Assembly (NCBI RefSeq): GCF_030813495.1
Contig: NZ_JAUSUI010000011.1
Span: forward strand, 1-64,000
Direction: 5' to 3'
DNA: 64,000 nt
From: Ancylobacter polymorphus
GTDB lineage: Bacteria > Pseudomonadota > Alphaproteobacteria > Rhizobiales > Xanthobacteraceae
Both the position numbers and the translations under genes were made by a program. Positions 1 to 64,000 of this stretch are shown here, piece after piece. The notes under the pieces were generated by a model that saw nothing but the letters and a program-made list of their open reading frames with translations, was not told where the DNA came from and made no database searches. Positions within the stretch are counted from its first letter, which is position 1. Each line of letters opens with the position of its first letter.

Positions 1-95
<95 letters not shown>

Positions 96-104
96 AGGCC
101 GCAC

Positions 105-172
105 AGGGCCGGCGCGCCGAGGGCCGGCGCGCAGCCCCCTCACCCCCAACCCTCTCCCCCGAGGGGAGAGGG
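105..172. repeat. 12-nt direct repeat and strong hairpin downstream of obgE
   Basis: The 12-mer AGGGCCGGCGCG occurs at 105-116 and again at 120-131. It is followed by a perfect 10-bp hairpin (150-159 pairing with 163-172, loop 160-162). The hairpin lies directly beyond the obgE stop codon, so it could end or protect that transcript, but no U-tract follows on the minus strand. C-rich hairpins of this look are common intergenic repeats in GC-rich proteobacteria. Confidence 0.5.
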
Positions 173-179
173 AGCGGCG

Positions 180-1223
<1,044 letters not shown>

Positions 1224-1279
1224 TCAACGTTGCGGACACCCACGGGGCGGGAGCCCTCCAAGACTAACAAAAGGCCGGC

Positions 1280-1951
1280 TCAATGCCGAACGGCTTCGAG
1301 CTCGTGCAACCGCGCCGGCTGGGTGGCACCCCAGGCACGCAGCGAGGTCCAAAGCCGCCGTTCCAGCCGGAAGCGATCGACCGGCACCGAGGCGCCGATC
1401 GCCCGCACCCGGGCCAGGCCGACGCCGGTCCACTGGAAGCCGCACTTCTCCAGCACGCCGCGCGAAGCCGGATTGACGACCCGGGCGGAGGCGGTGAGCG
1501 CCGTAAGCCGGCGGTCGCCGAAGGCGTGATCGATCAGCGCCCGCACGGCCTCGGTAGCGATCCCGTGGTCCCAATAGGGCTCGCCGAGCCAGTAGCCGAT
1601 TTCCGGCACGTCCTCTTCGCGGCGGTTGAAGCCGCACATGCCGACCGGAATGGCCGGCCCAAAGGCCGGCTGCCCCGGCAGGCGCAGCGCCGCTTCGTTC
1701 TTGAGGAAGATGGCGAAGGTCGCCGCTTCCGGTCCACCCGGCAGATTGGCCACGAAGGAGGCCGCGTCCGCCATGCCGTAGGGATGGGGGATGTTCGCCG
1801 TCATCTCCGCCACCTTTCGGTTGTCGGCGAGCTCGGCGATCCACGTCATGTCCTCGATCCGGGGCACGCGCAGCAGGAGGCGGCCGGTTTCGAGGACGGC
1901 GGTACTGCTCTCGACAAGAGGTGACCCGAGGGTCGCTTCGACAATGGTCAT
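1280..1951 (-). CDS. GNAT family N-acetyltransferase (RimJ/RimL-like)
   Basis: A 223-residue acetyltransferase of the GNAT superfamily, expected to move acetyl from acetyl-CoA to an amine, perhaps a protein N-terminus. The order of elements (LETGRLLLR, then IGYWLGEPYWDHGIATEA, then NPASRGVLEKCGF) matches RimJ/RimL-type enzymes. The frame stays open further upstream, but the start at 1951 fits where family similarity begins and leaves the hairpin region after rpmA outside the gene. A GNAT gene between rpmA and obgE is a recurring arrangement in Hyphomicrobiales. The substrate is unknown. Confidence 0.88.
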   Translation of the reverse strand: MTIVEATLGSPLVESSTAVLETGRLLLRVPRIEDMTWIAELADNRKVAEMTANIPHPYGMADAASFVANLPGGPEAATFAIFLKNEAALRLPGQPAFGPAIPVGMCGFNRREEDVPEIGYWLGEPYWDHGIATEAVRALIDHAFGDRRLTALTASARVVNPASRGVLEKCGFQWTGVGLARVRAIGASVPVDRFRLERRLWTSLRAWGATQPARLHELEAVRH

Positions 1952-1979
1952 CTGAGGGCTCCTGGGACCGGAACGACGA

Positions 1980-2078
1980 AGGGGAGGCGGTTTCCTCGCC
2001 TCCCCTGTCGGGTACCCCGGGTGTCCGTCACGGACGTTCGGGAAATCCTTCCGGTCGGGCGAGACCGGCGGGATTTCC
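1980..2078 (-). promoter_or_regulatory. Three consecutive stem-loops between rpmA and the GNAT gene
   Basis: Reading downstream from rpmA there are three inverted repeats. The first pairs 2041-2048 and 2051-2056 with 2063-2068 and 2071-2078, separated by a 2x2 internal loop. The second is a 5-bp stem at 2023-2035. The third is a perfect 10-bp stem (1980-1989 with 1997-2006). None is followed by a clear U-tract. They probably act as a processing, stabilising or attenuating element that sets ribosomal protein output apart from the downstream genes. Confidence 0.55.
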
Positions 2079-2095
2079 AAGAACCCTCACCGGCT

Positions 2096-2365
2096 TTATT
2101 CGGCGGCCTCGGCGGCCGGAATGACGGATACGTAAGTGCGGGAATTCGCTTTGGCTCGGAACTCGACTCGGCCGTCAATCAGCGCAAAGAGGGTATGGTC
2201 TTTGCCCATGCCGACATTGGTGCCGGGATGCCAGGTGGTGCCGCGCTGACGCACGATGATGTTGCCGGCCACGACCTTCTCGCTGCCGAACTTCTTCACG
2301 CCAAGACGGCGACCGGCCGAGTCGCGACCGTTGCGGGAGGAACCGCCTGCCTTCTTATGAGCCAT
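2096..2365 (-). CDS. rpmA: 50S ribosomal protein L27
   Basis: Ribosomal protein L27, which lies near the peptidyl-transferase centre. The 89-residue sequence begins [16 protein letters not shown] and carries the family core [19 protein letters not shown]. Length and sequence are typical of Alphaproteobacteria. It lies 29 bp downstream of rplU on the same strand, the standard pairing of these two genes. An RBS-like GGAGAG is visible just upstream of the start. Confidence 0.98.
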
Positions 2366-2394
2366 GTTGCTCTCCTATTTCCTAGCTGGCGGTC

Positions 2395-2703
2395 TCAGGC
2401 GCCGGTAATCGAGGTCACGCGGACGACGGTGAAGTCCTGCCGGTGGCCGATCTTGCGACGCGAATTCTGACGACGACGCTTCTTGAAGGCAATGACCTTC
2501 GCGCCGCGGGTGTGCTTGACAACCTCAAGGGTCACGGAAGCGCCATCCACGAGGGGAGCGCCGACCTTCGGGCTGTCGCCGCCGAGCATGAGCACCGGCA
2601 GGGTCACGGAGGCGCCAGCCTCGGCTTCGATCTTGCCGACGGTGACGAGGGCATCGGGGGCAACGCGATACTGCTTGCCACCCGTCTTGATGACCGCGAA
2701 CAT
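2395..2703 (-). CDS. rplU: 50S ribosomal protein L21
   Basis: Ribosomal protein L21, a 23S rRNA-binding protein of the large subunit. The start at 2703 gives 102 residues beginning MFAVIKTGGKQYRV, the conserved N-terminus of the family. The C-terminal half has KKRRRQNSRRKIGHRQ, the usual basic RNA-binding stretch. The reading frame is open for 30 further codons upstream, but that extension has no family similarity. It is the first gene of the rplU-rpmA-GNAT-obgE string. Its promoter must lie in 2704-2977, where no clear motif stands out. Confidence 0.98.
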   Translation of the reverse strand: MFAVIKTGGKQYRVAPDALVTVGKIEAEAGASVTLPVLMLGGDSPKVGAPLVDGASVTLEVVKHTRGAKVIAFKKRRRQNSRRKIGHRQDFTVVRVTSITGA

Positions 2704-2977
2704 GTTTTGTCCTTTCGTTCGATGCCGGCCTCCGGCGTTGCCGCCTGGACCGGCTTCTTTCGGTCGGTTGAAGAAACGCAGGGGACACAGCATCCCACCA
2801 CGCAGGCGCGGTCCTTACAAAGCGAGCCCTCCGCTGTCAAGGAAAAGCGCCTCTCGCCGGGTGGCGACAGGCCTGCGTAGCCCTCCCGCCACAGTGTCCG
2901 GGAGCCCGCAGGCCAATGGCGCAACCAAGGCGGCGCGGCTATCGTGCGCGCCCCGCGCCCAGCCCGAGGATGCTTGC

Positions 2978-4216
2978 ATGACCGATGCCGCCGCCCCTTC
3001 GCCGTCCGCTCAGGCTCTCTGCGGCATCCGCGTGCTCGATCTGTCACGCGTCCTCGCCGGCCCGTGGGCGACGCAAGCCCTGGGTGATCTCGGCGCCGAG
3101 GTGATCAAGATCGAAAAGCCCGGTGAGGGCGACGACACGCGCGGCTGGGGCCCGCCCTGGCTGGCGGATGGTGAGGGCAACCCGACACGCGAGAGCGCCT
3201 ATTTTCTCGCCGCCAACCGCAACAAGCGCTCGGTGACCATCGACATGGCGCGACCCGAAGGCCAGGCGCTGATCCATGCTCTGGCGCGCGAGAGCGACGT
3301 GCTGGTCGAGAATTTCAAGGTCGGCGGCCTGAAGCGCTACGGCCTCGATTATGACAGCCTCGCCGCGCTGAACCCGCGCCTCATCTATTGCTCCATCACC
3401 GGCTTCGGTCAGGACGGGCCGGAGGCGGGACGGGCCGGCTACGACTTCATGATCCAGGGCATGTCCGGCCTGATGTCGGTGACCGGCAGCCCGGAGACCG
3501 AGCCGCAGAAGGTCGGCGTCGCCCTGGTCGACATCCTCACCGGCCTGAACGCCACCATCGCCATACTCGCGGCGCTGGAGCAGCGCCACCGGAGCGGGCG
3601 CGGGCAGAGGATCGACATCGCGTTGTTCGATGTTGCGGTGGCGAGCCTCGCCAACCAGGCGCTGAACTTCCTTGTCGGCGGCACCGCGCCGCGCCGGCTC
3701 GGCAACGCCCACCCGAACATCGTGCCCTATCAGGCGTTCGAGACGGCCGACGGCCACCTCATCCTTGCGGTCGGCAACGACGCGCAGTTCGCCCGCTTCT
3801 GCCGCCTCGCCGACCTCGCGGTACTGGCGCAGGACGCGCGCTACGCCACCAATCGCGAACGGGTGGCGCATCGCGACACCCTCGTGCCATTGATCGCGGA
3901 GGCGCTGAAACGGCAGAGCACGGCCGAATGGCTCGCCATGCTGGACACCGCCGGCATTCCCGCCGGGCCGATCAACACCATCGCCCAGGCCTTCGCCGAA
4001 CCGCAGGCGCTGGCGCGGGGGCTGGCGATGAACCTTCCCCACCCGCTCGGCGGCACCGCATCAGGGGTGCGCAGCCCGCTGCGGCTGGCGGATTCGCCGA
4101 TGGACGGCGCTACCGCCCCGCCCTGGCTCGGTCAACATACGGATGAGGTGCTCGCAACGCGGCTCGGCCTATCACCGGCCGAGCGGGAGGCGCTGCGAGC
4201 GTCCGGAATCATCTGA
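2978..4216 (+). CDS. Class III CoA-transferase (CaiB/BaiF family)
   Basis: Family III CoA-transferase of 412 residues that would move CoA between carboxylic acids through an aspartyl thioester. It has the N-terminal IRVLDLSRVLAGPWATQ and VENFKVGGLKRYGLDY, and keeps the family aspartate in GYDFMIQGMSGLM. Start 2978 is chosen because CGAGGA lies 7 nt upstream and similarity begins there; the frame is open for 165 further codons, but that stretch is antisense to rplU. It converges with an HMG-CoA-lyase-type gene and a second CoA-transferase, which suggests a short-chain branched dicarboxylate acyl-CoA pathway. The substrate is not determinable from sequence. Confidence 0.92.
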   Translation: MTDAAAPSPSAQALCGIRVLDLSRVLAGPWATQALGDLGAEVIKIEKPGEGDDTRGWGPPWLADGEGNPTRESAYFLAANRNKRSVTIDMARPEGQALIHALARESDVLVENFKVGGLKRYGLDYDSLAALNPRLIYCSITGFGQDGPEAGRAGYDFMIQGMSGLMSVTGSPETEPQKVGVALVDILTGLNATIAILAALEQRHRSGRGQRIDIALFDVAVASLANQALNFLVGGTAPRRLGNAHPNIVPYQAFETADGHLILAVGNDAQFARFCRLADLAVLAQDARYATNRERVAHRDTLVPLIAEALKRQSTAEWLAMLDTAGIPAGPINTIAQAFAEPQALARGLAMNLPHPLGGTASGVRSPLRLADSPMDGATAPPWLGQHTDEVLATRLGLSPAEREALRASGII

Positions 4217-4279
4217 TACCGGGCGCGGGCCTTCGGCCAGGGCCACCAATGTGGGGCGTGCCCATCATGGCGGGCTCTC

Positions 4280-5239
4280 CTACTGCGCCGCGCCAAGATG
4301 CGCCGGCACGGGATGAAGGTCACTGCTGCGGCCCGCCTTGGCCACCTGGCCGGGAATGTCGTGGCCCACCAGCGCCGGCAGGCTTCGCGCCAGCGCCAGC
4401 AGGGCAGCGAGGTCGACATCCGTCGCGACACCCATCTCGCCCAGCATATGGGCGAGGTCTTCGGTCGAGATGTTGCCGGTCGCCCCGGGCGCGAAGGGGC
4501 AGCCGCCAATGCCGCCAAGCGACGCATCGAAACGGTCCGCGCCCGCCTCCAACGCGCTCAGGACATTGGCGAGGCCCATGCCGCGCGTATTGTGAAAATG
4601 CAGCGTCAGCGGCACGCCGGGGAAGCGCGCGCGGAAGGCCGAGACCAGCGCGCCGACTTGACGGGGATTGGCCATGCCCGTGGTATCGGCCAGCGTCAGC
4701 GAATGCAGGCCCGCCTCGAGCAGGGCCTCCGAGAGGTCAAGCACCTTCTCGGAGGACTGCCACCCCTCGAACGGGCAGCCGAAGGCGGTGGCGATAGAAC
4801 CGTTGAGCGTCGCCCTGGTGCCAGCCGCCGCAGCGACGATGCGGCGGAAGCCCTCCAGCGACTGCGCCGGCGTCATCCGCATATTGGCGAGGTTGTGCGT
4901 TTCGCTCACGGAAAGCACGAGGTTCAGCTCGTCCATCCCCGCCTCCAGCGCCGCCTCCGCACCGCGTAGATTGGGCACCAGCGCGACATAGGTCACATCG
5001 GGCCTGCGGGTGATGGCACGCGCCACCTCGCGCGCATCGGCGAGGTTCGGCACCGCCTTGGGCGAGACGAAGGATGTCACCTCGATCTTGGCGACGCCGG
5101 TCTGGGACAGCGCGTCGATCAGGGCCACCTTATCCTCGGTCGGCAGGAAGCGCGGCTCGATCTGCAATCCGTCGCGGGTCACCACTTCCTGGAGGAAGAC
5201 GCGCGGCGGAAAGCCGGCGCTGCAAGCCGGGGCGTTCAC
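4280..5239 (-). CDS. Hydroxymethylglutaryl-CoA lyase family protein
   Basis: TIM-barrel lyase of the HMGL family, 319 residues. Family members split 3-hydroxy-3-methylglutaryl-CoA into acetyl-CoA and acetoacetate in leucine breakdown, or cleave related citramalyl-type CoA esters. Visible signatures are FLQEVVTRDGLQ (catalytic arginine region), LADTTGMANP, the metal-binding HFHNTRG and the active-site cysteine loop GGIGGCPFAPGATGN near residue 250. It sits upstream of the CoA-transferase gene at 5236 without a gap: this gene starts at 5239 and the neighbour ends transcription order differently, sharing 4 bases, so the two are co-transcribed with the CoA-transferase first. Exact substrate is uncertain. 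Confidence 0.9.
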   Translation of the reverse strand: MNAPACSAGFPPRVFLQEVVTRDGLQIEPRFLPTEDKVALIDALSQTGVAKIEVTSFVSPKAVPNLADAREVARAITRRPDVTYVALVPNLRGAEAALEAGMDELNLVLSVSETHNLANMRMTPAQSLEGFRRIVAAAAGTRATLNGSIATAFGCPFEGWQSSEKVLDLSEALLEAGLHSLTLADTTGMANPRQVGALVSAFRARFPGVPLTLHFHNTRGMGLANVLSALEAGADRFDASLGGIGGCPFAPGATGNISTEDLAHMLGEMGVATDVDLAALLALARSLPALVGHDIPGQVAKAGRSSDLHPVPAHLGAAQ

Positions 5240-6492
5240 GGCGCATCTCCGCCGACCTCAACGGGCTCCCCGGCCGCGGCCACGGCGCCGCTCGCGACCA
5301 GCGCGGCAATCTCCTCGGCCCCATAACCCAACGCCGCCAGAACCGGCGCGGTGTGTTCGCCAAGCCGAGGACCCAGCCAGTTGACCGCGCCGGGTGTGGC
5401 GGAAAGCTTGGGCACGATGCCGGGCATCTTCACCTTCAGCCCGTCCGGCAAGGTGGAAGGCAGGATCATGTCGCGGGCGAGATATTGCGGGTCGCTCACA
5501 ATGTCGGCGACCGAATAGATGCGCCCGTTCGGCACTTCGGCGCGGTCCAGCGCAGCGGTCACCTCATCGAGCGAGTGCCGGCGGGTCCAGGCGGTGATGG
5601 CGCCGTCGATCTCCTCGACATGGCGCACGCGCCCGTCATTGGAGGCGAGGCGCGGGTCGCCGGCGAGATCGTCGCGGCCGATCGCGCCCATCAGCCGGCG
5701 GAAGATGCCGTCGCCATTACCGGCGACGATGACATAGGTGCCTTCCTTGGTGGGGTAGGAATTCGACGGCGCGATGCCCGGCAGCGCGCCGCCCGAGCGG
5801 GAGCGCACGAAGTCGAAGACATCATATTCCGGGACGAGGCTCTCCATCATGTTGAAGACGCTTTCGAACAGCGACACGTCCACCACCTGCCCCGTGCCGC
5901 GCCCGGACTTGATGTGGAGCAGTGCCATCAGCGCCCCCATCACCGCGTGCAGCGCGGCCAGCGAGTCGCCGATGCTGATGCCGGTGCGGGCCGGCGGGCG
6001 GTCCGGCTCGCCTGTCGTGAAGCGCATGCCGCCCATCGCCTCGCCCACCGCCCCGAAGCCGGGCCGCTCGCGATAGGGCCCATCCTGGCCGAAGCCGGAG
6101 ATTCGCACCATGACGAGATTGGGGTTGATCGCCTTCAGCGCGTCCCAGCCGAGCCCCCAGCGCTCCAGCGTGCCCGGCCGGAAATTCTCGATCAGCACAT
6201 CCGCCTCGCGCACCAGGCGGCGCACCACCTCCTGCCCCTCGGGCAGGCGCATATTGATGGCGACGGACTTCTTGTTGCGCGACTGCAGGTACCACCACAG
6301 CGAGGTGCCCTCGTGCAGCTTGCGCCATTTGCGCAAGGGGTCGCCCTCACCCGGCGCCTCGACCTTGACCACCTCGGCGCCGAACTCCGCCATCAGCCGG
6401 GCGGCGAAGGGAGCGGCGATCAGATTGCCGAGCTCGATCACCCGGATACCGCTGAGCGGGCCCTCGGCGGGACCGGATTGCGACGCTTCCAT
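5236..6492 (-). CDS. Class III CoA-transferase (CaiB/BaiF family), GFG subfamily
   Basis: 418-residue CoA-transferase that precedes and overlaps the HMGL-type gene by 4 bp, so the acid it activates is probably the lyase substrate. N-terminal IRVIELGNLIAAPFAARL and ENFRPGTLERWGLG are typical. Where many members have GYD followed by Q, this protein reads GFGAVGEAMGGMRFTTG, so the usual catalytic aspartate is not at that place in a hand alignment. The following PPARTGISIGDSLAALHAV is a hallmark of a large subfamily that includes dicarboxylate CoA-transferases. A succinyl-CoA:dicarboxylate (HMG, glutarate or citramalate) transferase is a reasonable guess, not proven. Confidence 0.9.
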   Translation of the reverse strand: MEASQSGPAEGPLSGIRVIELGNLIAAPFAARLMAEFGAEVVKVEAPGEGDPLRKWRKLHEGTSLWWYLQSRNKKSVAINMRLPEGQEVVRRLVREADVLIENFRPGTLERWGLGWDALKAINPNLVMVRISGFGQDGPYRERPGFGAVGEAMGGMRFTTGEPDRPPARTGISIGDSLAALHAVMGALMALLHIKSGRGTGQVVDVSLFESVFNMMESLVPEYDVFDFVRSRSGGALPGIAPSNSYPTKEGTYVIVAGNGDGIFRRLMGAIGRDDLAGDPRLASNDGRVRHVEEIDGAITAWTRRHSLDEVTAALDRAEVPNGRIYSVADIVSDPQYLARDMILPSTLPDGLKVKMPGIVPKLSATPGAVNWLGPRLGEHTAPVLAALGYGAEEIAALVASGAVAAAGEPVEVGGDAP

Positions 6493-6616
6493 GTCAGGCG
6501 CTCCTCACACGTCGTTTTTTCGATCTATCGACCGAAAGGACGCGAGGGTCCACCCTTCCTCGACGTGAACCACCGATAGAAATGCCGGGCGGCATGGCGC
6601 CACCCGGCCTGGAGCG

Positions 6617-7294
6617 TCACGCCGGATCGTAAAGGCGCCGCTCGAACAGCGGCGTCCCGCGCAGCCCGCTAAGCGCCTTGGCGGCGGCGAGCACCGCGAG
6701 GTCAACCAGAGGTTCCACAATGATAACAAGCATATAGGCGGCACCGAAGGAAACGATCGACGACGCGTTTTCCACCGTGAATCCGTGGCCGTAAAAGGCC
6801 CAGAACGCCACCCAGGCCACGATTCCCGCCTGATAGGTGGTGGAAAGCGCCAGCGCCTGCCGGTACTTCAGCTCCACATAGGGCGTGTTCGGCGCGACCA
6901 GTCGGGTGGACAGTGAGGCCAGTGCGAACAGTGGGACCAGCAGCGTGGTGACGTTCATGCCGTATTGCGGCAGATCGAACGGCGCGAAGAAAACGCCCTG
7001 GATCGCCAGCCCCGCCGCCAGCCCGATCGCCGCCGGCGCCACGCCGAAGATGAGGAACAGCGTCGAGCCGAGGATGAGATGCACCTCGGACACGCCCACC
7101 GGATGATGCGGCAGCACTTCGAAGAAGCAGAAAACGAGCGCCGTGGTGGCGAGGCTGCGGGCCGCGAGCGAGACGAGGCCGCGCTGGGCCACCGCCTCGG
7201 CGGCGAGCTTCAGCGTATAGGCGCCCGCGCCGGCCGCCGTCACATAGCTGAGCCAGATCTTTCCTTCGGCCACCAGGCCGGGTTCGATATGCAT
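6617..7294 (-). CDS. cbiM: CbiM-type energy-coupling factor permease (cobalt uptake)
   Basis: Integral membrane substrate-binding component of an ECF-type metal transporter, 225 residues. The N-terminus MHIEPG is the CbiM/NikM signature, whose second residue histidine joins the metal site, and several hydrophobic segments follow. The start at 7294 is set by this signature and by AGGAGA just upstream. A cobalamin riboswitch precedes it, so the metal is very probably cobalt for B12. The energising CbiQ and CbiO and the small CbiN are not nearby; they may be encoded elsewhere, or the protein may work alone. Confidence 0.88.
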   Translation of the reverse strand: MHIEPGLVAEGKIWLSYVTAAGAGAYTLKLAAEAVAQRGLVSLAARSLATTALVFCFFEVLPHHPVGVSEVHLILGSTLFLIFGVAPAAIGLAAGLAIQGVFFAPFDLPQYGMNVTTLLVPLFALASLSTRLVAPNTPYVELKYRQALALSTTYQAGIVAWVAFWAFYGHGFTVENASSIVSFGAAYMLVIIVEPLVDLAVLAAAKALSGLRGTPLFERRLYDPA

Positions 7295-7307
7295 GATGTT
7301 CTCCTGT

Positions 7308-7325
7308 GCCGTCTCACCCGACGGC
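7308..7325 (-). promoter_or_regulatory. Hairpin at the ribosome binding site of cbiM
   Basis: A perfect 6-bp stem (GCCGTC at 7308-7313 with GACGGC at 7320-7325) with a 6-base loop lies between the riboswitch aptamer and the AGGAGA ribosome binding site. Its position suggests it is part of the expression platform, controlling translation start rather than termination, since no U-tract follows. Confidence 0.55.
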
Positions 7326-7339
7326 GCGCATGGGGTTCC

Positions 7340-7550
7340 TCCTCCTGGCCGGTCTCCTGACTCGCGGGTCACGGCATGCCTTCCGCCTTCCCGGACGGGC
7401 CCGAAGGCGCGTTCCAGTGGCTCGATGGAAGGCCGCTCGCCGCTCACAGTCGCGGGGGCGGTCGGGGCTTCGGGCGCGCAACCTTGCGGCGCAACGCCCT
7501 TCCCCGTTCCCGTTTCATCCGCGAGGGCTGGCCTCGCGGACACCATGAGG
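7340..7550 (-). ncRNA. Cobalamin (AdoCbl) riboswitch
   Basis: On the minus strand this leader contains, in order, the conserved pieces of the cobalamin aptamer: GGTG (near 7545), AAACGGGAA (near 7515), GCGACTGTGAGCGG (near 7445), GCCACTGG (near 7415), GGGAAGGC (near 7393) and the 3-prime GAGTCAGGAGACCGGCC (ending near 7345). All are in the expected order and spacing. It lies about 50 nt before cbiM, where B12 binding would repress cobalt uptake. Boundaries are approximate. Confidence 0.93.
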
Positions 7551-7591
7551 AATCGATGGGTGCATCGACCCGCGCATAGAACAGCGGGCGC

Positions 7592-8437
7592 TCACGGCGC
7601 GCAAGTCGCGGCGTTGGCGGAAGGCACAGGCCGGGAGGCCGGGCGCCCCGCCGGACGCCCCGCCGGACGCCCCTTGGCGGCATAGAGCGCCTCCACCTTG
7701 CGCGCGCCGACGGCGACGCGCGCGAGCGCGGCGGGGTCTTCAAGCACCAGCCGCCCCTCCCGGCCGAACGCGATCAGCCCCTCTTCGCGCAGGCGGCTCA
7801 TGCAGCGGCTCACCGTCTCCAGCGTGAGGCCGAGCCAGTCGGCGAGGTCGCCCCGGCCGAGATGCAGGGGAAAGCCGACCGCCGGCCCGCGCGCCGCGCC
7901 GGCCTGCGCGAACTGCGCCGCGAGGTCGAGCAGTGCCGCCGCCACGCGCTCGCCCGCGCTCTGCCGGCCGAGCCGCGTGACGTGGCCGAGCGCCCGCACC
8001 AGCAGCAGTTCCTGGTTTTCCGCCCGCAGCCGGCGGCAGAGCTCGGGAGGCGCCTCCACCGGCTCAAGCTCCGTGGGCGCCAGCGTCACCGCCGTTCCCT
8101 CCAGCCGGGCGAGCACCGCCGCATCGAGGAGACGGCCGGGACCGAGAATGTCGAGGATCTGCCGCCGCTCGGCATCGAGCTGGCGCATCAGCGCCAGGCA
8201 GCCCTTGCCCACCCGGTAGAGCGGGGCCGCGTCCGCCGCCGGGGCGGGAAGGCCGACGGTGAGGCCCGTCGCCCAGGAAAGCGCTGGGCTGGCGGCACGC
8301 GGGCCGGCAGGCGATGGCAGCGGCACCCCGACGCCGAACGACGCCGGCTCCAAGGCTGGAAGGGGGCTGATCGGCGGCGCACTGATCGGCAACGGGCCGA
8401 GGGGCCGGGAGTCGACGGGAAGCGGGCTCATATACAT
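7592..8437 (-). CDS. Crp/Fnr family transcriptional regulator (FixK-like)
   Basis: 281-residue regulator with an N-terminal low-complexity extension rich in proline (about 1-70), a degenerate effector-domain segment ending RRQILDILGPGRLLD, and a C-terminal winged helix-turn-helix GRGDLADWLGLTLETVSRCMSRL typical of Fnr/FixK proteins. The Fnr cysteine cluster for a 4Fe-4S centre is not evident, so direct oxygen sensing by that route is unlikely. Lying beside the cbb3 oxidase cluster, it probably controls microaerobic genes. The C-terminus is a repetitive GRPA tail encoded by 12-nt tandem repeats. The start is uncertain because of the low-complexity N-terminus. Confidence 0.85.
   Translation of the reverse strand: MYMSPLPVDSRPLGPLPISAPPISPLPALEPASFGVGVPLPSPAGPRAASPALSWATGLTVGLPAPAADAAPLYRVGKGCLALMRQLDAERRQILDILGPGRLLDAAVLARLEGTAVTLAPTELEPVEAPPELCRRLRAENQELLLVRALGHVTRLGRQSAGERVAAALLDLAAQFAQAGAARGPAVGFPLHLGRGDLADWLGLTLETVSRCMSRLREEGLIAFGREGRLVLEDPAALARVAVGARKVEALYAAKGRPAGRPAGRPASRPVPSANAATCAP
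7644..7673 (-). repeat. 12-nt tandem repeat inside the Crp/Fnr gene
   Basis: Two exact copies of CGCCCCGCCGGA (7644-7655 and 7656-7667) followed by a partial third. On the coding strand they encode the GRPAGRPAGRPA tail of the regulator. In-frame units of 12 nt can expand or contract by slippage without breaking the frame. Confidence 0.8.
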
Positions 8438-8491
8438 GGAGGCACTCCGGCAAGGGGCCGGAAGCCCCTCAGGCGGGCCGTTCCGGCAGCG

Positions 8492-8974
8492 TCACAGCAC
8501 TGGCAGGCGCCCGCCTGCCGCGAACAGGGCGGCACGGCCGGGCGCCGGCGGCCCGCGCGAGGAGAGGCGAGGAAGCGGGTCCGGCGTCGCGCGCCGGGCA
8601 TCGGGCGCGATCGCCTGCACCAGCCGGCGGAAGAAAGCGCGCCTGAACAGACCCTCCGCCGGCCCCGGAAGGGCAGCGATGGCCTGGAGGCGGCAGGCCT
8701 CGCAGCTGGGGCGGTGAAGGGCGGTGAGCGGCGTGCCGGCCTCGCCCGCCCCGGTGAGGCAGAGATCGGGCACCGTGCCATCGGGCAGCGTGTACTGGGC
8801 GAGGTCGATCCCCTGCCCGGCCGGGCCCGCCACCGGCGGGCGGTGCAGGGCGAGCGCCAGCATCAGCGCCAGCGCGCACAGCAGCCGCAACCCGATTCCG
8901 CCGCCGCGCGTGACCGAGGACCGCAGGGGCAGGCCGGCGATCAGGCGGTCAGGGCGGAGATTCGGCTGTGCCAT
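8492..8974 (-). CDS. Hypothetical protein with one membrane segment and CxxC
   Basis: Not recognised. The start at 8974 (MAQPNLRPDR) gives 160 residues with a basic N-terminus, one hydrophobic segment (LRLLCALALMLALAL) and an outside part containing RPSCEACRLQAIAALPG. This general layout recalls small DUF2946-type proteins found with metal or respiratory genes, but I cannot assign it firmly. It sits between the Crp/Fnr regulator and the palindromic element on the same strand as the fix cluster. A CxxC motif beside genes for a copper-containing oxidase makes a metal or redox role possible. Confidence 0.6.
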   Translation of the reverse strand: MAQPNLRPDRLIAGLPLRSSVTRGGGIGLRLLCALALMLALALHRPPVAGPAGQGIDLAQYTLPDGTVPDLCLTGAGEAGTPLTALHRPSCEACRLQAIAALPGPAEGLFRRAFFRRLVQAIAPDARRATPDPLPRLSSRGPPAPGRAALFAAGGRLPVL

Positions 8975-9032
8975 GGCGGCCCATGCGAGAGCAGAAGGCG
9001 CGACGGTACAGGCCCGGCGCGCAGGGCGAAGT

Positions 9033-9150
9033 CTAGAGCACGCGCCGATCAGCTTGCATCGCAAGCTGATCGGATAACGCGTCCTCTATCTTAGAGTTAG
9101 AGGGCGATTTACCGATCAGATTGGTTCAATCTGATCGGATCGCACTCTAG
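9033..9150. repeat. Composite palindromic element with three nested hairpins
   Basis: An outer inverted repeat CTAGAG (9033-9038) / CTCTAG (9145-9150) encloses three hairpins. The first is a perfect 12-bp stem (9045-9056 with 9062-9073, loop 5), extended by CGCG/CGCG. The middle is CCTCTA/TAGAGG (9083-9088 with 9098-9103). The last is a perfect 12-bp stem (9112-9123 with 9127-9138, loop 3). Both long stems begin with the same CCGATCAG. The arrangement looks like a mosaic intergenic repeat of the REP/RIME type. It carries no coding potential. Confidence 0.85.
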
Positions 9151-9199
9151 CACCGGGCCACGGCGCCGACAGTGGACAAGACGTCCTATCGCCGGCGCG

Positions 9200-9892
9200 T
9201 CAGCTCAGGCACAGCGCCTGCCACGCCGCCTCCGGCAGCAGCGCGCTGACCGTGGCGAGCATGAGAAGGCCGGTGCCGGCCAGCATGCGCAGGCGCGGCG
9301 CCCGCGCGCCATGGCGCAGGCTGGCGACGCCAAAAGCGGTGGCGGTAACGGCCGGCAGCGTGCCCAGCCCGAAGCCGGCCATGACCAGCGCCCCGCCCCC
9401 GCCGCTGCCGGCGAGCATGGCATAGAACAGCGCGCCATAGACCATGCCGCAGGGCAGCAGCCCCCAGGCGAGGCCGGAGAGGAAAGGACGCGCCGCCCCC
9501 GCCGCGCCGCCCCCCGACGCCCCCCGGAGCCACCGGGTGAGGGGAGCGGCGAGCCGGTCCACCGCCGTCAGCGGCGGGGCGAGGCCGAGCAGCGACAGGC
9601 CGATCCAGCCCAGCGCCACCGATGCCGCCCAGCGCAGCACGAGATGGGCGGCGCCGTGGTCGAACGCGCCGTAGAAGGCCGAGCCGACCACGCCGAGAAA
9701 CCCGCCGGCCGCGACATAGGCGGCAATGCGGCCGGCCTGCGCGACCAGCAGCACGCGGGCGCGGGCACCCACGCCACGCCCCGGCTCGAAGGCGAGCAGC
9801 AGGCCGGAGGCGATGCCCCCGCACATGCCGGCGCAGTGCAGGCTGGAAGCGAGGCCCAGCAGCAGGCCGCCGAGAAAGCTGAGATCGACCAT
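9200..9892 (-). CDS. Sulfite exporter TauE/SafE-type membrane protein of the cco cluster
   Basis: 230-residue polytopic membrane protein beginning MVDLSFLGGLLLGLASSLHCAGMCGGI. The HCAGMCGG motif and the later GLLPCGMVYGAL are hallmarks of the DsbD-like TauE/SafE relatives found downstream of ccoS in many proteobacteria. Neighbours suggest a role in copper or thiol handling during cbb3 oxidase assembly, in the cytoplasmic membrane. About six hydrophobic segments can be seen. It follows the unknown membrane gene at 9900 by 7 bp, so it belongs to the ccoGHIS transcript. Confidence 0.87.
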   Translation of the reverse strand: MVDLSFLGGLLLGLASSLHCAGMCGGIASGLLLAFEPGRGVGARARVLLVAQAGRIAAYVAAGGFLGVVGSAFYGAFDHGAAHLVLRWAASVALGWIGLSLLGLAPPLTAVDRLAAPLTRWLRGASGGGAAGAARPFLSGLAWGLLPCGMVYGALFYAMLAGSGGGGALVMAGFGLGTLPAVTATAFGVASLRHGARAPRLRMLAGTGLLMLATVSALLPEAAWQALCLS

Positions 9893-9899
9893 TTCCGCT

Positions 9900-10643
9900 T
9901 CAGTGCGCTGCCGCCCCCGCCGTGGCGGCTTCCCTCTCGGGAGAAACCGCCGCGAGGGAAGGGGCGGCGACGGAAAGGGCGGGAACGGGTGCCGCCGCCA
10001 CTTGTGCCGACACGGGCACTGAGGCGGGCCCGTCCTCGGGTTCGCGGCTCGATTCCACCGCCAGCATCATCAGCGCGCAGATCAGCACCGGCACAGCGGC
10101 GAGCGCGACATAGAACGCCACCTGAATGCCGCCGAGGATGCAGCCAAGAACGAGAAGCAGCAGCGCATTGACCGCCGTCATCGGCAGATTGCCCGCCGCC
10201 AGCAGCCCGCCCAGCAGCGCCCACAATGTGCCGGCACGCCGCTGCAGCGCCGCGACGGCCGGCAGTTGCGGCGGGTTCAGCCGCCCCAATGTGCGCTGCC
10301 ACGCCAGCAGCAGCAGGCTGGCGCCGATCGTCACCAGGGCGGCCGGCGGCAGCAGCACGAGGCCGAGCAGTGGACGCAGGACCGCAACCAGAGGCGCGGC
10401 GGCGCGGGCGAGCCGCGCCGAGAGCGGCGTCACATGCCGCGCCAGCGCCGGCCCCAGCACGAAGGCCGCCAGCAGCGCCGATAGCACCCCCGCCCCGGCC
10501 AGCGCCCCGGCCCAGCCGCCGAGGAAGCCACCCAGCGCGGCGGCGAGCGCCATGTTGAGCAGAAACGGCACGGCGCGCGGCATCGGCGCCGGACGAAGCG
10601 GCGCGGGGTCACGCAGGCAAGCAGGCGGAACGGGACGGGTCAT
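9900..10643 (-). CDS. Hypothetical membrane protein in the cco assembly cluster
   Basis: Not recognised. The 247 residues hold about five hydrophobic segments (for example MALAALGG-type helices at about 30-60, a helix near 95-115 and two near 150-190) and an alanine/proline-rich cytoplasmic tail. It overlaps the end of ccoS by 4 bp and is followed 7 bp later by the TauE/SafE-type gene, so it is translated with the oxidase assembly genes. Its place between ccoS and the TauE-type gene suggests an accessory role in oxidase biogenesis. No catalytic or metal-binding motif stands out. Confidence 0.7.
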   Translation of the reverse strand: MTRPVPPACLRDPAPLRPAPMPRAVPFLLNMALAAALGGFLGGWAGALAGAGVLSALLAAFVLGPALARHVTPLSARLARAAAPLVAVLRPLLGLVLLPPAALVTIGASLLLLAWQRTLGRLNPPQLPAVAALQRRAGTLWALLGGLLAAGNLPMTAVNALLLLVLGCILGGIQVAFYVALAAVPVLICALMMLAVESSREPEDGPASVPVSAQVAAAPVPALSVAAPSLAAVSPEREAATAGAAAH

Positions 10644-10798
10644 GGAGCGGCCTCCGGGGAATCATCGTCGAGCAGGACACGGGCGGCGGCGCCGTCGAGA
10701 TCGTCATACTGGCCGGCGCGCAGCGTCCAGAAGAACGCGGCGAGACCGAGCGTGCCGAGCGCGAGGGCGATGGGGACGAGAAACAGCAGCACGTCCAT
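10640..10798 (-). CDS. ccoS: Cytochrome oxidase maturation protein CcoS
   Basis: Small 52-residue membrane protein needed in other bacteria for cofactor insertion into cbb3 oxidase. It starts MDVLLFLVPIALALGTLGL, one transmembrane helix, followed by AFFWTLRAGQYDDLDGAA, the family signature in which the FxW..xxGQFDD-like stretch is plain. The ATG overlaps the ccoI stop by one base (TGATG), and the stop overlaps the next gene by 4 bp, so translation is coupled on both sides. Confidence 0.95.
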   Translation of the reverse strand: MDVLLFLVPIALALGTLGLAAFFWTLRAGQYDDLDGAAARVLLDDDSPEAAP

Positions 10799-13008
10799 CA
10801 GCCCCGCTCCCGGTCGGGCGCCCCGGCCCGCAGCGCGTTGAGCGTGACGGTGAGCGAGGACGCCGCCATGGCGATGGCGGCGCCGAGCGGCGTCACCAGC
10901 CCCAGCACCGCGACGGGGATCAGCGCCATGTTGTAGAGCGCGGCGAGGATGAGGTTCTGAAGGATGAGGCCTCGCGCCCGCCGCGCCGTCCGCCAGGCCA
11001 CCGGCAGCGCCGCGAGATCGCCCGAAGGCAGCACCAGATCGGCGGCGCTCTGGCTGGCGGGGGCGCCATGGGCGAAGCTGGCGGAGACGAAGGCGCCGGC
11101 CAGCGCCGGGGCATCGTTCAGCCCGTCGCCGGCCATCAGCACGCGCCGTCCCACGGCCCGCAACGCCTCCAGCCGCGCCAGCTTGTCCCCGGGCCGCCGG
11201 TCGGCCTGCCACTCACCGATGCCGACCGCCGCGGCGAGGCGGGCGACCGCGCCGGGGCGATCGCCGGAGAGCAGGGTCGCCGGCACGCCGGCGGCGGCAA
11301 AGGCCGCCACCACCCGCGCCGCCTCCGGGCGCGGGGCATCCTTGATGAGGAAGCGGACTGGTCGATGGCCGGGGCGGGTGAGCCAGACCTCGCTCGTCGC
11401 CGCGTCCAGCGGGGCGAGGCCGCAGAAGGCGGCGCGGCCGAGGCGGACCTCGCCGCCGTCGCACGGCGCCCGAAGACCCTCGCCGGGAATCTCCTCCACG
11501 CCCGCGAGCGGGCGTGCCTGCGGATGGCCCGCACGCAGCGCCCGCGCCACGGGATGCCGGCTTGCCGCCGCCAGTGCGGCGGCGAGGCGGATCGCCTCCG
11601 CGTCGTCCGGCCAGCTTGTGACGGTGGGCGCGCCTGACGTCAGCGTGCCGGTCTTGTCGAAGACGACATGGTCGATGCGGGCGAGGCGCTCCAGCGCATC
11701 CCCCGCGCGCAGCAGGATTCCGCGCTTCAGCAGGGCGCCGGTCGCCACCACCTGCACCGCCGGCACGGCGAGGCCGATGGCGCAGGGGCAGGCAATGATG
11801 AGCACGCTCACCGCGTGCAGCAGCGCGGCAGCAAAGCCGGCATCGGTCAAGAGCCACCAGCCGCAGAGCGTCGCCAGCGCGACGCCATGGATGACCGGCG
11901 TCCAGATGCGCGCCACGCGGTCGGCCAGCGCCACGGCAGAGCCGCGCGTGCGCTCGGCCCGCTCGACCAGACGGACGATATCGGCGAGATGGCTGTCCGC
12001 GACGCCGGCGCTGGCGCGGATGCGCAGCGGCGCGGTGAGGGCGACGCTGCCGGCGAGCACCAGGGCCCCCGGCGCCACCGCCTGCGGCCGGCTCTCGCCG
12101 GTGACGATGCCGACATCGAGGTCGGTTTTCCCTTCAAGCACAGTGCCATCGACCGGCACGCGCTCGCCGGCGCGCACCAGCACCACCATGCCGGACCGGA
12201 TCGCGGAGGCCGGCAGCACCTCGACCGTGCCGTCCTCCCGGCACACCGCCGCGCCCTGCGCCTTGAGCATCAACAGCCGCTCCACCGCGCGGCGGGAACG
12301 GGCGCGGACGCGGAAATCGAGGGTGCGTCCCACCAGCAGCACGAAGAGCAGCGCGGTCGCGCTGTCGAAATAGACATCGCGGCCCTGGCGGGCGAGTTCG
12401 ATCAGGCTGATGAGGACGGTGAGGAGGAGGCTCAGCGCGATGGGAACATCGATGTTGCTGCGCCCCGCCCGCAGCGCCCGCAGCGCCGAGCGGAAAAAGG
12501 GGCGCCCGGCGACCGCCACCGCCGGCACGGTGACGAGGGCGGCGAGCCACTGGAACAGCGCCTGCGTGCCCGGCGCCATGTCCTGCGCCTGCCCGGCCCA
12601 GACGGCGAGCGAGAGCATCATCACATTGGAGGAGGCGAAGGCTGAGATGGCCAGCGCGCGCAGCCATTCGCGCCCGGTGTCGCTGTCCAGACGGGCGAGA
12701 TGCGCGGGGTCGAACGGCGCCACCTTGTAGCCCAGCGCTTCCACCGCCCCGGCCAGCGCATCCGCATGGCGCGCCTCGCCCTGCCATTCCAAGCTGAGCC
12801 GGCGCAAAGCGAGGTTGAGCCGGGCGCCGGTGACGCAGGGATCGGCGGTCAGCCGGCCCTCAATGGCGCCGATGCAGGCGGCGCAATGGGCGCCCTCCAC
12901 CAGCAGGTGCAGCCGCCGGCTCGTTCCCTCGCTCTCGACGAAACCGTGGACGGAGCGCGGGCCGGACGCCTCCTCGACCGCGGCACCGGGCGCATAGGCG
13001 AGGCTCAC
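10798..13008 (-). CDS. ccoI: Copper-translocating P-type ATPase CcoI/FixI
   Basis: P1B-type ATPase of 736 residues that exports copper for insertion into the cbb3 oxidase. Seen in order: an N-terminal heavy-metal domain with CAAC (C42, C45), membrane helices, the actuator TGES, the membrane metal site CPC near residue 406, the phosphorylation motif DKTGTLT near 450, an HP motif in SRHPVARA, and the hinge GDGLNDAPAL. Length fits FixI. It overlaps ccoH by 4 bp and ccoS by one base. Loss of this function elsewhere abolishes cbb3 activity (family knowledge). Confidence 0.97.
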   Translation of the reverse strand: MSLAYAPGAAVEEASGPRSVHGFVESEGTSRRLHLLVEGAHCAACIGAIEGRLTADPCVTGARLNLALRRLSLEWQGEARHADALAGAVEALGYKVAPFDPAHLARLDSDTGREWLRALAISAFASSNVMMLSLAVWAGQAQDMAPGTQALFQWLAALVTVPAVAVAGRPFFRSALRALRAGRSNIDVPIALSLLLTVLISLIELARQGRDVYFDSATALLFVLLVGRTLDFRVRARSRRAVERLLMLKAQGAAVCREDGTVEVLPASAIRSGMVVLVRAGERVPVDGTVLEGKTDLDVGIVTGESRPQAVAPGALVLAGSVALTAPLRIRASAGVADSHLADIVRLVERAERTRGSAVALADRVARIWTPVIHGVALATLCGWWLLTDAGFAAALLHAVSVLIIACPCAIGLAVPAVQVVATGALLKRGILLRAGDALERLARIDHVVFDKTGTLTSGAPTVTSWPDDAEAIRLAAALAAASRHPVARALRAGHPQARPLAGVEEIPGEGLRAPCDGGEVRLGRAAFCGLAPLDAATSEVWLTRPGHRPVRFLIKDAPRPEAARVVAAFAAAGVPATLLSGDRPGAVARLAAAVGIGEWQADRRPGDKLARLEALRAVGRRVLMAGDGLNDAPALAGAFVSASFAHGAPASQSAADLVLPSGDLAALPVAWRTARRARGLILQNLILAALYNMALIPVAVLGLVTPLGAAIAMAASSLTVTLNALRAGAPDRERG

Positions 13009-13481
13009 GGCGCCACCTCCAGCGTCGCGATGCGCTCGGAGGTCGCGCCGGCCTGCGTCAGGGTGAGGCGGATCGCCCAGTCGCCGGCCAGCGGCAGGCG
13101 AAGCGGCGCCTCGAAGCGGCCGGGGCCGACCTCGTGCAGGGCGATGGGCACGAGCTGGGGAAAGCGCGTGGCGCGCTCGGCGGTGGCGACGAGCCGGTCT
13201 GGAGTCAGCGGCGCGCCGTTCGCCCCGGCGATCTCCACGCCGAGGGTGCCGGCGAGCGCCTCGCTCGGCACGAAGGCGAGCCGTGCGGTCCAGTCCGGCG
13301 CCCGCGCCGCAGCGTAGCGGCCGGCGGACGGGCGGGGATCGGTGACGAGGCCGGAAAAGCTGCGATTGGCCAGCAGCACGAACCAGAGCTGCAACGCGGC
13401 CAGCGCGATGAAGAACAGCACGAAGCCGGCCGGAATCCAGGCATCCCGGCGCCGGCGCGGCGAGGTGTCGGGGCGGCTCAC
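13005..13481 (-). CDS. ccoH: FixH/CcoH cbb3 oxidase assembly protein
   Basis: 158-residue FixH-type protein with a basic N-terminus, one transmembrane helix (WIPAGFVLFFIALAALQL) and a periplasmic beta-rich domain. It takes part in cbb3 oxidase assembly, probably with the FixI copper pump. The segment FSGLVTDPRPSAGRYAAA resembles the Y-x-x-G-L region of FixH proteins, though this copy is divergent. It overlaps ccoG by 4 bp and ccoI by 4 bp, in the standard ccoG-H-I-S order. Confidence 0.92.
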   Translation of the reverse strand: MSRPDTSPRRRRDAWIPAGFVLFFIALAALQLWFVLLANRSFSGLVTDPRPSAGRYAAARAPDWTARLAFVPSEALAGTLGVEIAGANGAPLTPDRLVATAERATRFPQLVPIALHEVGPGRFEAPLRLPLAGDWAIRLTLTQAGATSERIATLEVAP

Positions 13482-14992
13482 CGCTCCGGTCCCCAGAAAT
13501 AGCTCGGCAGCCGGGCGAGTTCGGCGCCGCTATCGGGATCGGTCAGCACGATTGCGATGTCGTGGCGCCCGGACGGCACGTCGGCGCGCGGCAGCTGCAC
13601 CAGCAGGCGTTCGTCGAGGCTGCGGTCCGGGCCGATGGCGATGCGAAGCACTGGCGCGGGCGCGCCTTCCTGCGTGCCGAGCCGCAGCTGCGCCCCCTCC
13701 AGCCCTTCGACCCGCAGCGCCACCTCCGCCAGCCCGGCGCGGCGATGGGCGAGGCGCAGCGCATAGTCATTGCGCACGCTGCCATCCGAGAGCTGGACGA
13801 AGGGCGGGTTGCGCTGCGGCTCGGCATGGGCGCTCACCGGCGGCAGCGTCGCCATGCCATAGCCGGAAAAGCCGAGCGCCAGCAGCGCGGCGAGGCCGAA
13901 GGCCAGCGCCTTGGGCCGCAGCCAGTCCACGCGCGGCGGCGCGAGCAACGGCCGGAGCGGCGCGCTTTCCACATCGAAGCGGATCAGCCCTTCGGGCCGG
14001 TCGAGCTTCACCATCACCTCATTGCAGGCGTCGATGCACAGGCCGCAGCCAATGCAGCCCATTTGCAGGCCGCGCCTGATATCGACCCCGGTCGGGCAGA
14101 CGGTGACGCAGCGCGTGCAGTCGATGCAGTCGCCGCGCAGCGAGGGGAAGGGTTCCGGCGCGGAGAAGGCCACCGCCTCTGCCACCAGCCCCATCAGGCG
14201 CGGCGCGGCGGGCGCCGGCCCTGTCGGTTGCGGCTCACCGAAGCCCTGCCCGGCGAGATCGGGGCGCAGCGGCGTGCGCCGGCGCCCGCGCGGCTCGCCG
14301 CGCCCGTGCTGATAGGTGACGACGAGGCTCTGCCGGTCGAGCAATGCCGCCTGGAAGCGCGGCCACGGGCACATGTGCAGGCATACGCGTTCGCGGGCAT
14401 AGGCGGCGAGCAGCCAGGTGGTGCCGGTAAGCACCAGCACCGTGGCATAGGCGGTGGCGGGCGCCTGCCCGGCCAGCAGACGCCCCGGCAGGGTGGGCGC
14501 ATCGATGAAATAGGCGGTGAAGCCGATGCCGGTCGCCAGCGCGATCAGCAGCCATGCCACGGTGCGCAGCCGCCGCTCCGCCGCCCCCTTTCCGACAAGG
14601 CGGACGATCAGCCGGTCGACAGCGAAGAACAGGTCCGACCACACGGTTTGCGGGCAGGCAAAGCCGCACCAGACCCGCCCGGCGAGCGTGGTGGCGAAGA
14701 ACAGCGCCATGGCGCCGAACACCATCATCCCCGCCGCAATCGGCAGATCCTGCGGCCAGAATTCCAGGCCGAACACCATGAGCCGCCGGCCCGGCAGATC
14801 GAACAGCACCGCCTGCCCCGGCAGGCCGGGGCCGCGCTCCCAGCGCAGCCAGGGCGTGAGGAAATAGAGGCCGAGCAGGACCACGGTGAGCGCGGTCTTG
14901 AGGCGGCGGAAGCGGCCGCGCACCGCATGGGGAATGTCCGGCCGGGCAATGGCGCGGGAGGGGGCGAGACCTTGCAGCGTAGTCGCCGGCAT
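13478..14992 (-). CDS. ccoG: Cytochrome c oxidase accessory protein CcoG/FixG
   Basis: 504-residue membrane ferredoxin-like protein, thought to reduce copper during cbb3 assembly. It has five or so hydrophobic helices, then two 4Fe-4S motifs: CIDCTRCVTVCPTG and CIGCGLCIDACN, followed by a periplasmic Ig-like C-terminal domain. An upstream FACPQTVWSDLFF motif is typical of FixG. The start codon shares one base with the ccoP stop (TGATG), so it is translationally coupled to the oxidase operon. Confidence 0.96.
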   Translation of the reverse strand: MPATTLQGLAPSRAIARPDIPHAVRGRFRRLKTALTVVLLGLYFLTPWLRWERGPGLPGQAVLFDLPGRRLMVFGLEFWPQDLPIAAGMMVFGAMALFFATTLAGRVWCGFACPQTVWSDLFFAVDRLIVRLVGKGAAERRLRTVAWLLIALATGIGFTAYFIDAPTLPGRLLAGQAPATAYATVLVLTGTTWLLAAYARERVCLHMCPWPRFQAALLDRQSLVVTYQHGRGEPRGRRRTPLRPDLAGQGFGEPQPTGPAPAAPRLMGLVAEAVAFSAPEPFPSLRGDCIDCTRCVTVCPTGVDIRRGLQMGCIGCGLCIDACNEVMVKLDRPEGLIRFDVESAPLRPLLAPPRVDWLRPKALAFGLAALLALGFSGYGMATLPPVSAHAEPQRNPPFVQLSDGSVRNDYALRLAHRRAGLAEVALRVEGLEGAQLRLGTQEGAPAPVLRIAIGPDRSLDERLLVQLPRADVPSGRHDIAIVLTDPDSGAELARLPSYFWGPER

Positions 14993-15861
14993 CAGCGTTC
15001 TCCCCCGCCCAGCGAATGGACATAGAGCGCCAGCATGCGGATCGTGTCGTCGTCCAGCTTGCCGGCAAAGGCTGGCATCACGCCCATGCGCGGATTGGCG
15101 ATCTGGTGCCGGATGGCGTCCCTGGTGCCGCCATAGAGCCAGATCGCGTCATTGAGCCGGGGGGCGCCCATGTCGCGACTGCCCTCGCCCGCCGCGCCAT
15201 GGCAGGCGGCGCAATTGGCCGCGTACAGTTCCGCCCCCGGCAGGCGCGCGCGGGACGCCGCCGCCGAGGGATCGGAAAGGGTAAGTACATAGGCGGCAAT
15301 GGAATCGATCTCGCCGGCGGACAGCATCTCGCCGAAGGCCGGCATCAGGCTCTGGCGGGTCTCGTCATGGCCGGAGCGGATGCCATAGCGCACGGTCTGG
15401 CGAATGTCGGCCAGCGAGCCGCCCCACAGCCAGTCATCGTCCACCAGCGCCGGAAACTGACCGATCTGCCCACCGGCGCCGACGCCGTGGCAGGGGGCGC
15501 AGTTCTCGTTGAAGGCGGCGCGCCCGCCGGCAATGGCGAAGCGGCGCAGATCGGCGTTCGCCTCCACCTGTTCCAGCGGTGTGTCGGTGAGCAGGCTACG
15601 CCAACCTGCCTGCGCCGCGCGGGCCTGCACCATTTCTTCCGCCAGCTGGCCATGGCTGGTCCATCCCAGCCGGCCCTTGAAGATGCCGGTCGTGGTGGCG
15701 AAGGAGGGGTACAGCCACATATAGAGCACCGCGACGAGGCACGAGCCGAGGAACACCGTGACCCACCAGTGGGGGATGGGAGTATTCAGCTCTTTGATCC
15801 CGTCCCACTCATGGCCGGTGGTGTGATAGCCAGTGAGGGAATCGCGTTCAGGCGCGGCCAT
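14992..15861 (-). CDS. ccoP: cbb3-type cytochrome c oxidase subunit III (CcoP)
   Basis: Dihaem membrane-anchored cytochrome c subunit of the cbb3 oxidase, 289 residues. The N-terminus HEWDGIKELNTPIPHWW and one transmembrane helix are diagnostic. Two haem-binding sites follow, CAPCH near residue 120 and CAACH near 220, each with a downstream MPAF providing the methionine ligand. It passes electrons from soluble cytochrome c to CcoO and CcoN. Its start lies inside ccoQ (14-bp overlap) behind a GAGGAGG ribosome binding site. Confidence 0.97.
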   Translation of the reverse strand: MAAPERDSLTGYHTTGHEWDGIKELNTPIPHWWVTVFLGSCLVAVLYMWLYPSFATTTGIFKGRLGWTSHGQLAEEMVQARAAQAGWRSLLTDTPLEQVEANADLRRFAIAGGRAAFNENCAPCHGVGAGGQIGQFPALVDDDWLWGGSLADIRQTVRYGIRSGHDETRQSLMPAFGEMLSAGEIDSIAAYVLTLSDPSAAASRARLPGAELYAANCAACHGAAGEGSRDMGAPRLNDAIWLYGGTRDAIRHQIANPRMGVMPAFAGKLDDDTIRMLALYVHSLGGGER

Positions 15862-16015
15862 CGCGGTCCTCCTCGAAGGCGAAGGGAATACGGGCGTGGC
15901 GGTCCATCTGCGCGCGGCTGCCGGGCCGGAACACTTGCCAGAGCAGGGCGACGAACAGCAGCACGGCGGCGACCAGCCAGTATTTCAGCGCGAAGACGAT
16001 GAGAGCCTCGCTCAT
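15848..16015 (-). CDS. ccoQ: cbb3-type cytochrome oxidase subunit CcoQ
   Basis: Small 55-residue subunit, read directly from the sequence between ccoO and ccoP. It begins [20 protein letters not shown], a single membrane helix, and ends in a charged tail [11 protein letters not shown], the common layout of CcoQ. It stabilises the interaction of CcoP with the core oxidase in other species. The ATG overlaps the ccoO stop by 4 bp, and the 3-prime end overlaps ccoP by 14 bp. Confidence 0.93.
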
Positions 16016-16770
16016 GGCTGGCCGCTCCCCGTCACGCGGCCGGCGGGGAACTCCGCCAGCGTGCCCAGCACCTGCAGATAGGCGATCAGCGCGTCCATCT
16101 CGGTGATGCGGCCGGGCTGGCCGTCGAAATCGCCGAGCCGGGCCTTGGGGTAGCGGGCGAGCAGCCCCTCCGCATCCTCCCCGCTCGCCTGCGCGCGGAT
16201 ATCGGCGGCGACCTGCGCGATCATGTCCGGCGAGTAGGGCACGCCGACCGCGCGCAGCGCCCGCATATGCGCGCCGAAGCCCTCCACGTCGATGTCGCGG
16301 TCTTTCAGGAAGGCATAGGCCGGCATGATCGACACCGGCACCACGCTGCGCGGGTCTTCCATATGGGCGAGGTGCCAGGCGTTGGAATATTTCGAGCCGA
16401 CGCGGGCGAGGTCGGGCCCGGTGCGCTTGGAGCCCCAGAGGAAGGGGTGATCGTACATGCTCTCGGCGGCGACCGAGTAATGGCCGTAGCGCTCCACCTC
16501 GTCGCGGAACGGGCGGATCTGCTGGCTGTGGCAGGTGTAGCAGCCCTCGCGGGTGTAGACATTGCGGCCGATCTGTTCGAGCGGCGAATAGGGCCGCATG
16601 CCGGGGACCGGCTGCACCGTGGTCTCCAGCTTGAACAGCGGCACGATCTCCACCAGCCCGCCGATCAGCACGACGAGCAGGGTCAGCACGAAGAGCAGTG
16701 TGGTGGAGCGCTCGATGATCGCGTGGCCGGTGGGGTTCTCAGCGTTCGTTGCCATCTCCGCCTCCCTCAC
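16012..16770 (-). CDS. ccoO: cbb3-type cytochrome c oxidase subunit II (CcoO)
   Basis: Monohaem membrane-anchored cytochrome c subunit of 252 residues. After a membrane helix ([20 protein letters not shown]) it has the haem site CYTCHSQ preceded by NVYTREG, and later SIMPAYAFL with the axial methionine. The N-terminal five residues before MATNAEN may not belong, since either methionine could be used. It overlaps ccoN by 4 bp. With ccoN, ccoQ and ccoP it makes the complete high-affinity terminal oxidase. Confidence 0.97.
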
Positions 16771-18242
16771 GACGCCGGCGTCGGCGCGGCCTGCGGCGCG
16801 CGGGCGGGATCGGGCTGGCGCAGCGGCTGGCGCAGCGTCATGGCGAAATTGACCGCCATCAGCACCCCGCCGGTGAGGTAGAGCACCCCGCCGATCAGGC
16901 GGATCACGTAATAGGGGTGCAGCATGGCGACGCTGTCGGCGAAGGAGTACTGCAGGAAGCCGAAGGCGTCATAGGCGCGCCACATCAGCCCCTGCGCGAT
17001 GCCGGCGACCCACATGGCGGTGATGTAGAGAACGATGGCGATGGAGGCGATCCAGAAGTGCCATTCCACCAGCCGGTGCGACCAGAGCGGGCGCCGCCAC
17101 AGCCGCGGCACCATGTAGTACAGCGCGCCGAAGCAGATGAAGGCGACCCAGCCCAGCGCGCCGGAATGGACATGGCCGACCGTCCAGTCGGTGTAATGGC
17201 TGAGCGAATTGACCGATTTCAACGCCATCAGCGGCCCCTCGAAGGTCGCCATGCCGTAGAAGGCGACGGCGACGACGAGGAAGCGCAGGATCGGGTCGGT
17301 GCGCAGTTTCCCCCACGCCCCCGAGAGCGTCATGATGCCGTTGATCATGCCGCCCCAGGAGGGCATCCACAGCATGATCGAGAACGCCATGCCGAGCGTC
17401 TGCGTCCAGTCGGGCAGCGAGGTGTAGTGCAGATGGTGCGGGCCGGCCCAGATATAAAGGAAGATCAGCGCCCAGAAATGTACGATGGACAGACGGTAGG
17501 AATAGATCGGCCGTTCCGCCTGCTTCGGCACGAAATAATACATGATGCCGATGAAGCCGGCGGTGAGGAAGAAGCCGACGATGTTGTGGCCGTACCACCA
17601 CTGCACCATCGCATCCTGCACGCCGGAGAACGCCGAATAGCTCTTGGCGCCGACAAGGGAAACCGGCATCGCCAGATTGTTGACGAGGTGCAGCACCGCG
17701 ACGGTGATGATGAAGGCGAGAAAGAACCAGTTGGCGACATAGATGTGCGGCTCGCGCCGGCGCATCAGCGTGCCGACGAAGATGGCGAGATAGGCGAGCC
17801 ACACCACCGCCAGCCACAGGTCGGCATACCATTCCGGCTCGGCATATTCGCGGCTCTGGGTGATGCCGAGGACATAGCCGGAGAGCGCGATGACCAGGAA
17901 CGCCTGGTAGCCCCAGAACAGGAAATTGGCGAGGCGCGGCCCGCCCCACAGCCCGATTTGGCAGGTGCGCTGCACCACATAGAGCGAGGTGGCGATCAGC
18001 GCATTGCCGCCGAAGGCGAAGACGACGCCTGAGGTGTGCACCGGCCGCAGCCGGCCGAAGGTGACATATGCGCCGAGATTGAGCTGGGGATAGGCGAGCT
18101 GCGCCGCCACCATCACCCCGGCGGAAAAGCCGAACAGCGCCCACAGCACCGTCGCCACGGTAAAGCGGCGGACGATGGCGTCGTTGTAACCGGGAATGGT
18201 GTGCGCGCGGATCGACGGCGCCAGGGAGAGAGCCGCATCCAT
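16767..18242 (-). CDS. ccoN: cbb3-type cytochrome c oxidase subunit I (CcoN)
   Basis: Catalytic haem-copper subunit of the cbb3 oxidase, 491 residues and about 12 transmembrane helices. Family features include [17 protein letters not shown], the copper/haem b3 region [29 protein letters not shown] and the haem ligand region [10 protein letters not shown]. It reduces oxygen at very low concentration and pumps protons. It is the first gene of the minus-strand ccoNOQP-GHIS run; GGAAGGGGA lies just upstream of the start as ribosome binding site. Confidence 0.97.
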
Positions 18243-18378
18243 GTCAGCTATCCCCTTCCAAGCATGTATTAATTAATTCGATAAAGTACAATGATTCTCT
18301 TTTTACGCATGAATATTGACTTATCGAAATATAACGTGAAATCATTTCGTCGCTTCTACGTATTACGGGAGAGCCGAT
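18243..18378. promoter_or_regulatory. AT-rich divergent promoter region of ccoN and the 18379 gene
   Basis: This 136-bp gap is strikingly AT-rich against the surrounding GC-rich genes and must hold the promoters for ccoN and for the divergent small membrane protein. I looked for the Fnr/FixK box TTGAT-N4-ATCAA and found no good copy. The nearest is TTGAC-TTA-TCGAA at 18316-18328, which has the wrong spacing. Control may instead come from RegA encoded next door, or from a degenerate box. Confidence 0.6.
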
Positions 18379-18636
18379 ATGACGAATGTCCATTTCCTTC
18401 TGCTGGCCGGTGCCCTCATCGCCGGTGCCTATGCCGCGCTGGGCCCGCGCGGGGAGACGGTGGGCTGGGCGATCGGCCTCGGCCATGGCGGCCTCGCGCT
18501 CCTCGCCCTGGCCGGATTCGCGGCCGCCGACGACCGTGGCTTCGCCGTTTTCACCGCGCTGCTGGCGGTCTATGCTGGCGGCATGTGCGCGGCCGAGGCC
18601 ATCGGGCTGATGCGCCGGCCGGCCGCACGAACCTGA
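18379..18636 (+). CDS. Small hypothetical membrane protein
   Basis: Not recognised. 85 residues, nearly all hydrophobic: three predicted helices (FLLLAGALIAGAYAAL, GHGGLALLALAGFAA, FAVFTALLAVYAGGMCAAE) and a short basic tail. GGGAGA precedes the ATG by 9 nt. It is divergent from ccoN and 15 bp ahead of another small membrane protein in the same direction, so the two probably form one transcript under the same oxygen-responsive region. A role in respiration is possible but unproven. Confidence 0.7.
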   Translation: MTNVHFLLLAGALIAGAYAALGPRGETVGWAIGLGHGGLALLALAGFAAADDRGFAVFTALLAVYAGGMCAAEAIGLMRRPAART

Positions 18637-18651
18637 ACGGGGAACGGCCCC

Positions 18652-18999
18652 ATGCCCCTGCTCGTGCGCTTCCTCCTCCGTCACGCGCTGATCGGCGTCG
18701 GTCTCGGCGCGCTGTTCGTCGGCGCGCTGGTGCTGCTCGATGTCGGCCGGCTCGGCACGCTGGCCGGGCAGTCCGCCTCCGGCCTCATTGCGCTGACCGT
18801 GCTCACCTGCGCCGTCGGCATCACCTTCGGCAGCGTGCAGATGGGATTTGCCATCATGCTGATGGGCGAGGATGAGGACACGCCGCGCAAGGGCCGCCCG
18901 GCGCGCACCGGAAATCGGCTGGTGAAGCTGGCGCGGGTGCGGGTTGCCGCCCGCAGCGGCACCGACACGCACAGGTCGATCCGCGCCCCTTTCGCCTGA
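18652..18999 (+). CDS. Hypothetical membrane protein
   Basis: Not recognised. 115 residues with two hydrophobic helices (LIGVGLGALFVGALVLLDVG and LIALTVLTCAVGITFGS), then a basic cytoplasmic tail rich in arginine. It lies 15 bp after the small membrane gene at 18379 and points towards regB. Such short membrane proteins accompany respiratory loci in related bacteria, so it may be tied to oxidase function. Confidence 0.65.
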   Translation: MPLLVRFLLRHALIGVGLGALFVGALVLLDVGRLGTLAGQSASGLIALTVLTCAVGITFGSVQMGFAIMLMGEDEDTPRKGRPARTGNRLVKLARVRVAARSGTDTHRSIRAPFA

Positions 19000-19313
19000 T
19001 GCGCATGTATTTTGCGGACCGCGAAGGTTTTTCGTGCCGGTCGGGGACAGGCAATACATCAGCATTCCTCAAACTTGCGCTACTTGAGCGCACGAGGTCT
19101 TTGCCGCGCCGTCATCGAGACCGGCGCGTCCATGGGTTTCGTAGAACTACTTAACAGTGGACCGCCGCCTGCGCCCTTGGACAGAATGCCCAATCGGCCT
19201 CAAGGCGCACTCGCTCTAGAAGCCGCAGAAGGGTAATTCTGTGCCCGCGTCGCGCGCCGGCGGCGGGCAATGCCGCGGACGGCGCTGCAGAGGCGCGGCA
19301 GGAGGCGTGAGGA
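19000..19313 (+). promoter_or_regulatory. Intergenic region upstream of regB with a perfect palindrome
   Basis: These 314 bp contain no convincing gene. The standout is TGCGCT-N5-AGCGCA at 19076-19092, a perfect 6-bp inverted repeat, overlapped by a second, looser one (CTCAA at 19069-19073 and TTGAG at 19084-19088). Arms and spacing are compatible with a homodimeric regulator such as RegA, but this is inference. The regB ribosome binding site AGGAGG lies at about 19300-19305. Confidence 0.55.
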
Positions 19314-20594
19314 TTGGTTTCCGATACGAGCGGCGATGCCAGCGACAGGAAAAACCTGCTGCTGCTGATCCAGCTGCGCTGGATCGCGGCGATCGGGCAG
19401 CTTGCCACCATCTGGTTCGTCCATGCCGTACTCGCCATTGCCCTGCCGCTGGCGGAGATGCTGGCCGTCGTCGCCTTTCTCGTCGGGCTCAATCTCGTCA
19501 GCCTGCTGCGCTACCGCCACCGCGACCGGGTGACCAATACCGAGCTGTTCCTCGAACTGCTGCTGGATGTGGGCGCGCTCACCGTGCAGCTCTCTCTCAG
19601 CGGCGGAGCGCTGAACCCGTTCATCTCGCTGTTTCTGCTGCAGGTCATTCTCGGCGCCATCCTGCTGGAGGCGTGGTCGGTGTGGACGCTGGTGGCGATC
19701 ACCAGCACCTGCTTCGTCGGCCTCACCGCCTTCCACCGCGACATCAACATGCCGCACAGCCATGTGGGCGGGTTCTGGAACCTGCACATACAGGGCATGT
19801 TCATCTGCTTCCTGCTCTCCGCCTGCCTGCTGGTGGCGTTCATCACCCGCATCACCGCCAATCTGCGTCGGCGCGACGCAAGGCTGGCCGAGCTGCGCCA
19901 GCAATCGGCGGAAGAGGAGCATGTGGTGCGCATGGGGCTGCTCGCCTCCGGCGCGGCGCATGAGCTGGGCACGCCGCTCTCCACGCTTTCGGTCATTCTC
20001 AATGACTGGGAGAAGATGCCGGCGCTCACCCGCGACGGCGAGCTGGCGCAGGATCTGGCGGACATGCAGGCGCAGCTCGCGCGCTGCAAGGCGATCGTCA
20101 CCGGCATTCTGCTCTCCTCCGGCGAGGCGCGCGGCGAAGGCACGATCCGCACCGGCGTGCGGGCCTTTCTCGACGAGACGGTGGCGGACTGGCAGGCGCT
20201 GCGCGCGCCGGCCGCCTTCGCCTATGACAATGGCTTCGCCCCGGACGAGCCGGTCATTTCCGATCTCGCGCTGAAGCAGGTGATCGTCAATGTGCTGGAC
20301 AATGCGCTGGAAGCCTCCCCCGACTGGGTAGGCGTGGTGGCGCGCCGGCAGGGCGCGACGCTGTGCCTGGAAGTGACCGATCGCGGTCCCGGCTTTCCCG
20401 CCGACATCGCGGCGGCGCCCGGCAAGCCCTACCGTTCCACCAAGGGGCGGGCCGGCGCCGGACTCGGCCTGTTCCTCGTCGTCAATGTGCTGCGCCGGCT
20501 GGGCGGCGCGCTGGACATCGCCGCGCCCGCCGGCGGCGGCGCGCAGGTGCGGCTGACCCTGCCGCTGGCCGGGCTTTCGGGAGGCCGGCCGTGA
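19314..20594 (+). CDS. regB: Redox sensor histidine kinase RegB/PrrB/ActS
   Basis: 426-residue membrane kinase that senses the quinone pool and redox state and phosphorylates RegA. It has six hydrophobic segments, the quinone-site signature GGALNPF near residue 97, the H-box HELGTPL with the phosphorylated histidine at about 216, and the redox-active cysteine in QLARCKAIV at about 258. The kinase core carries the N-box DNALEASP and the G-box GAGLGLFL. The start is TTG at 19314, set by AGGAGG 8 nt upstream and by the family N-terminus. It overlaps regA by 4 bp. Confidence 0.95.
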   Translation: MVSDTSGDASDRKNLLLLIQLRWIAAIGQLATIWFVHAVLAIALPLAEMLAVVAFLVGLNLVSLLRYRHRDRVTNTELFLELLLDVGALTVQLSLSGGALNPFISLFLLQVILGAILLEAWSVWTLVAITSTCFVGLTAFHRDINMPHSHVGGFWNLHIQGMFICFLLSACLLVAFITRITANLRRRDARLAELRQQSAEEEHVVRMGLLASGAAHELGTPLSTLSVILNDWEKMPALTRDGELAQDLADMQAQLARCKAIVTGILLSSGEARGEGTIRTGVRAFLDETVADWQALRAPAAFAYDNGFAPDEPVISDLALKQVIVNVLDNALEASPDWVGVVARRQGATLCLEVTDRGPGFPADIAAAPGKPYRSTKGRAGAGLGLFLVVNVLRRLGGALDIAAPAGGGAQVRLTLPLAGLSGGRP

Positions 20595-21133
20595 GCGTGG
20601 CGCGGCCCATCCGGCCGCTGCTGATCGTGGAGGACGACGCCACCTTCGCCCGCACGCTCAAGCGCTCCTTCGAGCGGCGCGGCTATGAGGTGGCGAGCTG
20701 CGCCGGGCTGGAGGAGATGGCGCCCCTGCTGATCGCCGCCCGGCCCGCCTTTGCCGTGGTCGATCTCAAGCTCGCCGGCGAATCCGGGCTCGACTGCGTG
20801 AAGGCATTGCACGCCCATGACCCCGGCATGCGGATCGTCGTGCTCACCGGCTTCGCCAGCATCGCCACGGCGGTGGAAGCGATCAAGCTCGGCGCCTGCC
20901 ACTACCTGCCCAAGCCCGCCAATGCCGACGACATCGAGAAGGCGTTCGAGCGCACCGAGGGCGATGTGTCGGTGCCGCTGGACGGGCGCCCCACCTCGCT
21001 GAAAAGTCTCGAATGGGAACGCATCCACGAGACGCTTGTCGAGACGGACTTCAACATTTCCGAGACCGCGCGCCGGCTCGGCATGCACCGGCGCACCTTG
21101 GCGCGCAAGCTGGAGAAGCGGCCGGTGCGGTGA
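20591..21133 (+). CDS. regA: Response regulator RegA/PrrA/ActR
   Basis: 180-residue partner of RegB and a global redox regulator of respiration, carbon and nitrogen genes. The receiver domain has acidic residues in LLIVEDDATF, the phosphorylated aspartate in FAVVDLKLAGESG and the lysine in YLPKPA. The C-terminal Fis-type HTH, NISETARRLGMHRRTLARKL, is the near-invariant RegA signature. The start is GTG at 20591, overlapping the regB stop as GTGA. Nearby ccoNOQP is a likely target. Confidence 0.96.
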   Translation: MSVARPIRPLLIVEDDATFARTLKRSFERRGYEVASCAGLEEMAPLLIAARPAFAVVDLKLAGESGLDCVKALHAHDPGMRIVVLTGFASIATAVEAIKLGACHYLPKPANADDIEKAFERTEGDVSVPLDGRPTSLKSLEWERIHETLVETDFNISETARRLGMHRRTLARKLEKRPVR

Positions 21134-21152
21134 GGCCGCCGGGCCGGAAGGT

Positions 21153-22406
21153 TCAGCCCTTCAGCCGGTACAGCCCGACATCGATGGCGCCGGCGCGGAA
21201 GCCGCCTTCGCAATAGGCGAGGTAATAGTCCCACAGCCGCCGGAACGCCTCATCAAAGCCGAGCGGTTCGATGCGCGGCCAGGCGTCGAGGAAGCGGGAG
21301 CGCCATTCGGCGAGCGTCTGCGCATAGCCGAGGCCGAAGCACTGGGTTTCCACCAGTTCCAGCCCGGCATGCGCGGCGTGCTCGGCTATATGGCTCTTGG
21401 TCGGCAGCATGCCGCCGGGAAAGATGTGGCGCTGGATGAAATCGGTGTTGCGGCGATAGGCCTCGAAACGGTCCTCGGCGATGGTGATGACCTGCAGCAC
21501 CGCCGTCCCGCCCTCATTCAGGCAGGAACGCAGCTTGGCGAAATAGGTCCGCCAATACGCCTCCCCCACCGCTTCCAGCATTTCGATGGAGACGATGCGG
21601 TCATAGCGCGCGCTCACATCGCGGTAATCCTGCAGCCTGAGATCGGTGCGCCCGTCGAGCGCCGGGTCGGCGGCAATACTCGCCTGCGCATAGGCGAGCT
21701 GTTCGCGCGACAAGGTGATGCCGGTGACGCGCGCGCCCGCGCGCGCCAGCGCGGCGGCGAGCGCACCCCAGCCGCAGCCGATTTCCAGCACGCTCTGGCC
21801 GGGCTGCACCTCCAGCATAGCGACGATGCGGGCGAGGCGTTCCTGCTGCGCCTCCTCCAGCGTCTGGCCGGGGGCGACACCAATCGCCGACGAATAGCTC
21901 ATGCCCGCATCGAGCCATTCCCGGTAGAATTCATTGCCGAGATCGTAATGGAAGGAGATGTTTCGGCGGCTGCCGGTACGGGAATTGCGGCGCAGCCCAT
22001 GGCGCAGCCGGTTCCACAGCCGGACCGGGGCGAGCGCGTCGATGCGCCCGGCGAGAACGGGCAGATTATGGGCGGCAAGCTCGATGAGCGCCGGCAGGTC
22101 CGGGCTCGACCAGTCGCCGGCGATGAAGGCGTCGGAAAAGGCGATGTCGCCACCTGTCACCAGCCGGCGCACCGCCCGCCAGCGGTGCAGCACCAGCGTC
22201 GCCTCCGGTCCCGGACGGGCGCCCCGCCCCACCAGCCGCCGTCCTTCCGGCGTCACCACGGTCAGCGTGCCGATCGCAAGCTCGCCGATGAGACGCGCCA
22301 GCGCCGCCTCGCGCCAGCCAGTGCGGCCGGCCCGCGCGGCCGGCGCCTCATGCGCATGGGAGAGTTCGGTGGACGGATCGGCGAAGATGTCGGCGTCACG
22401 CGGCAT
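21153..22406 (-). CDS. Cyclopropane-fatty-acyl-phospholipid synthase family protein (UfaO/CFA-like)
   Basis: 417-residue SAM-dependent enzyme of the CFA synthase family. Visible are NISFHYDLGNEFYREWLD, the SAM site VLEIGCGWGALA, and YDRIVSIEMLEAVGEAYWRTYF followed by the iron-independent bicarbonate/catalytic region. It is the last gene of a minus-strand trio with DUF1365 and a flavoprotein, an arrangement shared with the RpoE-controlled operon of Rhodobacter in which CFA-like and flavoprotein members make furan fatty acids. It could make cyclopropane lipids or act in furan formation; sequence alone does not separate these. Confidence 0.9.
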   Translation of the reverse strand: MPRDADIFADPSTELSHAHEAPAARAGRTGWREAALARLIGELAIGTLTVVTPEGRRLVGRGARPGPEATLVLHRWRAVRRLVTGGDIAFSDAFIAGDWSSPDLPALIELAAHNLPVLAGRIDALAPVRLWNRLRHGLRRNSRTGSRRNISFHYDLGNEFYREWLDAGMSYSSAIGVAPGQTLEEAQQERLARIVAMLEVQPGQSVLEIGCGWGALAAALARAGARVTGITLSREQLAYAQASIAADPALDGRTDLRLQDYRDVSARYDRIVSIEMLEAVGEAYWRTYFAKLRSCLNEGGTAVLQVITIAEDRFEAYRRNTDFIQRHIFPGGMLPTKSHIAEHAAHAGLELVETQCFGLGYAQTLAEWRSRFLDAWPRIEPLGFDEAFRRLWDYYLAYCEGGFRAGAIDVGLYRLKG

Positions 22407-22418
22407 GCGGCTCTTTCC

Positions 22419-23201
22419 TCAGTGTCGGTGCGCGGGCGAAACGGTGACCGGCGCGTCGGGCGCCTTGGGACGCGGGCGCAGGCCGATGCCCTTGGCCCAG
22501 ATGAACAACGCTTCCCAATGGATGCCGGCGATCACCTTCAGCGTCAGCAGCGGATAGGCCAGTGCCGCGCGCAGCAGTTCGCGATCGTTCAGCGGGCGGC
22601 GGGTGGCGCTGTGCACCGCGCTCAGCACCGGCCCTTCGGCATCGCTGGCGAGAATGGCAATGCGCAGATCCTCGCCCGGCGGATGAATGCGGAAGGCATA
22701 GGTCAGGCCCATATCCATGAAGGGCGAGACATAGAAGCGCTTCTCCGCTTTCTGCCGCAGTGGCGTTCCCTCCCCCGGGGCGACGGGGATGAGATAGGAG
22801 TGGCGCTGGCCGAAGGTGTTGTTCACCTCATAGAGCAGCGCCAGCAGCGAGCCGTCGCGGCGGTGGCAGAAATACACGCTCAGCGGGTTGAAGGCGTAGC
22901 CGGCGAGGCGCGGCAGGGTCAGAAGGCGGATGGGCCCGCCATCGGGTTCGAGCCCTGCCGCGACGAGCAGGCGTTCCACCTGCGCCTTCAGCGGGCCGGC
23001 GGCGGGGTCGGCATAGTCGCGGTCGTGGAAGCTGAACAGGTTGAAGCGCCCGCGCGAGAACAGCCGCAGCCGGCGGTTGAGCCCGTCGATCTCGTCGAGG
23101 TCGAGCAGCAGGGAGAACAGGCGATAGGCCAGCCGGTGCCGGCGCGGCTTCAGCCGCACATGCATCACCTCGCCGGCATACAGCGCCGAGGCCCCGTCCA
23201 T
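22419..23201 (-). CDS. DUF1365 domain-containing protein
   Basis: 260-residue DUF1365 protein of unknown biochemical function, nearly always found with CFA synthases and the flavoprotein upstream. Typical sequence includes VMHVRLKPRRHRLAYRLFSLLLDLDEI, LTLPRLAGYAFNPLSVYFCH and FYVSPFMDMGLTY. The start at 23201 shares one base with the stop of the flavoprotein gene (TGATG). The long open frame further upstream lacks similarity. Its operon partners place it in unsaturated fatty acid modification under oxidative stress. Confidence 0.92.
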   Translation of the reverse strand: MDGASALYAGEVMHVRLKPRRHRLAYRLFSLLLDLDEIDGLNRRLRLFSRGRFNLFSFHDRDYADPAAGPLKAQVERLLVAAGLEPDGGPIRLLTLPRLAGYAFNPLSVYFCHRRDGSLLALLYEVNNTFGQRHSYLIPVAPGEGTPLRQKAEKRFYVSPFMDMGLTYAFRIHPPGEDLRIAILASDAEGPVLSAVHSATRRPLNDRELLRAALAYPLLTLKVIAGIHWEALFIWAKGIGLRPRPKAPDAPVTVSPAHRH

Positions 23202-24547
23202 CACACCAGCTCCGCCAGAGCGGACGGGGCATAGCCGGGGGGAAGGGCGATGCGGCCGGATTCGTCCGCCACCGTCCAGGGGCGCCGTATCCCGCCCAGC
23301 GCTTCCGCCACCGCCAGCCCCGCCTGCAACCCGTCCTCGTGAAATCCCGCGCCGAAATAAGCCCCACAATACCATACACCGCCCTCGCCCTGCAGCGACC
23401 AGAGGCGCTTCTGCGCCGCCATGGCGCCGGTGTCGAACAGCGGGTGCTCATAGGAGGCGCGGTAGTGGACCGAAGCCTCGGCCGGCGGCTCCACCGGGTT
23501 GAGGGTGACGAAGAGCGGGCGGTCGGCGGGCAGGTTCTGCAGGCAGTTCATCCAGTAGGTGACGCAGAGCTTGGGGTCGGCGCGGCGGTCCGCGAGGTAG
23601 TTCCACGCCGCCCACGCCGCCCGGCGCCGCGGCATCAGGCTGGCATCCGCGTGCAGAATGGCTTCGTTGCGGCTGTAATGGAACGCGCCGAGCACGTCCC
23701 GCTCGCGCGCCGTCGGCCCGTCCAGCAGCGCCAGCGCCTGGTCGGCATGGGTGGCGATGACCACATGGTCGAAGCGCCGCACAACGCCGGAGGCGTCGGT
23801 GACGCTCACCCCCCTGGCGCCGCGCGTCACCGCCCGCACCGGGCCACCCGTCACTACCGCGCCGCCGAAATCCGCGCGCAGGCGGGCGACATAGCGCCGG
23901 CTGCCGCCGGTCACCGTGCGCCAGATCGGCCGGTCGGCCAGCTGGAGCAGGCCGTGATTGGCGCAGAAGCGGACAAAGGCCGCGACGGGATAGCGCCCGA
24001 CCTCGGCCGCCGGGGTCGACCAGATCGCCGCCGCCATGGGGTAGAGGTGATCGTCGCGGAACGCCGCGCCATAGCGGTGGGCGTCGAGATAGGCGTCGAG
24101 GCTTTCCTCCCCCATGGTGGCGAGGTCGCGCGGCGCGCTGCGGTAGAACCGCAGCAGGTCGGCGAGCATGGAGGCGAAGCGCGGCGAGGCGAGATTGCGC
24201 GGCTGGGCGAACAGGCCGCGCAGATTGGCGCCGGAATATTCCAGCCGCCCGCCATCCAGCGACACGGCGAAGGACATGTCGGTGGCCTGCGTCGCCACGC
24301 CGAGATGGGCGAACAGGGCGGTGAGATTGGGATAGGTCCGCTCATTATAGACGATGAAGCCGGTATCCACCGCCAGGCCCGCCGCCTCCACCGTGTTGGA
24401 GTGGCCGCCGAGCCGGGCCTCGGCCTCGAACAGCGTCACATCGTGCCGCTTGCCCAGCAGCCACGCCGCCGACAGGCCGGAGATGCCGGCGCCGATGACG
24501 GCGATGGACAGCGCCGAACCGGGCGCGAAGTCCTGACGAATGTTCAT
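23201..24547 (-). CDS. FAD-dependent amine-oxidase-type protein (UfaD-like)
   Basis: 448-residue flavoprotein with the N-terminal dinucleotide motif IAVIGAGISGLSAAWLL and VDTGFIVYNERTYPNL, and a C-terminal GVWYCGAYFGAGFHEDGLQAG. This is the conserved family seen next to CFA synthase and DUF1365. In Rhodobacter a homologue in the RpoE regulon desaturates a methylated fatty acid on the way to furan fatty acids (family knowledge); here that role is inferred. A TGATCC-N18-TACACT promoter lies about 40 nt upstream. First gene of the three-gene operon. Confidence 0.9.
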   Translation of the reverse strand: MNIRQDFAPGSALSIAVIGAGISGLSAAWLLGKRHDVTLFEAEARLGGHSNTVEAAGLAVDTGFIVYNERTYPNLTALFAHLGVATQATDMSFAVSLDGGRLEYSGANLRGLFAQPRNLASPRFASMLADLLRFYRSAPRDLATMGEESLDAYLDAHRYGAAFRDDHLYPMAAAIWSTPAAEVGRYPVAAFVRFCANHGLLQLADRPIWRTVTGGSRRYVARLRADFGGAVVTGGPVRAVTRGARGVSVTDASGVVRRFDHVVIATHADQALALLDGPTARERDVLGAFHYSRNEAILHADASLMPRRRAAWAAWNYLADRRADPKLCVTYWMNCLQNLPADRPLFVTLNPVEPPAEASVHYRASYEHPLFDTGAMAAQKRLWSLQGEGGVWYCGAYFGAGFHEDGLQAGLAVAEALGGIRRPWTVADESGRIALPPGYAPSALAELV

Positions 24548-24591
24548 GGCGCGAAAACCTGAGGCTGTGGAGCGGCGTACGAAGGTTGTCT

Positions 24592-24621
24592 AGTGTACGG
24601 GGGCGGTTCGGCGGCGGATCA
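24592..24621 (-). promoter_or_regulatory. RpoE-type promoter for the flavoprotein-DUF1365-CFA operon
   Basis: Read on the minus strand: TGATCC (plus 24616-24621), 18-nt spacer, TACACT (plus 24592-24597). The -35 matches the TGATCC element of group 4 sigma factors of the RpoE-ChrR type, and the -10 begins with TA as expected. Predicted start near 24586, leaving about 40 nt of leader before the ATG at 24547. Confidence 0.75.
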
Positions 24622-24634
24622 CTCGCGGGCGGAA

Positions 24635-24664
24635 TGATCCAGCCGCCACGCCGGCGCGTAGAAG
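24635..24664 (+). promoter_or_regulatory. RpoE-type autoregulatory promoter of rpoE-chrR
   Basis: TGATCC (24635-24640), 18-nt spacer, TAGAAG (24659-24664). The motif and spacing are identical to the promoter firing the other way 14 bp upstream, so the two genes share a back-to-back pair. Transcription would start near 24671, which places the leader and the chosen rpoE start (24742) downstream. Confidence 0.78.
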
Positions 24665-24741
24665 GAAGCATGAATGCCTCGCTCGACCATTCCCGCTCCA
24701 CGGAGCCCGGCGCAGCCTCCCCCCCTCGGCGGAGGTCGGCG

Positions 24742-25317
24742 GTGACGCGGCTGATGAAAGATGACGGCGTGCCGGATGGCGACGAGCTGGCGCGGCTGAT
24801 CGGCCAGGTCGCCACCGAGCGCGACCGGCAGGCCTATGCGCGGCTCTACAGCTATTTCGCGCCGCGGCTGAACGCCTTTCTGCGCCGCTCCGGCCTGCCG
24901 CCCAACACGGCGGAGGAGATCGCCCAGGAGGTGATGCTCTCGGTCTGGCGCAAGGCTTCCTATTTCGATCCGGCCCGCGCCGGAGCGGCGACCTGGATCT
25001 TCACTATCGCCCGCAATTTGCGGATCGACCATTTGCGGCGGCTGCGCACCGCCTCGGCGGGCGAAGAGGAGCCGGTCGAGGTTGAAACCGCCCCCTCGGG
25101 CGAAACATTACTGCTGACGGCGGAGCGTGAGGCGCGGGTGCGCGAAGCGCTGAAGACGCTCTCCGACGAGCAGGCGACCGTGCTGCGCCTCTCCTTCTTC
25201 AGCGAGAAGGCGCATTCGGAAATCGCCCGCGAACTGGGGTTGCCGCTCGGCACCGTCAAATCCCGCGTGCGCCTCGCTCTGGGGCGGCTGCGCGTTCTTC
25301 TGGAAGGCCACACATGA
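24742..25317 (+). CDS. rpoE: ECF sigma factor RpoE (ChrR-controlled)
   Basis: Group 4 sigma factor of the singlet-oxygen/photo-oxidative stress type, 191 residues from a GTG at 24742. Region 2 has AEEIAQEVMLSVWRKASYFDPARA and TWIFTIARNLRIDHLRR; region 4 has SEIARELGLPLGTVKSRVRLA. The start is chosen because GGAGG stands 6 nt upstream and because the predicted RpoE promoter would begin transcription near 24671, just after the alternative ATG at 24670 (which would then be leaderless). It overlaps chrR by 4 bp. Confidence 0.9.
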   Translation: MTRLMKDDGVPDGDELARLIGQVATERDRQAYARLYSYFAPRLNAFLRRSGLPPNTAEEIAQEVMLSVWRKASYFDPARAGAATWIFTIARNLRIDHLRRLRTASAGEEEPVEVETAPSGETLLLTAEREARVREALKTLSDEQATVLRLSFFSEKAHSEIARELGLPLGTVKSRVRLALGRLRVLLEGHT

Positions 25318-26000
25318 CGATCCGCCACCACGCGAGCGACGAATCGCTGCTGCGCTACGCCGCCGGCCAGCTGCCGGCCGGGCCGGCGCGGGTGCTCGCG
25401 GTCCATCTCGCGACCTGCCCCTGCTGCCGGGAGCGCCTCGCCGCCTTCGAGGCGGTGGGCGGCGCGCTGCTGGAAGCGACCGCGCCCGCTCCCATGGCAC
25501 CCGATGCCTTCGCCGCCGCCCTGCGCGCCATCGACCGCGAGGAGGCCGCCCGCGCCCCCGCCACCCCGGCGCCGACGCATCTGGAAGCGCGCGCCAGGCC
25601 CCGCGCCCCCGTGACGCTGCCCGGCGGCATTCCCCTGCCGGCGCCGCTGCAGGACTGTGAGATCGGCCCCTGGCGCTGGATCGGCCTTGGCGTGCGCGCC
25701 AGTACGGTGCGGCTGCCGGAAGACCCGGAGGCGCGGCTGACGCTGCTGCGCGTCGGGCCGGGGCGCAAGCTGCCGGAACACGGCCATGTCGGCACCGAGT
25801 TCACCCAGGTGATTTCCGGCTCCTTCTCCGATGGCTTCGGCCGCTATGGGCCCGGCGATCTCAGCGAGATGGACCAGGAGATCGAGCACCAGCCCATCGT
25901 CGACCGCGAGGGCGATTGCTACTGCCTGGCGGCGCTGGAAGGCAGCATGCGGCTGAACGGCTTTTTCGGCCGGCTGGTGCAGCCCTTCGTCCGGCTCTAG
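25314..26000 (+). CDS. chrR: Zinc anti-sigma factor ChrR
   Basis: 228-residue cupin anti-sigma factor that holds RpoE inactive until singlet oxygen or peroxide triggers release. The N-terminal zinc site residues H6, H31, C35 and C38 fall at the same numbers as in the studied Rhodobacter protein. A linker and a C-terminal cupin follow, with EHGHVGTEFTQ and later EIEHQP giving candidate metal ligands (two His, one Glu, one His). The stop is two bases before the next gene. Co-transcribed with rpoE. Confidence 0.94.
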   Translation: MTIRHHASDESLLRYAAGQLPAGPARVLAVHLATCPCCRERLAAFEAVGGALLEATAPAPMAPDAFAAALRAIDREEAARAPATPAPTHLEARARPRAPVTLPGGIPLPAPLQDCEIGPWRWIGLGVRASTVRLPEDPEARLTLLRVGPGRKLPEHGHVGTEFTQVISGSFSDGFGRYGPGDLSEMDQEIEHQPIVDREGDCYCLAALEGSMRLNGFFGRLVQPFVRL

Positions 26001-26002
26001 GC

Positions 26003-26884
26003 ATGCGCGCGGCGCTGCTGCTCGCCCTCGCCTTGCTGATGATGGCCCCCGCCCGCGCCGCTGAAAGTCCCATCGCCCTGCTCAACGCGCTGTCGCGGCT
26101 GGACGCGGCACGGGTGAGCGCCGACCACGCCTATGCCGCCGGCCCCCGCCATGGGCTCGATGTCTACACGCCGACGACCGGCCGGAAACGCGACCTGCCG
26201 GTCGTGGTGTTCTTCTATGGCGGCAGCTGGGATTCGGGCGAGCGCGCCATGTACCGCTTCGTCGGCGCCGCGCTGGCGAGCCGGGGCATGGTCGTCGTCA
26301 TTCCCGACTACCGGGTCTATCCGCAGGTACGCTTCCCCGCCTTTGTCGAGGACGGCGCGCGCGCCGTGCGCTGGGCCCGCGCCCATGCCTCCGCGTACGG
26401 CGGCGATCCGGAGCGCCTCATTCTGATGGGCCATTCCGCCGGCGCGCAGATCGCGGCGCTGCTCGCCTTCGATCCGCAATGGCTGGGGGCGGTCGGGCTC
26501 GACCCGGCGCGCGACGTGGCCGGGCTGGTCGGCCTCGCCGGGCCTTATGATTTCCTGCCCCTGCGCAGCGAAAGGCTGAAGACGATCTTCGGCCCGAAGG
26601 CGGAGCGCTGGCGCAGCCAGCCGATCCATTTCGTCACCGGCGCAGCGCCGCCCGCCTTTCTCGCCACCGGGGCCCGCGACACCACGGTCGATCCCGGCAA
26701 CAGCACGCGGCTTGCCGGGAAGCTGCGCGCCAAGGGCGGCACGGTGGAGCTGAAAAGCTACGGGAATCTCGATCACCGGCTGATCGTCGGCGCCTTCGCC
26801 CCGCCGCTGCGCCTCCTCGCCCCGGTGCTCGGCGATGTCAGCGGCTTTATCGCGCGCCTGCCGGCGCAAGGAGCGACACGGTGA
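26003..26884 (+). CDS. Secreted alpha/beta hydrolase
   Basis: 293-residue serine hydrolase with a signal peptide (MRAALLLALALLMMAPARAA), so it acts in the periplasm. It carries the oxyanion motif VVFFYGGSWDSG, the nucleophile elbow GHSAGAQ, an acid in ATGARDTTVDPGN and a histidine in YGNLDHRLIVG. It resembles carboxylesterase/lipase families with no assigned substrate. It starts 3 bp after chrR and overlaps the DUF1295 gene by 4 bp, so it belongs to the RpoE operon and may act on oxidised lipids. Confidence 0.88.
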   Translation: MRAALLLALALLMMAPARAAESPIALLNALSRLDAARVSADHAYAAGPRHGLDVYTPTTGRKRDLPVVVFFYGGSWDSGERAMYRFVGAALASRGMVVVIPDYRVYPQVRFPAFVEDGARAVRWARAHASAYGGDPERLILMGHSAGAQIAALLAFDPQWLGAVGLDPARDVAGLVGLAGPYDFLPLRSERLKTIFGPKAERWRSQPIHFVTGAAPPAFLATGARDTTVDPGNSTRLAGKLRAKGGTVELKSYGNLDHRLIVGAFAPPLRLLAPVLGDVSGFIARLPAQGATR

Positions 26885-27687
26885 CCCTGATCCTCTCTCT
26901 CGCCGCCGTCGCCCTGTCCCTCAGTCTCGCCATGGCGGGGGCGTGGTGGGTGGCGGAGCGCAGCGGCAATCATGGCTGGGTGGACACGATCTGGTCTTAC
27001 GCGTCAGGCGCCGCCGGGGTCGCCGCCGCGCTGCTGCCGCTCGGCGGCGAGCCCTGGCTGCCGCGCCAGCTGCTCGTCGCGGGGATGGTGGGGCTGTGGT
27101 CGGCCCGGCTCGGCACGCATATCCTGCAGCGGACGATGCGCGGCCATGACGACCCGCGCTATGCCGATCTGCGCCGGCAATGGGGCGCGGCGGCCTCGCG
27201 GCGGCTGTTCCATTTCCTGCAGGTGCAGGCGCTCGCCGGGTTCGTGCTCGCGGTCGCGGTCGGGGCGGCGGCACATAATCCCGCCCCGTTCTGGCGGCTG
27301 GGCGACGGGCTCGGCGTCGCGCTGTTTCTCGGCGCGCTTCTCGGCGCCGGCCTTGCCGACCGCCAGCTGGCGCGCTTTCGCGCCGATCCGGCCAATCGCG
27401 GGCGGGTGTGCGATGCCGGGCTGTGGGGGGTGACGCGCCATCCGAACTACTTCTTCGAATGGCTGGGCTGGACCGCCTATCCCGCCATCGCCCTCTCTCT
27501 CGCCTATCTGCCGGGCGCCGCCGCACTGCTCGCGCCCGCCTTGATGTATGTGCTGCTGGTCTACGCCTCCGGCATACCGCCGAATGAGGCGCATATGCTG
27601 CGCTCGCGCGGCGACGCGTTCCGCGCTTATCAGCGCCGGGTCAACGCCTTCTGGCCCAGCCCGGCGCGGCGCGCCCCTAGGCCGTGA
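26881..27687 (+). CDS. DUF1295 membrane protein (steroid-reductase-like)
   Basis: 268-residue polytopic membrane protein of the DUF1295 family, distantly related to steroid 5-alpha reductases and isoprenylcysteine methyltransferases. The signature GLWGVTRHPNYFFEWLGWTAY is clear, along with HILQRTMRGHDDPRYADLR and YASGIPPNEAHMLRSRG near the end. Start is GTG at 26881, overlapping the hydrolase stop. DUF1295 genes commonly sit with CFA synthase and DUF1365 operons, so a role in modified fatty acid metabolism is likely. Confidence 0.9.
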   Translation: MTLILSLAAVALSLSLAMAGAWWVAERSGNHGWVDTIWSYASGAAGVAAALLPLGGEPWLPRQLLVAGMVGLWSARLGTHILQRTMRGHDDPRYADLRRQWGAAASRRLFHFLQVQALAGFVLAVAVGAAAHNPAPFWRLGDGLGVALFLGALLGAGLADRQLARFRADPANRGRVCDAGLWGVTRHPNYFFEWLGWTAYPAIALSLAYLPGAAALLAPALMYVLLVYASGIPPNEAHMLRSRGDAFRAYQRRVNAFWPSPARRAPRP

Positions 27688-28078
27688 AGGCGCGGGTGAT
27701 CAGCAGGCCGGCGGTGGCGGCCACGGCGGTGGCGAAGGTGCCCCAGGCGAGATCGATCGCCGTCATCGCCGCCGGCCAGTTGCGCAGCGTGGCGTGGTTG
27801 GTGAGGTCATAGGTGCCGTAGGCGAGCAGGCCGAGAAAGGCGCCGAGCATCAGCGCCGTGGTCCAGCGTCCGGAGGCCAGCGCCGGCTGCACCGCGAAAA
27901 ACACCACGCCGGCGATATAGAGCAGATAGAACAGCACCGCCGGCGGCCAGTTCGGCTGCTCGGCCATCAGGTCACCGATCAGCGGCCGGTAGACGCGGCT
28001 CGCCATGAAGCCGAGCCAGAGCGCGTCAAGGGCGAGGAAGACCAGCCCTGTCGAGAGATAAGCGACGATGAACGGCAT
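27677..28078 (-). CDS. DUF2177 family membrane protein
   Basis: 133-residue DUF2177 protein with four hydrophobic helices, beginning MPFIVAYLSTGLVFLALDALW. LGFMASRVYRPLIGDLM and YGTYDLTNHATLRNWP are family features. Function is unknown; the family recurs in the CFA/DUF1365/DUF1295 neighbourhood. The start at 28078 is preceded on this strand by a TGATCC-N18-TACCCG promoter, which puts it in the RpoE regulon. Its 3-prime end overlaps the DUF1295 gene from the opposite strand by 11 bp. Confidence 0.9.
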   Translation of the reverse strand: MPFIVAYLSTGLVFLALDALWLGFMASRVYRPLIGDLMAEQPNWPPAVLFYLLYIAGVVFFAVQPALASGRWTTALMLGAFLGLLAYGTYDLTNHATLRNWPAAMTAIDLAWGTFATAVAATAGLLITRAFTA

Positions 28079-28112
28079 GAGCGCGCCTCTGGAGCGGTGA
28101 CGGATGTGCCAG

Positions 28113-28142
28113 CGGGTACGGCGCGCCGCGCCGCGCGGATCA
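28113..28142 (-). promoter_or_regulatory. RpoE-type promoter of the DUF2177 gene
   Basis: On the minus strand: TGATCC (plus 28137-28142), exactly 18 nt, then TACCCG (plus 28113-28118). The -35 and the spacing equal the two promoters at 24.6 kb, with a weaker -10. Predicted start near 28106, about 28 nt before the DUF2177 start codon. Confidence 0.65.
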
Positions 28143-28180
28143 TTCCGCGCCCGCCGCGCGAAAACCCCGCCCGGGATGTG

Positions 28181-28205
28181 GGAACGAAGCACGCCAGCCA
28201 AAGTT
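28181..28205 (+). promoter_or_regulatory. EcfG-type general stress promoter of the ferritin-like gene
   Basis: GGAAC (28181-28185), 16-nt spacer, AGTT (28202-28205). The alphaproteobacterial general stress sigma factor EcfG uses GGAAC-N16/17-cGTT. It lies 41 nt before the DUF892 start, and that family is a classic stress gene, which supports the call. Confidence 0.6.
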
Positions 28206-28246
28206 GTCGGCGCGAGGCTTGGGGACATCACGCGACGGAGACCGAC

Positions 28247-28744
28247 ATGGCCGAGAAGAACCTCGAAACCCTGTTTCACGAGACCCTGAAGGACATTTAC
28301 TACGCCGAGCGCAAGATTCTGAAGGCGCTGCCGAAAATGGCGCGCGGCGCGCAGTCGCCGGAGCTGAAGGCGGCGTTCGAGAAGCACCGCGACGAGACCG
28401 AGGGCCAGATCGAGCGCCTGCAGCAGGTGTTCGAGCTGATCGGCAAGCGTCCGCAGGGCAAGACCTGCGCCGCCATTGAGGGCATTCTTGAGGAAGGCGA
28501 GGAAATCCTCGACGAGTTCAAGGGCCAGCCCGCGCTCGACGCCGGCCTCGCCGCCGCCGCGCAGGCGGTGGAGCATTACGAAATCTCGCGCTACGGCACG
28601 CTCAAGCGCTGGGCGCAGGTGCTCGGCATGAAGGACGCGGTGACGCTGCTCGACGCCACGCTGAAGGAAGAGTCGATGACCGACGACGCCCTCACCGCGC
28701 TGGCCGACAAGGTGGCCAACCAGAAGGCCCTCAAGGCCGCGTGA
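28247..28744 (+). CDS. Ferritin-like DUF892 protein (YciE/YciF type)
   Basis: 165-residue four-helix-bundle protein of the ferritin-like DUF892 family. It has LETLFHETLKDIYYAERKILKAL, then KHRDETEGQIERLQQVFELIG, and YEISRYGTLKRWAQVLG, giving the glutamate and histidine di-iron ligands. These proteins are induced in general stress in many bacteria. The start at 28247 is the first methionine with family similarity. An EcfG-like promoter lies just upstream, consistent with stress control. Confidence 0.93.
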   Translation: MAEKNLETLFHETLKDIYYAERKILKALPKMARGAQSPELKAAFEKHRDETEGQIERLQQVFELIGKRPQGKTCAAIEGILEEGEEILDEFKGQPALDAGLAAAAQAVEHYEISRYGTLKRWAQVLGMKDAVTLLDATLKEESMTDDALTALADKVANQKALKAA

Positions 28745-28807
28745 CGCGACGCGGGCAGGAGGCGCCGGCACGCCCGGCGCCTCGTGACCTCCCCGCCGGC
28801 CAAAGAT

Positions 28808-28828
28808 ATCAATTGCCGGCAAATTGAT
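28808..28828. promoter_or_regulatory. Perfect inverted repeat ATCAATT-N7-AATTGAT
   Basis: Arms 28808-28814 and 28822-28828 are exact inverse complements around a 7-nt GC centre, in the short gap ahead of the 51-codon gene at 28852. It is AT-rich in a GC-rich context, typical of an operator. No regulator can be named from it. Confidence 0.55.
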
Positions 28829-28851
28829 CCGTTTATCCGAGAGGGGAAACC

Positions 28852-29007
28852 ATGCCCCAGCGCACCGCCCTGCGCCTCGCGCTCGGCCTGATCGCCGCCC
28901 TTGCCGCGATCTGGTTCATCAGCTCCTTCTTCGTGCTGGAAGACGAGAATCCGCGCGGCAGCCTGGGCCAGCCGCAGCCTGCCTTCGCCCTGAGCACCGC
29001 GCGCTAG
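28852..29007 (+). CDS. Tiny single-pass membrane or secreted peptide
   Basis: 51 codons, starting MPQRTALRLALGLIAALAAI: a basic start, one hydrophobic helix, then an acidic and proline-containing tail. GAGAGGGGAAA stands ahead of the ATG as a good ribosome binding site. Its composition follows normal codon use. I do not recognise the family. It may be a membrane micropeptide under control of the palindrome at 28808. Confidence 0.55.
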   Translation: MPQRTALRLALGLIAALAAIWFISSFFVLEDENPRGSLGQPQPAFALSTAR

Positions 29008-29036
29008 GCGGCGGATGAGCCGTAGGCGGCGGCGCG

Positions 29037-29061
29037 GGAACGCATCGCCCGCTCGCCCGTT
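29037..29061 (+). promoter_or_regulatory. EcfG-type general stress promoter upstream of gcd
   Basis: GGAAC (29037-29041), exactly 16 nt, CGTT (29058-29061), a perfect match to the EcfG consensus. It lies about 120 bp upstream of the glucose dehydrogenase start in the same direction. A second promoter nearer the gene cannot be excluded. Confidence 0.6.
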
Positions 29062-29182
29062 AGCCCGGCATCCGCGCCGCTCCGGCGGCGCGGCCCCGTC
29101 GCGATGAGCGACGGCTCCGGTCGGTCTCGCCGTCCTGGGTCGGGCGCCTCGCACCCTCTCCCGGAACTCGGAAGGCTGGCCG

Positions 29183-31519
29183 ATGCGCGTTTCCACCTCC
29201 TCCCTCGTCACCGCCCTCCTGCTGGGGCTGATCGGCCTGTTTCTGGCCGGGGGCGGAGGCTGGCTCGCGACGCTCGGCGGCAGCCCGTTCTACCTGGCAC
29301 TGGGGCTCGGACTGATCCTCTGCGCCGTGCTGGTGTGGCGGCAACGGACAAGCGCGCGGCTGGTCTACGCGCTTCTGCTCGCGGGCACGCTCGGCTGGGC
29401 TTTTTGGGAGGTGGGGCTCGACTGGTGGCCGCTGGCCACCCGCGGCGGGCTGCTGGTGCTGCTCGGCCTGTGGCTGCTCACGCCTTGGGCGGTGGGCCGG
29501 CGCGGCTGGAATGCCGGCCGCACCGTGCTGGCACTGGTCGTGGTCGGCTGCGTCGGTGTCGCCAGCGCGGCGCTGCTGCGCGACCCGCATGTCATTGAGG
29601 GCCAGCTGCAGGCGCAGACCGGCGGCGCGACGGCTCCCGACGGGAATGTGCCCGATGGCGAATGGCATCATTACGGCCGCACCCTTGCGGGCCAACGCTA
29701 CACGCCACTTGCCGAGGTGACACCGGCCAATGTCGAGGCGCTGGAAGTCGCCTGGACCTACCGCACCGGCGATGTGCGCGGCCCGGACGATGTCGCCGAG
29801 ACCACCTATCAGGTGACACCGCTGAAGATCGGCAATCTGCTCTATCTCTGCACCCCGCACCACATCGCCATCGCCCTCGACGCCGAGACCGGTGAAGAGC
29901 GCTGGCGCTTCGATGCCAATGACGGCCTCGACCCCAACCGGCAGCACCAGACCTGCCGCGGACTTTCCTATTACCGCGACGACGCGGTGACCGAGGCCGA
30001 TCTCGCCGAAGCCCCGGCCTGCACGGCGCGCCTGTTCCTGCCCACCTCCGACGCGCGGCTGATCGCACTCGACGCGCTCACAGGGGCGATCTGCCCGGGC
30101 TTCGGCGAAAACGGCACGGTCGATCTGTGGGCGAACATGCCCAACCAGCAGAGCGGCTTCTACTATTCCACCTCGCCGCCGACGATCGTGAACGACCGCC
30201 TCATCATCGGCGGCTCGGTGAACGACAATTACGCCGTGGAATCGCCCTCCGGCGTCATCCGCGCCTATGACGCGATGACCGGCGAATTGCTGTGGGCGTG
30301 GGATTCCGGCAATCCCGAGCGCACCACGCTGCTCGGGCCGGACGAGACCTACACCGCCAACTCGCCCAATAGCTGGTCGGTGTTCAGCGCCGACCCGGCG
30401 CTCGGGCTCGTCTATATCCCCCTCGGCAACGCGACGCCGGACCAGTTCGGCGCGCATCGCAGCCCGGCGGTGGAGCGCTTCTCTTCCTCGGTTGTCGCGC
30501 TCGACATCGCCAGCGGCGCCGTGCGCTGGGTCTTCCAGACCGTGCATCACGACCTCTGGGACATGGACGTGCCGGCGCAGCCGGTGCTGATCGACCTCGC
30601 CACGGCGCAAGGCACCACGCCGGCGCTGGTGCAGGCGACCAAGCAGGGCGACATCTATGTGCTCGACCGTCGCAGCGGCCAGCCTATTCTCCCGGTGAGC
30701 GAGGTGCCCGCGCCCGGCGGCGCCGTCGAGGGCGACTGGACCGCGCCGACCCAGCCGGTCTCGGCGCTGAGCTTCGCCCCCGAGCCGCTGCGCGAGACCG
30801 ACATGTGGGGGGCGAGCCTGCTCGACCAGCTCGCCTGCCGCATCAAGTTCCGCCAGCTGCGCTATGAGGGCCGCTACACCCCGCCCTCGCTGCAGGGCAC
30901 GCTGGTCTATCCCGGCAATTTCGGCACGTTCAACTGGGGCTCGGTGGCGGTCGATCCGGTGCGGCAGGTGATGTTCGGCATGCCGACCTATCTCGCCTTC
31001 ACCTCGCAGCTGGTGCCCTCGGACGAGATCGACGCCGACGAGCAGGTGAATGCCGGCGAGGCCGGGCTGAACGTGAATGCCGGCGGCGAATATGGCGTGC
31101 GGATGGCCCCCTTCGTCTCGCCGCTCGGCCTGCCCTGCCAGGCGCCGCCCTGGGGCTATGTCGCCGGGGTGGATCTGCGGACGGGCACGAAGGCCTGGAT
31201 GCACAAGAACGGCACCATCCGCGATGCCGGGCCCTTCCCGCTGCCGCCGATCCCGATGGGCGTGCCGGGCATTGGCGGGCCGCTGCTCACCGCGTCCGGC
31301 GTTGCCTTTCTGGCTGCCAGTATCGACGACTATATCCGCGCCTATGATGTCGCCACCGGCGCCCAGCTCTGGCAGCAGCGCCTGCCGGCCGGCGGGCAGG
31401 CGACGCCGATGAGCTATGAGGCGGGCGGACGCCAGTTCGTGGTGCAGGTGGCCGGCGGGCATGGCTCCATCGGCACGAAGGCAGGCGACTATGTGATCGC
31501 CTACACGCTGCCGCGCTGA
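29183..31519 (+). CDS. gcd: Membrane-bound PQQ-dependent glucose dehydrogenase
   Basis: 778-residue quinoprotein that oxidises glucose (or related aldoses or quinate) in the periplasm and gives electrons to ubiquinone. Five N-terminal transmembrane helices (about 1-140) anchor a PQQ beta-propeller. Key pieces: HHDLWDMDVPAQP (catalytic aspartate), ATKQGDIYVLDRRSG (PQQ-contacting lysine), GVPGIGGPLLTASG and the C-terminal GGHGSIGTKAGDY. These match E. coli Gcd D466, K493 and H775. The quinate/shikimate branch of the family cannot be excluded. No PQQ synthesis genes are in the window. Confidence 0.92.
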   Translation: MRVSTSSLVTALLLGLIGLFLAGGGGWLATLGGSPFYLALGLGLILCAVLVWRQRTSARLVYALLLAGTLGWAFWEVGLDWWPLATRGGLLVLLGLWLLTPWAVGRRGWNAGRTVLALVVVGCVGVASAALLRDPHVIEGQLQAQTGGATAPDGNVPDGEWHHYGRTLAGQRYTPLAEVTPANVEALEVAWTYRTGDVRGPDDVAETTYQVTPLKIGNLLYLCTPHHIAIALDAETGEERWRFDANDGLDPNRQHQTCRGLSYYRDDAVTEADLAEAPACTARLFLPTSDARLIALDALTGAICPGFGENGTVDLWANMPNQQSGFYYSTSPPTIVNDRLIIGGSVNDNYAVESPSGVIRAYDAMTGELLWAWDSGNPERTTLLGPDETYTANSPNSWSVFSADPALGLVYIPLGNATPDQFGAHRSPAVERFSSSVVALDIASGAVRWVFQTVHHDLWDMDVPAQPVLIDLATAQGTTPALVQATKQGDIYVLDRRSGQPILPVSEVPAPGGAVEGDWTAPTQPVSALSFAPEPLRETDMWGASLLDQLACRIKFRQLRYEGRYTPPSLQGTLVYPGNFGTFNWGSVAVDPVRQVMFGMPTYLAFTSQLVPSDEIDADEQVNAGEAGLNVNAGGEYGVRMAPFVSPLGLPCQAPPWGYVAGVDLRTGTKAWMHKNGTIRDAGPFPLPPIPMGVPGIGGPLLTASGVAFLAASIDDYIRAYDVATGAQLWQQRLPAGGQATPMSYEAGGRQFVVQVAGGHGSIGTKAGDYVIAYTLPR

Positions 31520-31646
31520 GCGGGCCTGACGGCTTGCAGGGGTTGCGCCCGAGCCGTCGCCGATGCTTGGATGGCGCACCCTGGCATGCCGATCCCGACG
31601 GGAGACGTGCAGGGGGCGGGGGCGCCATCAAAGGGATGAGGATGCC

Positions 31647-33017
31647 ATGCCCGCACAGGATTCACGCGACGAACCCCACGCGCCCGACCGGACAGGCAGC
31701 GACGGAGAACCCGGCGCCCCGGCGCCGGCGGCGCGCCCGCATGTCGTCATCGTCGGCGCCGGCTTTGGCGGTCTGCAGGTGGCGCGGGGCCTCGCCGATG
31801 CGCCGGTGAATGTGACGCTGATCGACCGGCACAATTACCATTGCTTCCAGCCCCTGCTCTACCAGGTGGCGACCGCCACCCTCTCCCCGGCGGATATCGC
31901 CTGGCCGATCCGCCATATCCTCTCGCGCCAAGCCAACATCACCATGCTGATGGCGCGGGCGGAAGGCGTGGACCGCGCGCGCCGCGAACTCCTGACGAGC
32001 GAAGGCCCGATCCGCTTCGATTTCCTCGTGCTGGCCACCGGGGCGACGCACTCCTATTTCGGCCACCCGGAATGGGCGCGCTTTGCGCCGGGGCTGAAGG
32101 ATATCGAGGACGCCACCCAGCTGCGCCGGCGCATCCTTTTGGCCTTCGAACGGGCGGAAGTCGCCTCCGAGCCGGAAACCCGCCGGCGCCTGCTCACCTT
32201 CGCCATCATCGGCGGCGGGCCCACCGGAGTGGAACTTGCCGGCTCCATCGCCGAGATTTCCCGCCACGCGCTGGCGCCCGACTTCAAGCGCGTCGATCCC
32301 CGGACCGCGCGGATTCTCTTGATCGAGGCCGGCGAGCGGCTGCTGCCCGCCTTGCCGGAGCGGCTTTCCGCCCATGCGCGCGAGCGGCTGGAAGCGATGG
32401 GGGTCGAGGTGATGACCGGGCGCCCGGTGGTCGATATGGGCGCCGACCATGTGACGCTGGAGGGGGGCGAGACCATTGCGGCCGCGACCAAGATCTGGGC
32501 GGCCGGGGTGCGGGCCTCGCCGGCGGCGGAATGGCTCGGCGTCGCCCCCGACCGGGCCGGGCGCTGCCGGGTCGCGCCCGATCTCAGCGTGCCGGGCGCG
32601 CCCGATATCTTCGTCATCGGCGACACGGCGGCGGTCACCGATTCCAAGGGGCGACCGGTGCCGGGCATCGCCCCGGCCGCGAAGCAGATGGGCGACCATG
32701 TCGCCGCCGTCATCGCGGCGCGGCTGGCCGGCACCGCTGCGCCGGGCTTTCGCTACCGCCATGCCGGCGACCTCGCCACCATCGGGCGCAATGCGGCGGT
32801 GGTAAAGCTCGGGCGGATTGAGTTGACCGGCTTTCTCGGCTGGATGTTCTGGGGTGTCGTCCACGTCTATTTTCTGGTCGGCGCGCGCAACCGCATCACC
32901 GTCGCCATGTCCTGGCTGTGGAACTACCTCACCTATCAGCGCGCGGCGCGGCTGATCACCGGCGATGTCGAGCCCGCCCCGGCGCGGGAGATCGGGCCGC
33001 TGTCCCCGCCGGCGTGA
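31647..33017 (+). CDS. ndh: Type II NADH:quinone oxidoreductase
   Basis: 456-residue single-subunit NADH dehydrogenase that passes electrons from NADH to quinone without pumping protons. It has an FAD dinucleotide motif HVVIVGAGFGGLQVARGL, the NADH motif FAIIGGGPTGVELAG and the quinone-side GDTAAVTD with PAAKQMGDHVA. A hydrophobic C-terminal segment (LGWMFWGVVHVYFLVGARN) ties it to the membrane. The start at 31647 follows GATGAGGA. Placed after gcd, it gives a second non-pumping route into the quinone pool. Confidence 0.94.
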   Translation: MPAQDSRDEPHAPDRTGSDGEPGAPAPAARPHVVIVGAGFGGLQVARGLADAPVNVTLIDRHNYHCFQPLLYQVATATLSPADIAWPIRHILSRQANITMLMARAEGVDRARRELLTSEGPIRFDFLVLATGATHSYFGHPEWARFAPGLKDIEDATQLRRRILLAFERAEVASEPETRRRLLTFAIIGGGPTGVELAGSIAEISRHALAPDFKRVDPRTARILLIEAGERLLPALPERLSAHARERLEAMGVEVMTGRPVVDMGADHVTLEGGETIAAATKIWAAGVRASPAAEWLGVAPDRAGRCRVAPDLSVPGAPDIFVIGDTAAVTDSKGRPVPGIAPAAKQMGDHVAAVIAARLAGTAAPGFRYRHAGDLATIGRNAAVVKLGRIELTGFLGWMFWGVVHVYFLVGARNRITVAMSWLWNYLTYQRAARLITGDVEPAPAREIGPLSPPA

Positions 33018-33029
33018 ACGGCCCGGCGC

Positions 33030-33305
33030 TCATCGGGCCAAGCTGCGGTTGAGCGTCGCCTCGTCATCGAGCACGCGGAAGGTGAGCAGGCTGCCGGTCA
33101 TCTCCAGCGGGCGGATGGCGATCCAGCGGCCGGCTTCCGTCACCAGATTGGCGCGGCCGGCCGCCTTGGCCTCGGTGATGACGGCGAGTTCAGACCGCAC
33201 CTCGCCGACAGCGCCGCCGCTTTCGAACCGGATTTCGAAATTGGCCGTGGCGGAGCCGAAGTCGCTGGCGCGGAGCCATCCCTTTGCTTGGATTGTCGTG
33301 ACCAT
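33030..33305 (-). CDS. Conserved hypothetical protein
   Basis: Not recognised. 91 residues (MVTTIQAKGWLRASDFGS to NRSLAR), mixed beta-type composition, no signal peptide, no membrane segment. It converges with the ndh gene, leaving a 12-bp gap. Its codon use and GC match the neighbours, so it is probably real, though small genes of this size carry uncertainty. It may be a cytosolic accessory or regulatory protein. Confidence 0.55.
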   Translation of the reverse strand: MVTTIQAKGWLRASDFGSATANFEIRFESGGAVGEVRSELAVITEAKAAGRANLVTEAGRWIAIRPLEMTGSLLTFRVLDDEATLNRSLAR

Positions 33306-33578
33306 CTTCCTCGCTCACGCTGGAGGCTGCGCACCTTTACCTTAAGGGAAAGAATACGGACGGGGCGCTGTCATGGATCAAACCCACCATGAGACGGGAA
33401 GATCTGCGACGTAGCGACCCAACAATCGCCGCGGCTGCGCGCAAAGGTATCCACAACCCACCGAGGACGCGTAAGGCGTGTTACACTTGCACGTCGTCGG
33501 CGATCCTCAGCAGGCCGACGGGAGAGCGCGGGCCGGTCTCGTAGCTTTCGCTGAACTCCCGAAGCAAGGAGCCGGCGC
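33306..33578. other. Intergenic stretch without a supported gene
   Basis: This 273-bp gap separates divergent small genes. I see no gene, riboswitch or recognisable promoter in it. It must contain the promoters of the genes at 33030 and 33579. The GCAAGGA sequence at 33564-33570 is the ribosome binding site of the gene at 33579. Confidence 0.5.
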
Positions 33579-33857
33579 GTGCCATTCGAGATGCCCGAAA
33601 CCATCAGCCCTTTCGCCATCGACGAGGCCCTGGCCGGGGCCGCCTATGAGCCCGAGGATGTGGCGCTGCTCGACACGGCCTTTGCCCATGCCTGCAACGA
33701 GGCGTCCCAGCGCCTCCCCCTCGGCGACGGCATTCGCAGCCTGCTGGCCTTCGCCGTCCTCGAAGGGGCGAAATCCGGGCTGCGCGATCCCGAACACCTC
33801 ACCTCCTTCGCCCTGCGCGCACTGCCGAGCTTCCGCGCGCAGGAATCGCGCCGCTAG
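33579..33857 (+). CDS. Conserved hypothetical protein
   Basis: Not recognised. 92 residues, acidic in the first half (FEMPETISPFAIDEALAG) and arginine-tailed. The helical pattern suggests a small soluble regulatory or adaptor protein. Start GTG at 33579 is preferred over ATG at 33591 because AAGGA lies 8 nt upstream of the GTG. It converges with the outer-membrane protein gene, and the two share the hairpin terminator at 33886. Confidence 0.6.
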   Translation: MPFEMPETISPFAIDEALAGAAYEPEDVALLDTAFAHACNEASQRLPLGDGIRSLLAFAVLEGAKSGLRDPEHLTSFALRALPSFRAQESRR

Positions 33858-33885
33858 CTCGTTTCCCAGGCATGAAGCCCAAGAA

Positions 33886-33909
33886 AAAGGGCCGCTTGCG
33901 CGGCCCTTT
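33886..33909. terminator. Bidirectional intrinsic terminator
   Basis: A perfect 10-bp stem (33886-33895 with 33900-33909, loop TTGC) lies between the convergent genes at 33579 and 33936. On the minus strand the stem is followed by a U-run (plus A-tract at 33881-33888), so it ends the outer-membrane protein transcript well; on the plus strand the T-run is short (33907-33909) and weaker. Confidence 0.85.
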
Positions 33910-33935
33910 CAATGTACGCCCGAGGAGAAGGGCGC

Positions 33936-34688
33936 TCAGAACTTGTAGTTCAGGCCGGCCTTGACGGTGTGGAAGGTGGTCTTGGCATCCAGCGCGCCAT
34001 AGACGCCCGGGGCCAGGAAACCGGCAATCGCCGTCGTCTCGCCGAGATCGACATAGAGATATTCGGTCTTCAGCGTCCAGTTGTTGTTGATGGCGTATTC
34101 GAAGCCGGCACCGGCAGTCCAGCCCCAATTGGTGTCGTCGGCGGATTCGCTGAACAGGAGGCCCGGAGCGGTGACGCCGATGCTGGACTTCACCTTGCCA
34201 TAGGCCGCGCCGCCGGTGCCGTAGATCAGGAGATGGTCGAAGGCATAGCCGAGACGGGCGCGAATGGTGCCGAACCACTCGATCTCCGAGCCGGCCGAGG
34301 CCGACAGGCTGGCAGGGATCAGCGGAACGGACAGGCCGGCATTCGCCTTGCCTTCAATGCCCGACCACTGGAAATCCGCCTCGACGCCGAGCACGACATT
34401 GTTGATGAACTGATAGTTGTAGCCGATCTGCGCGCCGCCGAAGAAGCCGCTCGAATCCACCGTCGCCGAGCCGCTGGCGACGGGGAAGCCGTCGGACGTA
34501 ACCGAGAACGGGTAGTCGAAATCATTGCCGCCAAAACCGACATTGGCGCCGAGATAGAAGCCGGTCCACGAGAACATCGGCTCGGCGACGATGACTTCAG
34601 CCTTGGTCGGATAGGGCAGATCCGCCGCCATCGCCGCCACCGGCATGGCGACGCTCATCAGGACGGCTCCCAGCAGTACATTCTTCAT
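33936..34688 (-). CDS. Outer-membrane beta-barrel protein (Omp25/Omp31-like porin family)
   Basis: 250-residue outer-membrane protein with a signal peptide (MKNVLLGAVLMSVAMPVAA) and then an eight-stranded barrel of the Hyphomicrobiales Omp25/31 type. Typical strands include FSWTGFYLGANVGFG, GFFGGAQIGYNYQF, TIRARLGYAFDHLLIYGTGGAAYG and TLKTEYLYVDLG, ending in the C-terminal aromatic AGLNYKF. It lies behind a strong terminator and is a single-gene unit. The longer upstream frame is not part of the protein. Confidence 0.92.
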   Translation of the reverse strand: MKNVLLGAVLMSVAMPVAAMAADLPYPTKAEVIVAEPMFSWTGFYLGANVGFGGNDFDYPFSVTSDGFPVASGSATVDSSGFFGGAQIGYNYQFINNVVLGVEADFQWSGIEGKANAGLSVPLIPASLSASAGSEIEWFGTIRARLGYAFDHLLIYGTGGAAYGKVKSSIGVTAPGLLFSESADDTNWGWTAGAGFEYAINNNWTLKTEYLYVDLGETTAIAGFLAPGVYGALDAKTTFHTVKAGLNYKF

Positions 34689-35009
34689 ATCGCTTCCCCC
34701 AGGGTGATTACATGGCGGGGAATGTACCGATTTGAGGGGATTCGCGTAGTGCAAATGAGCAACACTCGGCTAGATTGAAACGAACTTGGCGCCGATACCG
34801 CACCATATTACGTTAAACACTACGATTACACCGTGCATTTTATCTTTGATTCCGTATCTGAAGACTCAGTTTGAGGTACTATGATATTTATTTCCTGAAG
34901 ACTATTTTACCTTTCCTCAGCGGAAGGAATACAGAGGAGGCCATAAGGCTGCCGGATCGCGGCATCGCCTTGGCACTGGTTTTGCTAGCATTGGCGTCCC
35001 GTCCGGCGC
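34689..35009. promoter_or_regulatory. AT-rich intergenic region with a sigma-54 promoter
   Basis: Roughly 34735-34930 is markedly AT-rich compared with the flanking genes and contains no plausible ORF. It probably holds the upstream promoter of the outer-membrane protein gene and an activator-binding region for the sigma-54 promoter at 34971. I could not identify individual activator sites. Confidence 0.5.
34971..34985 (+). promoter_or_regulatory. Sigma-54 (RpoN) promoter of the amine oxidoreductase operon
   Basis: TGGCAC-N5-TTGC: GG at 34972-34973 and GC at 34984-34985, the exact 12-nt distance required by sigma-54. Predicted transcription start near 34997, ahead of the ATG at 35049 (and the ATG at 35010). 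Genes behind it handle amine nitrogen, which suits RpoN control. Confidence 0.75.
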
Positions 35010-35048
35010 ATGAAAGCCGGACGTCCGTACCAGCGTGAACAGGCCATC

Positions 35049-36377
35049 ATGGGACCCCAGGTCGTACCCGTCGCCTCCGACTCCTCCTGCCCGACCCATG
35101 CCGACGTGGTGATCGTCGGCGGCGGCATCATCGGCACCAGCAGCGCGCTCTATCTTGCCGAGCGCGGCCTCAAAGTGGTCCTGTGCGAGAAGGGCCACAT
35201 CGCCGGCGAGCAATCGAGCCGCAATTGGGGCTGGTGCCGCCAGGCCAAGCGCGACCCGCGCGAATTCGAATTGATCCGCGAGGCGCTGCGGCTCTGGCGC
35301 GGCATGGACGCGCATATCGGCGCCGCCACCGGCTTCACCACGACCGGCATCCTGTTCGCCGCCAATGACGCGAAGAAGGAAGCCTCCTTCGCCGACTGGG
35401 TGAAGGAGGCCGCCGGCGCCGGCATCCATGCCGAAATGCTCAGCGGGTCCCGGCTGGCGGAGCAGATGCCCGGCGACACGAAGCCGCCGCCGGCCGCGCT
35501 CTGGTGCGCGTCTGACGGGCGGGCCGAACCGCAGAAGGCCGCGCCCGCCATCGCCGAGGCGGCGCGAAAGCGCGGCGCCATCATCCTCACCGATTGCGCG
35601 GTGCGCGGCGTGGAGACCGGCGGCGGAAAGGTCATCGCCGCCGTGACCGAGCGCGGGCGCATCGTCACGCCCAACGTCGTGGTGGCCGGCGGCGCCTGGA
35701 CGCGGCGCGTGCTGCGCGATGTCGGCATCGACCTGCCGCAATTGAAGGTGCGGGCCAGCGTGCTGCGCACCTCGCCGGTGGAGGGCGGCCCGACCCCGGC
35801 GCTGTGGGACCATGATTTCGCCTTCCGGCGCCGGGAGGATGGCGGCTACACCATCGCCAATGGCCATGTGAACGTGGTGCCGATCGTGCCGGACAGTTTC
35901 CGCTTCGCCCTTCCCTTCCTGCCCGCGCTGCAGATGGAATTCGCCTCGCTGCGGCTGCGGCTCGGGCCGCGCTTCGTCACCGAATGGCGCGAGAGCGCGC
36001 CGCGCCCCTTCGACCAACCCTCGGTCTATGAGGCGGCGCGGGTGCTCGATCCCGCGCCCGACCAGGGCTATCTCGACCAGGCCTTCGCCGCGCTGAAGCG
36101 GCGCTTCCCGGCCTTTTCCGGGGCGCGGATCGTGCAGAGCTGGGCCGGCTTCATCGATGCGACGCCCGACGCGGTTCCGGTGATCTCGCCCGCCGACACG
36201 GTGTCCGGCCTCATCGTCGCCACCGGCTTCTCCGGCCATGGCTTCGGCATCGGCCCGGGCGCCGGCCATCTCGTCGCCGATCTCGTCACCGGCGCCACGC
36301 CGATCGCCGACCCCGCGCCCTACCGCCTGTCGCGCTTCTTCGACGGCTCACGGCCGCGCCCGATGGCGGGTCTCTGA
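35049..36377 (+). CDS. FAD-dependent amine/amino-acid oxidoreductase (DAO family)
   Basis: 442-residue flavoprotein of the D-amino-acid oxidase superfamily. The dinucleotide site HADVVIVGGGIIGTSSALYL is followed by the GEQSSRNWGWCRQ motif (R and W near the flavin), and a C-terminal IDATPDAVPVISPAD-x-GLIVATGFSGHGFGIGPGAG. It probably oxidises an amine or N-methyl/D-amino acid. ATG 35049 is used; an upstream ATG at 35010 is possible and would still lie within the predicted transcript. It leads the operon with the gene at 36423, behind a sigma-54 promoter. Confidence 0.88.
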   Translation: MGPQVVPVASDSSCPTHADVVIVGGGIIGTSSALYLAERGLKVVLCEKGHIAGEQSSRNWGWCRQAKRDPREFELIREALRLWRGMDAHIGAATGFTTTGILFAANDAKKEASFADWVKEAAGAGIHAEMLSGSRLAEQMPGDTKPPPAALWCASDGRAEPQKAAPAIAEAARKRGAIILTDCAVRGVETGGGKVIAAVTERGRIVTPNVVVAGGAWTRRVLRDVGIDLPQLKVRASVLRTSPVEGGPTPALWDHDFAFRRREDGGYTIANGHVNVVPIVPDSFRFALPFLPALQMEFASLRLRLGPRFVTEWRESAPRPFDQPSVYEAARVLDPAPDQGYLDQAFAALKRRFPAFSGARIVQSWAGFIDATPDAVPVISPADTVSGLIVATGFSGHGFGIGPGAGHLVADLVTGATPIADPAPYRLSRFFDGSRPRPMAGL

Positions 36378-36422
36378 CCCGCCCGCGCCCTCGATCCGTC
36401 ACCCCCCGAGCGGAACACGTCC

Positions 36423-37718
36423 ATGGTCCAGACCCTCGCCCGCCGCCCCCTGCCGCGCTCGCTCTACCGGGAAACGGCCCCGCCCGCTCCGGACACCGCC
36501 GCGCTGGCGGGCGACACGGCCGCGCGGGTGGCGATCATCGGCGGCGGCTATACCGGCCTCTCCGCCGCGCTGCACCTCGCCGAGGCCGGCGTCGACGCGC
36601 TGGTGCTGGAAGCGAGCCAGATCGGCTGGGGCGCCTCCGGTCGCAATGGCGGGCAGGTCAATCCCGGGCTGAAATGGGACCCGGAGGAACTGGAGCGCGG
36701 TTTCGGTGCCGATCTCGGCGGGCGGATGGTGCGGCTCGGCGATGAGGCCCCCGGCCTCGTTTTCGAACTCATCGCCCGCCACCGCATCGACTGTGCGCCC
36801 AAGCGCGGCGGCACGCTGCGCGCAGCGCTGTCGGAACGCGCCGCCAAGGGCGTGCGCGAATTCCAGCGGCAATGGGCGGCGCGCGGTGCCGATGTGGTGA
36901 TCGCCGAGGGCAAGGAAATGGCCCGCCTCACCGGCACCGGCTTCTATCCTCTCGGCGCGCATGACCGGCGCGGCGGACAGGTGAACCCGCTCGCCTATTG
37001 CCGCGGCCTCGCCCGCGCCGCGCTGAAAGCGGGGGCGCGCCTGTTCACCGACACGCCGGCGCTGCGGCTGGCGAAGGCGGGCAGTGGCTGGCTGATCGAC
37101 ACGCCGGGCGGCCGGGTGACGGCCGAGCGCGTCATTCTCGCCACCAATGGCTATAGCGACGACCTGTGGCCCGGCCTGCGGCGCAGCGTGGTCCCGGTCT
37201 ATTCCTCCATCACCGCCACCGAGCCGCTGCCGGCCGAGCTCGCCGCGCCGATCATGCCGAACGGCGTGGTGCTGTACGAGATGTCGGCCTCCTATGCCTA
37301 TTATCGGCTCGACGATGCCGGCCGCTTTGTGATGGGCGGGCGCAGCGTGCTGCGGCCGGCCACCGCGCCGGAGGATTTTCGCGCGCTCGTCCAGCAGGCG
37401 ACGCGGCTGTTTCCGGTGCTCAAAGCCGTGGAATGGACGCATCGCTGGAACGGACAGGTGGCGGTGACCTGGGATCACCTGCCGCATCTGCACGAGCCGG
37501 AGCCGGGGCTCACCATCGGGCTCGGCTATAATGGGCGCGGCGTCGCCATGGCCACCGCCACCGGGCGCATGCTGGCCCGCCACGCCGCCGGGGGCGGGGT
37601 CGAGTCGCTCGACCTGCCCGTCACCCGCATCCGGCCGATCCTCGGCCATGCCGCCTGGCCGCTGGCGGTGAAGGCGCGGCTTAAATGGGACCGCCTGCGC
37701 GAGAGCTTCGGCAGCTGA
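36423..37718 (+). CDS. FAD-dependent amine oxidoreductase (PuuB/DadA-like)
   Basis: 431-residue flavin oxidoreductase resembling gamma-glutamylputrescine oxidase. It shows RVAIIGGGYTGLSAALHLAE and the signature GWGASGRNGGQVNPGLKW, with FVMGGRSVLRPA and HRWNGQVAVTWDHLPHLHE-type segments near the end. It follows the first oxidoreductase with a 45-bp gap. The ABC transporter converging from the right imports polyamine-like substrates, so this protein most likely opens the breakdown of the imported amine. The glutamylation enzymes for a full Puu pathway are absent here. Confidence 0.88.
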   Translation: MVQTLARRPLPRSLYRETAPPAPDTAALAGDTAARVAIIGGGYTGLSAALHLAEAGVDALVLEASQIGWGASGRNGGQVNPGLKWDPEELERGFGADLGGRMVRLGDEAPGLVFELIARHRIDCAPKRGGTLRAALSERAAKGVREFQRQWAARGADVVIAEGKEMARLTGTGFYPLGAHDRRGGQVNPLAYCRGLARAALKAGARLFTDTPALRLAKAGSGWLIDTPGGRVTAERVILATNGYSDDLWPGLRRSVVPVYSSITATEPLPAELAAPIMPNGVVLYEMSASYAYYRLDDAGRFVMGGRSVLRPATAPEDFRALVQQATRLFPVLKAVEWTHRWNGQVAVTWDHLPHLHEPEPGLTIGLGYNGRGVAMATATGRMLARHAAGGGVESLDLPVTRIRPILGHAAWPLAVKARLKWDRLRESFGS

Positions 37719-37760
37719 GGCAAGGCCGCCCCGCCGCCTTGCCGCTCCGTCGGTCTCTTC

Positions 37761-38588
37761 TCAGCCGCCCGTGCCGCGCAGCCGCTCGGAGCGGCGGCGC
37801 AGCAGTTCCAGCGTCAGCATCAGCAGCGCGGCGAAAATGACCAGCAGCGTCGCGGCGGCGGTGATGGTGGGCGAGATCTGCTCGCGTATGCCGGAGAACA
37901 TCTGGCGCGGAAGGGTGCGCTGGTCCGGGCTGGCGAGGAACAGCGCCACCACAACCTCGTCCCAGGAGGTGACGAAGGCGAACAGCGCCCCCGACGTGAC
38001 CCCCGGCGCGATCAGGGGCAGGGTGATGGTACGGAACGTCGTCCAGGGCGAGGCGCCGAGCGAGGCGGCGGCGCGGGTGAGCGAGCGGTCGAAGCCGGTC
38101 AGCGTCGCGGTCACGGTGATGACCACGAAGGGCGTGCCGAGAATGGCATGGGCGAGGATCAGCCCGAGATAGGTATTGTTCAGCCCCACGGCCGCGAAGC
38201 CGAAGAACATCGCCACCGCGACGATGACCACCGGCACGATCATCGGCGAGATCAGGATCGACAGGATGAGCCCGGCGAAGGGCACGTTTCCGCGCGACAG
38301 GCCGAGCGCGGCGAGCGTGCCAAGGCCGGTGGCGATGAGGGTGGAGAACACCGCGACGATGCCGCTGTTCTGCAGCGCGATGCGCCAGCGCTCATCGGTG
38401 AAGAAATCGATGTACCAGCGCAGGCTGAGCCCCGGCAGCGGATAGGTGAACCAGGGCTCACTGGAGAATGAGAGCGGCATGATCACCAGGATCGGGCCGA
38501 CGAGGAACAGGAACACCAGCGTGCAGAACACGGCGAAAAGGAAATAGGCCAGTTTCTCGCGCGGCGTTGCGTAGGACGGTGCCAGCAT
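37761..38588 (-). CDS. ABC transporter permease (PotC-like)
   Basis: 275-residue inner-membrane permease of the spermidine/putrescine family, with six hydrophobic segments. The start MLAPSYATPREKLAYFLFAV at 38588 is 5 nt after the first permease ends. The ATPase-contacting EAA loop reads LTRAAASLGASPWTTFRTI-LPLIAPG. It forms the last gene of the ATPase-SBP-permease-permease operon and pairs with the permease at 38594. The substrate is presumably a polyamine or short amine, judged from family and from the flavin oxidases next to it. Confidence 0.93.
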   Translation of the reverse strand: MLAPSYATPREKLAYFLFAVFCTLVFLFLVGPILVIMPLSFSSEPWFTYPLPGLSLRWYIDFFTDERWRIALQNSGIVAVFSTLIATGLGTLAALGLSRGNVPFAGLILSILISPMIVPVVIVAVAMFFGFAAVGLNNTYLGLILAHAILGTPFVVITVTATLTGFDRSLTRAAASLGASPWTTFRTITLPLIAPGVTSGALFAFVTSWDEVVVALFLASPDQRTLPRQMFSGIREQISPTITAAATLLVIFAALLMLTLELLRRRSERLRGTGG

Positions 38589-38593
38589 GTCGA

Positions 38594-39850
38594 TCAACCC
38601 AGCTTTACCTTGTCGATGCCGACCACGCGGTTGAACACCGCATAGAGCACCAGCGTGATCATCAGCAGGATGCCGCCGAGCGCCGAGGCCTGGCCCCAGT
38701 TCATCTCGCGGTTGGTGTAGAGCGCGACGAAATAGCTGACCATCTGGTCCTGCGGCCCGCCGACCAGCGCCGGGGTGATGTAGTAGCCGAGCGACAGGAT
38801 GAAGGTGAGCAGGCAGCCGGCGCCGACGCCGGGCAGGGTCTGCGGCACATAGACCGAGACGAAGGCGGTGAGCGGCCCGGCGCCCAGAGACCGCGCCGCG
38901 CGCAGATGCGAGGGCGGAATCGACTTCATCACCGAATAGATCGGCAGGATGGTGAAGGGCAGCTGGATATGGGTCATCGCCAGAACCGTGCCGAAGCGGT
39001 TGAAGATCAGCTGCACCCGCTCCGTCGTCAGGTGCAGCGCCAGCAGGATGTCGTTGAGCACGCCATTGCTCTGCAGGAGCACGATCCACGCCGTGGTGCG
39101 CACCAGAATGGAGGTGGTGAAGGGCAGCAGCACCAGGATCATCAGCACATTGGCGTGGCGAGGAGGCAGGATCGCCAGCAGATGCGCGACGGGATAGCCG
39201 AGCACGAGCGTTGCCAGCGTCACCACGAGGCTGATGGAGAGGGTGCGGATGAAGATGTCGATGAAGATGGACTGGTCGGCGAAATTCGTCGTCACCGCCC
39301 CGCCGGCATCCTGCCGCAGGTCGACCGAGGTGAGGAGATAATAGGGGGTGAGCGTCTGCCCCGCCCGCTTCATGATCGCCCAGAACTCGACCGATCCCCA
39401 TTCGGCGTCGCTGGCGAGGAACTTCTCTTTCCACGGCCCGCCGCCGCCGGCATCGACGAGGCGGCCGGCCTTGAGGAAGCGCGAGCGGGCGCCCGGTACC
39501 TCGTAATTGATGCGCTTGCCCACCAGCGCGGTGGTGCGGTCCTTCTGCGTCTGCACGAGATCGGTGGCGAAGGCGGCGAACACCTCTTCGCCCGGCGTCT
39601 CCCGCCCGTCCCACGCGTCGAGCGCGTCGATGGTGCGGGGCATGGTCTCGCGCACCTCGGTGTTCTCCACCGCGCGCAGCAGCATCAGCCCGATCGGCAG
39701 CGCGAACACCGCCAGCACGAACAGCAGCAGCGGAGCGACGAGCGAGAAGGAGCGCAGGCGGTTCACCCGCTCGGCGCGCCGGAGCTTGGTCTTGAGCGAG
39801 GTGCGGTCCCCAGCGGGTCCGGCCTCGCCCGGAAGGGCGGCCACGGCCAT
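38594..39850 (-). CDS. ABC transporter permease (PotB-like)
   Basis: 418-residue inner-membrane permease of the polyamine-type family. It is longer than usual because of a periplasmic insertion (about residues 60-170) between the first helix and the core helices. The EAA loop SHLRAARSLGAGPLTAFVSVYVPQTLPG contacts the ATPase. Start 39850 is preceded by GAGGGGGA at good distance; the frame runs 26 codons further without support. It is separated from the solute-binding protein gene by 167 bp containing two hairpins. Confidence 0.93.
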   Translation of the reverse strand: MAVAALPGEAGPAGDRTSLKTKLRRAERVNRLRSFSLVAPLLLFVLAVFALPIGLMLLRAVENTEVRETMPRTIDALDAWDGRETPGEEVFAAFATDLVQTQKDRTTALVGKRINYEVPGARSRFLKAGRLVDAGGGGPWKEKFLASDAEWGSVEFWAIMKRAGQTLTPYYLLTSVDLRQDAGGAVTTNFADQSIFIDIFIRTLSISLVVTLATLVLGYPVAHLLAILPPRHANVLMILVLLPFTTSILVRTTAWIVLLQSNGVLNDILLALHLTTERVQLIFNRFGTVLAMTHIQLPFTILPIYSVMKSIPPSHLRAARSLGAGPLTAFVSVYVPQTLPGVGAGCLLTFILSLGYYITPALVGGPQDQMVSYFVALYTNREMNWGQASALGGILLMITLVLYAVFNRVVGIDKVKLG

Positions 39851-39917
39851 GTCGAGAAATCCCCCTCGGTTGCTGCCGCGGCCTTGCCCCGGAGGGCGGC
39901 GCGGTCGGTCGGTGAGC

Positions 39918-39973
39918 GGCCGGGGCACCGAGAGCCCCGGCCCGCCTTCCGCCCGCCCCCAAAAGGAGCGGGC
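39918..39973 (-). promoter_or_regulatory. Intercistronic hairpins after the solute-binding protein gene
   Basis: Two stem-loops lie downstream of the solute-binding protein stop on the minus strand: a 6-bp stem (39951-39956 with 39968-39973) and a perfect 9-bp stem (39918-39926 with 39934-39942). Hairpins here are a known way of making more binding protein than permease by protecting or partly terminating the upstream message. Confidence 0.55.
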
Positions 39974-40017
39974 GTGTGGTCAGGACGCGCGGCGGCTAGC
40001 CGCCGGCGCGCCCGGGG

Positions 40018-41064
40018 TCACTGGGCGATCCAGGTGTTGAAGCGCTTCAGCAGCTCTTCCTTGTTGTCGCCCCAGAAGACCGGATCATTGGCGAGCGCGG
40101 TCTTGGCGTTCTCCGGCGCGGTCGGCAGGTCCTTGAGGATGTCGGGCGCGACCAGCGGCGTGGCGGCGAGCAGCGCCGGGCCATAGGAGATGTACTTGGT
40201 CTGCGCGGCCTGCGCCTCCGGGCTGGAGGCGAACTGGATGAACTTGTAGACCGCGTCGAGGTTCTTCACGCCCTTGGGGATCGCCCAGAGGTCATAGTCC
40301 ATCAGCTGGCCGTCCCAGACGATCTTGAAGTTCTTCTTGTCGACCTTGTTGGCGTTGAAGATACGGCCGTTCCAGGCGGTCGCCATCACCACTTCGCCGG
40401 AGGCGAGCAGCTGCGGCGGCTGGGCGCCGGCTTCCCACCAGACGATGTCCTTCTTGATGGTGTCGAGCTTCTTGAAGGCACGGTCGACGCCTTCCTTGGT
40501 CTTCAGCGTCTCATAGACCTTGTCGGCCGGCACGCCATCCGCCATCAGCGCGAATTCGAGATTGCCGAAGGGGGTCTTCTGCAGCGCGCGCTTGCCCGGC
40601 CAGGTCTTGGTGTCGAACAGGCCGGCAATGGTCTTCGGGCCGTCCTTAATCTTGTCGGCGTCATAGGCGTAGATGGTGGAATAGATGATGGTCGGGATGC
40701 CGCACTCGAAGGTGGAGCCCTTCACGAAGGCACCCTCGCCGCCGAATTTGGAATAGTCGATCGGCGTCAGGAACCCCTCGTCGCAGCCCTGCTGCGCGGT
40801 GGCGGCGTCAACATCGACGGCATCCCAGGTGGTGTTGCCGGATTCGACCATGGCGCGGATGCGCGCCGCCTCGCCATTATACTCTTCCTGGGTGATCTTG
40901 GTGCCGGTCTTGGCGGTGTAGGGCTTGTAATAGGCCTCGTCCTGGCTGGTCTGATAGGCGCCGCCCCATGAGGTGATGGTGAGGCCGTCCGCCGCGAAGG
41001 CGGTGCTGCAGGCCGCCGCGAGGGCGAGCGCGGAGAGGGTCATCGTCAGCGACTTCAACTGCAT
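40018..41064 (-). CDS. Extracellular solute-binding protein (PotD/PotF-like)
   Basis: 348-residue periplasmic binding protein with a signal peptide ending CSTAFA-AD and a mature start LTITSWGGAYQTSQDEAYYKP typical of polyamine-family binding proteins. WDAVDVDAATAQQGCDEGFL and AYDADKIKDGP also fit. Two ATGs lie 6 nt apart; 41064 is preferred because AAAGGGA then stands 6 nt upstream. It is the substrate recognition part of the transporter. The exact ligand cannot be deduced. Confidence 0.92.
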   Translation of the reverse strand: MQLKSLTMTLSALALAAACSTAFAADGLTITSWGGAYQTSQDEAYYKPYTAKTGTKITQEEYNGEAARIRAMVESGNTTWDAVDVDAATAQQGCDEGFLTPIDYSKFGGEGAFVKGSTFECGIPTIIYSTIYAYDADKIKDGPKTIAGLFDTKTWPGKRALQKTPFGNLEFALMADGVPADKVYETLKTKEGVDRAFKKLDTIKKDIVWWEAGAQPPQLLASGEVVMATAWNGRIFNANKVDKKNFKIVWDGQLMDYDLWAIPKGVKNLDAVYKFIQFASSPEAQAAQTKYISYGPALLAATPLVAPDILKDLPTAPENAKTALANDPVFWGDNKEELLKRFNTWIAQ

Positions 41065-41084
41065 GGTCATTCCCTTTGGGTCTA

Positions 41085-41126
41085 GGGGGCGAAAGTCTGG
41101 GGGCGAAAGTCTGGGGGCTGAGGTCT
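41085..41126 (-). repeat. Three 14-nt tandem repeats between ATPase and binding-protein genes
   Basis: GGGGGCGAAAGTCT is present twice exactly (41085-41098, 41099-41112) and a third time with changes (41113-41126, touching the stop codon of the ATPase gene). They fill almost all of the short gap before the binding-protein gene. Confidence 0.75.
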
Positions 41127-42229
41127 CAGGCCGCGTCGAGGGCGCGGCAATCCTGCGCGCGCCATGCCAGCGGGATGCGGGAGCCGACGGCGAGGACCGG
41201 GCGGTCCTCGACATTGCCGACCTTGACGACCATTTCGGCGCCGCCATCGAGCACGCAGCGCACGCGCACATGGTCGCCGAGATAGATCGTCTCGGCGATC
41301 ACGGCCTCGAAATGATTGTCGAGCGAACCACCGGCCGGGGCGATCTGCACCCGCTCGGGCCGGATGGAGAGCAGGCAGTTCTCGCCCACCCCGGCCGCCT
41401 CGGTCAGGGTGGCGGTGACGACATCGCCATTGGCGAGCACCACCGAGCACAGCGCGCCATTGGCCGCCTCGATGCGGCCGGGCAGCCGGTTGTTCTCGCC
41501 GATGAACTGGGCGACGAAGGAATTGGCGGGGTATTCATAGAGTTCGGAGGGCGGCGCCACCTGCTGGATGATGCCGGCATTGAACACAGCGACGCGGTCC
41601 GACATGGTCAGCGCCTCGCTCTGGTCGTGGGTGACATAAACCACGGTGATGCCGAGCCGCTCGTGCAGATGGCGGATTTCCATCTGCATGTGTTCGCGCA
41701 GCTGCTTGTCGAGCGCGCCGAGCGGCTCGTCCATCAGCACCAGCTTGGGCTCGAACACCAGCGCCCGCGCCAGCGCGACGCGCTGCTGCTGGCCGCCGGA
41801 CAGCTGGCCCGGCATGCGCGCGGCGAAGCTGCCGAGATGCACCATATCGAGCGCCTTGGCGACGCGGTCGGCGATCTCCGCCTTCGGCCGGCCCCGCACC
41901 TTCAGGGGATAGCCGACATTCTGGGCCACGCTCATATGCGGGAACAGCGCGTAGTTCTGGAACACCATGCCGATATTGCGCTTCTCCGGCGGCAGCGCGT
42001 CGATGCGGGCGCCGTCGAGCATGATGTCGCCGGAGGTCGGCGTCTCGAAACCGGCGAGCATCATCAGCGTCGTCGTCTTGCCCGAACCGGAAGGGCCCAG
42101 CATGGTGAGGAACTCGCCGCGCCGGATGCGCAGGCTGAGGTCCTTCACGACAAGCGTTTCGCCGTCATAGCTCTTCTGGACGCCGGCGAACTCGACGAAA
42201 CTGTCATTGGCGCTGACCGCATGCTTCAT
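41126..42229 (-). CDS. ABC transporter ATP-binding protein (PotA-like)
   Basis: 367-residue ATPase that drives the transporter. Walker [10 protein letters not shown] at residues 45-53, Q-loop in FQNYALFP, signature [16 protein letters not shown], Walker [13 protein letters not shown] and the H-loop in [10 protein letters not shown] are all present; a C-terminal TOBE-type regulatory domain follows. GAGGAGGAAG directly precedes the ATG at 42229. It is the first gene of the operon and sits behind a perfect sigma-54 promoter. Confidence 0.95.
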
Positions 42230-42314
42230 GCTTCCTCCTCGGACGAGCCGCGCGGAACGGCCTGGAACGGCGACCTTCCATCGCCGGCCCGGGCTTCCGC
42301 CTCCCCCTGCTTCC

Positions 42315-42329
42315 GCAAAGGTCGTGCCA
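42315..42329 (-). promoter_or_regulatory. Sigma-54 (RpoN) promoter of the amine ABC transporter operon
   Basis: Minus strand TGGCACG-N4-TTGC, a full consensus match: the -24 GG lies at plus 42327-42328 and the -12 GC at 42315-42316, exactly 12 nt apart. Transcription would begin near 42304, about 75 nt before the ATPase start codon. Confidence 0.8.
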
Positions 42330-42848
42330 AGCGGAAGGGGAAGGACGCCGTAAGCGGCCAAACACATTTCTTGCTTTATTCCCCGTTGCTTAGCGCGACT
42401 TCGCCATGCTTGACGCAGCGGCAGTCAGATAGGCTGGCGGCCCCACCGCAGCGCGTCGCTCGGCCGGCGGAGCCGGGATGGGGAAGGGGGAAAGACGCCG
42501 CCGGGCAGCGCGCGGACGCTTCGACTGATGCGTAATTAGGCACGCCTCTTTTGCAGCCGTCGCTTAACCCGGCAGGCGACGAAAGGTCGGTCTTTAAACA
42601 CCTTCCGCCCCGGCGGGTGCAGCATCCGGCATGGAATGCCGGGTGCATGAGCCCGGCGGGGCGCATGCCCGAGTCGTCATGCTGGCTGAACGTAGGCGAC
42701 CTTCGCCTAAGCCGGCGGCGGGCCGCGATGAAGAATGAGCCTTTTCCGGCGCGTTCACGTCGCCCCACGGGGTGAATGGCCGGACCGCAGGGGTGGCAAG
42801 GCACCCCCGCGGCCGAAAGCACGCACCGCGCTCCTATCGCGCCTCTCA

Positions 42849-42856
42849 TGTATACA
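42849..42856. promoter_or_regulatory. Palindrome TGTATACA upstream of atzF
   Basis: A perfect 8-bp palindrome within ATGTATACAAT, 83 bp upstream of the allophanate hydrolase start. The shape (TTGTATACAT on the reverse) is like operators of GntR/FadR-type regulators. The regulator is not encoded in the immediate neighbourhood. Confidence 0.45.
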
Positions 42857-42938
42857 ATACCACCTAATCTGCTTACGGGCTTGGCGATGAGAAGCGCTCT
42901 GCCTATTATGACGCCCTCTCTCTTCCGGGGACCAGCCT

Positions 42939-44705
42939 ATGCCGCGTGATCTCGCCTTCACCCTTGCCGGGCTGCGCGCCGCCTATGCGCGGGGACTGCA
43001 ACCGGAAGCGGTGATCGTGGAAGCGTTCCGCCGGCTCGACGCGCTGGGCGATCCCGGAATCTTCCTGCACGAGGCGCGCGCGCAGGCATTGGCCGAGGCA
43101 AGGGCGCTGGGAGCGCCGGACGGGCGACCGCTCTGGGGCATTCCCTTTGCGGTGAAGGACAATATCGACGTGGCCGGAATGCCGACCACCGCCGCCTGCC
43201 CCGATTTCGCCTATGACGCGACGGCCGACGCCTTCGTCGTCGCGCGGCTGCGTGCCTTGGGCGCGATCTGCCTCGGCAAGACCAATCTCGACCAGTTCGC
43301 CACCGGGCTTGTGGGGGTACGCACGCCCTATCCGGTGCCGCGCAACGCCATCGACCCGGCGCTGGTGCCCGGCGGCTCCTCCTCCGGCTCGGCGGTGGCG
43401 GTGGCGCAGGGTCTGGTGGGGTTCAGTCTCGGCACCGACACCGCCGGCTCCGGCCGGGTGCCGGCGGCGCTCAACGATATTGTCGGGCTGAAGCCGAGCC
43501 TCGGCGCGCTGTCCTCCGCCGGCATGGTGCCGGCCTGCCGCACGCTCGACACCATCTCGCTCTTTGCCCAGAGCGTCGCCGAGGCATGGGAGCTGTTCAC
43601 GCTCACCGCCGGCGTCGATCCCGCCGATGCCTGGTCGCGTCCTCTGCCGCCGCCGCGCCTCGCATCCCTGCCAGAGGCGGTGACCGTGGCGGTGCCCGAT
43701 GCGGCCAGTCTGCGCACCTTCGGCGACACCGCGCAGGCGGCGCATTTCCACGCCACGGTTGAGCGGCTGCGCGCCCAAGGGGCGCGGGTGCGCGCGATAG
43801 ACCTCTCGCCCTTCTACGCCGTGGCGGAGCTGCTCTATTCCGGCCCTTGGGTCGCCGAGCGCGTGGCGGCGGTAGGAAGCCGGCTCATCACCGCGCCAGA
43901 AACCCTGCATGAGGTCACGCGCGCCATCCTCGCGCCGGGGCTTGCCCTCTCGGCCGTCGATGCTTTCAACGGCCTGTACCGGCTGCAGGAATTGCGGCGG
44001 GTCTGCGCCCAGGCGCTGGAGGGCGCGGATGTCCTCTGCGTGCCGACCATTCCCTGCTTCGTCACGCGGGAGGAGATTGCCGCCGACCCGTTCGGGCCGA
44101 ACAGCCGGCTCGGCACCTACACTAATTTCGTCAATCTGCTCGATCTCTGCGGCATTGCCGTGCCGACCGGGCCACGCGCCGACGGCCGGCCGGGCAGCCT
44201 CACCCTATTGGCGCGCAAGGGGGAGGATGGGCGCGCCGCCGCCCTGGCGCTGCGGGTCGAGCGCGGAGGCGCGGCGGTGCCGCTCCCGGCCGATGCCCCC
44301 GTCCATGCGCCGACGAGCGACGAGATCGCCCTCGCCGTCTGCGGCGCCCACATGGCCGGCCTGCCGCTCAATGGCGAACTGACCGCACGCAACGGCCGCC
44401 TGCTGCGTCCGGCGCGCACAGCGCCGCATTACCGGCTCTTCGCCCTGCCCGGCGGCCCGCCGGCGCGGCCGGGGCTGCACCGCGCCACCGAAGGCGGCGC
44501 GGCGATCGCGCTGGAAATATGGGCGCTCCCGCGCACCGCGCTGGGCGATTTTCTCGCCGGCATCCCCGCCCCGCTCGTCATCGGCACGGTGGAACTGGAG
44601 GATGGAAGCACGGTGAAGGGCTTCCTGTGCGAGCCGCACGGGCTCAGGGACGCGCGCGACATCACCGCCAGCGGCGGCTGGCGCGCGGCGCTGGCGGAGG
44701 CGTAG
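42939..44705 (+). CDS. atzF: Allophanate hydrolase
   Basis: 588-residue amidase-signature enzyme that turns allophanate (urea-1-carboxylate) into ammonia and carbon dioxide. The Ser-cisSer-Lys triad is visible: K73 in PFAVKDNID, then GGSSSGSAVAVAQG near 145 and GTDTAGSGRVPAAL near 165. The C-terminal third (from about residue 450) is the extra allophanate hydrolase domain. It is alone here; the urea/guanidine carboxylase that makes allophanate is not in the window. A cytosolic nitrogen-release step in keeping with the adjoining amine transporter. Confidence 0.95.
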   Translation: MPRDLAFTLAGLRAAYARGLQPEAVIVEAFRRLDALGDPGIFLHEARAQALAEARALGAPDGRPLWGIPFAVKDNIDVAGMPTTAACPDFAYDATADAFVVARLRALGAICLGKTNLDQFATGLVGVRTPYPVPRNAIDPALVPGGSSSGSAVAVAQGLVGFSLGTDTAGSGRVPAALNDIVGLKPSLGALSSAGMVPACRTLDTISLFAQSVAEAWELFTLTAGVDPADAWSRPLPPPRLASLPEAVTVAVPDAASLRTFGDTAQAAHFHATVERLRAQGARVRAIDLSPFYAVAELLYSGPWVAERVAAVGSRLITAPETLHEVTRAILAPGLALSAVDAFNGLYRLQELRRVCAQALEGADVLCVPTIPCFVTREEIAADPFGPNSRLGTYTNFVNLLDLCGIAVPTGPRADGRPGSLTLLARKGEDGRAAALALRVERGGAAVPLPADAPVHAPTSDEIALAVCGAHMAGLPLNGELTARNGRLLRPARTAPHYRLFALPGGPPARPGLHRATEGGAAIALEIWALPRTALGDFLAGIPAPLVIGTVELEDGSTVKGFLCEPHGLRDARDITASGGWRAALAEA

Positions 44706-44722
44706 CGGCACCGCTGCGCGTT

Positions 44723-46165
44723 CTATCCCTTGGCGCCCTGCCCGCGGGCATAGACATCCTCGTAGCGGATGATGTCGTCCTCGCCGAGATAGGTGCCGGT
44801 CTGCACCTCGATCAGCACCATCGGCACCTTTCCGGGGTTCTCCATGCGGTGAACCGCGCCCAAGGGAATGTAGACCGACTGGTTCTCGGTGAGCAGCTGC
44901 GGCGTGCCGTCAATGGTGACGCGGGCGGTGCCGGAGACGACGACCCAGTGCTCGGAGCGGTGATAATGGCTCTGCAGCGACAGCGCCGCGCCGGGATGGA
45001 CGACGATGCGCTTGACCTGGAAGCGCTCGCCCAGCGCCAGCGTCTCGAACCAGCCCCAGGGCCGGTGATCCCTGGGAAAATGCTCGGCCTGCCGCGCGCC
45101 GCGCGCTTTCAGCGCCGTCACCGCCTGCTTCACTTCCTGCGAGCGCGAGCGATCCGCCACCAGCACGGCGTCCGGCATGGCGACGACGAGCATGTCCTTT
45201 AGCCCGATGCCGACCAGTTCCAGCCCTTCCGCCTCCGAGCGCAGCAGCGAATCGGCGCAGTCTATGGCGGTGACGGGGCCATGGGCGACGACATTGGCGG
45301 CATCCGCCTCGCCCTCGCGCATGACAGAGGCCCAGTCGCCGAGATCCGACCAGTCGCCGCCGAAGGGCACCACGTCAAGATTATCCGAGCGCTCCATGAT
45401 GGCATAGTCGATGGAGATGTCTTCCGCCTTCTGCCATGGCTCCGGGGCCAGGCGGAGGAAATCGAGGTCGCTGGCCGCCTCCTCCAGCGCCTGCCGCACC
45501 GGGGCAAGCATGGCGGGGGCATGGGCCTCGAACGCCTTCAGCGCGGTCTCCACCGAGAACAGGAAGATGCCGGCGTTCCAGAGATAATGCCCGTCGGCGA
45601 GCAGGGCGGCGGCGCGCGCCGCATCGGGCTTTTCCACAAAGCGGCGCAGCGGCACCGGCGCGGGCGTGGCGCCCTCCGGGGCATGGGCGAGTTCCAGCCA
45701 GCCATAGCCGGTTTCCGGCCGGGTCGGGCGGATGCCGAAAGTGACGATGCGCCCCGCTTCCGCCGCCGGCAGGCCGGCGCGCACCGCCTCGGAAAAGGCG
45801 GCGCTGTCCGGCACCACCTGGTCGGACGGCATGACGAGGAGGAGCGCCTGCGGGTCGCGTGCCGCCAGATACTGCACGGCGGCGAGAATGGCCGGTGCGG
45901 TGTTGCGCGCGCTCGGCTCGATCAGCACCGCGCCGGCCGGAATGCCGGCTTCGGCCAGCTGTTCGGTGACGATGAAGCGGAAATCGGCATTGGTGACGAT
46001 GACCGGCGGGCGCACATCCGGCCCGGAAAGGCGCCGGGCGGCGGCCTGAAACAGCGTCTCACCTTCGCCAAGGGTAACGAACTGCTTGGGAAAACTCTTG
46101 CGCGACAGCGGCCACAGGCGCGTGCCGGAGCCGCCGCAGAGAAGAACGGGATAGAGATGAGCCAT
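44723..46165 (-). CDS. manC: Mannose-1-phosphate guanylyltransferase/mannose-6-phosphate isomerase
   Basis: 480-residue bifunctional type II phosphomannose isomerase/GDP-mannose pyrophosphorylase. The N-terminal nucleotidyltransferase has PVLLCGGSGTRLWPLSRKSFPKQ and FVEKPDAARA; the C-terminal cupin has the isomerase motif SLQSHYHRSEHWVVVSGTA. Together they make GDP-mannose for surface polysaccharides. Start 46165 matches the family N-terminus; the frame is open further upstream without support. Divergent from manB by 181 bp. Confidence 0.96.
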   Translation of the reverse strand: MAHLYPVLLCGGSGTRLWPLSRKSFPKQFVTLGEGETLFQAAARRLSGPDVRPPVIVTNADFRFIVTEQLAEAGIPAGAVLIEPSARNTAPAILAAVQYLAARDPQALLLVMPSDQVVPDSAAFSEAVRAGLPAAEAGRIVTFGIRPTRPETGYGWLELAHAPEGATPAPVPLRRFVEKPDAARAAALLADGHYLWNAGIFLFSVETALKAFEAHAPAMLAPVRQALEEAASDLDFLRLAPEPWQKAEDISIDYAIMERSDNLDVVPFGGDWSDLGDWASVMREGEADAANVVAHGPVTAIDCADSLLRSEAEGLELVGIGLKDMLVVAMPDAVLVADRSRSQEVKQAVTALKARGARQAEHFPRDHRPWGWFETLALGERFQVKRIVVHPGAALSLQSHYHRSEHWVVVSGTARVTIDGTPQLLTENQSVYIPLGAVHRMENPGKVPMVLIEVQTGTYLGEDDIIRYEDVYARGQGAKG

Positions 46166-46346
46166 GGAGCCTTGAATGTCGCAGTGCGCCCTGTGGGCGC
46201 GGTGGGCCGTGCCGAGGCGCGAAGTGTGGGCGGGGCACGGCGGAAAGGCAAGGCGGCGCAAGCACCTTGATCTCTTCCCCCAGAATCCGTATCGCCGCGC
46301 TGGCGCGCCCGGCTCCTCCGCGCCCGCGCTCAGGAAAGGCCCGGCC

Positions 46347-47705
46347 ATGCTCACCTGCTTCAAGGCGTACGACATTCGCGGCCGGCTCGGCGAGGAGCTG
46401 AACGAGGCGATCGCCCGCCGCATCGGCCGCGCCTTCGCCGAGGGTCTCGGGGCGAAGCGGGTGGTGATCGGCCGCGACTGCCGCGCCTCCTCGGAAGCGC
46501 TGGCGGCGGCCTGCAGCGCGGGGCTGGTGGCGGGAGGGGTCGAGGTGCTCGATCTCGGCCTGTGCGGCACCGAGGAGATGTACGCCGCCGTGACCGATCT
46601 CGACGCCGATGGCGGCATTGAAGTGACGGCCTCGCACAACCCGATGGACTATAACGGCATGAAGCTGGTGCGCGCCGGCTCTGCCCCGCTCGATACCGCA
46701 ACCGGGCTGGCCGCGATCCAGGCACTGGCGGAGGGGCCCGACCTGCCGGACCTGCCGGGCGGAAGCCTCACGCCGGCGCAAGGCGCCCGCGCCGCCTATG
46801 TGCAGCGCGTGCTCTCCTTTGTCGACACGTGCGCGCTGCGCCCGCTCAGCATTCTCGTCAATGCCGGCAACGGCGCGGCGGGGCCGACCTTCGATGCGCT
46901 GGCCGGCGAACTGGAAGCGCGCGGAGCGCCGCTCACCTTCATCCGCCTGCACCATCAGCCCGACGGGCGCTTTCCCAACGGCATTCCCAACCCGCTGCTC
47001 ACCGAGAACCAGCCGGTGACATCGCAGGCGGTGGTGGCGGCGGGCGCCGATATGGGCGTCGCCTGGGACGGGGATTTCGACCGCTGCTTCCTGTTCGACG
47101 AGACCGGCCGCTTCATTCCCGGCGAATACATTGTCGGCCTTCTGGCGCAGGTATTTCTCGCCAAGGAGAAGGGCGCCACCATCGTTCATGATCCCCGCGT
47201 GATCTGGAACACGCAGAACCAGGTGGCGCAGGCGGGCGGGCGGGCGGTGCAGGCGCGCACCGGCCACGCCTTCCTCAAGCAGGCGCTGCGCGACACCGGC
47301 GCGGTCTATGGCGGGGAAATGTCGGCGCACCACTATTTCCGCGACTTCATGTGCTGCGATTCCGGCATGATCCCCTGGTTGCTGGTGGCGGAACTTATGG
47401 GGCGCAGCGGGCAAAAGCTGAGCGACCTCGTCTCGGCGCGCATGGCGGCCTTTCCCTCCTCCGGCGAGATCAATTTCCGCCTCGACGATCCCGCCGGCGC
47501 GGTGGCGCGCGTGGAAGCGGCCTTCGCCGAACTCAGCCCGGCGCGCGATGAGACCGACGGGCTCTCACTGGATTTCGGCAACTGGCGGCTCAATCTGCGC
47601 CGTTCCAATACCGAGCCGCTGCTGCGGCTGAATGTGGAGGCCAAGGGCGCGCCCGAATTGGTGGCGCAGCGTGTGGCCGAGATCACCACCCTGATCAGGG
47701 GGTGA
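46347..47705 (+). CDS. manB: Phosphomannomutase (ManB/CpsG-type)
   Basis: 452-residue alpha-D-phosphohexomutase that interconverts mannose-6- and mannose-1-phosphate, feeding ManC. Clear motifs: the start FKAYDIRGRLG, the catalytic serine TASHNPMDYNGMK, the metal loop DGDFDRCFLFD, the sugar-binding GGEMSAHHYFRDF and the phosphate-binding RRSNTEPLLRLN. AGGAAAGG stands ahead of the ATG. Divergent partner of manC, so the two make GDP-mannose. Confidence 0.95.
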   Translation: MLTCFKAYDIRGRLGEELNEAIARRIGRAFAEGLGAKRVVIGRDCRASSEALAAACSAGLVAGGVEVLDLGLCGTEEMYAAVTDLDADGGIEVTASHNPMDYNGMKLVRAGSAPLDTATGLAAIQALAEGPDLPDLPGGSLTPAQGARAAYVQRVLSFVDTCALRPLSILVNAGNGAAGPTFDALAGELEARGAPLTFIRLHHQPDGRFPNGIPNPLLTENQPVTSQAVVAAGADMGVAWDGDFDRCFLFDETGRFIPGEYIVGLLAQVFLAKEKGATIVHDPRVIWNTQNQVAQAGGRAVQARTGHAFLKQALRDTGAVYGGEMSAHHYFRDFMCCDSGMIPWLLVAELMGRSGQKLSDLVSARMAAFPSSGEINFRLDDPAGAVARVEAAFAELSPARDETDGLSLDFGNWRLNLRRSNTEPLLRLNVEAKGAPELVAQRVAEITTLIRG

Positions 47706-47724
47706 GCCCCCGCAGCCCGGCGGC

Positions 47725-48480
47725 TTACACCCGGCTCCAGCCGAGGCAGCCGGCGGGCAGCCCCGCGCCGCCGACCAGCCACGCCCCCTCGGCATAAAGG
47801 CGGAGCGCGCGCCCCGGCGGCGCCTCGACCACGACCACGCCCATCGCCGGATCGGCCCAGACGAGCCGCGCCTCATGCCGCGCCAGCGCCTGCGCCACCT
47901 GCGCCGGCGCGAGGCCCGGCCGGAAGACGACGGTGGAAAAGGGCTGATCGCCCGGCGGGCGCAGCGACCATGCGGCGGCGCCGAGCGTGCCAAAAGTCAG
48001 CGCGACCAGAGCGAGCCGCCCGGCCATGCGCCCTCCCTCTCCATTCCCCCGCAGCAGCCAGCCCGCGAGCAGCAGCGGCGCCACCCCGAAGCCGAAGAAC
48101 CAGACGAGGTCCCAGAACAGCGGGTCGGGGCTGTCCACCCGGATGCGGTGGATGCCGAGCAGCCAATGCGAGAGCACGCTATCGACAAGGTGCCACAGGC
48201 CGAAGCCGATGAGCAGGGCGGCGGCGAGCGCGGCCCCGGCCGTTCGCGCGCCGCGCCGGTGCGCCCGCCACAGGCCGACCAGCGCCAGGACGGCAAGGCC
48301 ATACATGAGGGCATGAAAATAGCCGTCCCACAGAACCTGAAGACGCAGATTGTCCATTCCCGGCACCAGGCTGAGCAGGTGATGCCATTGCAGAATCTGG
48401 TGCAGCAGAATGCCGTCGAAGAACCCGCCCAGGGCAAAGCCGAGCACGGCGCCCCAGCGCGGAAGGGGTGATGACCCCAT
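47725..48480 (-). CDS. DUF2243 membrane protein
   Basis: 251-residue polytopic membrane protein of the DUF2243 family. Start MGSSPLPRWGAVLGFALGGFFDGILLHQILQ with the conserved GGFFDGI and LHQILQWHHLLS motif, five or so helices and histidines that could bind metal or haem. A non-membrane C-terminal tail (about 190-251) is unusual for the family. Function unknown. Its promoter region includes a GGAAC-N16-GGTT sequence (48504-48528) resembling an EcfG promoter. Confidence 0.88.
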   Translation of the reverse strand: MGSSPLPRWGAVLGFALGGFFDGILLHQILQWHHLLSLVPGMDNLRLQVLWDGYFHALMYGLAVLALVGLWRAHRRGARTAGAALAAALLIGFGLWHLVDSVLSHWLLGIHRIRVDSPDPLFWDLVWFFGFGVAPLLLAGWLLRGNGEGGRMAGRLALVALTFGTLGAAAWSLRPPGDQPFSTVVFRPGLAPAQVAQALARHEARLVWADPAMGVVVVEAPPGRALRLYAEGAWLVGGAGLPAGCLGWSRV

Positions 48481-48503
48481 GGCGCGCCTCCCTTTCCGGT
48501 CTC

Positions 48504-48528
48504 AACCCCGAGCGGCTGACGACGTTCC
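48504..48528 (-). promoter_or_regulatory. Possible EcfG-type promoter of the DUF2243 gene
   Basis: Minus strand GGAAC (plus 48524-48528), 16 nt, GGTT (plus 48504-48507). The -10 departs from CGTT at one position, so this is weaker than the copies at 28181 and 29037. It lies 24 bp before the start codon. Confidence 0.35.
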
Positions 48529-48547
48529 CGCCGCATGCCGCGCGGGC

Positions 48548-49468
48548 TCAGCGACAGGGGCGCTCCGGCCAGGTTTTCACCACATGCTCCGGCCACGGAT
48601 TGCGCCCCTCGTGCAGGAAGGCGAGCGTATCGCGCCAGAAGCCTTCGGCGTGGCTGTCATGGAACAGGCTGAAATGCCCGATCGCCTCCCTTCCGTAATC
48701 ATCGGGGGCAAGGCCGATCAGCGTGCGCCGGGCGCCGGTGTAGTAGCCGAGCGTGCGGGAGAGCGCCGGGACGGTGCCGAGCGGATCGTCGCTCATCGCC
48801 ACGGCGAGGATCTCGGCGCGCACCGACGCCATGCGGGCGCGCACCTCTTCTCGCGCGGCCGGCGGATGGCTGGTCTCGAAACGCGGCCCGCGAAAGCTCC
48901 ATTCATGGGCGACGCCGGCCGGCAGATCCTCCAGCCAGCCCAGCCGCTTGCCGGGAAAATAGCCGCACAGGGCGGTGAGCGCCGGCATGGCGACATGCCA
49001 TTTCAGGAACAGGCCGGCGCGCTGACGCGGCGCGTAATCGCCCCACCACGCATATTGCGCGCCCATGGTGAGCAGCCGCGCGATCCGCGCACCATTCTCG
49101 GCCAGACCGGGCAGGAAGCCGCCAATGGAATGACCGACGACCATGAGCGGCGCCTCCGTGCGCGCCACCAGAAAGCCCAGCGCCGCGTCGACATCGCGCT
49201 CGCCCCAGTCGCGCCAGCGGTAGGGGCAGCCGCGCAGCCGCGCCGGCCGCGACAGTCCGATGCCGCGATAATCGAAGGTGAGCACCTCGAATCCATGGCC
49301 GGCGAGAAAGCGGGCATAGCGATGATAGTAACGCGCCGCGACGCCTGTGGCGGGATTGATCACCACCGCGCCCTGCACCGGGCCGGGCGCCGCCGCCCAG
49401 ATGTGCCCGCCAAGCCTCACACCGTCCTGGCAGGTGATCGCCACCGCCTCGGGTTTTCTGCCGTCCAT
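48548..49468 (-). CDS. Alpha/beta hydrolase
   Basis: 306-residue soluble hydrolase without a signal peptide. Features: GAVVINPATGVAARYYHRYARFLA, the FDYRGIGLS strand, the nucleophile elbow MVVGHSIGGFLPG, and SDDPLGTVPALS and GHFSLFHDSHAEGFW giving plausible Asp and His. It belongs to the COG4757-like group of putative lipases/esterases with unknown substrates. The start at 49468 (MDGRKPEAVA) is chosen over a longer frame without similarity. Confidence 0.87.
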   Translation of the reverse strand: MDGRKPEAVAITCQDGVRLGGHIWAAAPGPVQGAVVINPATGVAARYYHRYARFLAGHGFEVLTFDYRGIGLSRPARLRGCPYRWRDWGERDVDAALGFLVARTEAPLMVVGHSIGGFLPGLAENGARIARLLTMGAQYAWWGDYAPRQRAGLFLKWHVAMPALTALCGYFPGKRLGWLEDLPAGVAHEWSFRGPRFETSHPPAAREEVRARMASVRAEILAVAMSDDPLGTVPALSRTLGYYTGARRTLIGLAPDDYGREAIGHFSLFHDSHAEGFWRDTLAFLHEGRNPWPEHVVKTWPERPCR

Positions 49469-49601
49469 GCTCCTGTCTCCCGGCCCCCCCAGGCAGCAGG
49501 TGGACGGTTCACTGCCGCCCCCGATTTTGGGACAGTATAGCTGGCCGACGGCCCCCGAAGGCAATCTCAATGACGGCGCGCCACGGGGAGGGAAAAGCGT
49601 T

Positions 49602-49624
49602 CGGCCCGGTCAGGGACCGGGCCG
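49602..49624 (-). terminator. Intrinsic terminator downstream of the small secreted protein
   Basis: Perfect 10-bp stem (49602-49611 with 49615-49624, 3-nt loop) directly after the gene at 49651 on the minus strand, followed by a short U-run from plus AAAA at 49593-49596. Confidence 0.65.
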
Positions 49625-49650
49625 ACGGTATCAGTAGCGGCGCGCCCCGC

Positions 49651-49854
49651 TCAGTGGGTGGAGCGCATATTGCCTTCGGCCTGCTCGCGGATCGCGGCGG
49701 CGCCGTTCTGGGCGGCGAAGCTCTCGGTCATGTTGCGGCCTTCGACCACCGTCTGGGCGGAAGCGGCCGCCGGACGGGTGGCCGCCGCTTCGGCCGAGAC
49801 GGCGCCGAGCACGAGCGTGGTGGACAGAACGGCGAGGGTGAGGAACTTGTTCAT
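49651..49854 (-). CDS. Small secreted protein
   Basis: 67 residues with a signal peptide (MNKFLTLAVLSTTLVLGAVS, cleavage near AEA) and a short mature part rich in alanine, asparagine and glutamine (TVVEGRNMTESFAAQNGAA). Not recognised. Composition and the terminator directly downstream support a real single-gene unit. A periplasmic stress or envelope peptide is one possibility. Confidence 0.65.
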   Translation of the reverse strand: MNKFLTLAVLSTTLVLGAVSAEAAATRPAAASAQTVVEGRNMTESFAAQNGAAAIREQAEGNMRSTH

Positions 49855-50005
49855 GGCGGTTCTCCTGATTTCCGGCCCGCTCCATGCGGTGCCGATGACC
49901 AGGAAAGGGTAGGCCCGCGCCCAGCCGGCCTCTATCACGCCTGCGCTTAGCCGGATCACCATTGAATGTGGTCGACCCCATCCCTTGGGATGACGTTCCC
50001 CACCC

Positions 50006-50605
50006 TCAGCGCCACAGCCGCGCCAGCGAGCGCCGCACCTCGCGCACACGGCGGCGCAGCGCGGTCTTGAGGCGATCGAGCCGCAGCGCCGTCACGACCC
50101 GGTCGCGCAGGCCGGAGAGGGTGACGATCACCCATGCCATCCAGGCCACCGTCATCAGCTTGGCTCGGCCGGCGGAATAGATGCGCTCGATTATGACGAA
50201 GCTGACGAGATAGGCGAGCAGGAAAAGTACGGTGCCGGCCCTGGCCCAGCCATCGGCGATCCACACCAGCGCGACGATTTTAAGCGGCTCAATGGTGACA
50301 TAGGGAACGACCAGAAGCACCAGAATCGTCGACACCGAGCGGGCCGCGATCCAGCGCTCGAAAGCGTGCATGATCCGGAGCGCGGCAAGGCGGGCAATGA
50401 GCGGCCGGTAGAGCGGACGCACCAGCTCGTCGAGCAGGATCAGCGGCGTGCAGAGCAGGCGGAAAAGAAAGCCGAGAACCCGCCAGAGCGGAGAGGCGCG
50501 GCGCGCGGCGCCGGCACGCGCGCGGCGGGAGTGCGACAGGGAAGGCGGCGTGGGGGGTGGAACGGGAGGCACCATTCCCTCCATATCGGCGCCCCGCGGC
50601 GCCAT
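50006..50605 (-). CDS. Hypothetical membrane protein
   Basis: Not recognised. 199 residues: a proline-rich and basic N-terminus, a membrane-associated helix (VLGFLFRLLCTPLILLDELV), two further hydrophobic helices (LVVPYVTIEPLKIVALVWIA and GTVLFLLAYLVSFVIIERIY) and an arginine-rich C-terminus. The PYVTIEPLKI-type segment recurs in hypothetical membrane proteins of Hyphomicrobiales. It lies beside polysaccharide genes without overlap. Confidence 0.65.
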   Translation of the reverse strand: MAPRGADMEGMVPPVPPPTPPSLSHSRRARAGAARRASPLWRVLGFLFRLLCTPLILLDELVRPLYRPLIARLAALRIMHAFERWIAARSVSTILVLLVVPYVTIEPLKIVALVWIADGWARAGTVLFLLAYLVSFVIIERIYSAGRAKLMTVAWMAWVIVTLSGLRDRVVTALRLDRLKTALRRRVREVRRSLARLWR

Positions 50606-50646
50606 GGCTAGAGAACGTTTTGCCGATCTCCGGCGGGGCGGTGGCG

Positions 50647-51708
50647 TTAGAGGTCGAGCAGAAAGCGCTGGCGCGCCCGGCCGCGCAGATGGAAGCCGAT
50701 GCCCTTGGCGCGCATTTCGGTGATGATGTCGGCCGTGTGGCCTTCCGCGCCGATGATGTTCAGCAAGCTCTCGATCTCATGCAGATGGTACTGCTGGCGG
50801 AACAGAATATCGCGCTTGATCAGCGGCGCCCCGAGGAAGCGGCGGTAGAGAAAACCGCCGCTGTGGATCTGCGAGCGGGCGACGACCGCATCCGTCAGCT
50901 GGCGCATTACGGTTTCCTGCCGCAGCCGCGGCCCACCGGGGTCCGGCCGCAGGTCGATCGGCAGATGGCCGAAGAGATCCTGCAGGCCCATGGAATCAAC
51001 GTCGGCCAGCGCCTCGCGCAGCTTGACCGGGTTGAACAGAACCTCGCTGGAGCGGGCGAGGCTCACCATAAGGCGCGAACTGCCGACCTCGCCCTTTTCG
51101 ATGGCCCAGGGCCGGGCATTCACCGGAAGATAATCGCGCCAGAACTGCTGGAACGCCGGCTGCTCCAGCATGTAGCGCGAAATCGAATAGCAGAAGGACT
51201 GGAAATGGTGATGATATTCCCAGTTCTCATACGCCGCACAGACATCGCAGGGGGAGGTGGCGAGCCTCTGCACCATCTCGGCCAGACCGGTGCGGAAGTA
51301 ATAGACGCTGTCGTTCATTAGCAGCAGCCGCTCCGGCTCCCGCCCGGCAAAGGACAGGATGGCGTCGCGGTAGCCTCCCATGTCGCGGCCGGAATTGTCG
51401 CGCAGCATGATCCGGTCGGCAAAGGGCCTCAGCTCCGCCAGCCGCGCCTCGCTGAGCGGGTGATTGACCACCAGGGTCACATTGATCCCCGCCTCGGCCA
51501 GCGCTTCCAGCGCGTTGGTCACATACCAGGCGGTCGCCTGCGGCTGCCAGATGAGGAAAACAGCATGCACATTGCCGGGATGATGCCGTTCGCCGGGCAC
51601 AATGACCGGCGTGGATTCGAGACCGAACCTGCGGGTGAGTTGGGCGCGCAGGATCGGCATCCGGTATTCAGCCAGATACACATAGGTCTTGCCGAACCGG
51701 ATCTTCAT
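50647..51708 (-). CDS. RgpF-like polysaccharide synthesis protein
   Basis: 353-residue protein of the rhamnan synthesis F (RgpF) family, linked to glycosyl transfer in cell-wall and O-antigen assembly. Visible features are HPGNVHAVFLIWQPQATAWYV, LRDNSGRDMGGYRDAI and LLLMNDSVYYFRTGL, close to the family signature around N-D-S-x-x-G. No signal peptide, so cytosolic or membrane-associated. It stands alone between a membrane gene and opgH. The sugar transferred is unknown. Confidence 0.85.
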   Translation of the reverse strand: MKIRFGKTYVYLAEYRMPILRAQLTRRFGLESTPVIVPGERHHPGNVHAVFLIWQPQATAWYVTNALEALAEAGINVTLVVNHPLSEARLAELRPFADRIMLRDNSGRDMGGYRDAILSFAGREPERLLLMNDSVYYFRTGLAEMVQRLATSPCDVCAAYENWEYHHHFQSFCYSISRYMLEQPAFQQFWRDYLPVNARPWAIEKGEVGSSRLMVSLARSSEVLFNPVKLREALADVDSMGLQDLFGHLPIDLRPDPGGPRLRQETVMRQLTDAVVARSQIHSGGFLYRRFLGAPLIKRDILFRQQYHLHEIESLLNIIGAEGHTADIITEMRAKGIGFHLRGRARQRFLLDL

Positions 51709-51898
51709 GAATCTTCCGTCTTGGGGCTCACGTCGGCGTGTTCTCCACGCAGGATAGGCCAGCGGACGGAGGGCTTGGCAAGCCTATCGGGGCGAAGAAT
51801 GTCCGCCTCACTTGCGCACGACATTCTTACCGTCAAGAAGCCACGCTGTCGCGGCGGAGACTCATCCGCAGATTATGCCGGCACGCGACGCGTGAAAC

Positions 51899-53719
51899 TC
51901 ACCGTCCTGCGGTCGCCCGCTGCGCCTCAAGGGAGGCCAGGCTCGTCGTGGGGAACACCTCTTCCGGTATGGCGCACAGGCCGGTTCGGCCCAGCCATCG
52001 GCCGAGCGCCGGCTCGGCGGTGAGCACGGCGAAGGGCACGGCGACGAGCAGGGCGACGAGCACCGGCAGCGCCCAGGGCAGCGCGCCCGGCGCGAAGCCG
52101 GCGAGCAGCCCGGCGAGCGCCGCACCGAACAGGAATTGCGGCCACAGCCCGGCAAGCGCGGTGCGCCAGGACAGGCGCTCGGCATCGCGCGCCTGCGCCT
52201 CCCAGGTCACGGTGCGGCCGAAGGCGAGGCCGATCATGAACAGCGCGATGCGGAAGGCCACGACCGGCCCCAGCAGCACGGAAAAGACGAACTCCGCCAG
52301 CGCGCCCCCGGCCAGCCGGGCGCCGCCGCCATAGCGCGCGCGCTCGCCCGCCCGCAGCAGCACGTCGAGCAGACCCGCGACCTTCGGCGCGAGGCTCATC
52401 GCGAACATGGTGGCGAACAGGGTGAGCCCCAGCGCGGCGGGAAAGGGCGCGTCCGCCCGCTCCGTGTCGAAAACCTTCAGCGCGGCGAGGGCGACGAAGG
52501 CCATCCAGGCGAAGGCGCCGAGATACATCAGGATCGCCCAGGCGATCTGGAACCGGCTCATCGGCCTGAGGCCGGGCAGAGCCAGCAGGCGCCAATACTG
52601 CATGTTGCCCTGGCACCAGCGCAGATCACGCCGGGTGAATTCGGTGAGGTGCGGCGGGTTTTCCTCGAAACTGTCCATCTCCTCCGGCAGCACCCGCACC
52701 TCATAGCCGGCGCGGCGCATCAGCACCGCCTCGATCTGGTCGTGCGAGAGCATATGGCCGGCAAGCGGACCCTTGCCCGGCAGGACGGGGAGCTGGCAAT
52801 GCGCCTTGAACGGGGCGATGCGGATGACGGCGTTGTGCCCCCAATAGGGTCCGCAGTCGCCCGCCCACCAGGACGCTCCCATGGTGTAGGACCGCATGCC
52901 ATGGCGCATGCCGAACTGGAAGATGCGGGCGAAGGGCGAGCGGGAGGGCAGGCCGACCACCAGACTTTGCAGGATGCCGAGGCGCGGATGCGCCTGCATG
53001 ATGCGCACGAGGCGCAGCGTGGCACTGGCGCCGAGGAAGCTGTCGGCATCGAGCACCAGCATGAAATCATGCGCGTCGCCCCAGCGCTCCAGGAAATCGC
53101 GGATATTGCCGGCCTTGAAGCCTTCATTGCTGGTGCGGCGGCGGTAGTGAAGCGAGGTGCCTGCGCCGCGTTCCGCCTGCCAGGCGGCGAACAGGTCCTC
53201 CTCCTGCGCCGCGATCTCCGGCCGGGTGGTGTCCGACAACACGAACCAGGCAAAGGCGTCGCCCGCACCGCTGGCGGCGAGTTCGCCCTCCATGGCACGC
53301 AGCCGGGCGAAAGCCCGGGCGGGGTCCTCGTTGCGCAGCGTCATCACCATGGCGACGCGGGCGGTGATCGGCGCCTCCTCCGCCGCCCGCGTGGCATAGG
53401 GATAGACCGAGCGGCGGGCGTCGCCGGGCCCGTGCAGGAGCCATAGACCGATAAGGGCGTTCCAGAAGCCGAGAATGGTCCAGGGCGTGGAGAGGCAGAA
53501 GGCCGCCAGCAGCAACCCGTCCAGCAGGGTGAACCCGCCATGGGCGAGGAGATGGGCGAACAGCGCCACGAGGGCGGCATAGGTCGCTGCGATGAGGGTG
53601 AAGACGACCACGCGGCGCTGCGTGAGCTGCCGGGCGGACTGCACGCCGGTGGGCGTGCGGCGCTCGGCGCGACCGGCGGAAATGAAGCGTCCTTCGGCGA
53701 GATTCTCGTCCAGACTCAT
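51899..53719 (-). CDS. opgH: Glucans biosynthesis glucosyltransferase (MdoH/OpgH)
   Basis: 606-residue inner-membrane family 2 glycosyltransferase that builds osmoregulated periplasmic glucan chains from UDP-glucose. It has N- and C-terminal membrane helices, a central GT-A domain with MLVLDADSFLGASATLRLVR and the processive motif TRRDLRWCQGN. Start 53719 has GAGGA upstream. The usual periplasmic partner OpgG is absent here, so it may be encoded elsewhere, or this homologue may act in another glucan system. Confidence 0.93.
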   Translation of the reverse strand: MSLDENLAEGRFISAGRAERRTPTGVQSARQLTQRRVVVFTLIAATYAALVALFAHLLAHGGFTLLDGLLLAAFCLSTPWTILGFWNALIGLWLLHGPGDARRSVYPYATRAAEEAPITARVAMVMTLRNEDPARAFARLRAMEGELAASGAGDAFAWFVLSDTTRPEIAAQEEDLFAAWQAERGAGTSLHYRRRTSNEGFKAGNIRDFLERWGDAHDFMLVLDADSFLGASATLRLVRIMQAHPRLGILQSLVVGLPSRSPFARIFQFGMRHGMRSYTMGASWWAGDCGPYWGHNAVIRIAPFKAHCQLPVLPGKGPLAGHMLSHDQIEAVLMRRAGYEVRVLPEEMDSFEENPPHLTEFTRRDLRWCQGNMQYWRLLALPGLRPMSRFQIAWAILMYLGAFAWMAFVALAALKVFDTERADAPFPAALGLTLFATMFAMSLAPKVAGLLDVLLRAGERARYGGGARLAGGALAEFVFSVLLGPVVAFRIALFMIGLAFGRTVTWEAQARDAERLSWRTALAGLWPQFLFGAALAGLLAGFAPGALPWALPVLVALLVAVPFAVLTAEPALGRWLGRTGLCAIPEEVFPTTSLASLEAQRATAGR

Positions 53720-53867
53720 GCGATCCTCGGCTCGGCGCGGGCGCGCGGCCACCATGGCCGCACCCGGGGCTTGTACGCGCCCCGTCGTGGGCGGTTCACG
53801 CGCATGTGGGATCTAACCGCACCGTGATGCTGTTATGCACGCGAATAAGGGCAGGGGGTGACGGTTG

Positions 53868-54851
53868 ATGGGCGGTACGGCGGAGATCGGCACACAGCTC
53901 TGGTGCGTGGCGCCGGGGCGCTACGAGCTGCGCCGCGCCACGCTGCCCCCGTCGGGCGATGACGGGCTCCTCATTCGCAGCCTCGTCTCGGCGGTGAGCC
54001 GGGGGACGGAGCGGCTGGTGCTGGAAGGTGCGGTGCCGCCAAGCGAGCATGAGCGCATGCGCGGCCCGTTCCAGAACGGGGATTTCCCGTTTCCGGTGCA
54101 CTATGGCTATCAGAGCGTCGGCGTGGTCGAGGCCGGACCGGCGGAATGGGTCGGCCGCACGGTCTTCGCGCTCTTTCCCCATCAGGACCGCTATCGCCTG
54201 CCCGTGGCGGCGGCGATGCCGGTGCCGGAGAGCCTGCCGCCGGAGCGCGCCGCTCTCGCCGCGAATATGGAAACGGCGCTCAACGCGATCTGGGATTCCG
54301 GCACCGGCCCCGGCGACCGGATCACCATTGTCGGCGGCGGGGTGGTCGGCCTGCTGCTGACCGCGCTCGCCGCCCGGCTTCCCGGCGCGGAGGTAACGCT
54401 GGTGGATGTGAACCCGGCCCGGACCGCGCTGGCGCGCGCGCTCGGCGCCGCCTTCGCCCAGCCCGACGCCGTGACCGACGATGCCGATGTCGTGTTCCAT
54501 ACCAGCGCCACCGCCAGCGGCCTCGCCACCGCGCTGGCGGCAGCCGCGTTCGAGGCGAAGGTGGTGGAGGTGAGCTGGCATGGCGGCCACGCCCCCGCCG
54601 TGCCGCTGGGCGAGGCTTTCCACAGCCGGCGCCTGCAACTGATCGGCTCGCAGGTGGGTTCCGTATCTCCATCACGGCGCCCACGCTGGCCGCATGCGCG
54701 CCGGCTGGCCAAGGCGCTCGCCTTGCTCGACGATGCGCGGCTCGACCATCTGGTCACGCATGTCGTCGCTTTCGAAACGGCGCCGCAACGGCTGCCGCCA
54801 CTTCTGACCGGGGGCGAGGACGCGCTGGCGATCCTGCTCGATTACCGATGA
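53868..54851 (+). CDS. MDR-family dehydrogenase lacking usual zinc ligands
   Basis: 327-residue medium-chain dehydrogenase/reductase with the nucleotide site ITIVGGGVVGLLLTALAA. The catalytic zinc region that normally reads SGICGTD appears as VSAVSRGTERLVLEG, and the GHE region reads HYGYQSVGVV, so the standard cysteine and histidine ligands are missing, as in BchC-like and related zinc-free members. It heads an overlapping operon with a PTPS-like protein, a glycosyltransferase and a methyltransferase. Start ATG 53868 is used (a TTG directly before it is in frame). Substrate unknown; probably a pterin- or sugar-type alcohol. Confidence 0.82.
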   Translation: MGGTAEIGTQLWCVAPGRYELRRATLPPSGDDGLLIRSLVSAVSRGTERLVLEGAVPPSEHERMRGPFQNGDFPFPVHYGYQSVGVVEAGPAEWVGRTVFALFPHQDRYRLPVAAAMPVPESLPPERAALAANMETALNAIWDSGTGPGDRITIVGGGVVGLLLTALAARLPGAEVTLVDVNPARTALARALGAAFAQPDAVTDDADVVFHTSATASGLATALAAAAFEAKVVEVSWHGGHAPAVPLGEAFHSRRLQLIGSQVGSVSPSRRPRWPHARRLAKALALLDDARLDHLVTHVVAFETAPQRLPPLLTGGEDALAILLDYR

Positions 54852-54859
54852 GGGATGCC

Positions 54860-55261
54860 ATGTACTCTGTCGAAGTCCGCGATCGCATCATGATCGCCCA
54901 TTCGCTGCCCGACCCGTTCTTCGGCCCGGCCCAGGGCCTGCACGGCGCGACCTTCGTGGTCGATGTCGCCTTTTTCCGCGAGACGCTGACGGCGCAGAAT
55001 GTCGTGGTCGACATCGGCGCTGCGCTCGACGTGCTGAAGAAGACGCTGGCGCCGCTCGCCTACCAGAATCTCGACACGCTGCCGCAGTTCGCCGGCACGC
55101 TGACCACCACGGAATTCCTCGCCCGGTATATTTTCGACGCGATCGCCGCCGCTGCGAAGGCCGGCGCGCTGGGCGAGGACGGGCAGGGGCTGACCAAGAT
55201 CCGCGTCACCCTGCACGAGACCGACCTTGCGCGCGCCAGCTTCGAATCCGGCCTTGGCTGA
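54860..55261 (+). CDS. 6-pyruvoyl-tetrahydropterin synthase-like protein, catalytic residues altered
   Basis: 133-residue PTPS/QueD-fold protein. The T-fold pattern is plain: MIAHSLPDPFFGPAQGLHGA, then VVVDIGAALDVLKKTLAPL and YQNLDTLPQFAGTLTTTEFLA. The HxH zinc motif reads HGA, the catalytic cysteine region (before LHG) has no cysteine, and the LDHKNL motif is replaced by AYQNLD. The active-site zinc chemistry is therefore probably lost or changed. Start 54860 has AGGGA just upstream; 54848 (ATGA overlap) is the alternative. It sits between the dehydrogenase and the glycosyltransferase. Confidence 0.8.
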   Translation: MYSVEVRDRIMIAHSLPDPFFGPAQGLHGATFVVDVAFFRETLTAQNVVVDIGAALDVLKKTLAPLAYQNLDTLPQFAGTLTTTEFLARYIFDAIAAAAKAGALGEDGQGLTKIRVTLHETDLARASFESGLG

Positions 55262-55270
55262 GGCGCGGGC

Positions 55271-56317
55271 GTGAACGACTTCGCCTTTGCCATACCCGGC
55301 GACCTCGAGCTGCCGACCGGTGGCTATGCCTATGACCGCCGGGTGATCGCCGAAGCGCCCGGCGCCGGGGGCATGCTGACCCATGTCGCGCTGCCCGGGG
55401 GCTTTCCCTTTCCCTCGCCGGCGGAACTGGAGACCAGCGCCGCGCGGCTGCGCGCCTTGCCGCCGGGCCAGCCCGTGCTGATCGACGGGCTCGCGCTCGG
55501 TGCCCTGCCGGCATCGCTCTTGCGCGGGCTTGGACGGCCGCTGGCGGCGCTGGTGCATCATCCGCTGGCGCGGGAAGCCGGGCTGAGCGAGGACCAGCGC
55601 GCGCGGCTTTGCGCCAGCGAAAAGGCGGCGCTGGCGGAGGCCGCGGCGGTGATCACCACCAGCCACGCCACCGCGCGCGACCTGATGCGCGATTACGGCG
55701 TGCCGGAAAGCCGGCTCCGCATTGCCCTGCCCGGCACGGACCCCGCCCCGCGCGCCACCGGCACGGGCCGGCCGCTGCGGCTGCTCGCCGTCGGCTCGGT
55801 GATCCCGCGCAAGGCGCATGGCCTGCTGGTGGAGGCGCTGGCAGACCTGAGCGCGCAGGACTGGCAGTGCCATATCGTCGGCGCCACCGACCGCGATCCC
55901 GCCGAGGCCGAACGGGTCGCGGCGCTCATCGCGACCCATGGGCTCGGCGCCCGTGTCCGGCTGACCGGCGCGCTGTCGGCCGGGGCGCTGGCCGGCGAAT
56001 TCGATGCCGCCGACCTGTTCGTCACCGCCTCGCTGTTCGAGGGCTATGGCATGGGGCTGACCGAGGCGCTGGCGCGCGGCCTGCCCATCCTTGCCACCCG
56101 CGCCGGCGCCATTCCCGATACCGTGCCGGCGGAGGCCGCGCTGCTGGCCGAACCCGGCGATGCGACGAGCTTGCGCGACGCGCTGCATGTTCTGCTCGCG
56201 GATGCCCCCCGGCGCCGGCGGCTCGCCGACGCGGCGTGGCGTCACGCCCAAACCCTGCCCAGCTGGACCGAGACCGCCGCGGCGCTGCTTGCCGCCCTGA
56301 AGGAGATGCCCCGATGA
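55271..56317 (+). CDS. Family 4 glycosyltransferase
   Basis: 348-residue GT-B glycosyltransferase of the GT4 type. The donor-binding region includes LLAVGSVIPRKAHGLLVEAL and the C-terminal LFEGYGMGLTEALARGLPILATRAGAI with its EX7E-type glutamates. No signal peptide or membrane helix, so cytosolic. Start is GTG at 55271, 9 bp after the PTPS-like gene, and it overlaps the methyltransferase by 4 bp. With pterin-type neighbours it may glycosylate a small pterin or pyrimidine, as pteridine glycosyltransferases do, rather than a surface polymer. Confidence 0.85.
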   Translation: MNDFAFAIPGDLELPTGGYAYDRRVIAEAPGAGGMLTHVALPGGFPFPSPAELETSAARLRALPPGQPVLIDGLALGALPASLLRGLGRPLAALVHHPLAREAGLSEDQRARLCASEKAALAEAAAVITTSHATARDLMRDYGVPESRLRIALPGTDPAPRATGTGRPLRLLAVGSVIPRKAHGLLVEALADLSAQDWQCHIVGATDRDPAEAERVAALIATHGLGARVRLTGALSAGALAGEFDAADLFVTASLFEGYGMGLTEALARGLPILATRAGAIPDTVPAEAALLAEPGDATSLRDALHVLLADAPRRRRLADAAWRHAQTLPSWTETAAALLAALKEMPR

Positions 56318-57150
56318 GCGGCTTCGCTGCCGACTGGCTCGCTCTGCGCGAACCGGTGGACCACGCCTCCCGCAACCCCACGCTCGCCGCGCGGGTGCGG
56401 GCGCATTTCGGCGGGCGTGACGCGCTCACCATTGTCGATCTCGGCTGCGGCACCGGCTCAAACCTGCGCGGCCTCGCCGCCGACCTGCCGCCGCGCCAGC
56501 ACTGGCACCTGATCGACGGCGACGCGGCGCTGCTGCGGCGGGCACGCGAAAGCCTTGCCGATTGGGCCGAGGCGTCCCACGAGGATGGCGAGCGGCTGCG
56601 GCTGCGGCGCGACGGGCGGGAGATCGTGGTGAGCTTCGAACGCGCCGACCTTACCCGCCGCGACCTTGATTTCACCGCCCTCGGTGCGGAGCTGGTGACG
56701 GCCGCCGCGCTGCTCGATCTCGTGTCGGAAAGCTGGCTGGAGCGCCTCGTCGCGGCGCTGGCCGTGGCCAAGCTGCCGCTCTATGCCGTGCTGAACTATG
56801 ATGGCGAGGCGGAATGGCAGCCCGCCGACCCGCTGGACGGGCGCGTGATCGCCGCCTTCAACCGCCACCAGCGCGGCGACAAGGGGTTCGGGCCGGCGCT
56901 TGGGCCAGCCTCAAGCGAAGCTTTGGCGCAGCTGCTGCGCCAGCACGGCTACCGCTATGGCTCGCTGCCCAGCCCGTGGGTGCTCGGTCCCACCGAGGCC
57001 GACCTCATCGGCGCGCTGACCGACGGCTTCGCCCAGGCGGCGGGAGAGATCGAGCCTGAGCGACAGGCCGCCTTCGCCGCCTGGGCGAAGGTGCAGGCGG
57101 GGGCGCACATGGTGCGGATCGGCCATCGCGACGTGTTCGGCCATTTCTGA
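56314..57150 (+). CDS. Class I SAM-dependent methyltransferase
   Basis: 278-residue methyltransferase with the SAM motif I LTIVDLGCGTGSNLRGLA, an acidic motif II region LIDGDAALL, and a long C-terminal part (LYAVLNYDGEAEWQP and FNRHQRGDKGFGPALGP). The latter resembles a group of small-molecule methyltransferases rather than RNA enzymes. It overlaps the glycosyltransferase stop (ATGA). As last gene of the dehydrogenase-PTPS-GT-MT operon it may methylate the pathway product. Confidence 0.85.
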   Translation: MSGFAADWLALREPVDHASRNPTLAARVRAHFGGRDALTIVDLGCGTGSNLRGLAADLPPRQHWHLIDGDAALLRRARESLADWAEASHEDGERLRLRRDGREIVVSFERADLTRRDLDFTALGAELVTAAALLDLVSESWLERLVAALAVAKLPLYAVLNYDGEAEWQPADPLDGRVIAAFNRHQRGDKGFGPALGPASSEALAQLLRQHGYRYGSLPSPWVLGPTEADLIGALTDGFAQAAGEIEPERQAAFAAWAKVQAGAHMVRIGHRDVFGHF

Positions 57151-57164
57151 CCGCAGCGCACCGC

Positions 57165-57734
57165 TCAGAAAGGCGGCCACATCCGCGCCATCACCCCGTC
57201 GCGCTTGAGAAAGCGGTGGTAGAGCGCCGCGGCGATATGGGCCAGCGCCAGCAGGCCGAGAAGCTGCGCCAGCAGCCCGTGCAGGCCGAGAATCCGCTTG
57301 GCCAGCGCCTCATTGGGCGCCAGCAGCGCCGGCAGGTCGAACAGGCCGAACACGTTCAGCGCCGGATAGGCCGAGACCCCGGCCCAGCCGAGCAGCGGCA
57401 CGACGAGCAGCAGCAGATAGAGCGCGGCATGCACGGCGGCAGAGGCGATCCGCTCGAACGGGGTCAGCGGCACCACCCGTGCCGGCTCCCCACGACGCAG
57501 CCGCACCAGCACACGCAGCACCACCAGCCACAGCACGAGGAAGCCGACAAATTTGTGCAGGCTGTAGAGCGAGCCGGTCAGCGCATCGAAGCCGGTCGCT
57601 TCCCCGCGCGCCACCATATAGAGCCCGAGCGGGATGAGGCCGATCACCAGAAGGCCGATCACCCAGTGCAGGGCGCGGGCGGTGGGGCCGTAGCGAAAGC
57701 GCGCCTCAGGCAGGTTCCGATCCGAAGCCGACAT
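57165..57734 (-). CDS. Cytochrome b561 family protein
   Basis: 189-residue four-helix b-type cytochrome. Family pattern: ARALHWVIGLLVIGLIPLG (haem His), LHKFVGFLVLWLVVLRVLVR, LLGWAGVSAYP and LLALAHIAAALYHRFLKRDGVMARM near the end, with the usual histidine pairs. It moves electrons between quinol and an acceptor such as superoxide. It overlaps the RibD-type gene by 29 bp on the same strand, hence co-translated, an odd pairing of a membrane cytochrome with a soluble pyrimidine reductase. Confidence 0.92.
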   Translation of the reverse strand: MSASDRNLPEARFRYGPTARALHWVIGLLVIGLIPLGLYMVARGEATGFDALTGSLYSLHKFVGFLVLWLVVLRVLVRLRRGEPARVVPLTPFERIASAAVHAALYLLLLVVPLLGWAGVSAYPALNVFGLFDLPALLAPNEALAKRILGLHGLLAQLLGLLALAHIAAALYHRFLKRDGVMARMWPPF

Positions 57735-58458
57735 ACGTCCCTCCCTCGCCGGTTCCGCGCAGGTCACAGTCGCAGAGAATATTGCCGTCGTCGAGAAGAT
57801 AGGTATCGACGCGCGGGCGCAGCGCCCCTTCCAGCCCGTCGATGGGCCGCAATGCGAGGCCCGGCCGGCCGGAGCCGAGAATGATCGGCGCCACGCACAC
57901 ATGCAGCCGGTCGACCAGCCCGGCATCGATGAAGCGCGAGACGGTGGAGGCGCCGCCCTCGACCAGAATGGTGCGATGGCCGCGCGCCGCCAGAGCGGCA
58001 ACGAGCTTAGCCGGCTCGAAGATGTCGGGCTCGTCCGGCGGGCCGATGCGCTCGACCGCCTCCGGCCAGCCGGCTTCATTATGGGTGAACACGATTCTGT
58101 GACAGCCGTCCGCGTCGAGCCATTTGGCGTCGCGCGGCGAGCGGCCGCTGCGGTCGATCACCGCCCGCGCCGGGCTGCGGCCGGGGACGCGGCGGGTGGT
58201 CAGGCGGGGGTTGTCGGCTACCACCGTGCCGACGCCGACCACCACCACATCGACAAGGGCGCGCAGGCGGTGGAGATGGTCAAGGCCGCTCAGACCGTTG
58301 ATATCGCGCGACTTTCCCGTCGGCGTCGCGATCCGCCCGTCCAGAGACTGGCCGAGCTGGGCGATGACATAGGGCGTGGCGCGGGGCCGCAGCAGCGGTT
58401 CGTAAAGCCCCGCCAGCGGGTCAATCGGTGTTTCACGGCGATTCACGCAAAGCCCCAC
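57706..58458 (-). CDS. RibD C-terminal reductase-domain protein (pyrimidine reductase)
   Basis: 250-residue RibD_C / dihydrofolate-reductase-fold protein. Motifs YVIAQLGQSLDGRIATPTG, DVVVVGVGTVVADNPRLTTR, VIDRSGRSP and ILVEGGASTVSRFIDAGL belong to 5-amino-6-ribosylamino-uracil reductases. The deaminase domain of full RibD is absent. It starts at GTG 58458 (a second GTG lies 12 nt inside), divergent from a GTP cyclohydrolase II. The pair could make a ribityl- or ribosyl-amino pyrimidine separate from the main riboflavin route. Confidence 0.87.
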   Translation of the reverse strand: MGLCVNRRETPIDPLAGLYEPLLRPRATPYVIAQLGQSLDGRIATPTGKSRDINGLSGLDHLHRLRALVDVVVVGVGTVVADNPRLTTRRVPGRSPARAVIDRSGRSPRDAKWLDADGCHRIVFTHNEAGWPEAVERIGPPDEPDIFEPAKLVAALAARGHRTILVEGGASTVSRFIDAGLVDRLHVCVAPIILGSGRPGLALRPIDGLEGALRPRVDTYLLDDGNILCDCDLRGTGEGGTYVGFGSEPA

Positions 58459-58528
58459 GGTCTGTGCATCTCGATCCTCTGAACGATCAAGGGCCGCCGG
58501 CGTTGCTGGTCCGTTGGCGCCCTATATC

Positions 58529-58541
58529 CGTAGCTACTACG
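58529..58541. promoter_or_regulatory. Short palindrome between the RibD-type and RibA genes
   Basis: CGTAG-CTA-CTACG (58529-58541) is a perfect inverted repeat in the 120-bp divergent gap. It is a candidate shared operator. No FMN riboswitch features are visible in the gap. Confidence 0.4.
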
Positions 58542-58578
58542 TCCAAGACACGGAAATGGTGCAGCGGGAGAGATTTCA

Positions 58579-59748
58579 ATGAGCAGCAGCGCGACGACCG
58601 CCGGCACGATTGCGAGCCTCTTCGGCGACGCCACCCTGACAGAGGCGGAGCGCGCCATCGCCGAGATGCGCGCCGGGCGGCCCGTCATCCTCGCCGAAGG
58701 CGGTCGGCTCTTCCTGGCGGCGAGCGCGGAATTCGCCGATGCGGAGCGGCTCGCGGCGCTGGACGGGCTCGTCGGCGGCGCGCTGCAATTGGTGCTCACC
58801 CCCGCCCGGTTGCGGGCGCTCGGCCGGCCGGAGGAAGCGCGCCCCATGGCCCTGCCGGTCTCGCAACTGGGGAGCGCGCGGGTGCGGGCCTTGAGCGCGC
58901 AGGACCTGGCCGGCGCCAAGGGCGAGGGCGCGAAAGGCGAGACGCTCGGCGCCGAGCTGGTCGAGGCGCACGCGGCCGGCGCGGCGGCGCTGCATCTTGC
59001 CACCCTCGCTCTGATGCTGCCGGCCGTGCTCGTCGGGCCCCTTGCGCCAGCGGCACTCACCCTGCCGGCGCTGACCGTGCGCGCCGAGGCGATCACGCGC
59101 TATGGCGAGGACCGCGCGACGCGGGTGGAGATCGTCTCCCGCGCCCCGGTGCCGCTGCTCACCGCGCGCAATTGCGAATTCGTGGTGTTCCGCGGCGGCG
59201 AGGGCATGCGCGAGCAGGTGGCGGTGGTGGTCGGCACGCCGGACCCGGCGCGGCCCGTGCTGGTGCGGCTGCATTCCGCCTGCCTCACCGGCGACCTGTT
59301 CGGCTCGCTGCGCTGCGACTGCGGCGACCAGCTGCGCACCACGGTCGCCACCATGGCGCAGGCGGGCGGCGGCGTGCTGCTCTATCTCGATCAGGAAGGA
59401 CGCGGCAACGGCATCGCCAACAAGATGCGCGCCTATCGCCTGCAGAGCGACGGGCTCGACACGTATGAGGCGGACGAGACGCTCGGCTTCGGCCTCGACG
59501 CGCGCCGGTTCGACTTCGCCGCCGCCATGCTGCGCCAGCTCGGCTTTGAGCACGTGGTGCTGATGACCAACAACCCCGAAAAGATCGCGGCGCTGAGCCG
59601 GGCGGGATTGCAGGTCTCGGGCGTCGAGCGGCTCTATGGCCGGCGCGGTGCCGACAATATCCGCTACCTCGCCGCCAAGCGCGACCGCGCCGGCCATTTC
59701 CTCGATCTCGAAGCGCTCGACCATCACGCCCCTGCCTCCTGCGGCTGA
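58579..59748 (+). CDS. ribA: GTP cyclohydrolase II with a degenerate RibB-like N-terminal domain
   Basis: 389-residue protein. The C-terminal half is GTP cyclohydrolase II: zinc site RLHSACLTGDLFGSLRCDCGDQL (three cysteines), DQEGRGNGIANKMRAYRLQ and TNNPEKIAALSRAGLQV. The N-terminal half looks like a 3,4-dihydroxybutanone phosphate synthase fold without its acidic catalytic residues. The chain opens GTP to the formamidopyrimidine start of riboflavin- or deazaflavin-type pathways. Start 58579 has GGGAG upstream. A tandem-hairpin terminator follows. Confidence 0.9.
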   Translation: MSSSATTAGTIASLFGDATLTEAERAIAEMRAGRPVILAEGGRLFLAASAEFADAERLAALDGLVGGALQLVLTPARLRALGRPEEARPMALPVSQLGSARVRALSAQDLAGAKGEGAKGETLGAELVEAHAAGAAALHLATLALMLPAVLVGPLAPAALTLPALTVRAEAITRYGEDRATRVEIVSRAPVPLLTARNCEFVVFRGGEGMREQVAVVVGTPDPARPVLVRLHSACLTGDLFGSLRCDCGDQLRTTVATMAQAGGGVLLYLDQEGRGNGIANKMRAYRLQSDGLDTYEADETLGFGLDARRFDFAAAMLRQLGFEHVVLMTNNPEKIAALSRAGLQVSGVERLYGRRGADNIRYLAAKRDRAGHFLDLEALDHHAPASCG

Positions 59749-59766
59749 GGCGCCCCCCGTTCCCCA

Positions 59767-59827
59767 AGGCCTTCGGCCCCGAAGGCCTCCCCTCGACCCC
59801 GGCGCCCCCCGCGCCGGGGTTTTTTTT
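59767..59827 (+). terminator. Strong terminator after ribA, tandem hairpins
   Basis: A 10-bp hairpin (59767-59776 with 59779-59788) is followed by a perfect 9-bp GC stem (59797-59805 with 59811-59819, 5-nt loop) and eight Ts (59820-59827). The second is a textbook intrinsic terminator, closing the ribA transcript before the GntR gene. Confidence 0.93.
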
Positions 59828-59863
59828 GCGCGTGGGAATGAGCAGATGTCGAATGCAATATGG

Positions 59864-59882
59864 CAACATTAAATTGTTGACA
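59864..59882 (+). promoter_or_regulatory. Operator CAACA-N6-TGTTG overlapping a -35 element
   Basis: The inverted repeat CAACA (59864-59868) / TGTTG (59875-59879) overlaps TTGACA (59877-59882), a consensus -35. It lies just upstream of the GntR-family regulator and is well placed for autoregulation. A -10-like TAGGCT at 59899-59904 would put the start of transcription almost at the ATG at 59912. Confidence 0.5.
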
Positions 59883-59911
59883 CTTTGAACGAGAGGCGTA
59901 GGCTTCTGTTC

Positions 59912-60613
59912 ATGACCTCTTCCGCCGCCCATGATGTCAGCTTCCTGCGCCTCACCTCGCTGCCCATGCTGCTGGAGCGCGAGATCGAGAGCATGATCCT
60001 CGACGGGCGGCTGAGCGAGGGCGGGCGGATCAACGAGAACCAGCTCGCCGCCACCTTCGGCGTCAGCCGCGGCCCGGTGCGCGAGGCGCTGCGTTCGCTG
60101 GAAGCGCTGGGGCTGGTGGAACTGCTGCCCAATCGCGGCGTGTTCATCCGCAGCCTCGATATCGCGCAGGTGGTGGAGATGTATGGCGTGCGCGCCGCCC
60201 TGTTCGGCTATGCCGCGCAGCTTCTCGCCACCCGCGCCGAGCCGGACGTGATCGCCCGGCTGCGCGCCCTGCTCGACGAGATGGGCGAGGCCGCGCAGGC
60301 ACATGATTTCGACCGCTACTACCCGCTGAACTTCGCCTTCCACGATTTCATCGTCGAGCGCGCCGGCAATGGCGTGCTCACCGCGCAGTATCGTGGGCTG
60401 GTGAAGCAGCTTCGGCTCTACCGCGCCGGCAATCTGATGACCGGCAACACGCTGGAGCTTTCCAACGAGGAACATGCCCGCATCGTCGCGGCCATAGAGG
60501 GCCGGGACGCGGCGAGCGCCTACCAGACGAGCTTCGACCATGTCGAGCGCGGCAAGGAGCGGCTTCTCGCCCGCTCCGCGTCGGCCGGCCGGGCCGAGGA
60601 ACAAAGCGCCTGA
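59912..60613 (+). CDS. GntR-family transcriptional regulator (FadR/FCD type)
   Basis: 233-residue GntR regulator with an N-terminal winged helix (GGRINENQLAATFGVSRGPVREALRSLEALGLVEL) and a C-terminal FCD effector domain containing FHDFIVERAGNG and the EHARIVAAIEGRD histidine that binds a metal. It probably senses a carboxylate and controls the tctCBA operon downstream, which starts 151 bp later. ATG 59912 is preferred; a TTG further upstream is open. Operator-like palindrome immediately upstream. Confidence 0.93.
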   Translation: MTSSAAHDVSFLRLTSLPMLLEREIESMILDGRLSEGGRINENQLAATFGVSRGPVREALRSLEALGLVELLPNRGVFIRSLDIAQVVEMYGVRAALFGYAAQLLATRAEPDVIARLRALLDEMGEAAQAHDFDRYYPLNFAFHDFIVERAGNGVLTAQYRGLVKQLRLYRAGNLMTGNTLELSNEEHARIVAAIEGRDAASAYQTSFDHVERGKERLLARSASAGRAEEQSA

Positions 60614-60763
60614 CCTGAAGCGTTCAAGGAGAGGCGCCCGGCCAAGGGCGCCCGAAGCCCGGCGATGCACGCCCGCGCCAAGGGGCGCGTGCCGCCGCAA
60701 CCGTCACATCATCATCGGGAGATCGCCCGGCAGAGGCGGCCCCGCACTCCTGGGAGGAAATCC

Positions 60764-61723
60764 ATGCGCAAGACCCTGACCGGCTTTCTGAGCGCCGTGC
60801 TGGCCGTGGGGCTCGGCACGCTCAGCCTCAAGGCCGAGCCCCTCGCCTATCCGCACAAGGTCGTCACCCTCGTCACCCATTCCAGCCCCGGCGGCGGCAG
60901 CGACGTGTTCCTGCGTGAATTGTCGAAATATCTCGGCAAATATATCGGCGCCACCTTCATCGTTGAGAATGTGCAGGGCGGCAGCGGCGCCAAGGCGGTG
61001 GCGCGTGTCGCCGCCGCCCCGGCCGATGGCAGCGTGTTCTACGCCACCACGCCGACCTATATCTACACCTCGCTGCTCTCCAAGCCCTCCGCCACCTATA
61101 AGGATCTGGAGCCGCTGGTGAATCTGTTCGCCGACAGCGAGGTGATCTACACCCGCGCCGACGGCCCGTTCAACACGCTGCAGGACGTGATCGACAAGGC
61201 CAAGAAAGAGCGCGGCCGCTGGGGCGCCGCCAACCCGGCCTCGCTGGAGCGCCAGGCCGCCGAACAGCTCAAGCGCGCCGCCGGCGTCAACGCCGCCATC
61301 GTCACCCATGAGGGCGGCGGCGACATGATGCTCAACGTGATGAACGGCACGCTCGACATCGGCATCGGCGAAATCCAGGAACTGCGCTCCCAGCTCGCCG
61401 CCGGCAAAATCCGCCTGCTCGCCACCTTCAATCCCGAGCGCATCCCCGAAAAGCCCGAAGTTCCCACTGTCAAGGAAAGCGGCTTCAACGTCTCGCTGGT
61501 GAAGTTCCGCGGCCTCGCCGGTCCCAAGGGCCTGCCGGACAACGTCACCAAGGTGTGGGACGAGGCGATCAAGAATGTGCTCGCCGACCCCGAGTACAAG
61601 GCGCGCTACACCGAAGAGGTGCTGGTGCCGAACTACATCCCGCACGCGCAGTACCAGGCCTTCATCACCAATTTCGCCGACACGACCGAGGCGTTCCTGA
61701 AGGAAACCGGCGCGGTGAAATAA
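60764..61723 (+). CDS. tctC: Tripartite tricarboxylate transporter substrate-binding protein (TctC/Bug)
   Basis: 319-residue periplasmic Bug-family receptor with a signal peptide (MRKTLTGFLSAVLAVGLGTLS). SSPGGGSDVFLREL is the family ligand-binding N-terminus, followed by VVENVQGGSGAKAV-type and LDIGIGEIQELRS stretches, and FRGLAGPKGLPDNV in the second lobe. GGGAGGAA precedes the ATG 60764. It delivers a carboxylate to TctBA; ligand not determinable. First gene of the transporter operon. Confidence 0.93.
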   Translation: MRKTLTGFLSAVLAVGLGTLSLKAEPLAYPHKVVTLVTHSSPGGGSDVFLRELSKYLGKYIGATFIVENVQGGSGAKAVARVAAAPADGSVFYATTPTYIYTSLLSKPSATYKDLEPLVNLFADSEVIYTRADGPFNTLQDVIDKAKKERGRWGAANPASLERQAAEQLKRAAGVNAAIVTHEGGGDMMLNVMNGTLDIGIGEIQELRSQLAAGKIRLLATFNPERIPEKPEVPTVKESGFNVSLVKFRGLAGPKGLPDNVTKVWDEAIKNVLADPEYKARYTEEVLVPNYIPHAQYQAFITNFADTTEAFLKETGAVK

Positions 61724-61876
61724 CCGCCGAGGCGACGCCGGCCGCCCTGCGGCGCCGGCGAAGCCCCGGCGCCGTGACCGGGACGCCGCGCGCAGGCGTC
61801 GCCCCTTGCCGCAACGCCCGCCCCGCACGCCTGCGCGGGCCGGCGCCGTGCCCCCTCCGCCCCCGAGGAACGCACC

Positions 61877-62365
61877 ATGAAACGGGATTTCCTGAGCGGC
61901 GGCGTGCTCATCGCCCTCGCCGCCGCCTATTACATCGCCACCGGCACCATTGCCGAGAGCACGCTGTCGGACGAGATCGGCGCCACCGGCCTGCCCCGGC
62001 TGCTGGCTATGCTGCTCGCCTTCATCGGGCTGGCGCTGATCGCCCGCACGGCCTTCGTCGCCCTCGCCGCCCGCCGCGCCAATGTCCCGCAGATCCCGGC
62101 CGAGGAAGAGGAAGGCGCGCCGCTGCCGCGCGCCGTCGGCCTGCTGCTGATCGGCGGCGCCTATGTGCTGCTGCTGCCGTTCCTCGGCTATTTCCTTTCC
62201 GTGGCCCTGCTGATCGGAGCGGTGGCCTTCTATGAGGGCGCCGCCCGCAGCTGGGTGCTGCCGACCGCCGCGCTGGGCGGGGCGACGCTTTACTGGGCGA
62301 TCTTCGTCAAGCTGCTCGGCGTGCACCAGCCCGCCGGCTCCCTCTTTCAGGGTTGGCTGTCGTGA
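61877..62365 (+). CDS. tctB: Tripartite tricarboxylate transporter small membrane subunit (TctB)
   Basis: 162-residue small membrane subunit with four hydrophobic helices, starting MKRDFLSGGVLIALAAAYYIATGTIAES. The family region GATGLPRLLAMLLAFIGLALI and GYFLSVALLIGAVAFYEGA are present. It lies 153 bp after tctC, a gap filled by GC-rich sequence, and overlaps tctA by 4 bp. It partners TctA in the membrane. Confidence 0.93.
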   Translation: MKRDFLSGGVLIALAAAYYIATGTIAESTLSDEIGATGLPRLLAMLLAFIGLALIARTAFVALAARRANVPQIPAEEEEGAPLPRAVGLLLIGGAYVLLLPFLGYFLSVALLIGAVAFYEGAARSWVLPTAALGGATLYWAIFVKLLGVHQPAGSLFQGWLS

Positions 62366-63858
62366 CGACCTTCTGGGACATTCTGCATCTTCTCACCGCC
62401 ACGCCGCTGGTGCCGGTCGCCATTCTCGGCCTGACCTGGGGCATTCTCGGCGGCGCGCTGCCGGGCATTTCCGCCTCGATCACCATGGCGCTGGTGCTGC
62501 CCTTCACCTACACGATGGACCCGGCGATGGCGATCGCGCTGCTCGCCTGCGTCTATATCGGCGCGGAATATGGCGGCTCGATCCCCGCCATCCTGATCCG
62601 CACCCCCGGCACCAATTCCTCCGCCGCCACCGTCATCGACGGCTATGAGCTGAACCGCCAGGGGCGGGCCGGCGAGGCGCTGGGCATTTCGCTGATGTCG
62701 GGCGTGGTGGGCAGCCTGTTCGGCCTCGCCATGCTGGCGCTGCTGACCGAGCCGCTGTCCTGGCTGGCGCTGGCCTTCAAGCCGACCTCCTATTTCGCCC
62801 TCGGCATTCTCGGCCTCAGCGTCATCGCCTCGATGGGCGGGGATTCGCTGCTCAAGGGCCTCGCCTCGGCGGTGGTCGGGCTGATGATCGCCACGGTCGG
62901 CACCGACCCGATCTCCGGCGTCACCCGCTTCACCTTCGATGTGGCGGACCTGCTCAGCGGCGTCGAACCCGTGGTGGTCATGGTCGGCCTGTTCGCGCTC
63001 ACCGAATTGATGAGCCAGTCCGGCTCCACGTCAGTCACCCAGCTTGGCGGCTCGATCCGCATCCGCCTGCCGGGCTGGGCGATGATGCGCAAGCTGCGCC
63101 GCTCGCAGGCGATCGGCTGCTTTCTCGGCCTGTTCGAGGGGTTGACCCCCGGCGGGGGCGGCTCGGTCGCCGCCTTCATGTCCTACAATGAGGCGCGGCG
63201 CTGGTCGAAGACCCCGGAGCAGTTCGGCAAGGGCTCGGAAGAGGGCATCGCCGCGCCCGAGGCGGCCAACAACACGGTCGCCTCCACCGCGCTGATCCCG
63301 CTGCTGAGCTTCGGCATCCCCAGCTCCAACTCCACCGCCGTGCTGCTCGGGGGCCTGCTGATGCACGGGCTGCTGCCAGGCCCGCGCCTGTTCGAGCAGA
63401 ACCCGCAGGTGATCGACAGTCTCTATGTCGGCTCGCTCATCGCCATCATCGCCCAGATCGGCGTCGGCGTGCTCATCCTGCCGGCCTGCATCTGGCTGGT
63501 GAATCGGCCGCGCCCCTACCGCGCCGGCTTCATCCTCGCGCTCATCCTTTCCGGCCTGTTCACCCTCAACAACAGCCCGTTCGATCTCGGCCTCGCTTTG
63601 GCGCTTGGGCTGATGGGCTATCTGATGCGGCTGGCCCGCTTCCCGGTGCTGCCGATGATTCTCGGCGTGGTGCTCGGCCATATGGTGGAATCGAGCTATC
63701 GCCGCTCGCTCGTGCTCTCCGGCGGCGACTTCCACATCTTCATCGAGGACCCGATCGCCGTCGGCCTGCTCGGCGCCGCCTTGTTCTTCATCGTCTTCTC
63801 CCTGGCGCGCGAATACCGCGACGCACGCCGGACCCAGCTGCAGGAAACCCATTCGTGA
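62362..63858 (+). CDS. tctA: Tripartite tricarboxylate transporter large permease (TctA)
   Basis: 498-residue, roughly 12-helix permease. Signatures include the duplicated glycine-rich repeats GILGGALPGISASITMAL and GLTPGGGGSVAAFMSYNEA, and EEGIAAPEAANNTVAS. It starts at GTG 62362, overlapping tctB (GTGA), and its stop overlaps the MmgE/PrpD start. Sodium- or proton-driven uptake of the carboxylate captured by TctC. Confidence 0.95.
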   Translation: MTTFWDILHLLTATPLVPVAILGLTWGILGGALPGISASITMALVLPFTYTMDPAMAIALLACVYIGAEYGGSIPAILIRTPGTNSSAATVIDGYELNRQGRAGEALGISLMSGVVGSLFGLAMLALLTEPLSWLALAFKPTSYFALGILGLSVIASMGGDSLLKGLASAVVGLMIATVGTDPISGVTRFTFDVADLLSGVEPVVVMVGLFALTELMSQSGSTSVTQLGGSIRIRLPGWAMMRKLRRSQAIGCFLGLFEGLTPGGGGSVAAFMSYNEARRWSKTPEQFGKGSEEGIAAPEAANNTVASTALIPLLSFGIPSSNSTAVLLGGLLMHGLLPGPRLFEQNPQVIDSLYVGSLIAIIAQIGVGVLILPACIWLVNRPRPYRAGFILALILSGLFTLNNSPFDLGLALALGLMGYLMRLARFPVLPMILGVVLGHMVESSYRRSLVLSGGDFHIFIEDPIAVGLLGAALFFIVFSLAREYRDARRTQLQETHS

Positions 63859-64000
63859 ACCAGCACCGCGCGCTCTCCGAGGACACCGTCGCCGGCCGTC
63901 TGGCACGCTTTGCCGCCAGCGCCGCCCCGCCCCCGGCCGCCGAGGCGGTGAGCCGGCGCCTGCTGCTCGACATTTGCGGCCTCGCCTTCGCCGCCCGGCA
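63855..64000 (+). CDS. MmgE/PrpD family protein, truncated by the window edge
   Basis: The first 48 codons of a gene running off the window. GTG at 63855 overlaps the tctA stop (GTGA). The start, DTVAGRLARFAAS, and the following AEAVSRRLLLDICGLAFAAR fit the N-terminal pattern of MmgE/PrpD (2-methylcitrate dehydratase-like) proteins. Its operon with a TTT transporter suggests it processes the imported carboxylate. Confidence 0.75.
   Translation, partial: MNQHRALSEDTVAGRLARFAASAAPPPAAEAVSRRLLLDICGLAFAAR

Follow-up and report, generated by a model that had tools for sequence, protein, structure and literature searches.

Within a window of 64,000 nucleotides from Ancylobacter polymorphus (the whole stretch of DNA that was analysed), a group of conserved neighbouring genes appears, with a likelihood placed slightly above even, to form a dedicated biosynthetic locus of two modules: a cytosolic module that would make a glycoside of a pyrimidine or pterin derived from GTP, and a membrane module that would conjugate or export the product. 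This reading is built on the gene content and its conservation, the intact sequences of a GTP cyclohydrolase II (RibA) and a RibD_C reductase, the loss of the zinc motif from a PTPS-like protein, the separate lineages of the RibD_C and MdoH-like proteins, and the mutual exclusion of two sets of membrane genes. We infer all substrates, the order of the steps assigned to the PTPS-like protein, the medium-chain dehydrogenase (MDR), the GT4 glycosyltransferase and the methyltransferase (MT), the product, and its fate at the membrane.

A sequence-only reading of the same DNA had described seven genes between positions 53868 and 59748, all of which were recovered where it had placed them (Table 1). 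Its "overlapping" operon is roughly right for the first four genes, which are separated by 5, 9 and -4 bp; the b561 and RibD_C genes overlap by 29 bp. The boundary was drawn too tightly, since the divergent MdoH-like gene, which had been overlooked, is part of the set. In the intergenic region common to this gene and the operon, 8-mers were shared by at most 10 of the 106 loci compared, and no EcfG-type promoter motif occurred in the 106 equivalent regions. A PHROGs comparison yielded nothing useful.

Table 1. Features of the cluster in the window
Feature	Position	Strand	Remarks
MdoH/OpgH-like membrane GT2 glycosyltransferase, cluster-specific paralogue	51899..53755	-	divergent, 109 bp from MDR
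Intergenic region between the operon and the divergent MdoH-like gene	53756..53864	.	109 bp; probable divergent promoters
Zinc-free medium-chain dehydrogenase (MDR), distantly BchC-like	53865 (or 53868)..54851	+	PF00107, 39.5 bits
Zinc-less PTPS-like T-fold protein, relative of SCO6650 (3d7j)	54857..55261	+	PF01242, 71 bits
GT4 glycosyltransferase	55271..56317	+	PF00534 and PF13439
Class I SAM methyltransferase (MT), small-molecule type	56314..57150	+	PF13649
Cytochrome b561, frequent partner	57165..57734	-	PF01292
RibD_C-only pyrimidine reductase, cluster-specific lineage	57706..58458	-	PF01872, 146 bits; 250 aa
GTP cyclohydrolase II (RibA), PRK08815-like, with degenerate RibB-fold N-domain	58579..59748	+	PF00925, 174 bits

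Conservation of the gene grouping

A strong homologue of the PTPS-like protein is encoded in 59 of 121 genomes, the genome of the window included (a sixtieth match is weak), and of 398 evenly drawn Pseudomonadota genomes, 26 have the gene. According to tblastn searches of 58 fetched neighbourhoods, the PTPS-like gene is accompanied by GT4 in all 58, by MDR and MT in 57 each, by RibD_C in 50 and by RibA in 32, a few of these being fragments. A larger collection of 146 loci was assembled from 58 loci found by whole-protein similarity, 80 loci from named genomes and 8 of 22 plasmid matches. The 80 named-genome loci, the best 80 of at least 594, lean to close relatives and were found with peptide patterns including HGAT or MIAHS, so that motif conservation is biased among them. 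As the sets of 58 and 80 loci overlap in genomes, PTPS-like proteins of at least 95% identity were removed, leaving 126 non-redundant loci. Neighbouring genes were scored by directed tblastn, open-ended clustering of reading frames being swamped by antisense frames; one pair of loci has masked bases within the RibD_C gene.

Near the PTPS-like gene of the 126 loci, GT4 is found in 120, MDR in 117, MT in 116, the MdoH-like gene in 88, RibD_C in 85, cytochrome b561 in 69 and RibA in 57. These counts barely change under stricter limits of length and score that retain near full-length frames (GT4 118, MDR 116, MT 116, MdoH 85, RibD_C 85 and RibA 56). RibD_C and RibA are not near in 41 and 69 loci, respectively, some of which lie on short contigs; this weighs against the two-module reading. 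Among 100 long loci, RibD_C is near in 72 and RibA in 49, vs expectations of about 1.7% and 1.3%, respectively, calculated from how many copies of each the genome of the window has; the loci are mutually related, so that the corresponding P values are too small. The core of MDR, PTPS-like protein, GT4 and MT is kept across Alpha-, Beta- and Gammaproteobacteria and Actinomycetota, and the co-occurrence that the earlier reading proposed to look for across Hyphomicrobiales exists there and extends well beyond. Three Streptomyces plasmids carry the PTPS-like gene with no other gene of the cluster within 8-9 kb, which also counts against the two-module reading. Chance grouping is rejected in view of the 59 genomes, the conserved neighbourhoods and the excess of RibD_C and RibA; the grouping is real.

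The same frequencies bear on a different interpretation, which we regard as improbable, namely that the genes form a locus for a cell-envelope glycan or glycolipid devoid of any GTP-derived heterocycle, with RibA and RibD_C as mere passengers. The presence of two glycosyltransferases with membrane partners, together with the proximity of RibA in fewer than half of the non-redundant loci, would fit such a locus, whereas the large excess of both genes over expectation, the dedicated RibD_C lineage, and two Streptomyces clusters that combine a PTPS-like gene with genes for a GTP cyclohydrolase II and a creatininase-family protein speak against it.

Enzymes of the proposed cytosolic module

The protein RibA qualifies, by its sequence and predicted structure, as a classical GTP cyclohydrolase II. 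The corresponding part of the model superimposes on Escherichia coli RibA with a Z-score of 23.9 (rmsd 1.6, 173 residues aligned), and the three zinc cysteines and the catalytic tyrosine are kept; the score against NCBIfam PRK08815 (418 bits) lies under the cut-off of 464. The N-terminal part had been described as a degenerate RibB domain, aptly so: the modelled residues 17-182 align with the RibB fold at a Z-score of about 14 (VIA-align), and the DHBP-synthase domain PF00926 gave no Pfam match at E 0.001. The protein accordingly lacks the recognisable DHBP synthase domain of a bifunctional RibBA. The RibD protein was likewise correctly described as reductase-only, consisting of PF01872 alone with the deaminase domain of bifunctional RibD absent. 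Its best PDB match is a diamino-ribosylamino-pyrimidinone 5'-phosphate reductase (6p8c), and it scores almost equally against TIGR01508 (101 bits) and TIGR00326 (98 bits), under the cut-off of both. In a tree, 40 cluster RibD_C proteins are split from 14 housekeeping RibD proteins by a branch of 100% SH-aLRT; the chosen cluster rows came mostly from Pseudomonadota, with one Actinomycetota plasmid and one MAG labelled Fidelibacterota, and a region of 100 bases was left out.

Both enzymes could alternatively provide an auxiliary supply of riboflavin, e.g., for secreted flavins, the remaining genes being unrelated, and a reading in which they were the only riboflavin enzymes of the organism had been named beforehand as fatal to a dedicated pathway. 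For RibD_C the matter is clear: the genome encodes a separate bifunctional RibD and the cluster protein occupies its own branch, so that an ordinary riboflavin copy is rejected. For RibA the outcome is mixed. No other classical GTP cyclohydrolase II with an intact zinc site is encoded in this genome, where the remaining copies are a RibBA without its cysteines and a third protein of the PRK07198 type; the cluster RibA could therefore also feed riboflavin synthesis. Congeners that miss the cluster RibA have two other copies, or a single copy in one case, so that it seems dispensable for riboflavin in them. Some cluster genomes, e.g., G060 and G091, have one RibD_C gene overall, so that in them the GTP steps must be either shared with riboflavin synthesis or not essential, a point against the two-module reading. 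In Sinorhizobium meliloti, deletion of ribBA lowers flavin secretion without causing auxotrophy; that internal and secreted flavins have separate modules is a hypothesis of the authors (PMC9478397). A role in riboflavin supply gains from the sole intact zinc site of the cluster RibA here and from the S. meliloti result. It nevertheless leaves the PTPS-like protein, GT4 and MT unexplained and disregards both the deaminase-free, separate RibD_C lineage and the other copies kept by congeners; it is considered quite improbable.

The PTPS-like protein had been called altered, and the HGH zinc motif is indeed missing from the window protein and from all 146 homologues, which have HGA instead (146/146); the subset of 58 loci found by whole-protein similarity agrees (HGH 0/58, HGA 58/58). 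Its closest solved relative is SCO6650 of Streptomyces (PDB 3d7j; E 2e-37, 131 bits), titled "uncharacterized protein" in the PDB record, which likewise reads HGA and has lost the third zinc histidine. Residues T85, E86 and E121, which we take from rat PTPS to be those that anchor the ring, are retained. In PMC5041015, the COG0720 family is divided by the motifs CxxxHGH (PTPS-I, QueD), CxxxxxHGH (PTPS-II, biopterin) and ExxHGH (PTPS-III, folate), and the function of PTPS-V is termed unclear. Among the 146 homologues, neither HGH nor CxxxHG (PTPS-I) nor CxxxxxHG (PTPS-II) occurs, and ExxHG (PTPS-III) occurs in 6.

It is scarcely credible that the protein should nevertheless serve as a plain QueD or act in folate or biopterin synthesis. 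Annotated plasmid records do label the PTPS-like protein as 6-carboxytetrahydropterin synthase, the queuosine enzyme; the window protein is the sole PF01242 protein of the genome; and a QueC-family match exceeds the Pfam cut-off of 22. Against this assignment stand the missing motifs, the weak and partial nature of the QueC match (31.6 bits, positions 4-61 of 210, in a frame of 651 aa), vs full-length matches of 180-237 bits in about 50 relatives, and the presence of FolB and FolE elsewhere in the genome. A queuosine role is unlikely because the QueC match is so weak and partial, all three roles are rejected, and the queuosine annotation in the databases is contradicted by the sequence.

Of the other core enzymes, the MDR contains PF00107 as its sole MDR-type match, next to two nucleotide-binding-fold models, and fits the epithet zinc-free given to it earlier: among 132 homologues, no cysteine position reaches a conservation of 75%. 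It scores 40.7 bits against the BchC model TIGR01202 (cut-off 291), which places it outside BchC, and a PDB sequence search retrieved generic dehydrogenases only. The best PDB match of GT4 is the D-inositol 3-phosphate glycosyltransferase 7qsg (E 5.7e-23). For MT, a PDB sequence search gave no match at E 0.1; the predicted model (mean pLDDT 97.5) most resembles 3mgg (Z 19.3, rmsd 3.3, 235 residues aligned), among generic class I matches only.

On this basis, RibA would open GTP to yield diamino-ribosylamino-pyrimidinone phosphate, and the RibD_C-only reductase would convert the ribose into a ribityl chain; the 2-amino group should stay, because no deaminase domain is present. The zinc-free MDR may then oxidise or reduce a position of the side chain, and the zinc-less T-fold protein may bind the ring and reshape or close it; for a 2'-keto ribityl pyrimidine, cyclisation to a dihydropterin would be expected. 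GT4 would add a sugar and MT a methyl group. The GTP-derived, glycosylated or methylated compound put forward by the sequence-only reading is partly supported, most of the checks named there favouring it, while substrates, steps and product keep the status of a proposal.

The membrane partners

The MdoH-like protein reaches 946.5 bits against NCBIfam PRK05454.2-6, over the cut-off of 884, and by score is an OpgH/MdoH protein. The OpgG-linked OpgH of the genome lies elsewhere and is 37% identical to it. Compared with ten OpgG-linked OpgH proteins, cluster MdoH-like proteins show 32-37% identity and form their own branch in a tree made from 34 chosen cluster rows and these ten (three of the 13 regions fetched gave no OpgH and were dropped). 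An OpgG match is absent from 20 of 51 genomes with a cluster MdoH, 19 of these 20 being at least 93% complete; partnership with OpgG, as judged by linkage and co-occurrence rather than by activity, was not found. An ordinary OpgH adjoining the cluster by accident is rejected in view of the separate branch, the OpgG-free genomes and the OpgG-linked copy elsewhere.

Other lineages have an alternative set, which the earlier reading also missed: a CDP-alcohol phosphatidyltransferase, in many cases accompanied by flippase-like and sulfatase-like proteins. The MdoH-like and CDP-alcohol enzymes occur together in none of 126 loci. This mutual exclusion suggests a cytosolic module coupled to a swappable membrane module for conjugation or export, the task being performed by the MdoH-like GT2 here and by the CDP-alcohol phosphatidyltransferase set elsewhere. 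Alternatively, the GTP-derived glycoside may be a soluble small molecule, e.g., a pigment, sunscreen, cofactor or signal, and the membrane proteins neighbours with another job. This we consider unlikely: 15 of the 100 long loci do show neither membrane enzyme within range (two of them, L096 and L092, miss other core genes as well) and the MdoH-like protein does exceed the MdoH cut-off, but its proximity to the cluster over several classes, its cluster-specific branch, its occurrence without OpgG and its strict avoidance of the alternative set all favour a membrane module.

A wider version of the two-module reading is offered tentatively, as rather unlikely. Hundreds of bacteria of at least two phyla may possess an undescribed GTP branch, in which a zinc-less PTPS relative would build a pterin or pyrimidine ring from the product of GTP cyclohydrolase II, not of GTP cyclohydrolase I; the ring would be glycosylated and methylated, after which either of two interchangeable membrane modules would attach it to a periplasmic glycan or to a phospholipid, where it might serve as a redox-active or light-absorbing membrane group that cooperates with cytochrome b561. 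Once the product is solved, the orphan SCO6650 would have a function and the existence of additional GTP cyclohydrolase II and RibD_C genes an explanation; envelope molecules of a new class, carrying a pterin or pyrimidine, could also come to light.

Streptomyces relatives and comparison with known systems

No description of the cluster and no assigned product were recognised in the open PMC literature, and either may exist in subscription papers. The earlier statement that no known pathway has this exact membership holds, within that literature, for the whole pathway, but it missed the Streptomyces relatives SCO6650 and SCO6655; pieces of the cluster were known before in Streptomyces. SCO6655 is a variant GTP cyclohydrolase II, and papers on Streptomyces coelicolor reportedly deal with such a variant and with the zinc-less SCO6650. 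In S. fungicidicus, whose PTPS-like protein is 91.6% identical to the printed stretch of SCO6650, the order is CDP-alcohol enzyme, MDR, PTPS, GT4, MT, flippase-like protein, creatininase and a GTP cyclohydrolase II; the spacing of these genes would fit SCO6650-SCO6655, judging from the tag numbers alone. RibD_C was not in range at this locus, and S. globisporus has the whole cluster, RibD_C included. In both Streptomyces clusters examined, the GTP cyclohydrolase II has a methionine for the catalytic tyrosine and adjoins the creatininase-family gene, which suggests that the GTP-opening chemistry recurs there in another form. According to PMC9478397, a Sinorhizobium creatininase-family enzyme deformylates AFRPP to the pyrimidine that GTP cyclohydrolase II produces, and a gene of this family lies close to the cluster in 8 of the 126 non-redundant loci. 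Two points tell against this parallel: the Streptomyces protein has its highest score against the model of mycofactocin MftE (141 bits, cut-off 172) and reaches only 37 bits against ArfB, and distant homologues of BrbF failed to complement the S. meliloti mutant (PMC9478397).

The cluster can finally be set against five known systems. It shares with the riboflavin pathway the GTP cyclohydrolase II and RibD_C reductase families, i.e. the first step or steps, but has its own RibD_C lineage free of a deaminase domain, and the scan of ten window proteins brought up neither RibE nor RibH. It resembles PTPS-I, -II and -III of COG0720 in protein family and in the presumed ring-anchoring residues, and differs by the absence of their signature motifs. 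The MdoH-like protein exceeds the family cut-off of the osmoregulated periplasmic glucan synthase OpgH, yet branches separately, does not adjoin OpgG and is found in genomes with no OpgG match. The BrbF formamidase of S. meliloti belongs to the family of the creatininase-like genes found near some clusters, but is a riboflavin enzyme and has no counterpart in the window cluster. Closest are SCO6650/SCO6655, with a homologous PTPS-like protein and a similar gene set in S. fungicidicus, from which the window cluster is set apart by its tyrosine-type RibA with a RibB-fold N-domain, its cytochrome b561 and its MdoH-like protein.

Cluster membership and distribution

Both the open reading frames and family searches of the window bear out, in the positions given for them, the seven genes from which the sequence-only reading had composed a candidate pathway for a glycosylated or methylated pyrimidine or pterin. 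The particulars of that reading are also confirmed: the dehydrogenase (MDR) is zinc-free, no cysteine being conserved among 132 homologues, the PTPS-like protein shows HGA in place of the HGH seen in zinc PTPS enzymes, RibD_C is reductase-only, devoid of a deaminase domain, and the RibB part of RibA is degenerate, consisting of an N-terminal RibB fold (residues 17-182, Z about 14) with no DHBP-synthase Pfam match.

Features of the cluster and related genes
Feature	Position	Strand	Remarks
MdoH-like, OpgH-type GT2 enzyme	51899-53755	divergent	passes NCBIfam MdoH cut-off; missed by the sequence-only reading
MDR, PTPS-like, GT4 glycosyltransferase, methyltransferase (MT)		+	intergenic gaps 5, 9, -4 bp
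Cytochrome b561, then RibD_C		-	29-bp overlap between them
RibA		+	next after RibD_C
Non-cluster GTP cyclohydrolase II copies (RibBA, PRK07198 type; L186, L187)	G000:C2:517392-517835, C2:638550-638975		window genome

Window positions 59885-63858 carry a GntR/FCD regulator, recognized by family search. Downstream of it come genes for a substrate-binding protein and for membrane proteins which, as read from the ORFs, resemble a tripartite tricarboxylate transporter. The GntR homologue directly follows RibA in close congeners only, and these genes are probably unrelated to the cluster.

Strong PTPS-like homologues occur in 59 of the 121 genomes searched, window genome included, with one further weak match (G045), in 24 of 29 congeners and, by profile search, in 26 of 398 genomes that sample the phylum evenly, window genome included. 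A genome collection contains at least 594 relatives, the best 80 of which include Ancylobacter, Bosea, Rhizobium, Azospirillum, Paracoccus, Palleronia, Polynucleobacter, Alcaligenaceae and one Xanthomonas, and plasmid records come from Streptomyces, Microbacterium, Arthrobacter, Methylosinus, Agrobacterium and Thiodictyon. The co-occurrence anticipated across genomes was found: at 126 non-redundant loci the PTPS-like gene is accompanied by MDR (117; 116 under stricter limits), GT4 (120; 118), MT (116 in both), RibD_C (85 in both), cytochrome b561 (69 in both), RibA (57; 56) and the MdoH-like gene (88; 85). RibD_C lies near PTPS-like in 72 of 100 long loci, versus about 1.7% expected by chance within 20 kb, an expectation computed from window genome copy numbers for loci that are not independent, so that a nominal P is without meaning. 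Since the cluster is spread over several classes, a chance grouping is untenable. Several observations count against the pathway: RibA and RibD_C are missing from the vicinity at part of the 126 loci, G060 and G091 possess the core with a single RibD_C gene in the genome, the Arthrobacter plasmid locus L092 shows MDR, PTPS and GT4 only, and three Streptomyces plasmids (L096, L190, L191) carry PTPS-like without other cluster genes within 8-9 kb. These three paralogues lie near cupin, MBL-fold and BTAD regulator genes, a second context of the zinc-less PTPS family. In the betaproteobacterial loci L144, L149, L151, L161, L163 and L171, the MT homologue adjoins MdoH-like and is not downstream of GT4.

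Putative enzymatic steps

In the most likely scheme, RibA would open GTP and RibD_C would reduce the opened product, as is typical of their families. MDR and PTPS-like may then rework the ring and its side chain, whose decoration would fall to GT4 and MT, and a membrane enzyme would conjugate or export the product. Hypothetically, a 2'-ketone made by MDR on the ribityl chain would allow the 5-amino group to close a dihydropterin ring, a pterin thus being reached without GTP cyclohydrolase I.

Three genes of the window genome encode GTP cyclohydrolase II domains. In the window RibA, zinc cysteines and catalytic tyrosine are intact, in the housekeeping RibBA the RibA domain no longer has its zinc cysteines, and the third is of the PRK07198 type (732 bits). 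Three copies occur in each of the nine congeners whose cluster RibA is adjacent, versus two in nineteen and one in one of the other twenty; the cluster RibA is therefore an addition. As the only classical GTP cyclohydrolase II of the window genome, it may nevertheless have a side role in riboflavin. The possibility that these RibA and RibD are the sole riboflavin enzymes falls for RibD_C, which is not the housekeeping copy, and is answered only in part for RibA. In a tree built by a quick method (no bootstrap), 40 cluster RibD_C, mostly from Pseudomonadota with one Actinomycetota plasmid and one MAG labelled Fidelibacterota, are separated from 14 housekeeping RibD of the order by a branch with 100% SH-aLRT. 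The best PDB match of RibD_C is an un-deaminated pyrimidinone phosphate reductase (6p8c), and NCBIfam models favour neither type. The PRK07198-type copy could be BrbG, a cyclohydrolase postulated in PMC9478397, or alternatively a UTP cyclohydrolase; the UTP cyclohydrolase 7eev is a fold relative of the window RibA.

HGA occurs in all 146 PTPS-like proteins and HGH in none. The closest solved structure by sequence is SCO6650 (3d7j, E 2e-37). Judged by the residue roles of rat PTPS, and in an alignment covering query residues 29-105 only, the window protein has neither the third zinc His nor the catalytic Cys nor the Asp-His pair, but keeps the Thr-Glu that binds the ring as well as the distal Glu (T85, E86, E121). 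The queuosine role assigned in public annotation is unsupported, because the motifs defining PTPS-I, -II and -III, as set out in section 7 of PMC5041015, are absent, the single QueC-family match of the genome is a partial one over positions 4-61 of 210 (31.6 bits, above the Pfam cut-off of 22), versus full matches of 180-237 bits in about 50 relatives, and FolB and FolE are encoded elsewhere. No second PF01242 protein was found in the window genome. The predicted model of MT (pLDDT 97.5) gives generic structural matches. The best solved relative of GT4, D-inositol 3-phosphate glycosyltransferase, is compatible with a polyol-phosphate acceptor.

Membrane genes and the Streptomyces form

The window MdoH-like protein shares 44-50% identity with the seven betaproteobacterial cluster copies compared, versus 32-37% with ten OpgG-linked OpgH, among which is the window genome's own (35%), located elsewhere. 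A quick-method tree, with one long OpgH branch flagged, separates 34 cluster copies from these ten OpgH by a 100% branch, and 20 of the 51 genomes that carry a cluster copy have no OpgG match. At 16 of the 126 loci (Rhizobiaceae, some Rhodobacterales, Actinomycetota, others) a CDP-alcohol phosphatidyltransferase occurs instead, often alongside a flippase-like gene of the LPG-synthase-TM family (11) and one with a sulfatase annotation (11), whose Agrobacterium member has no Pfam match. MdoH-like and phosphatidyltransferase genes occur together at none of the 126 loci, in lineage-structured data for which Fisher P overstates the exclusion. A YfhO-type membrane protein near 14 of the 126 loci (including L102, where it belongs to PF09586, L112, L117, L119, L120, L123, L127, L132, L140 and L141) hints further at membrane glycosylation.

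In Streptomyces fungicidicus (locus L089), whose PTPS-like protein is 91.6% identical to a stretch of SCO6650, the order is CDP-alcohol phosphatidyltransferase, MDR, PTPS-like, GT4, MT, flippase-like, creatininase-family and GTP cyclohydrolase II; in S. globisporus (L192) this set is complete, with RibD_C as an additional gene inserted after the flippase-like and before the creatininase-family one. Both cyclohydrolases display Met at the position of the catalytic Tyr of the window RibA, versus Leu in L137 and Tyr in all other alignable cluster RibA. S. coelicolor SCO6655 is such a Met-type enzyme, stopping at the formylated intermediate. The creatininase-family BrbF of Sinorhizobium takes the formyl group off that intermediate (PMC9478397). 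A Met-type cyclohydrolase followed by a BrbF-like deformylation would therefore yield the same pyrimidine from a second enzyme set near the same core. No other indirect evidence speaks as strongly for a core acting on the GTP cyclohydrolase II product. Counting against this argument, the L089 creatininase-family protein best matches mycofactocin MftE (141 bits, below cut-off) and reaches just 37 bits against ArfB, the deformylase of archaea, and distant BrbF homologues failed to complement the S. meliloti mutant (PMC9478397). Seven clusters outside Streptomyces (L066, L073, L075, L076, L086, L131, L175) likewise have creatininase-family genes nearby, which share 29-35% identity with the Streptomyces one; where alignable, the RibA of these clusters is of the Tyr type, a further point against, and their creatininases thus possibly act on another substrate.

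The sequence-only reading could name no known pathway with this exact membership, and in the open literature searched neither the cluster nor its product was recognized as described. Known earlier were single pieces, namely the SCO6650 structure and, reportedly, variant forms of GTP cyclohydrolase II in S. coelicolor. The cluster is read as a form of GTP-derived ring biosynthesis, a bolder reading being also possible.
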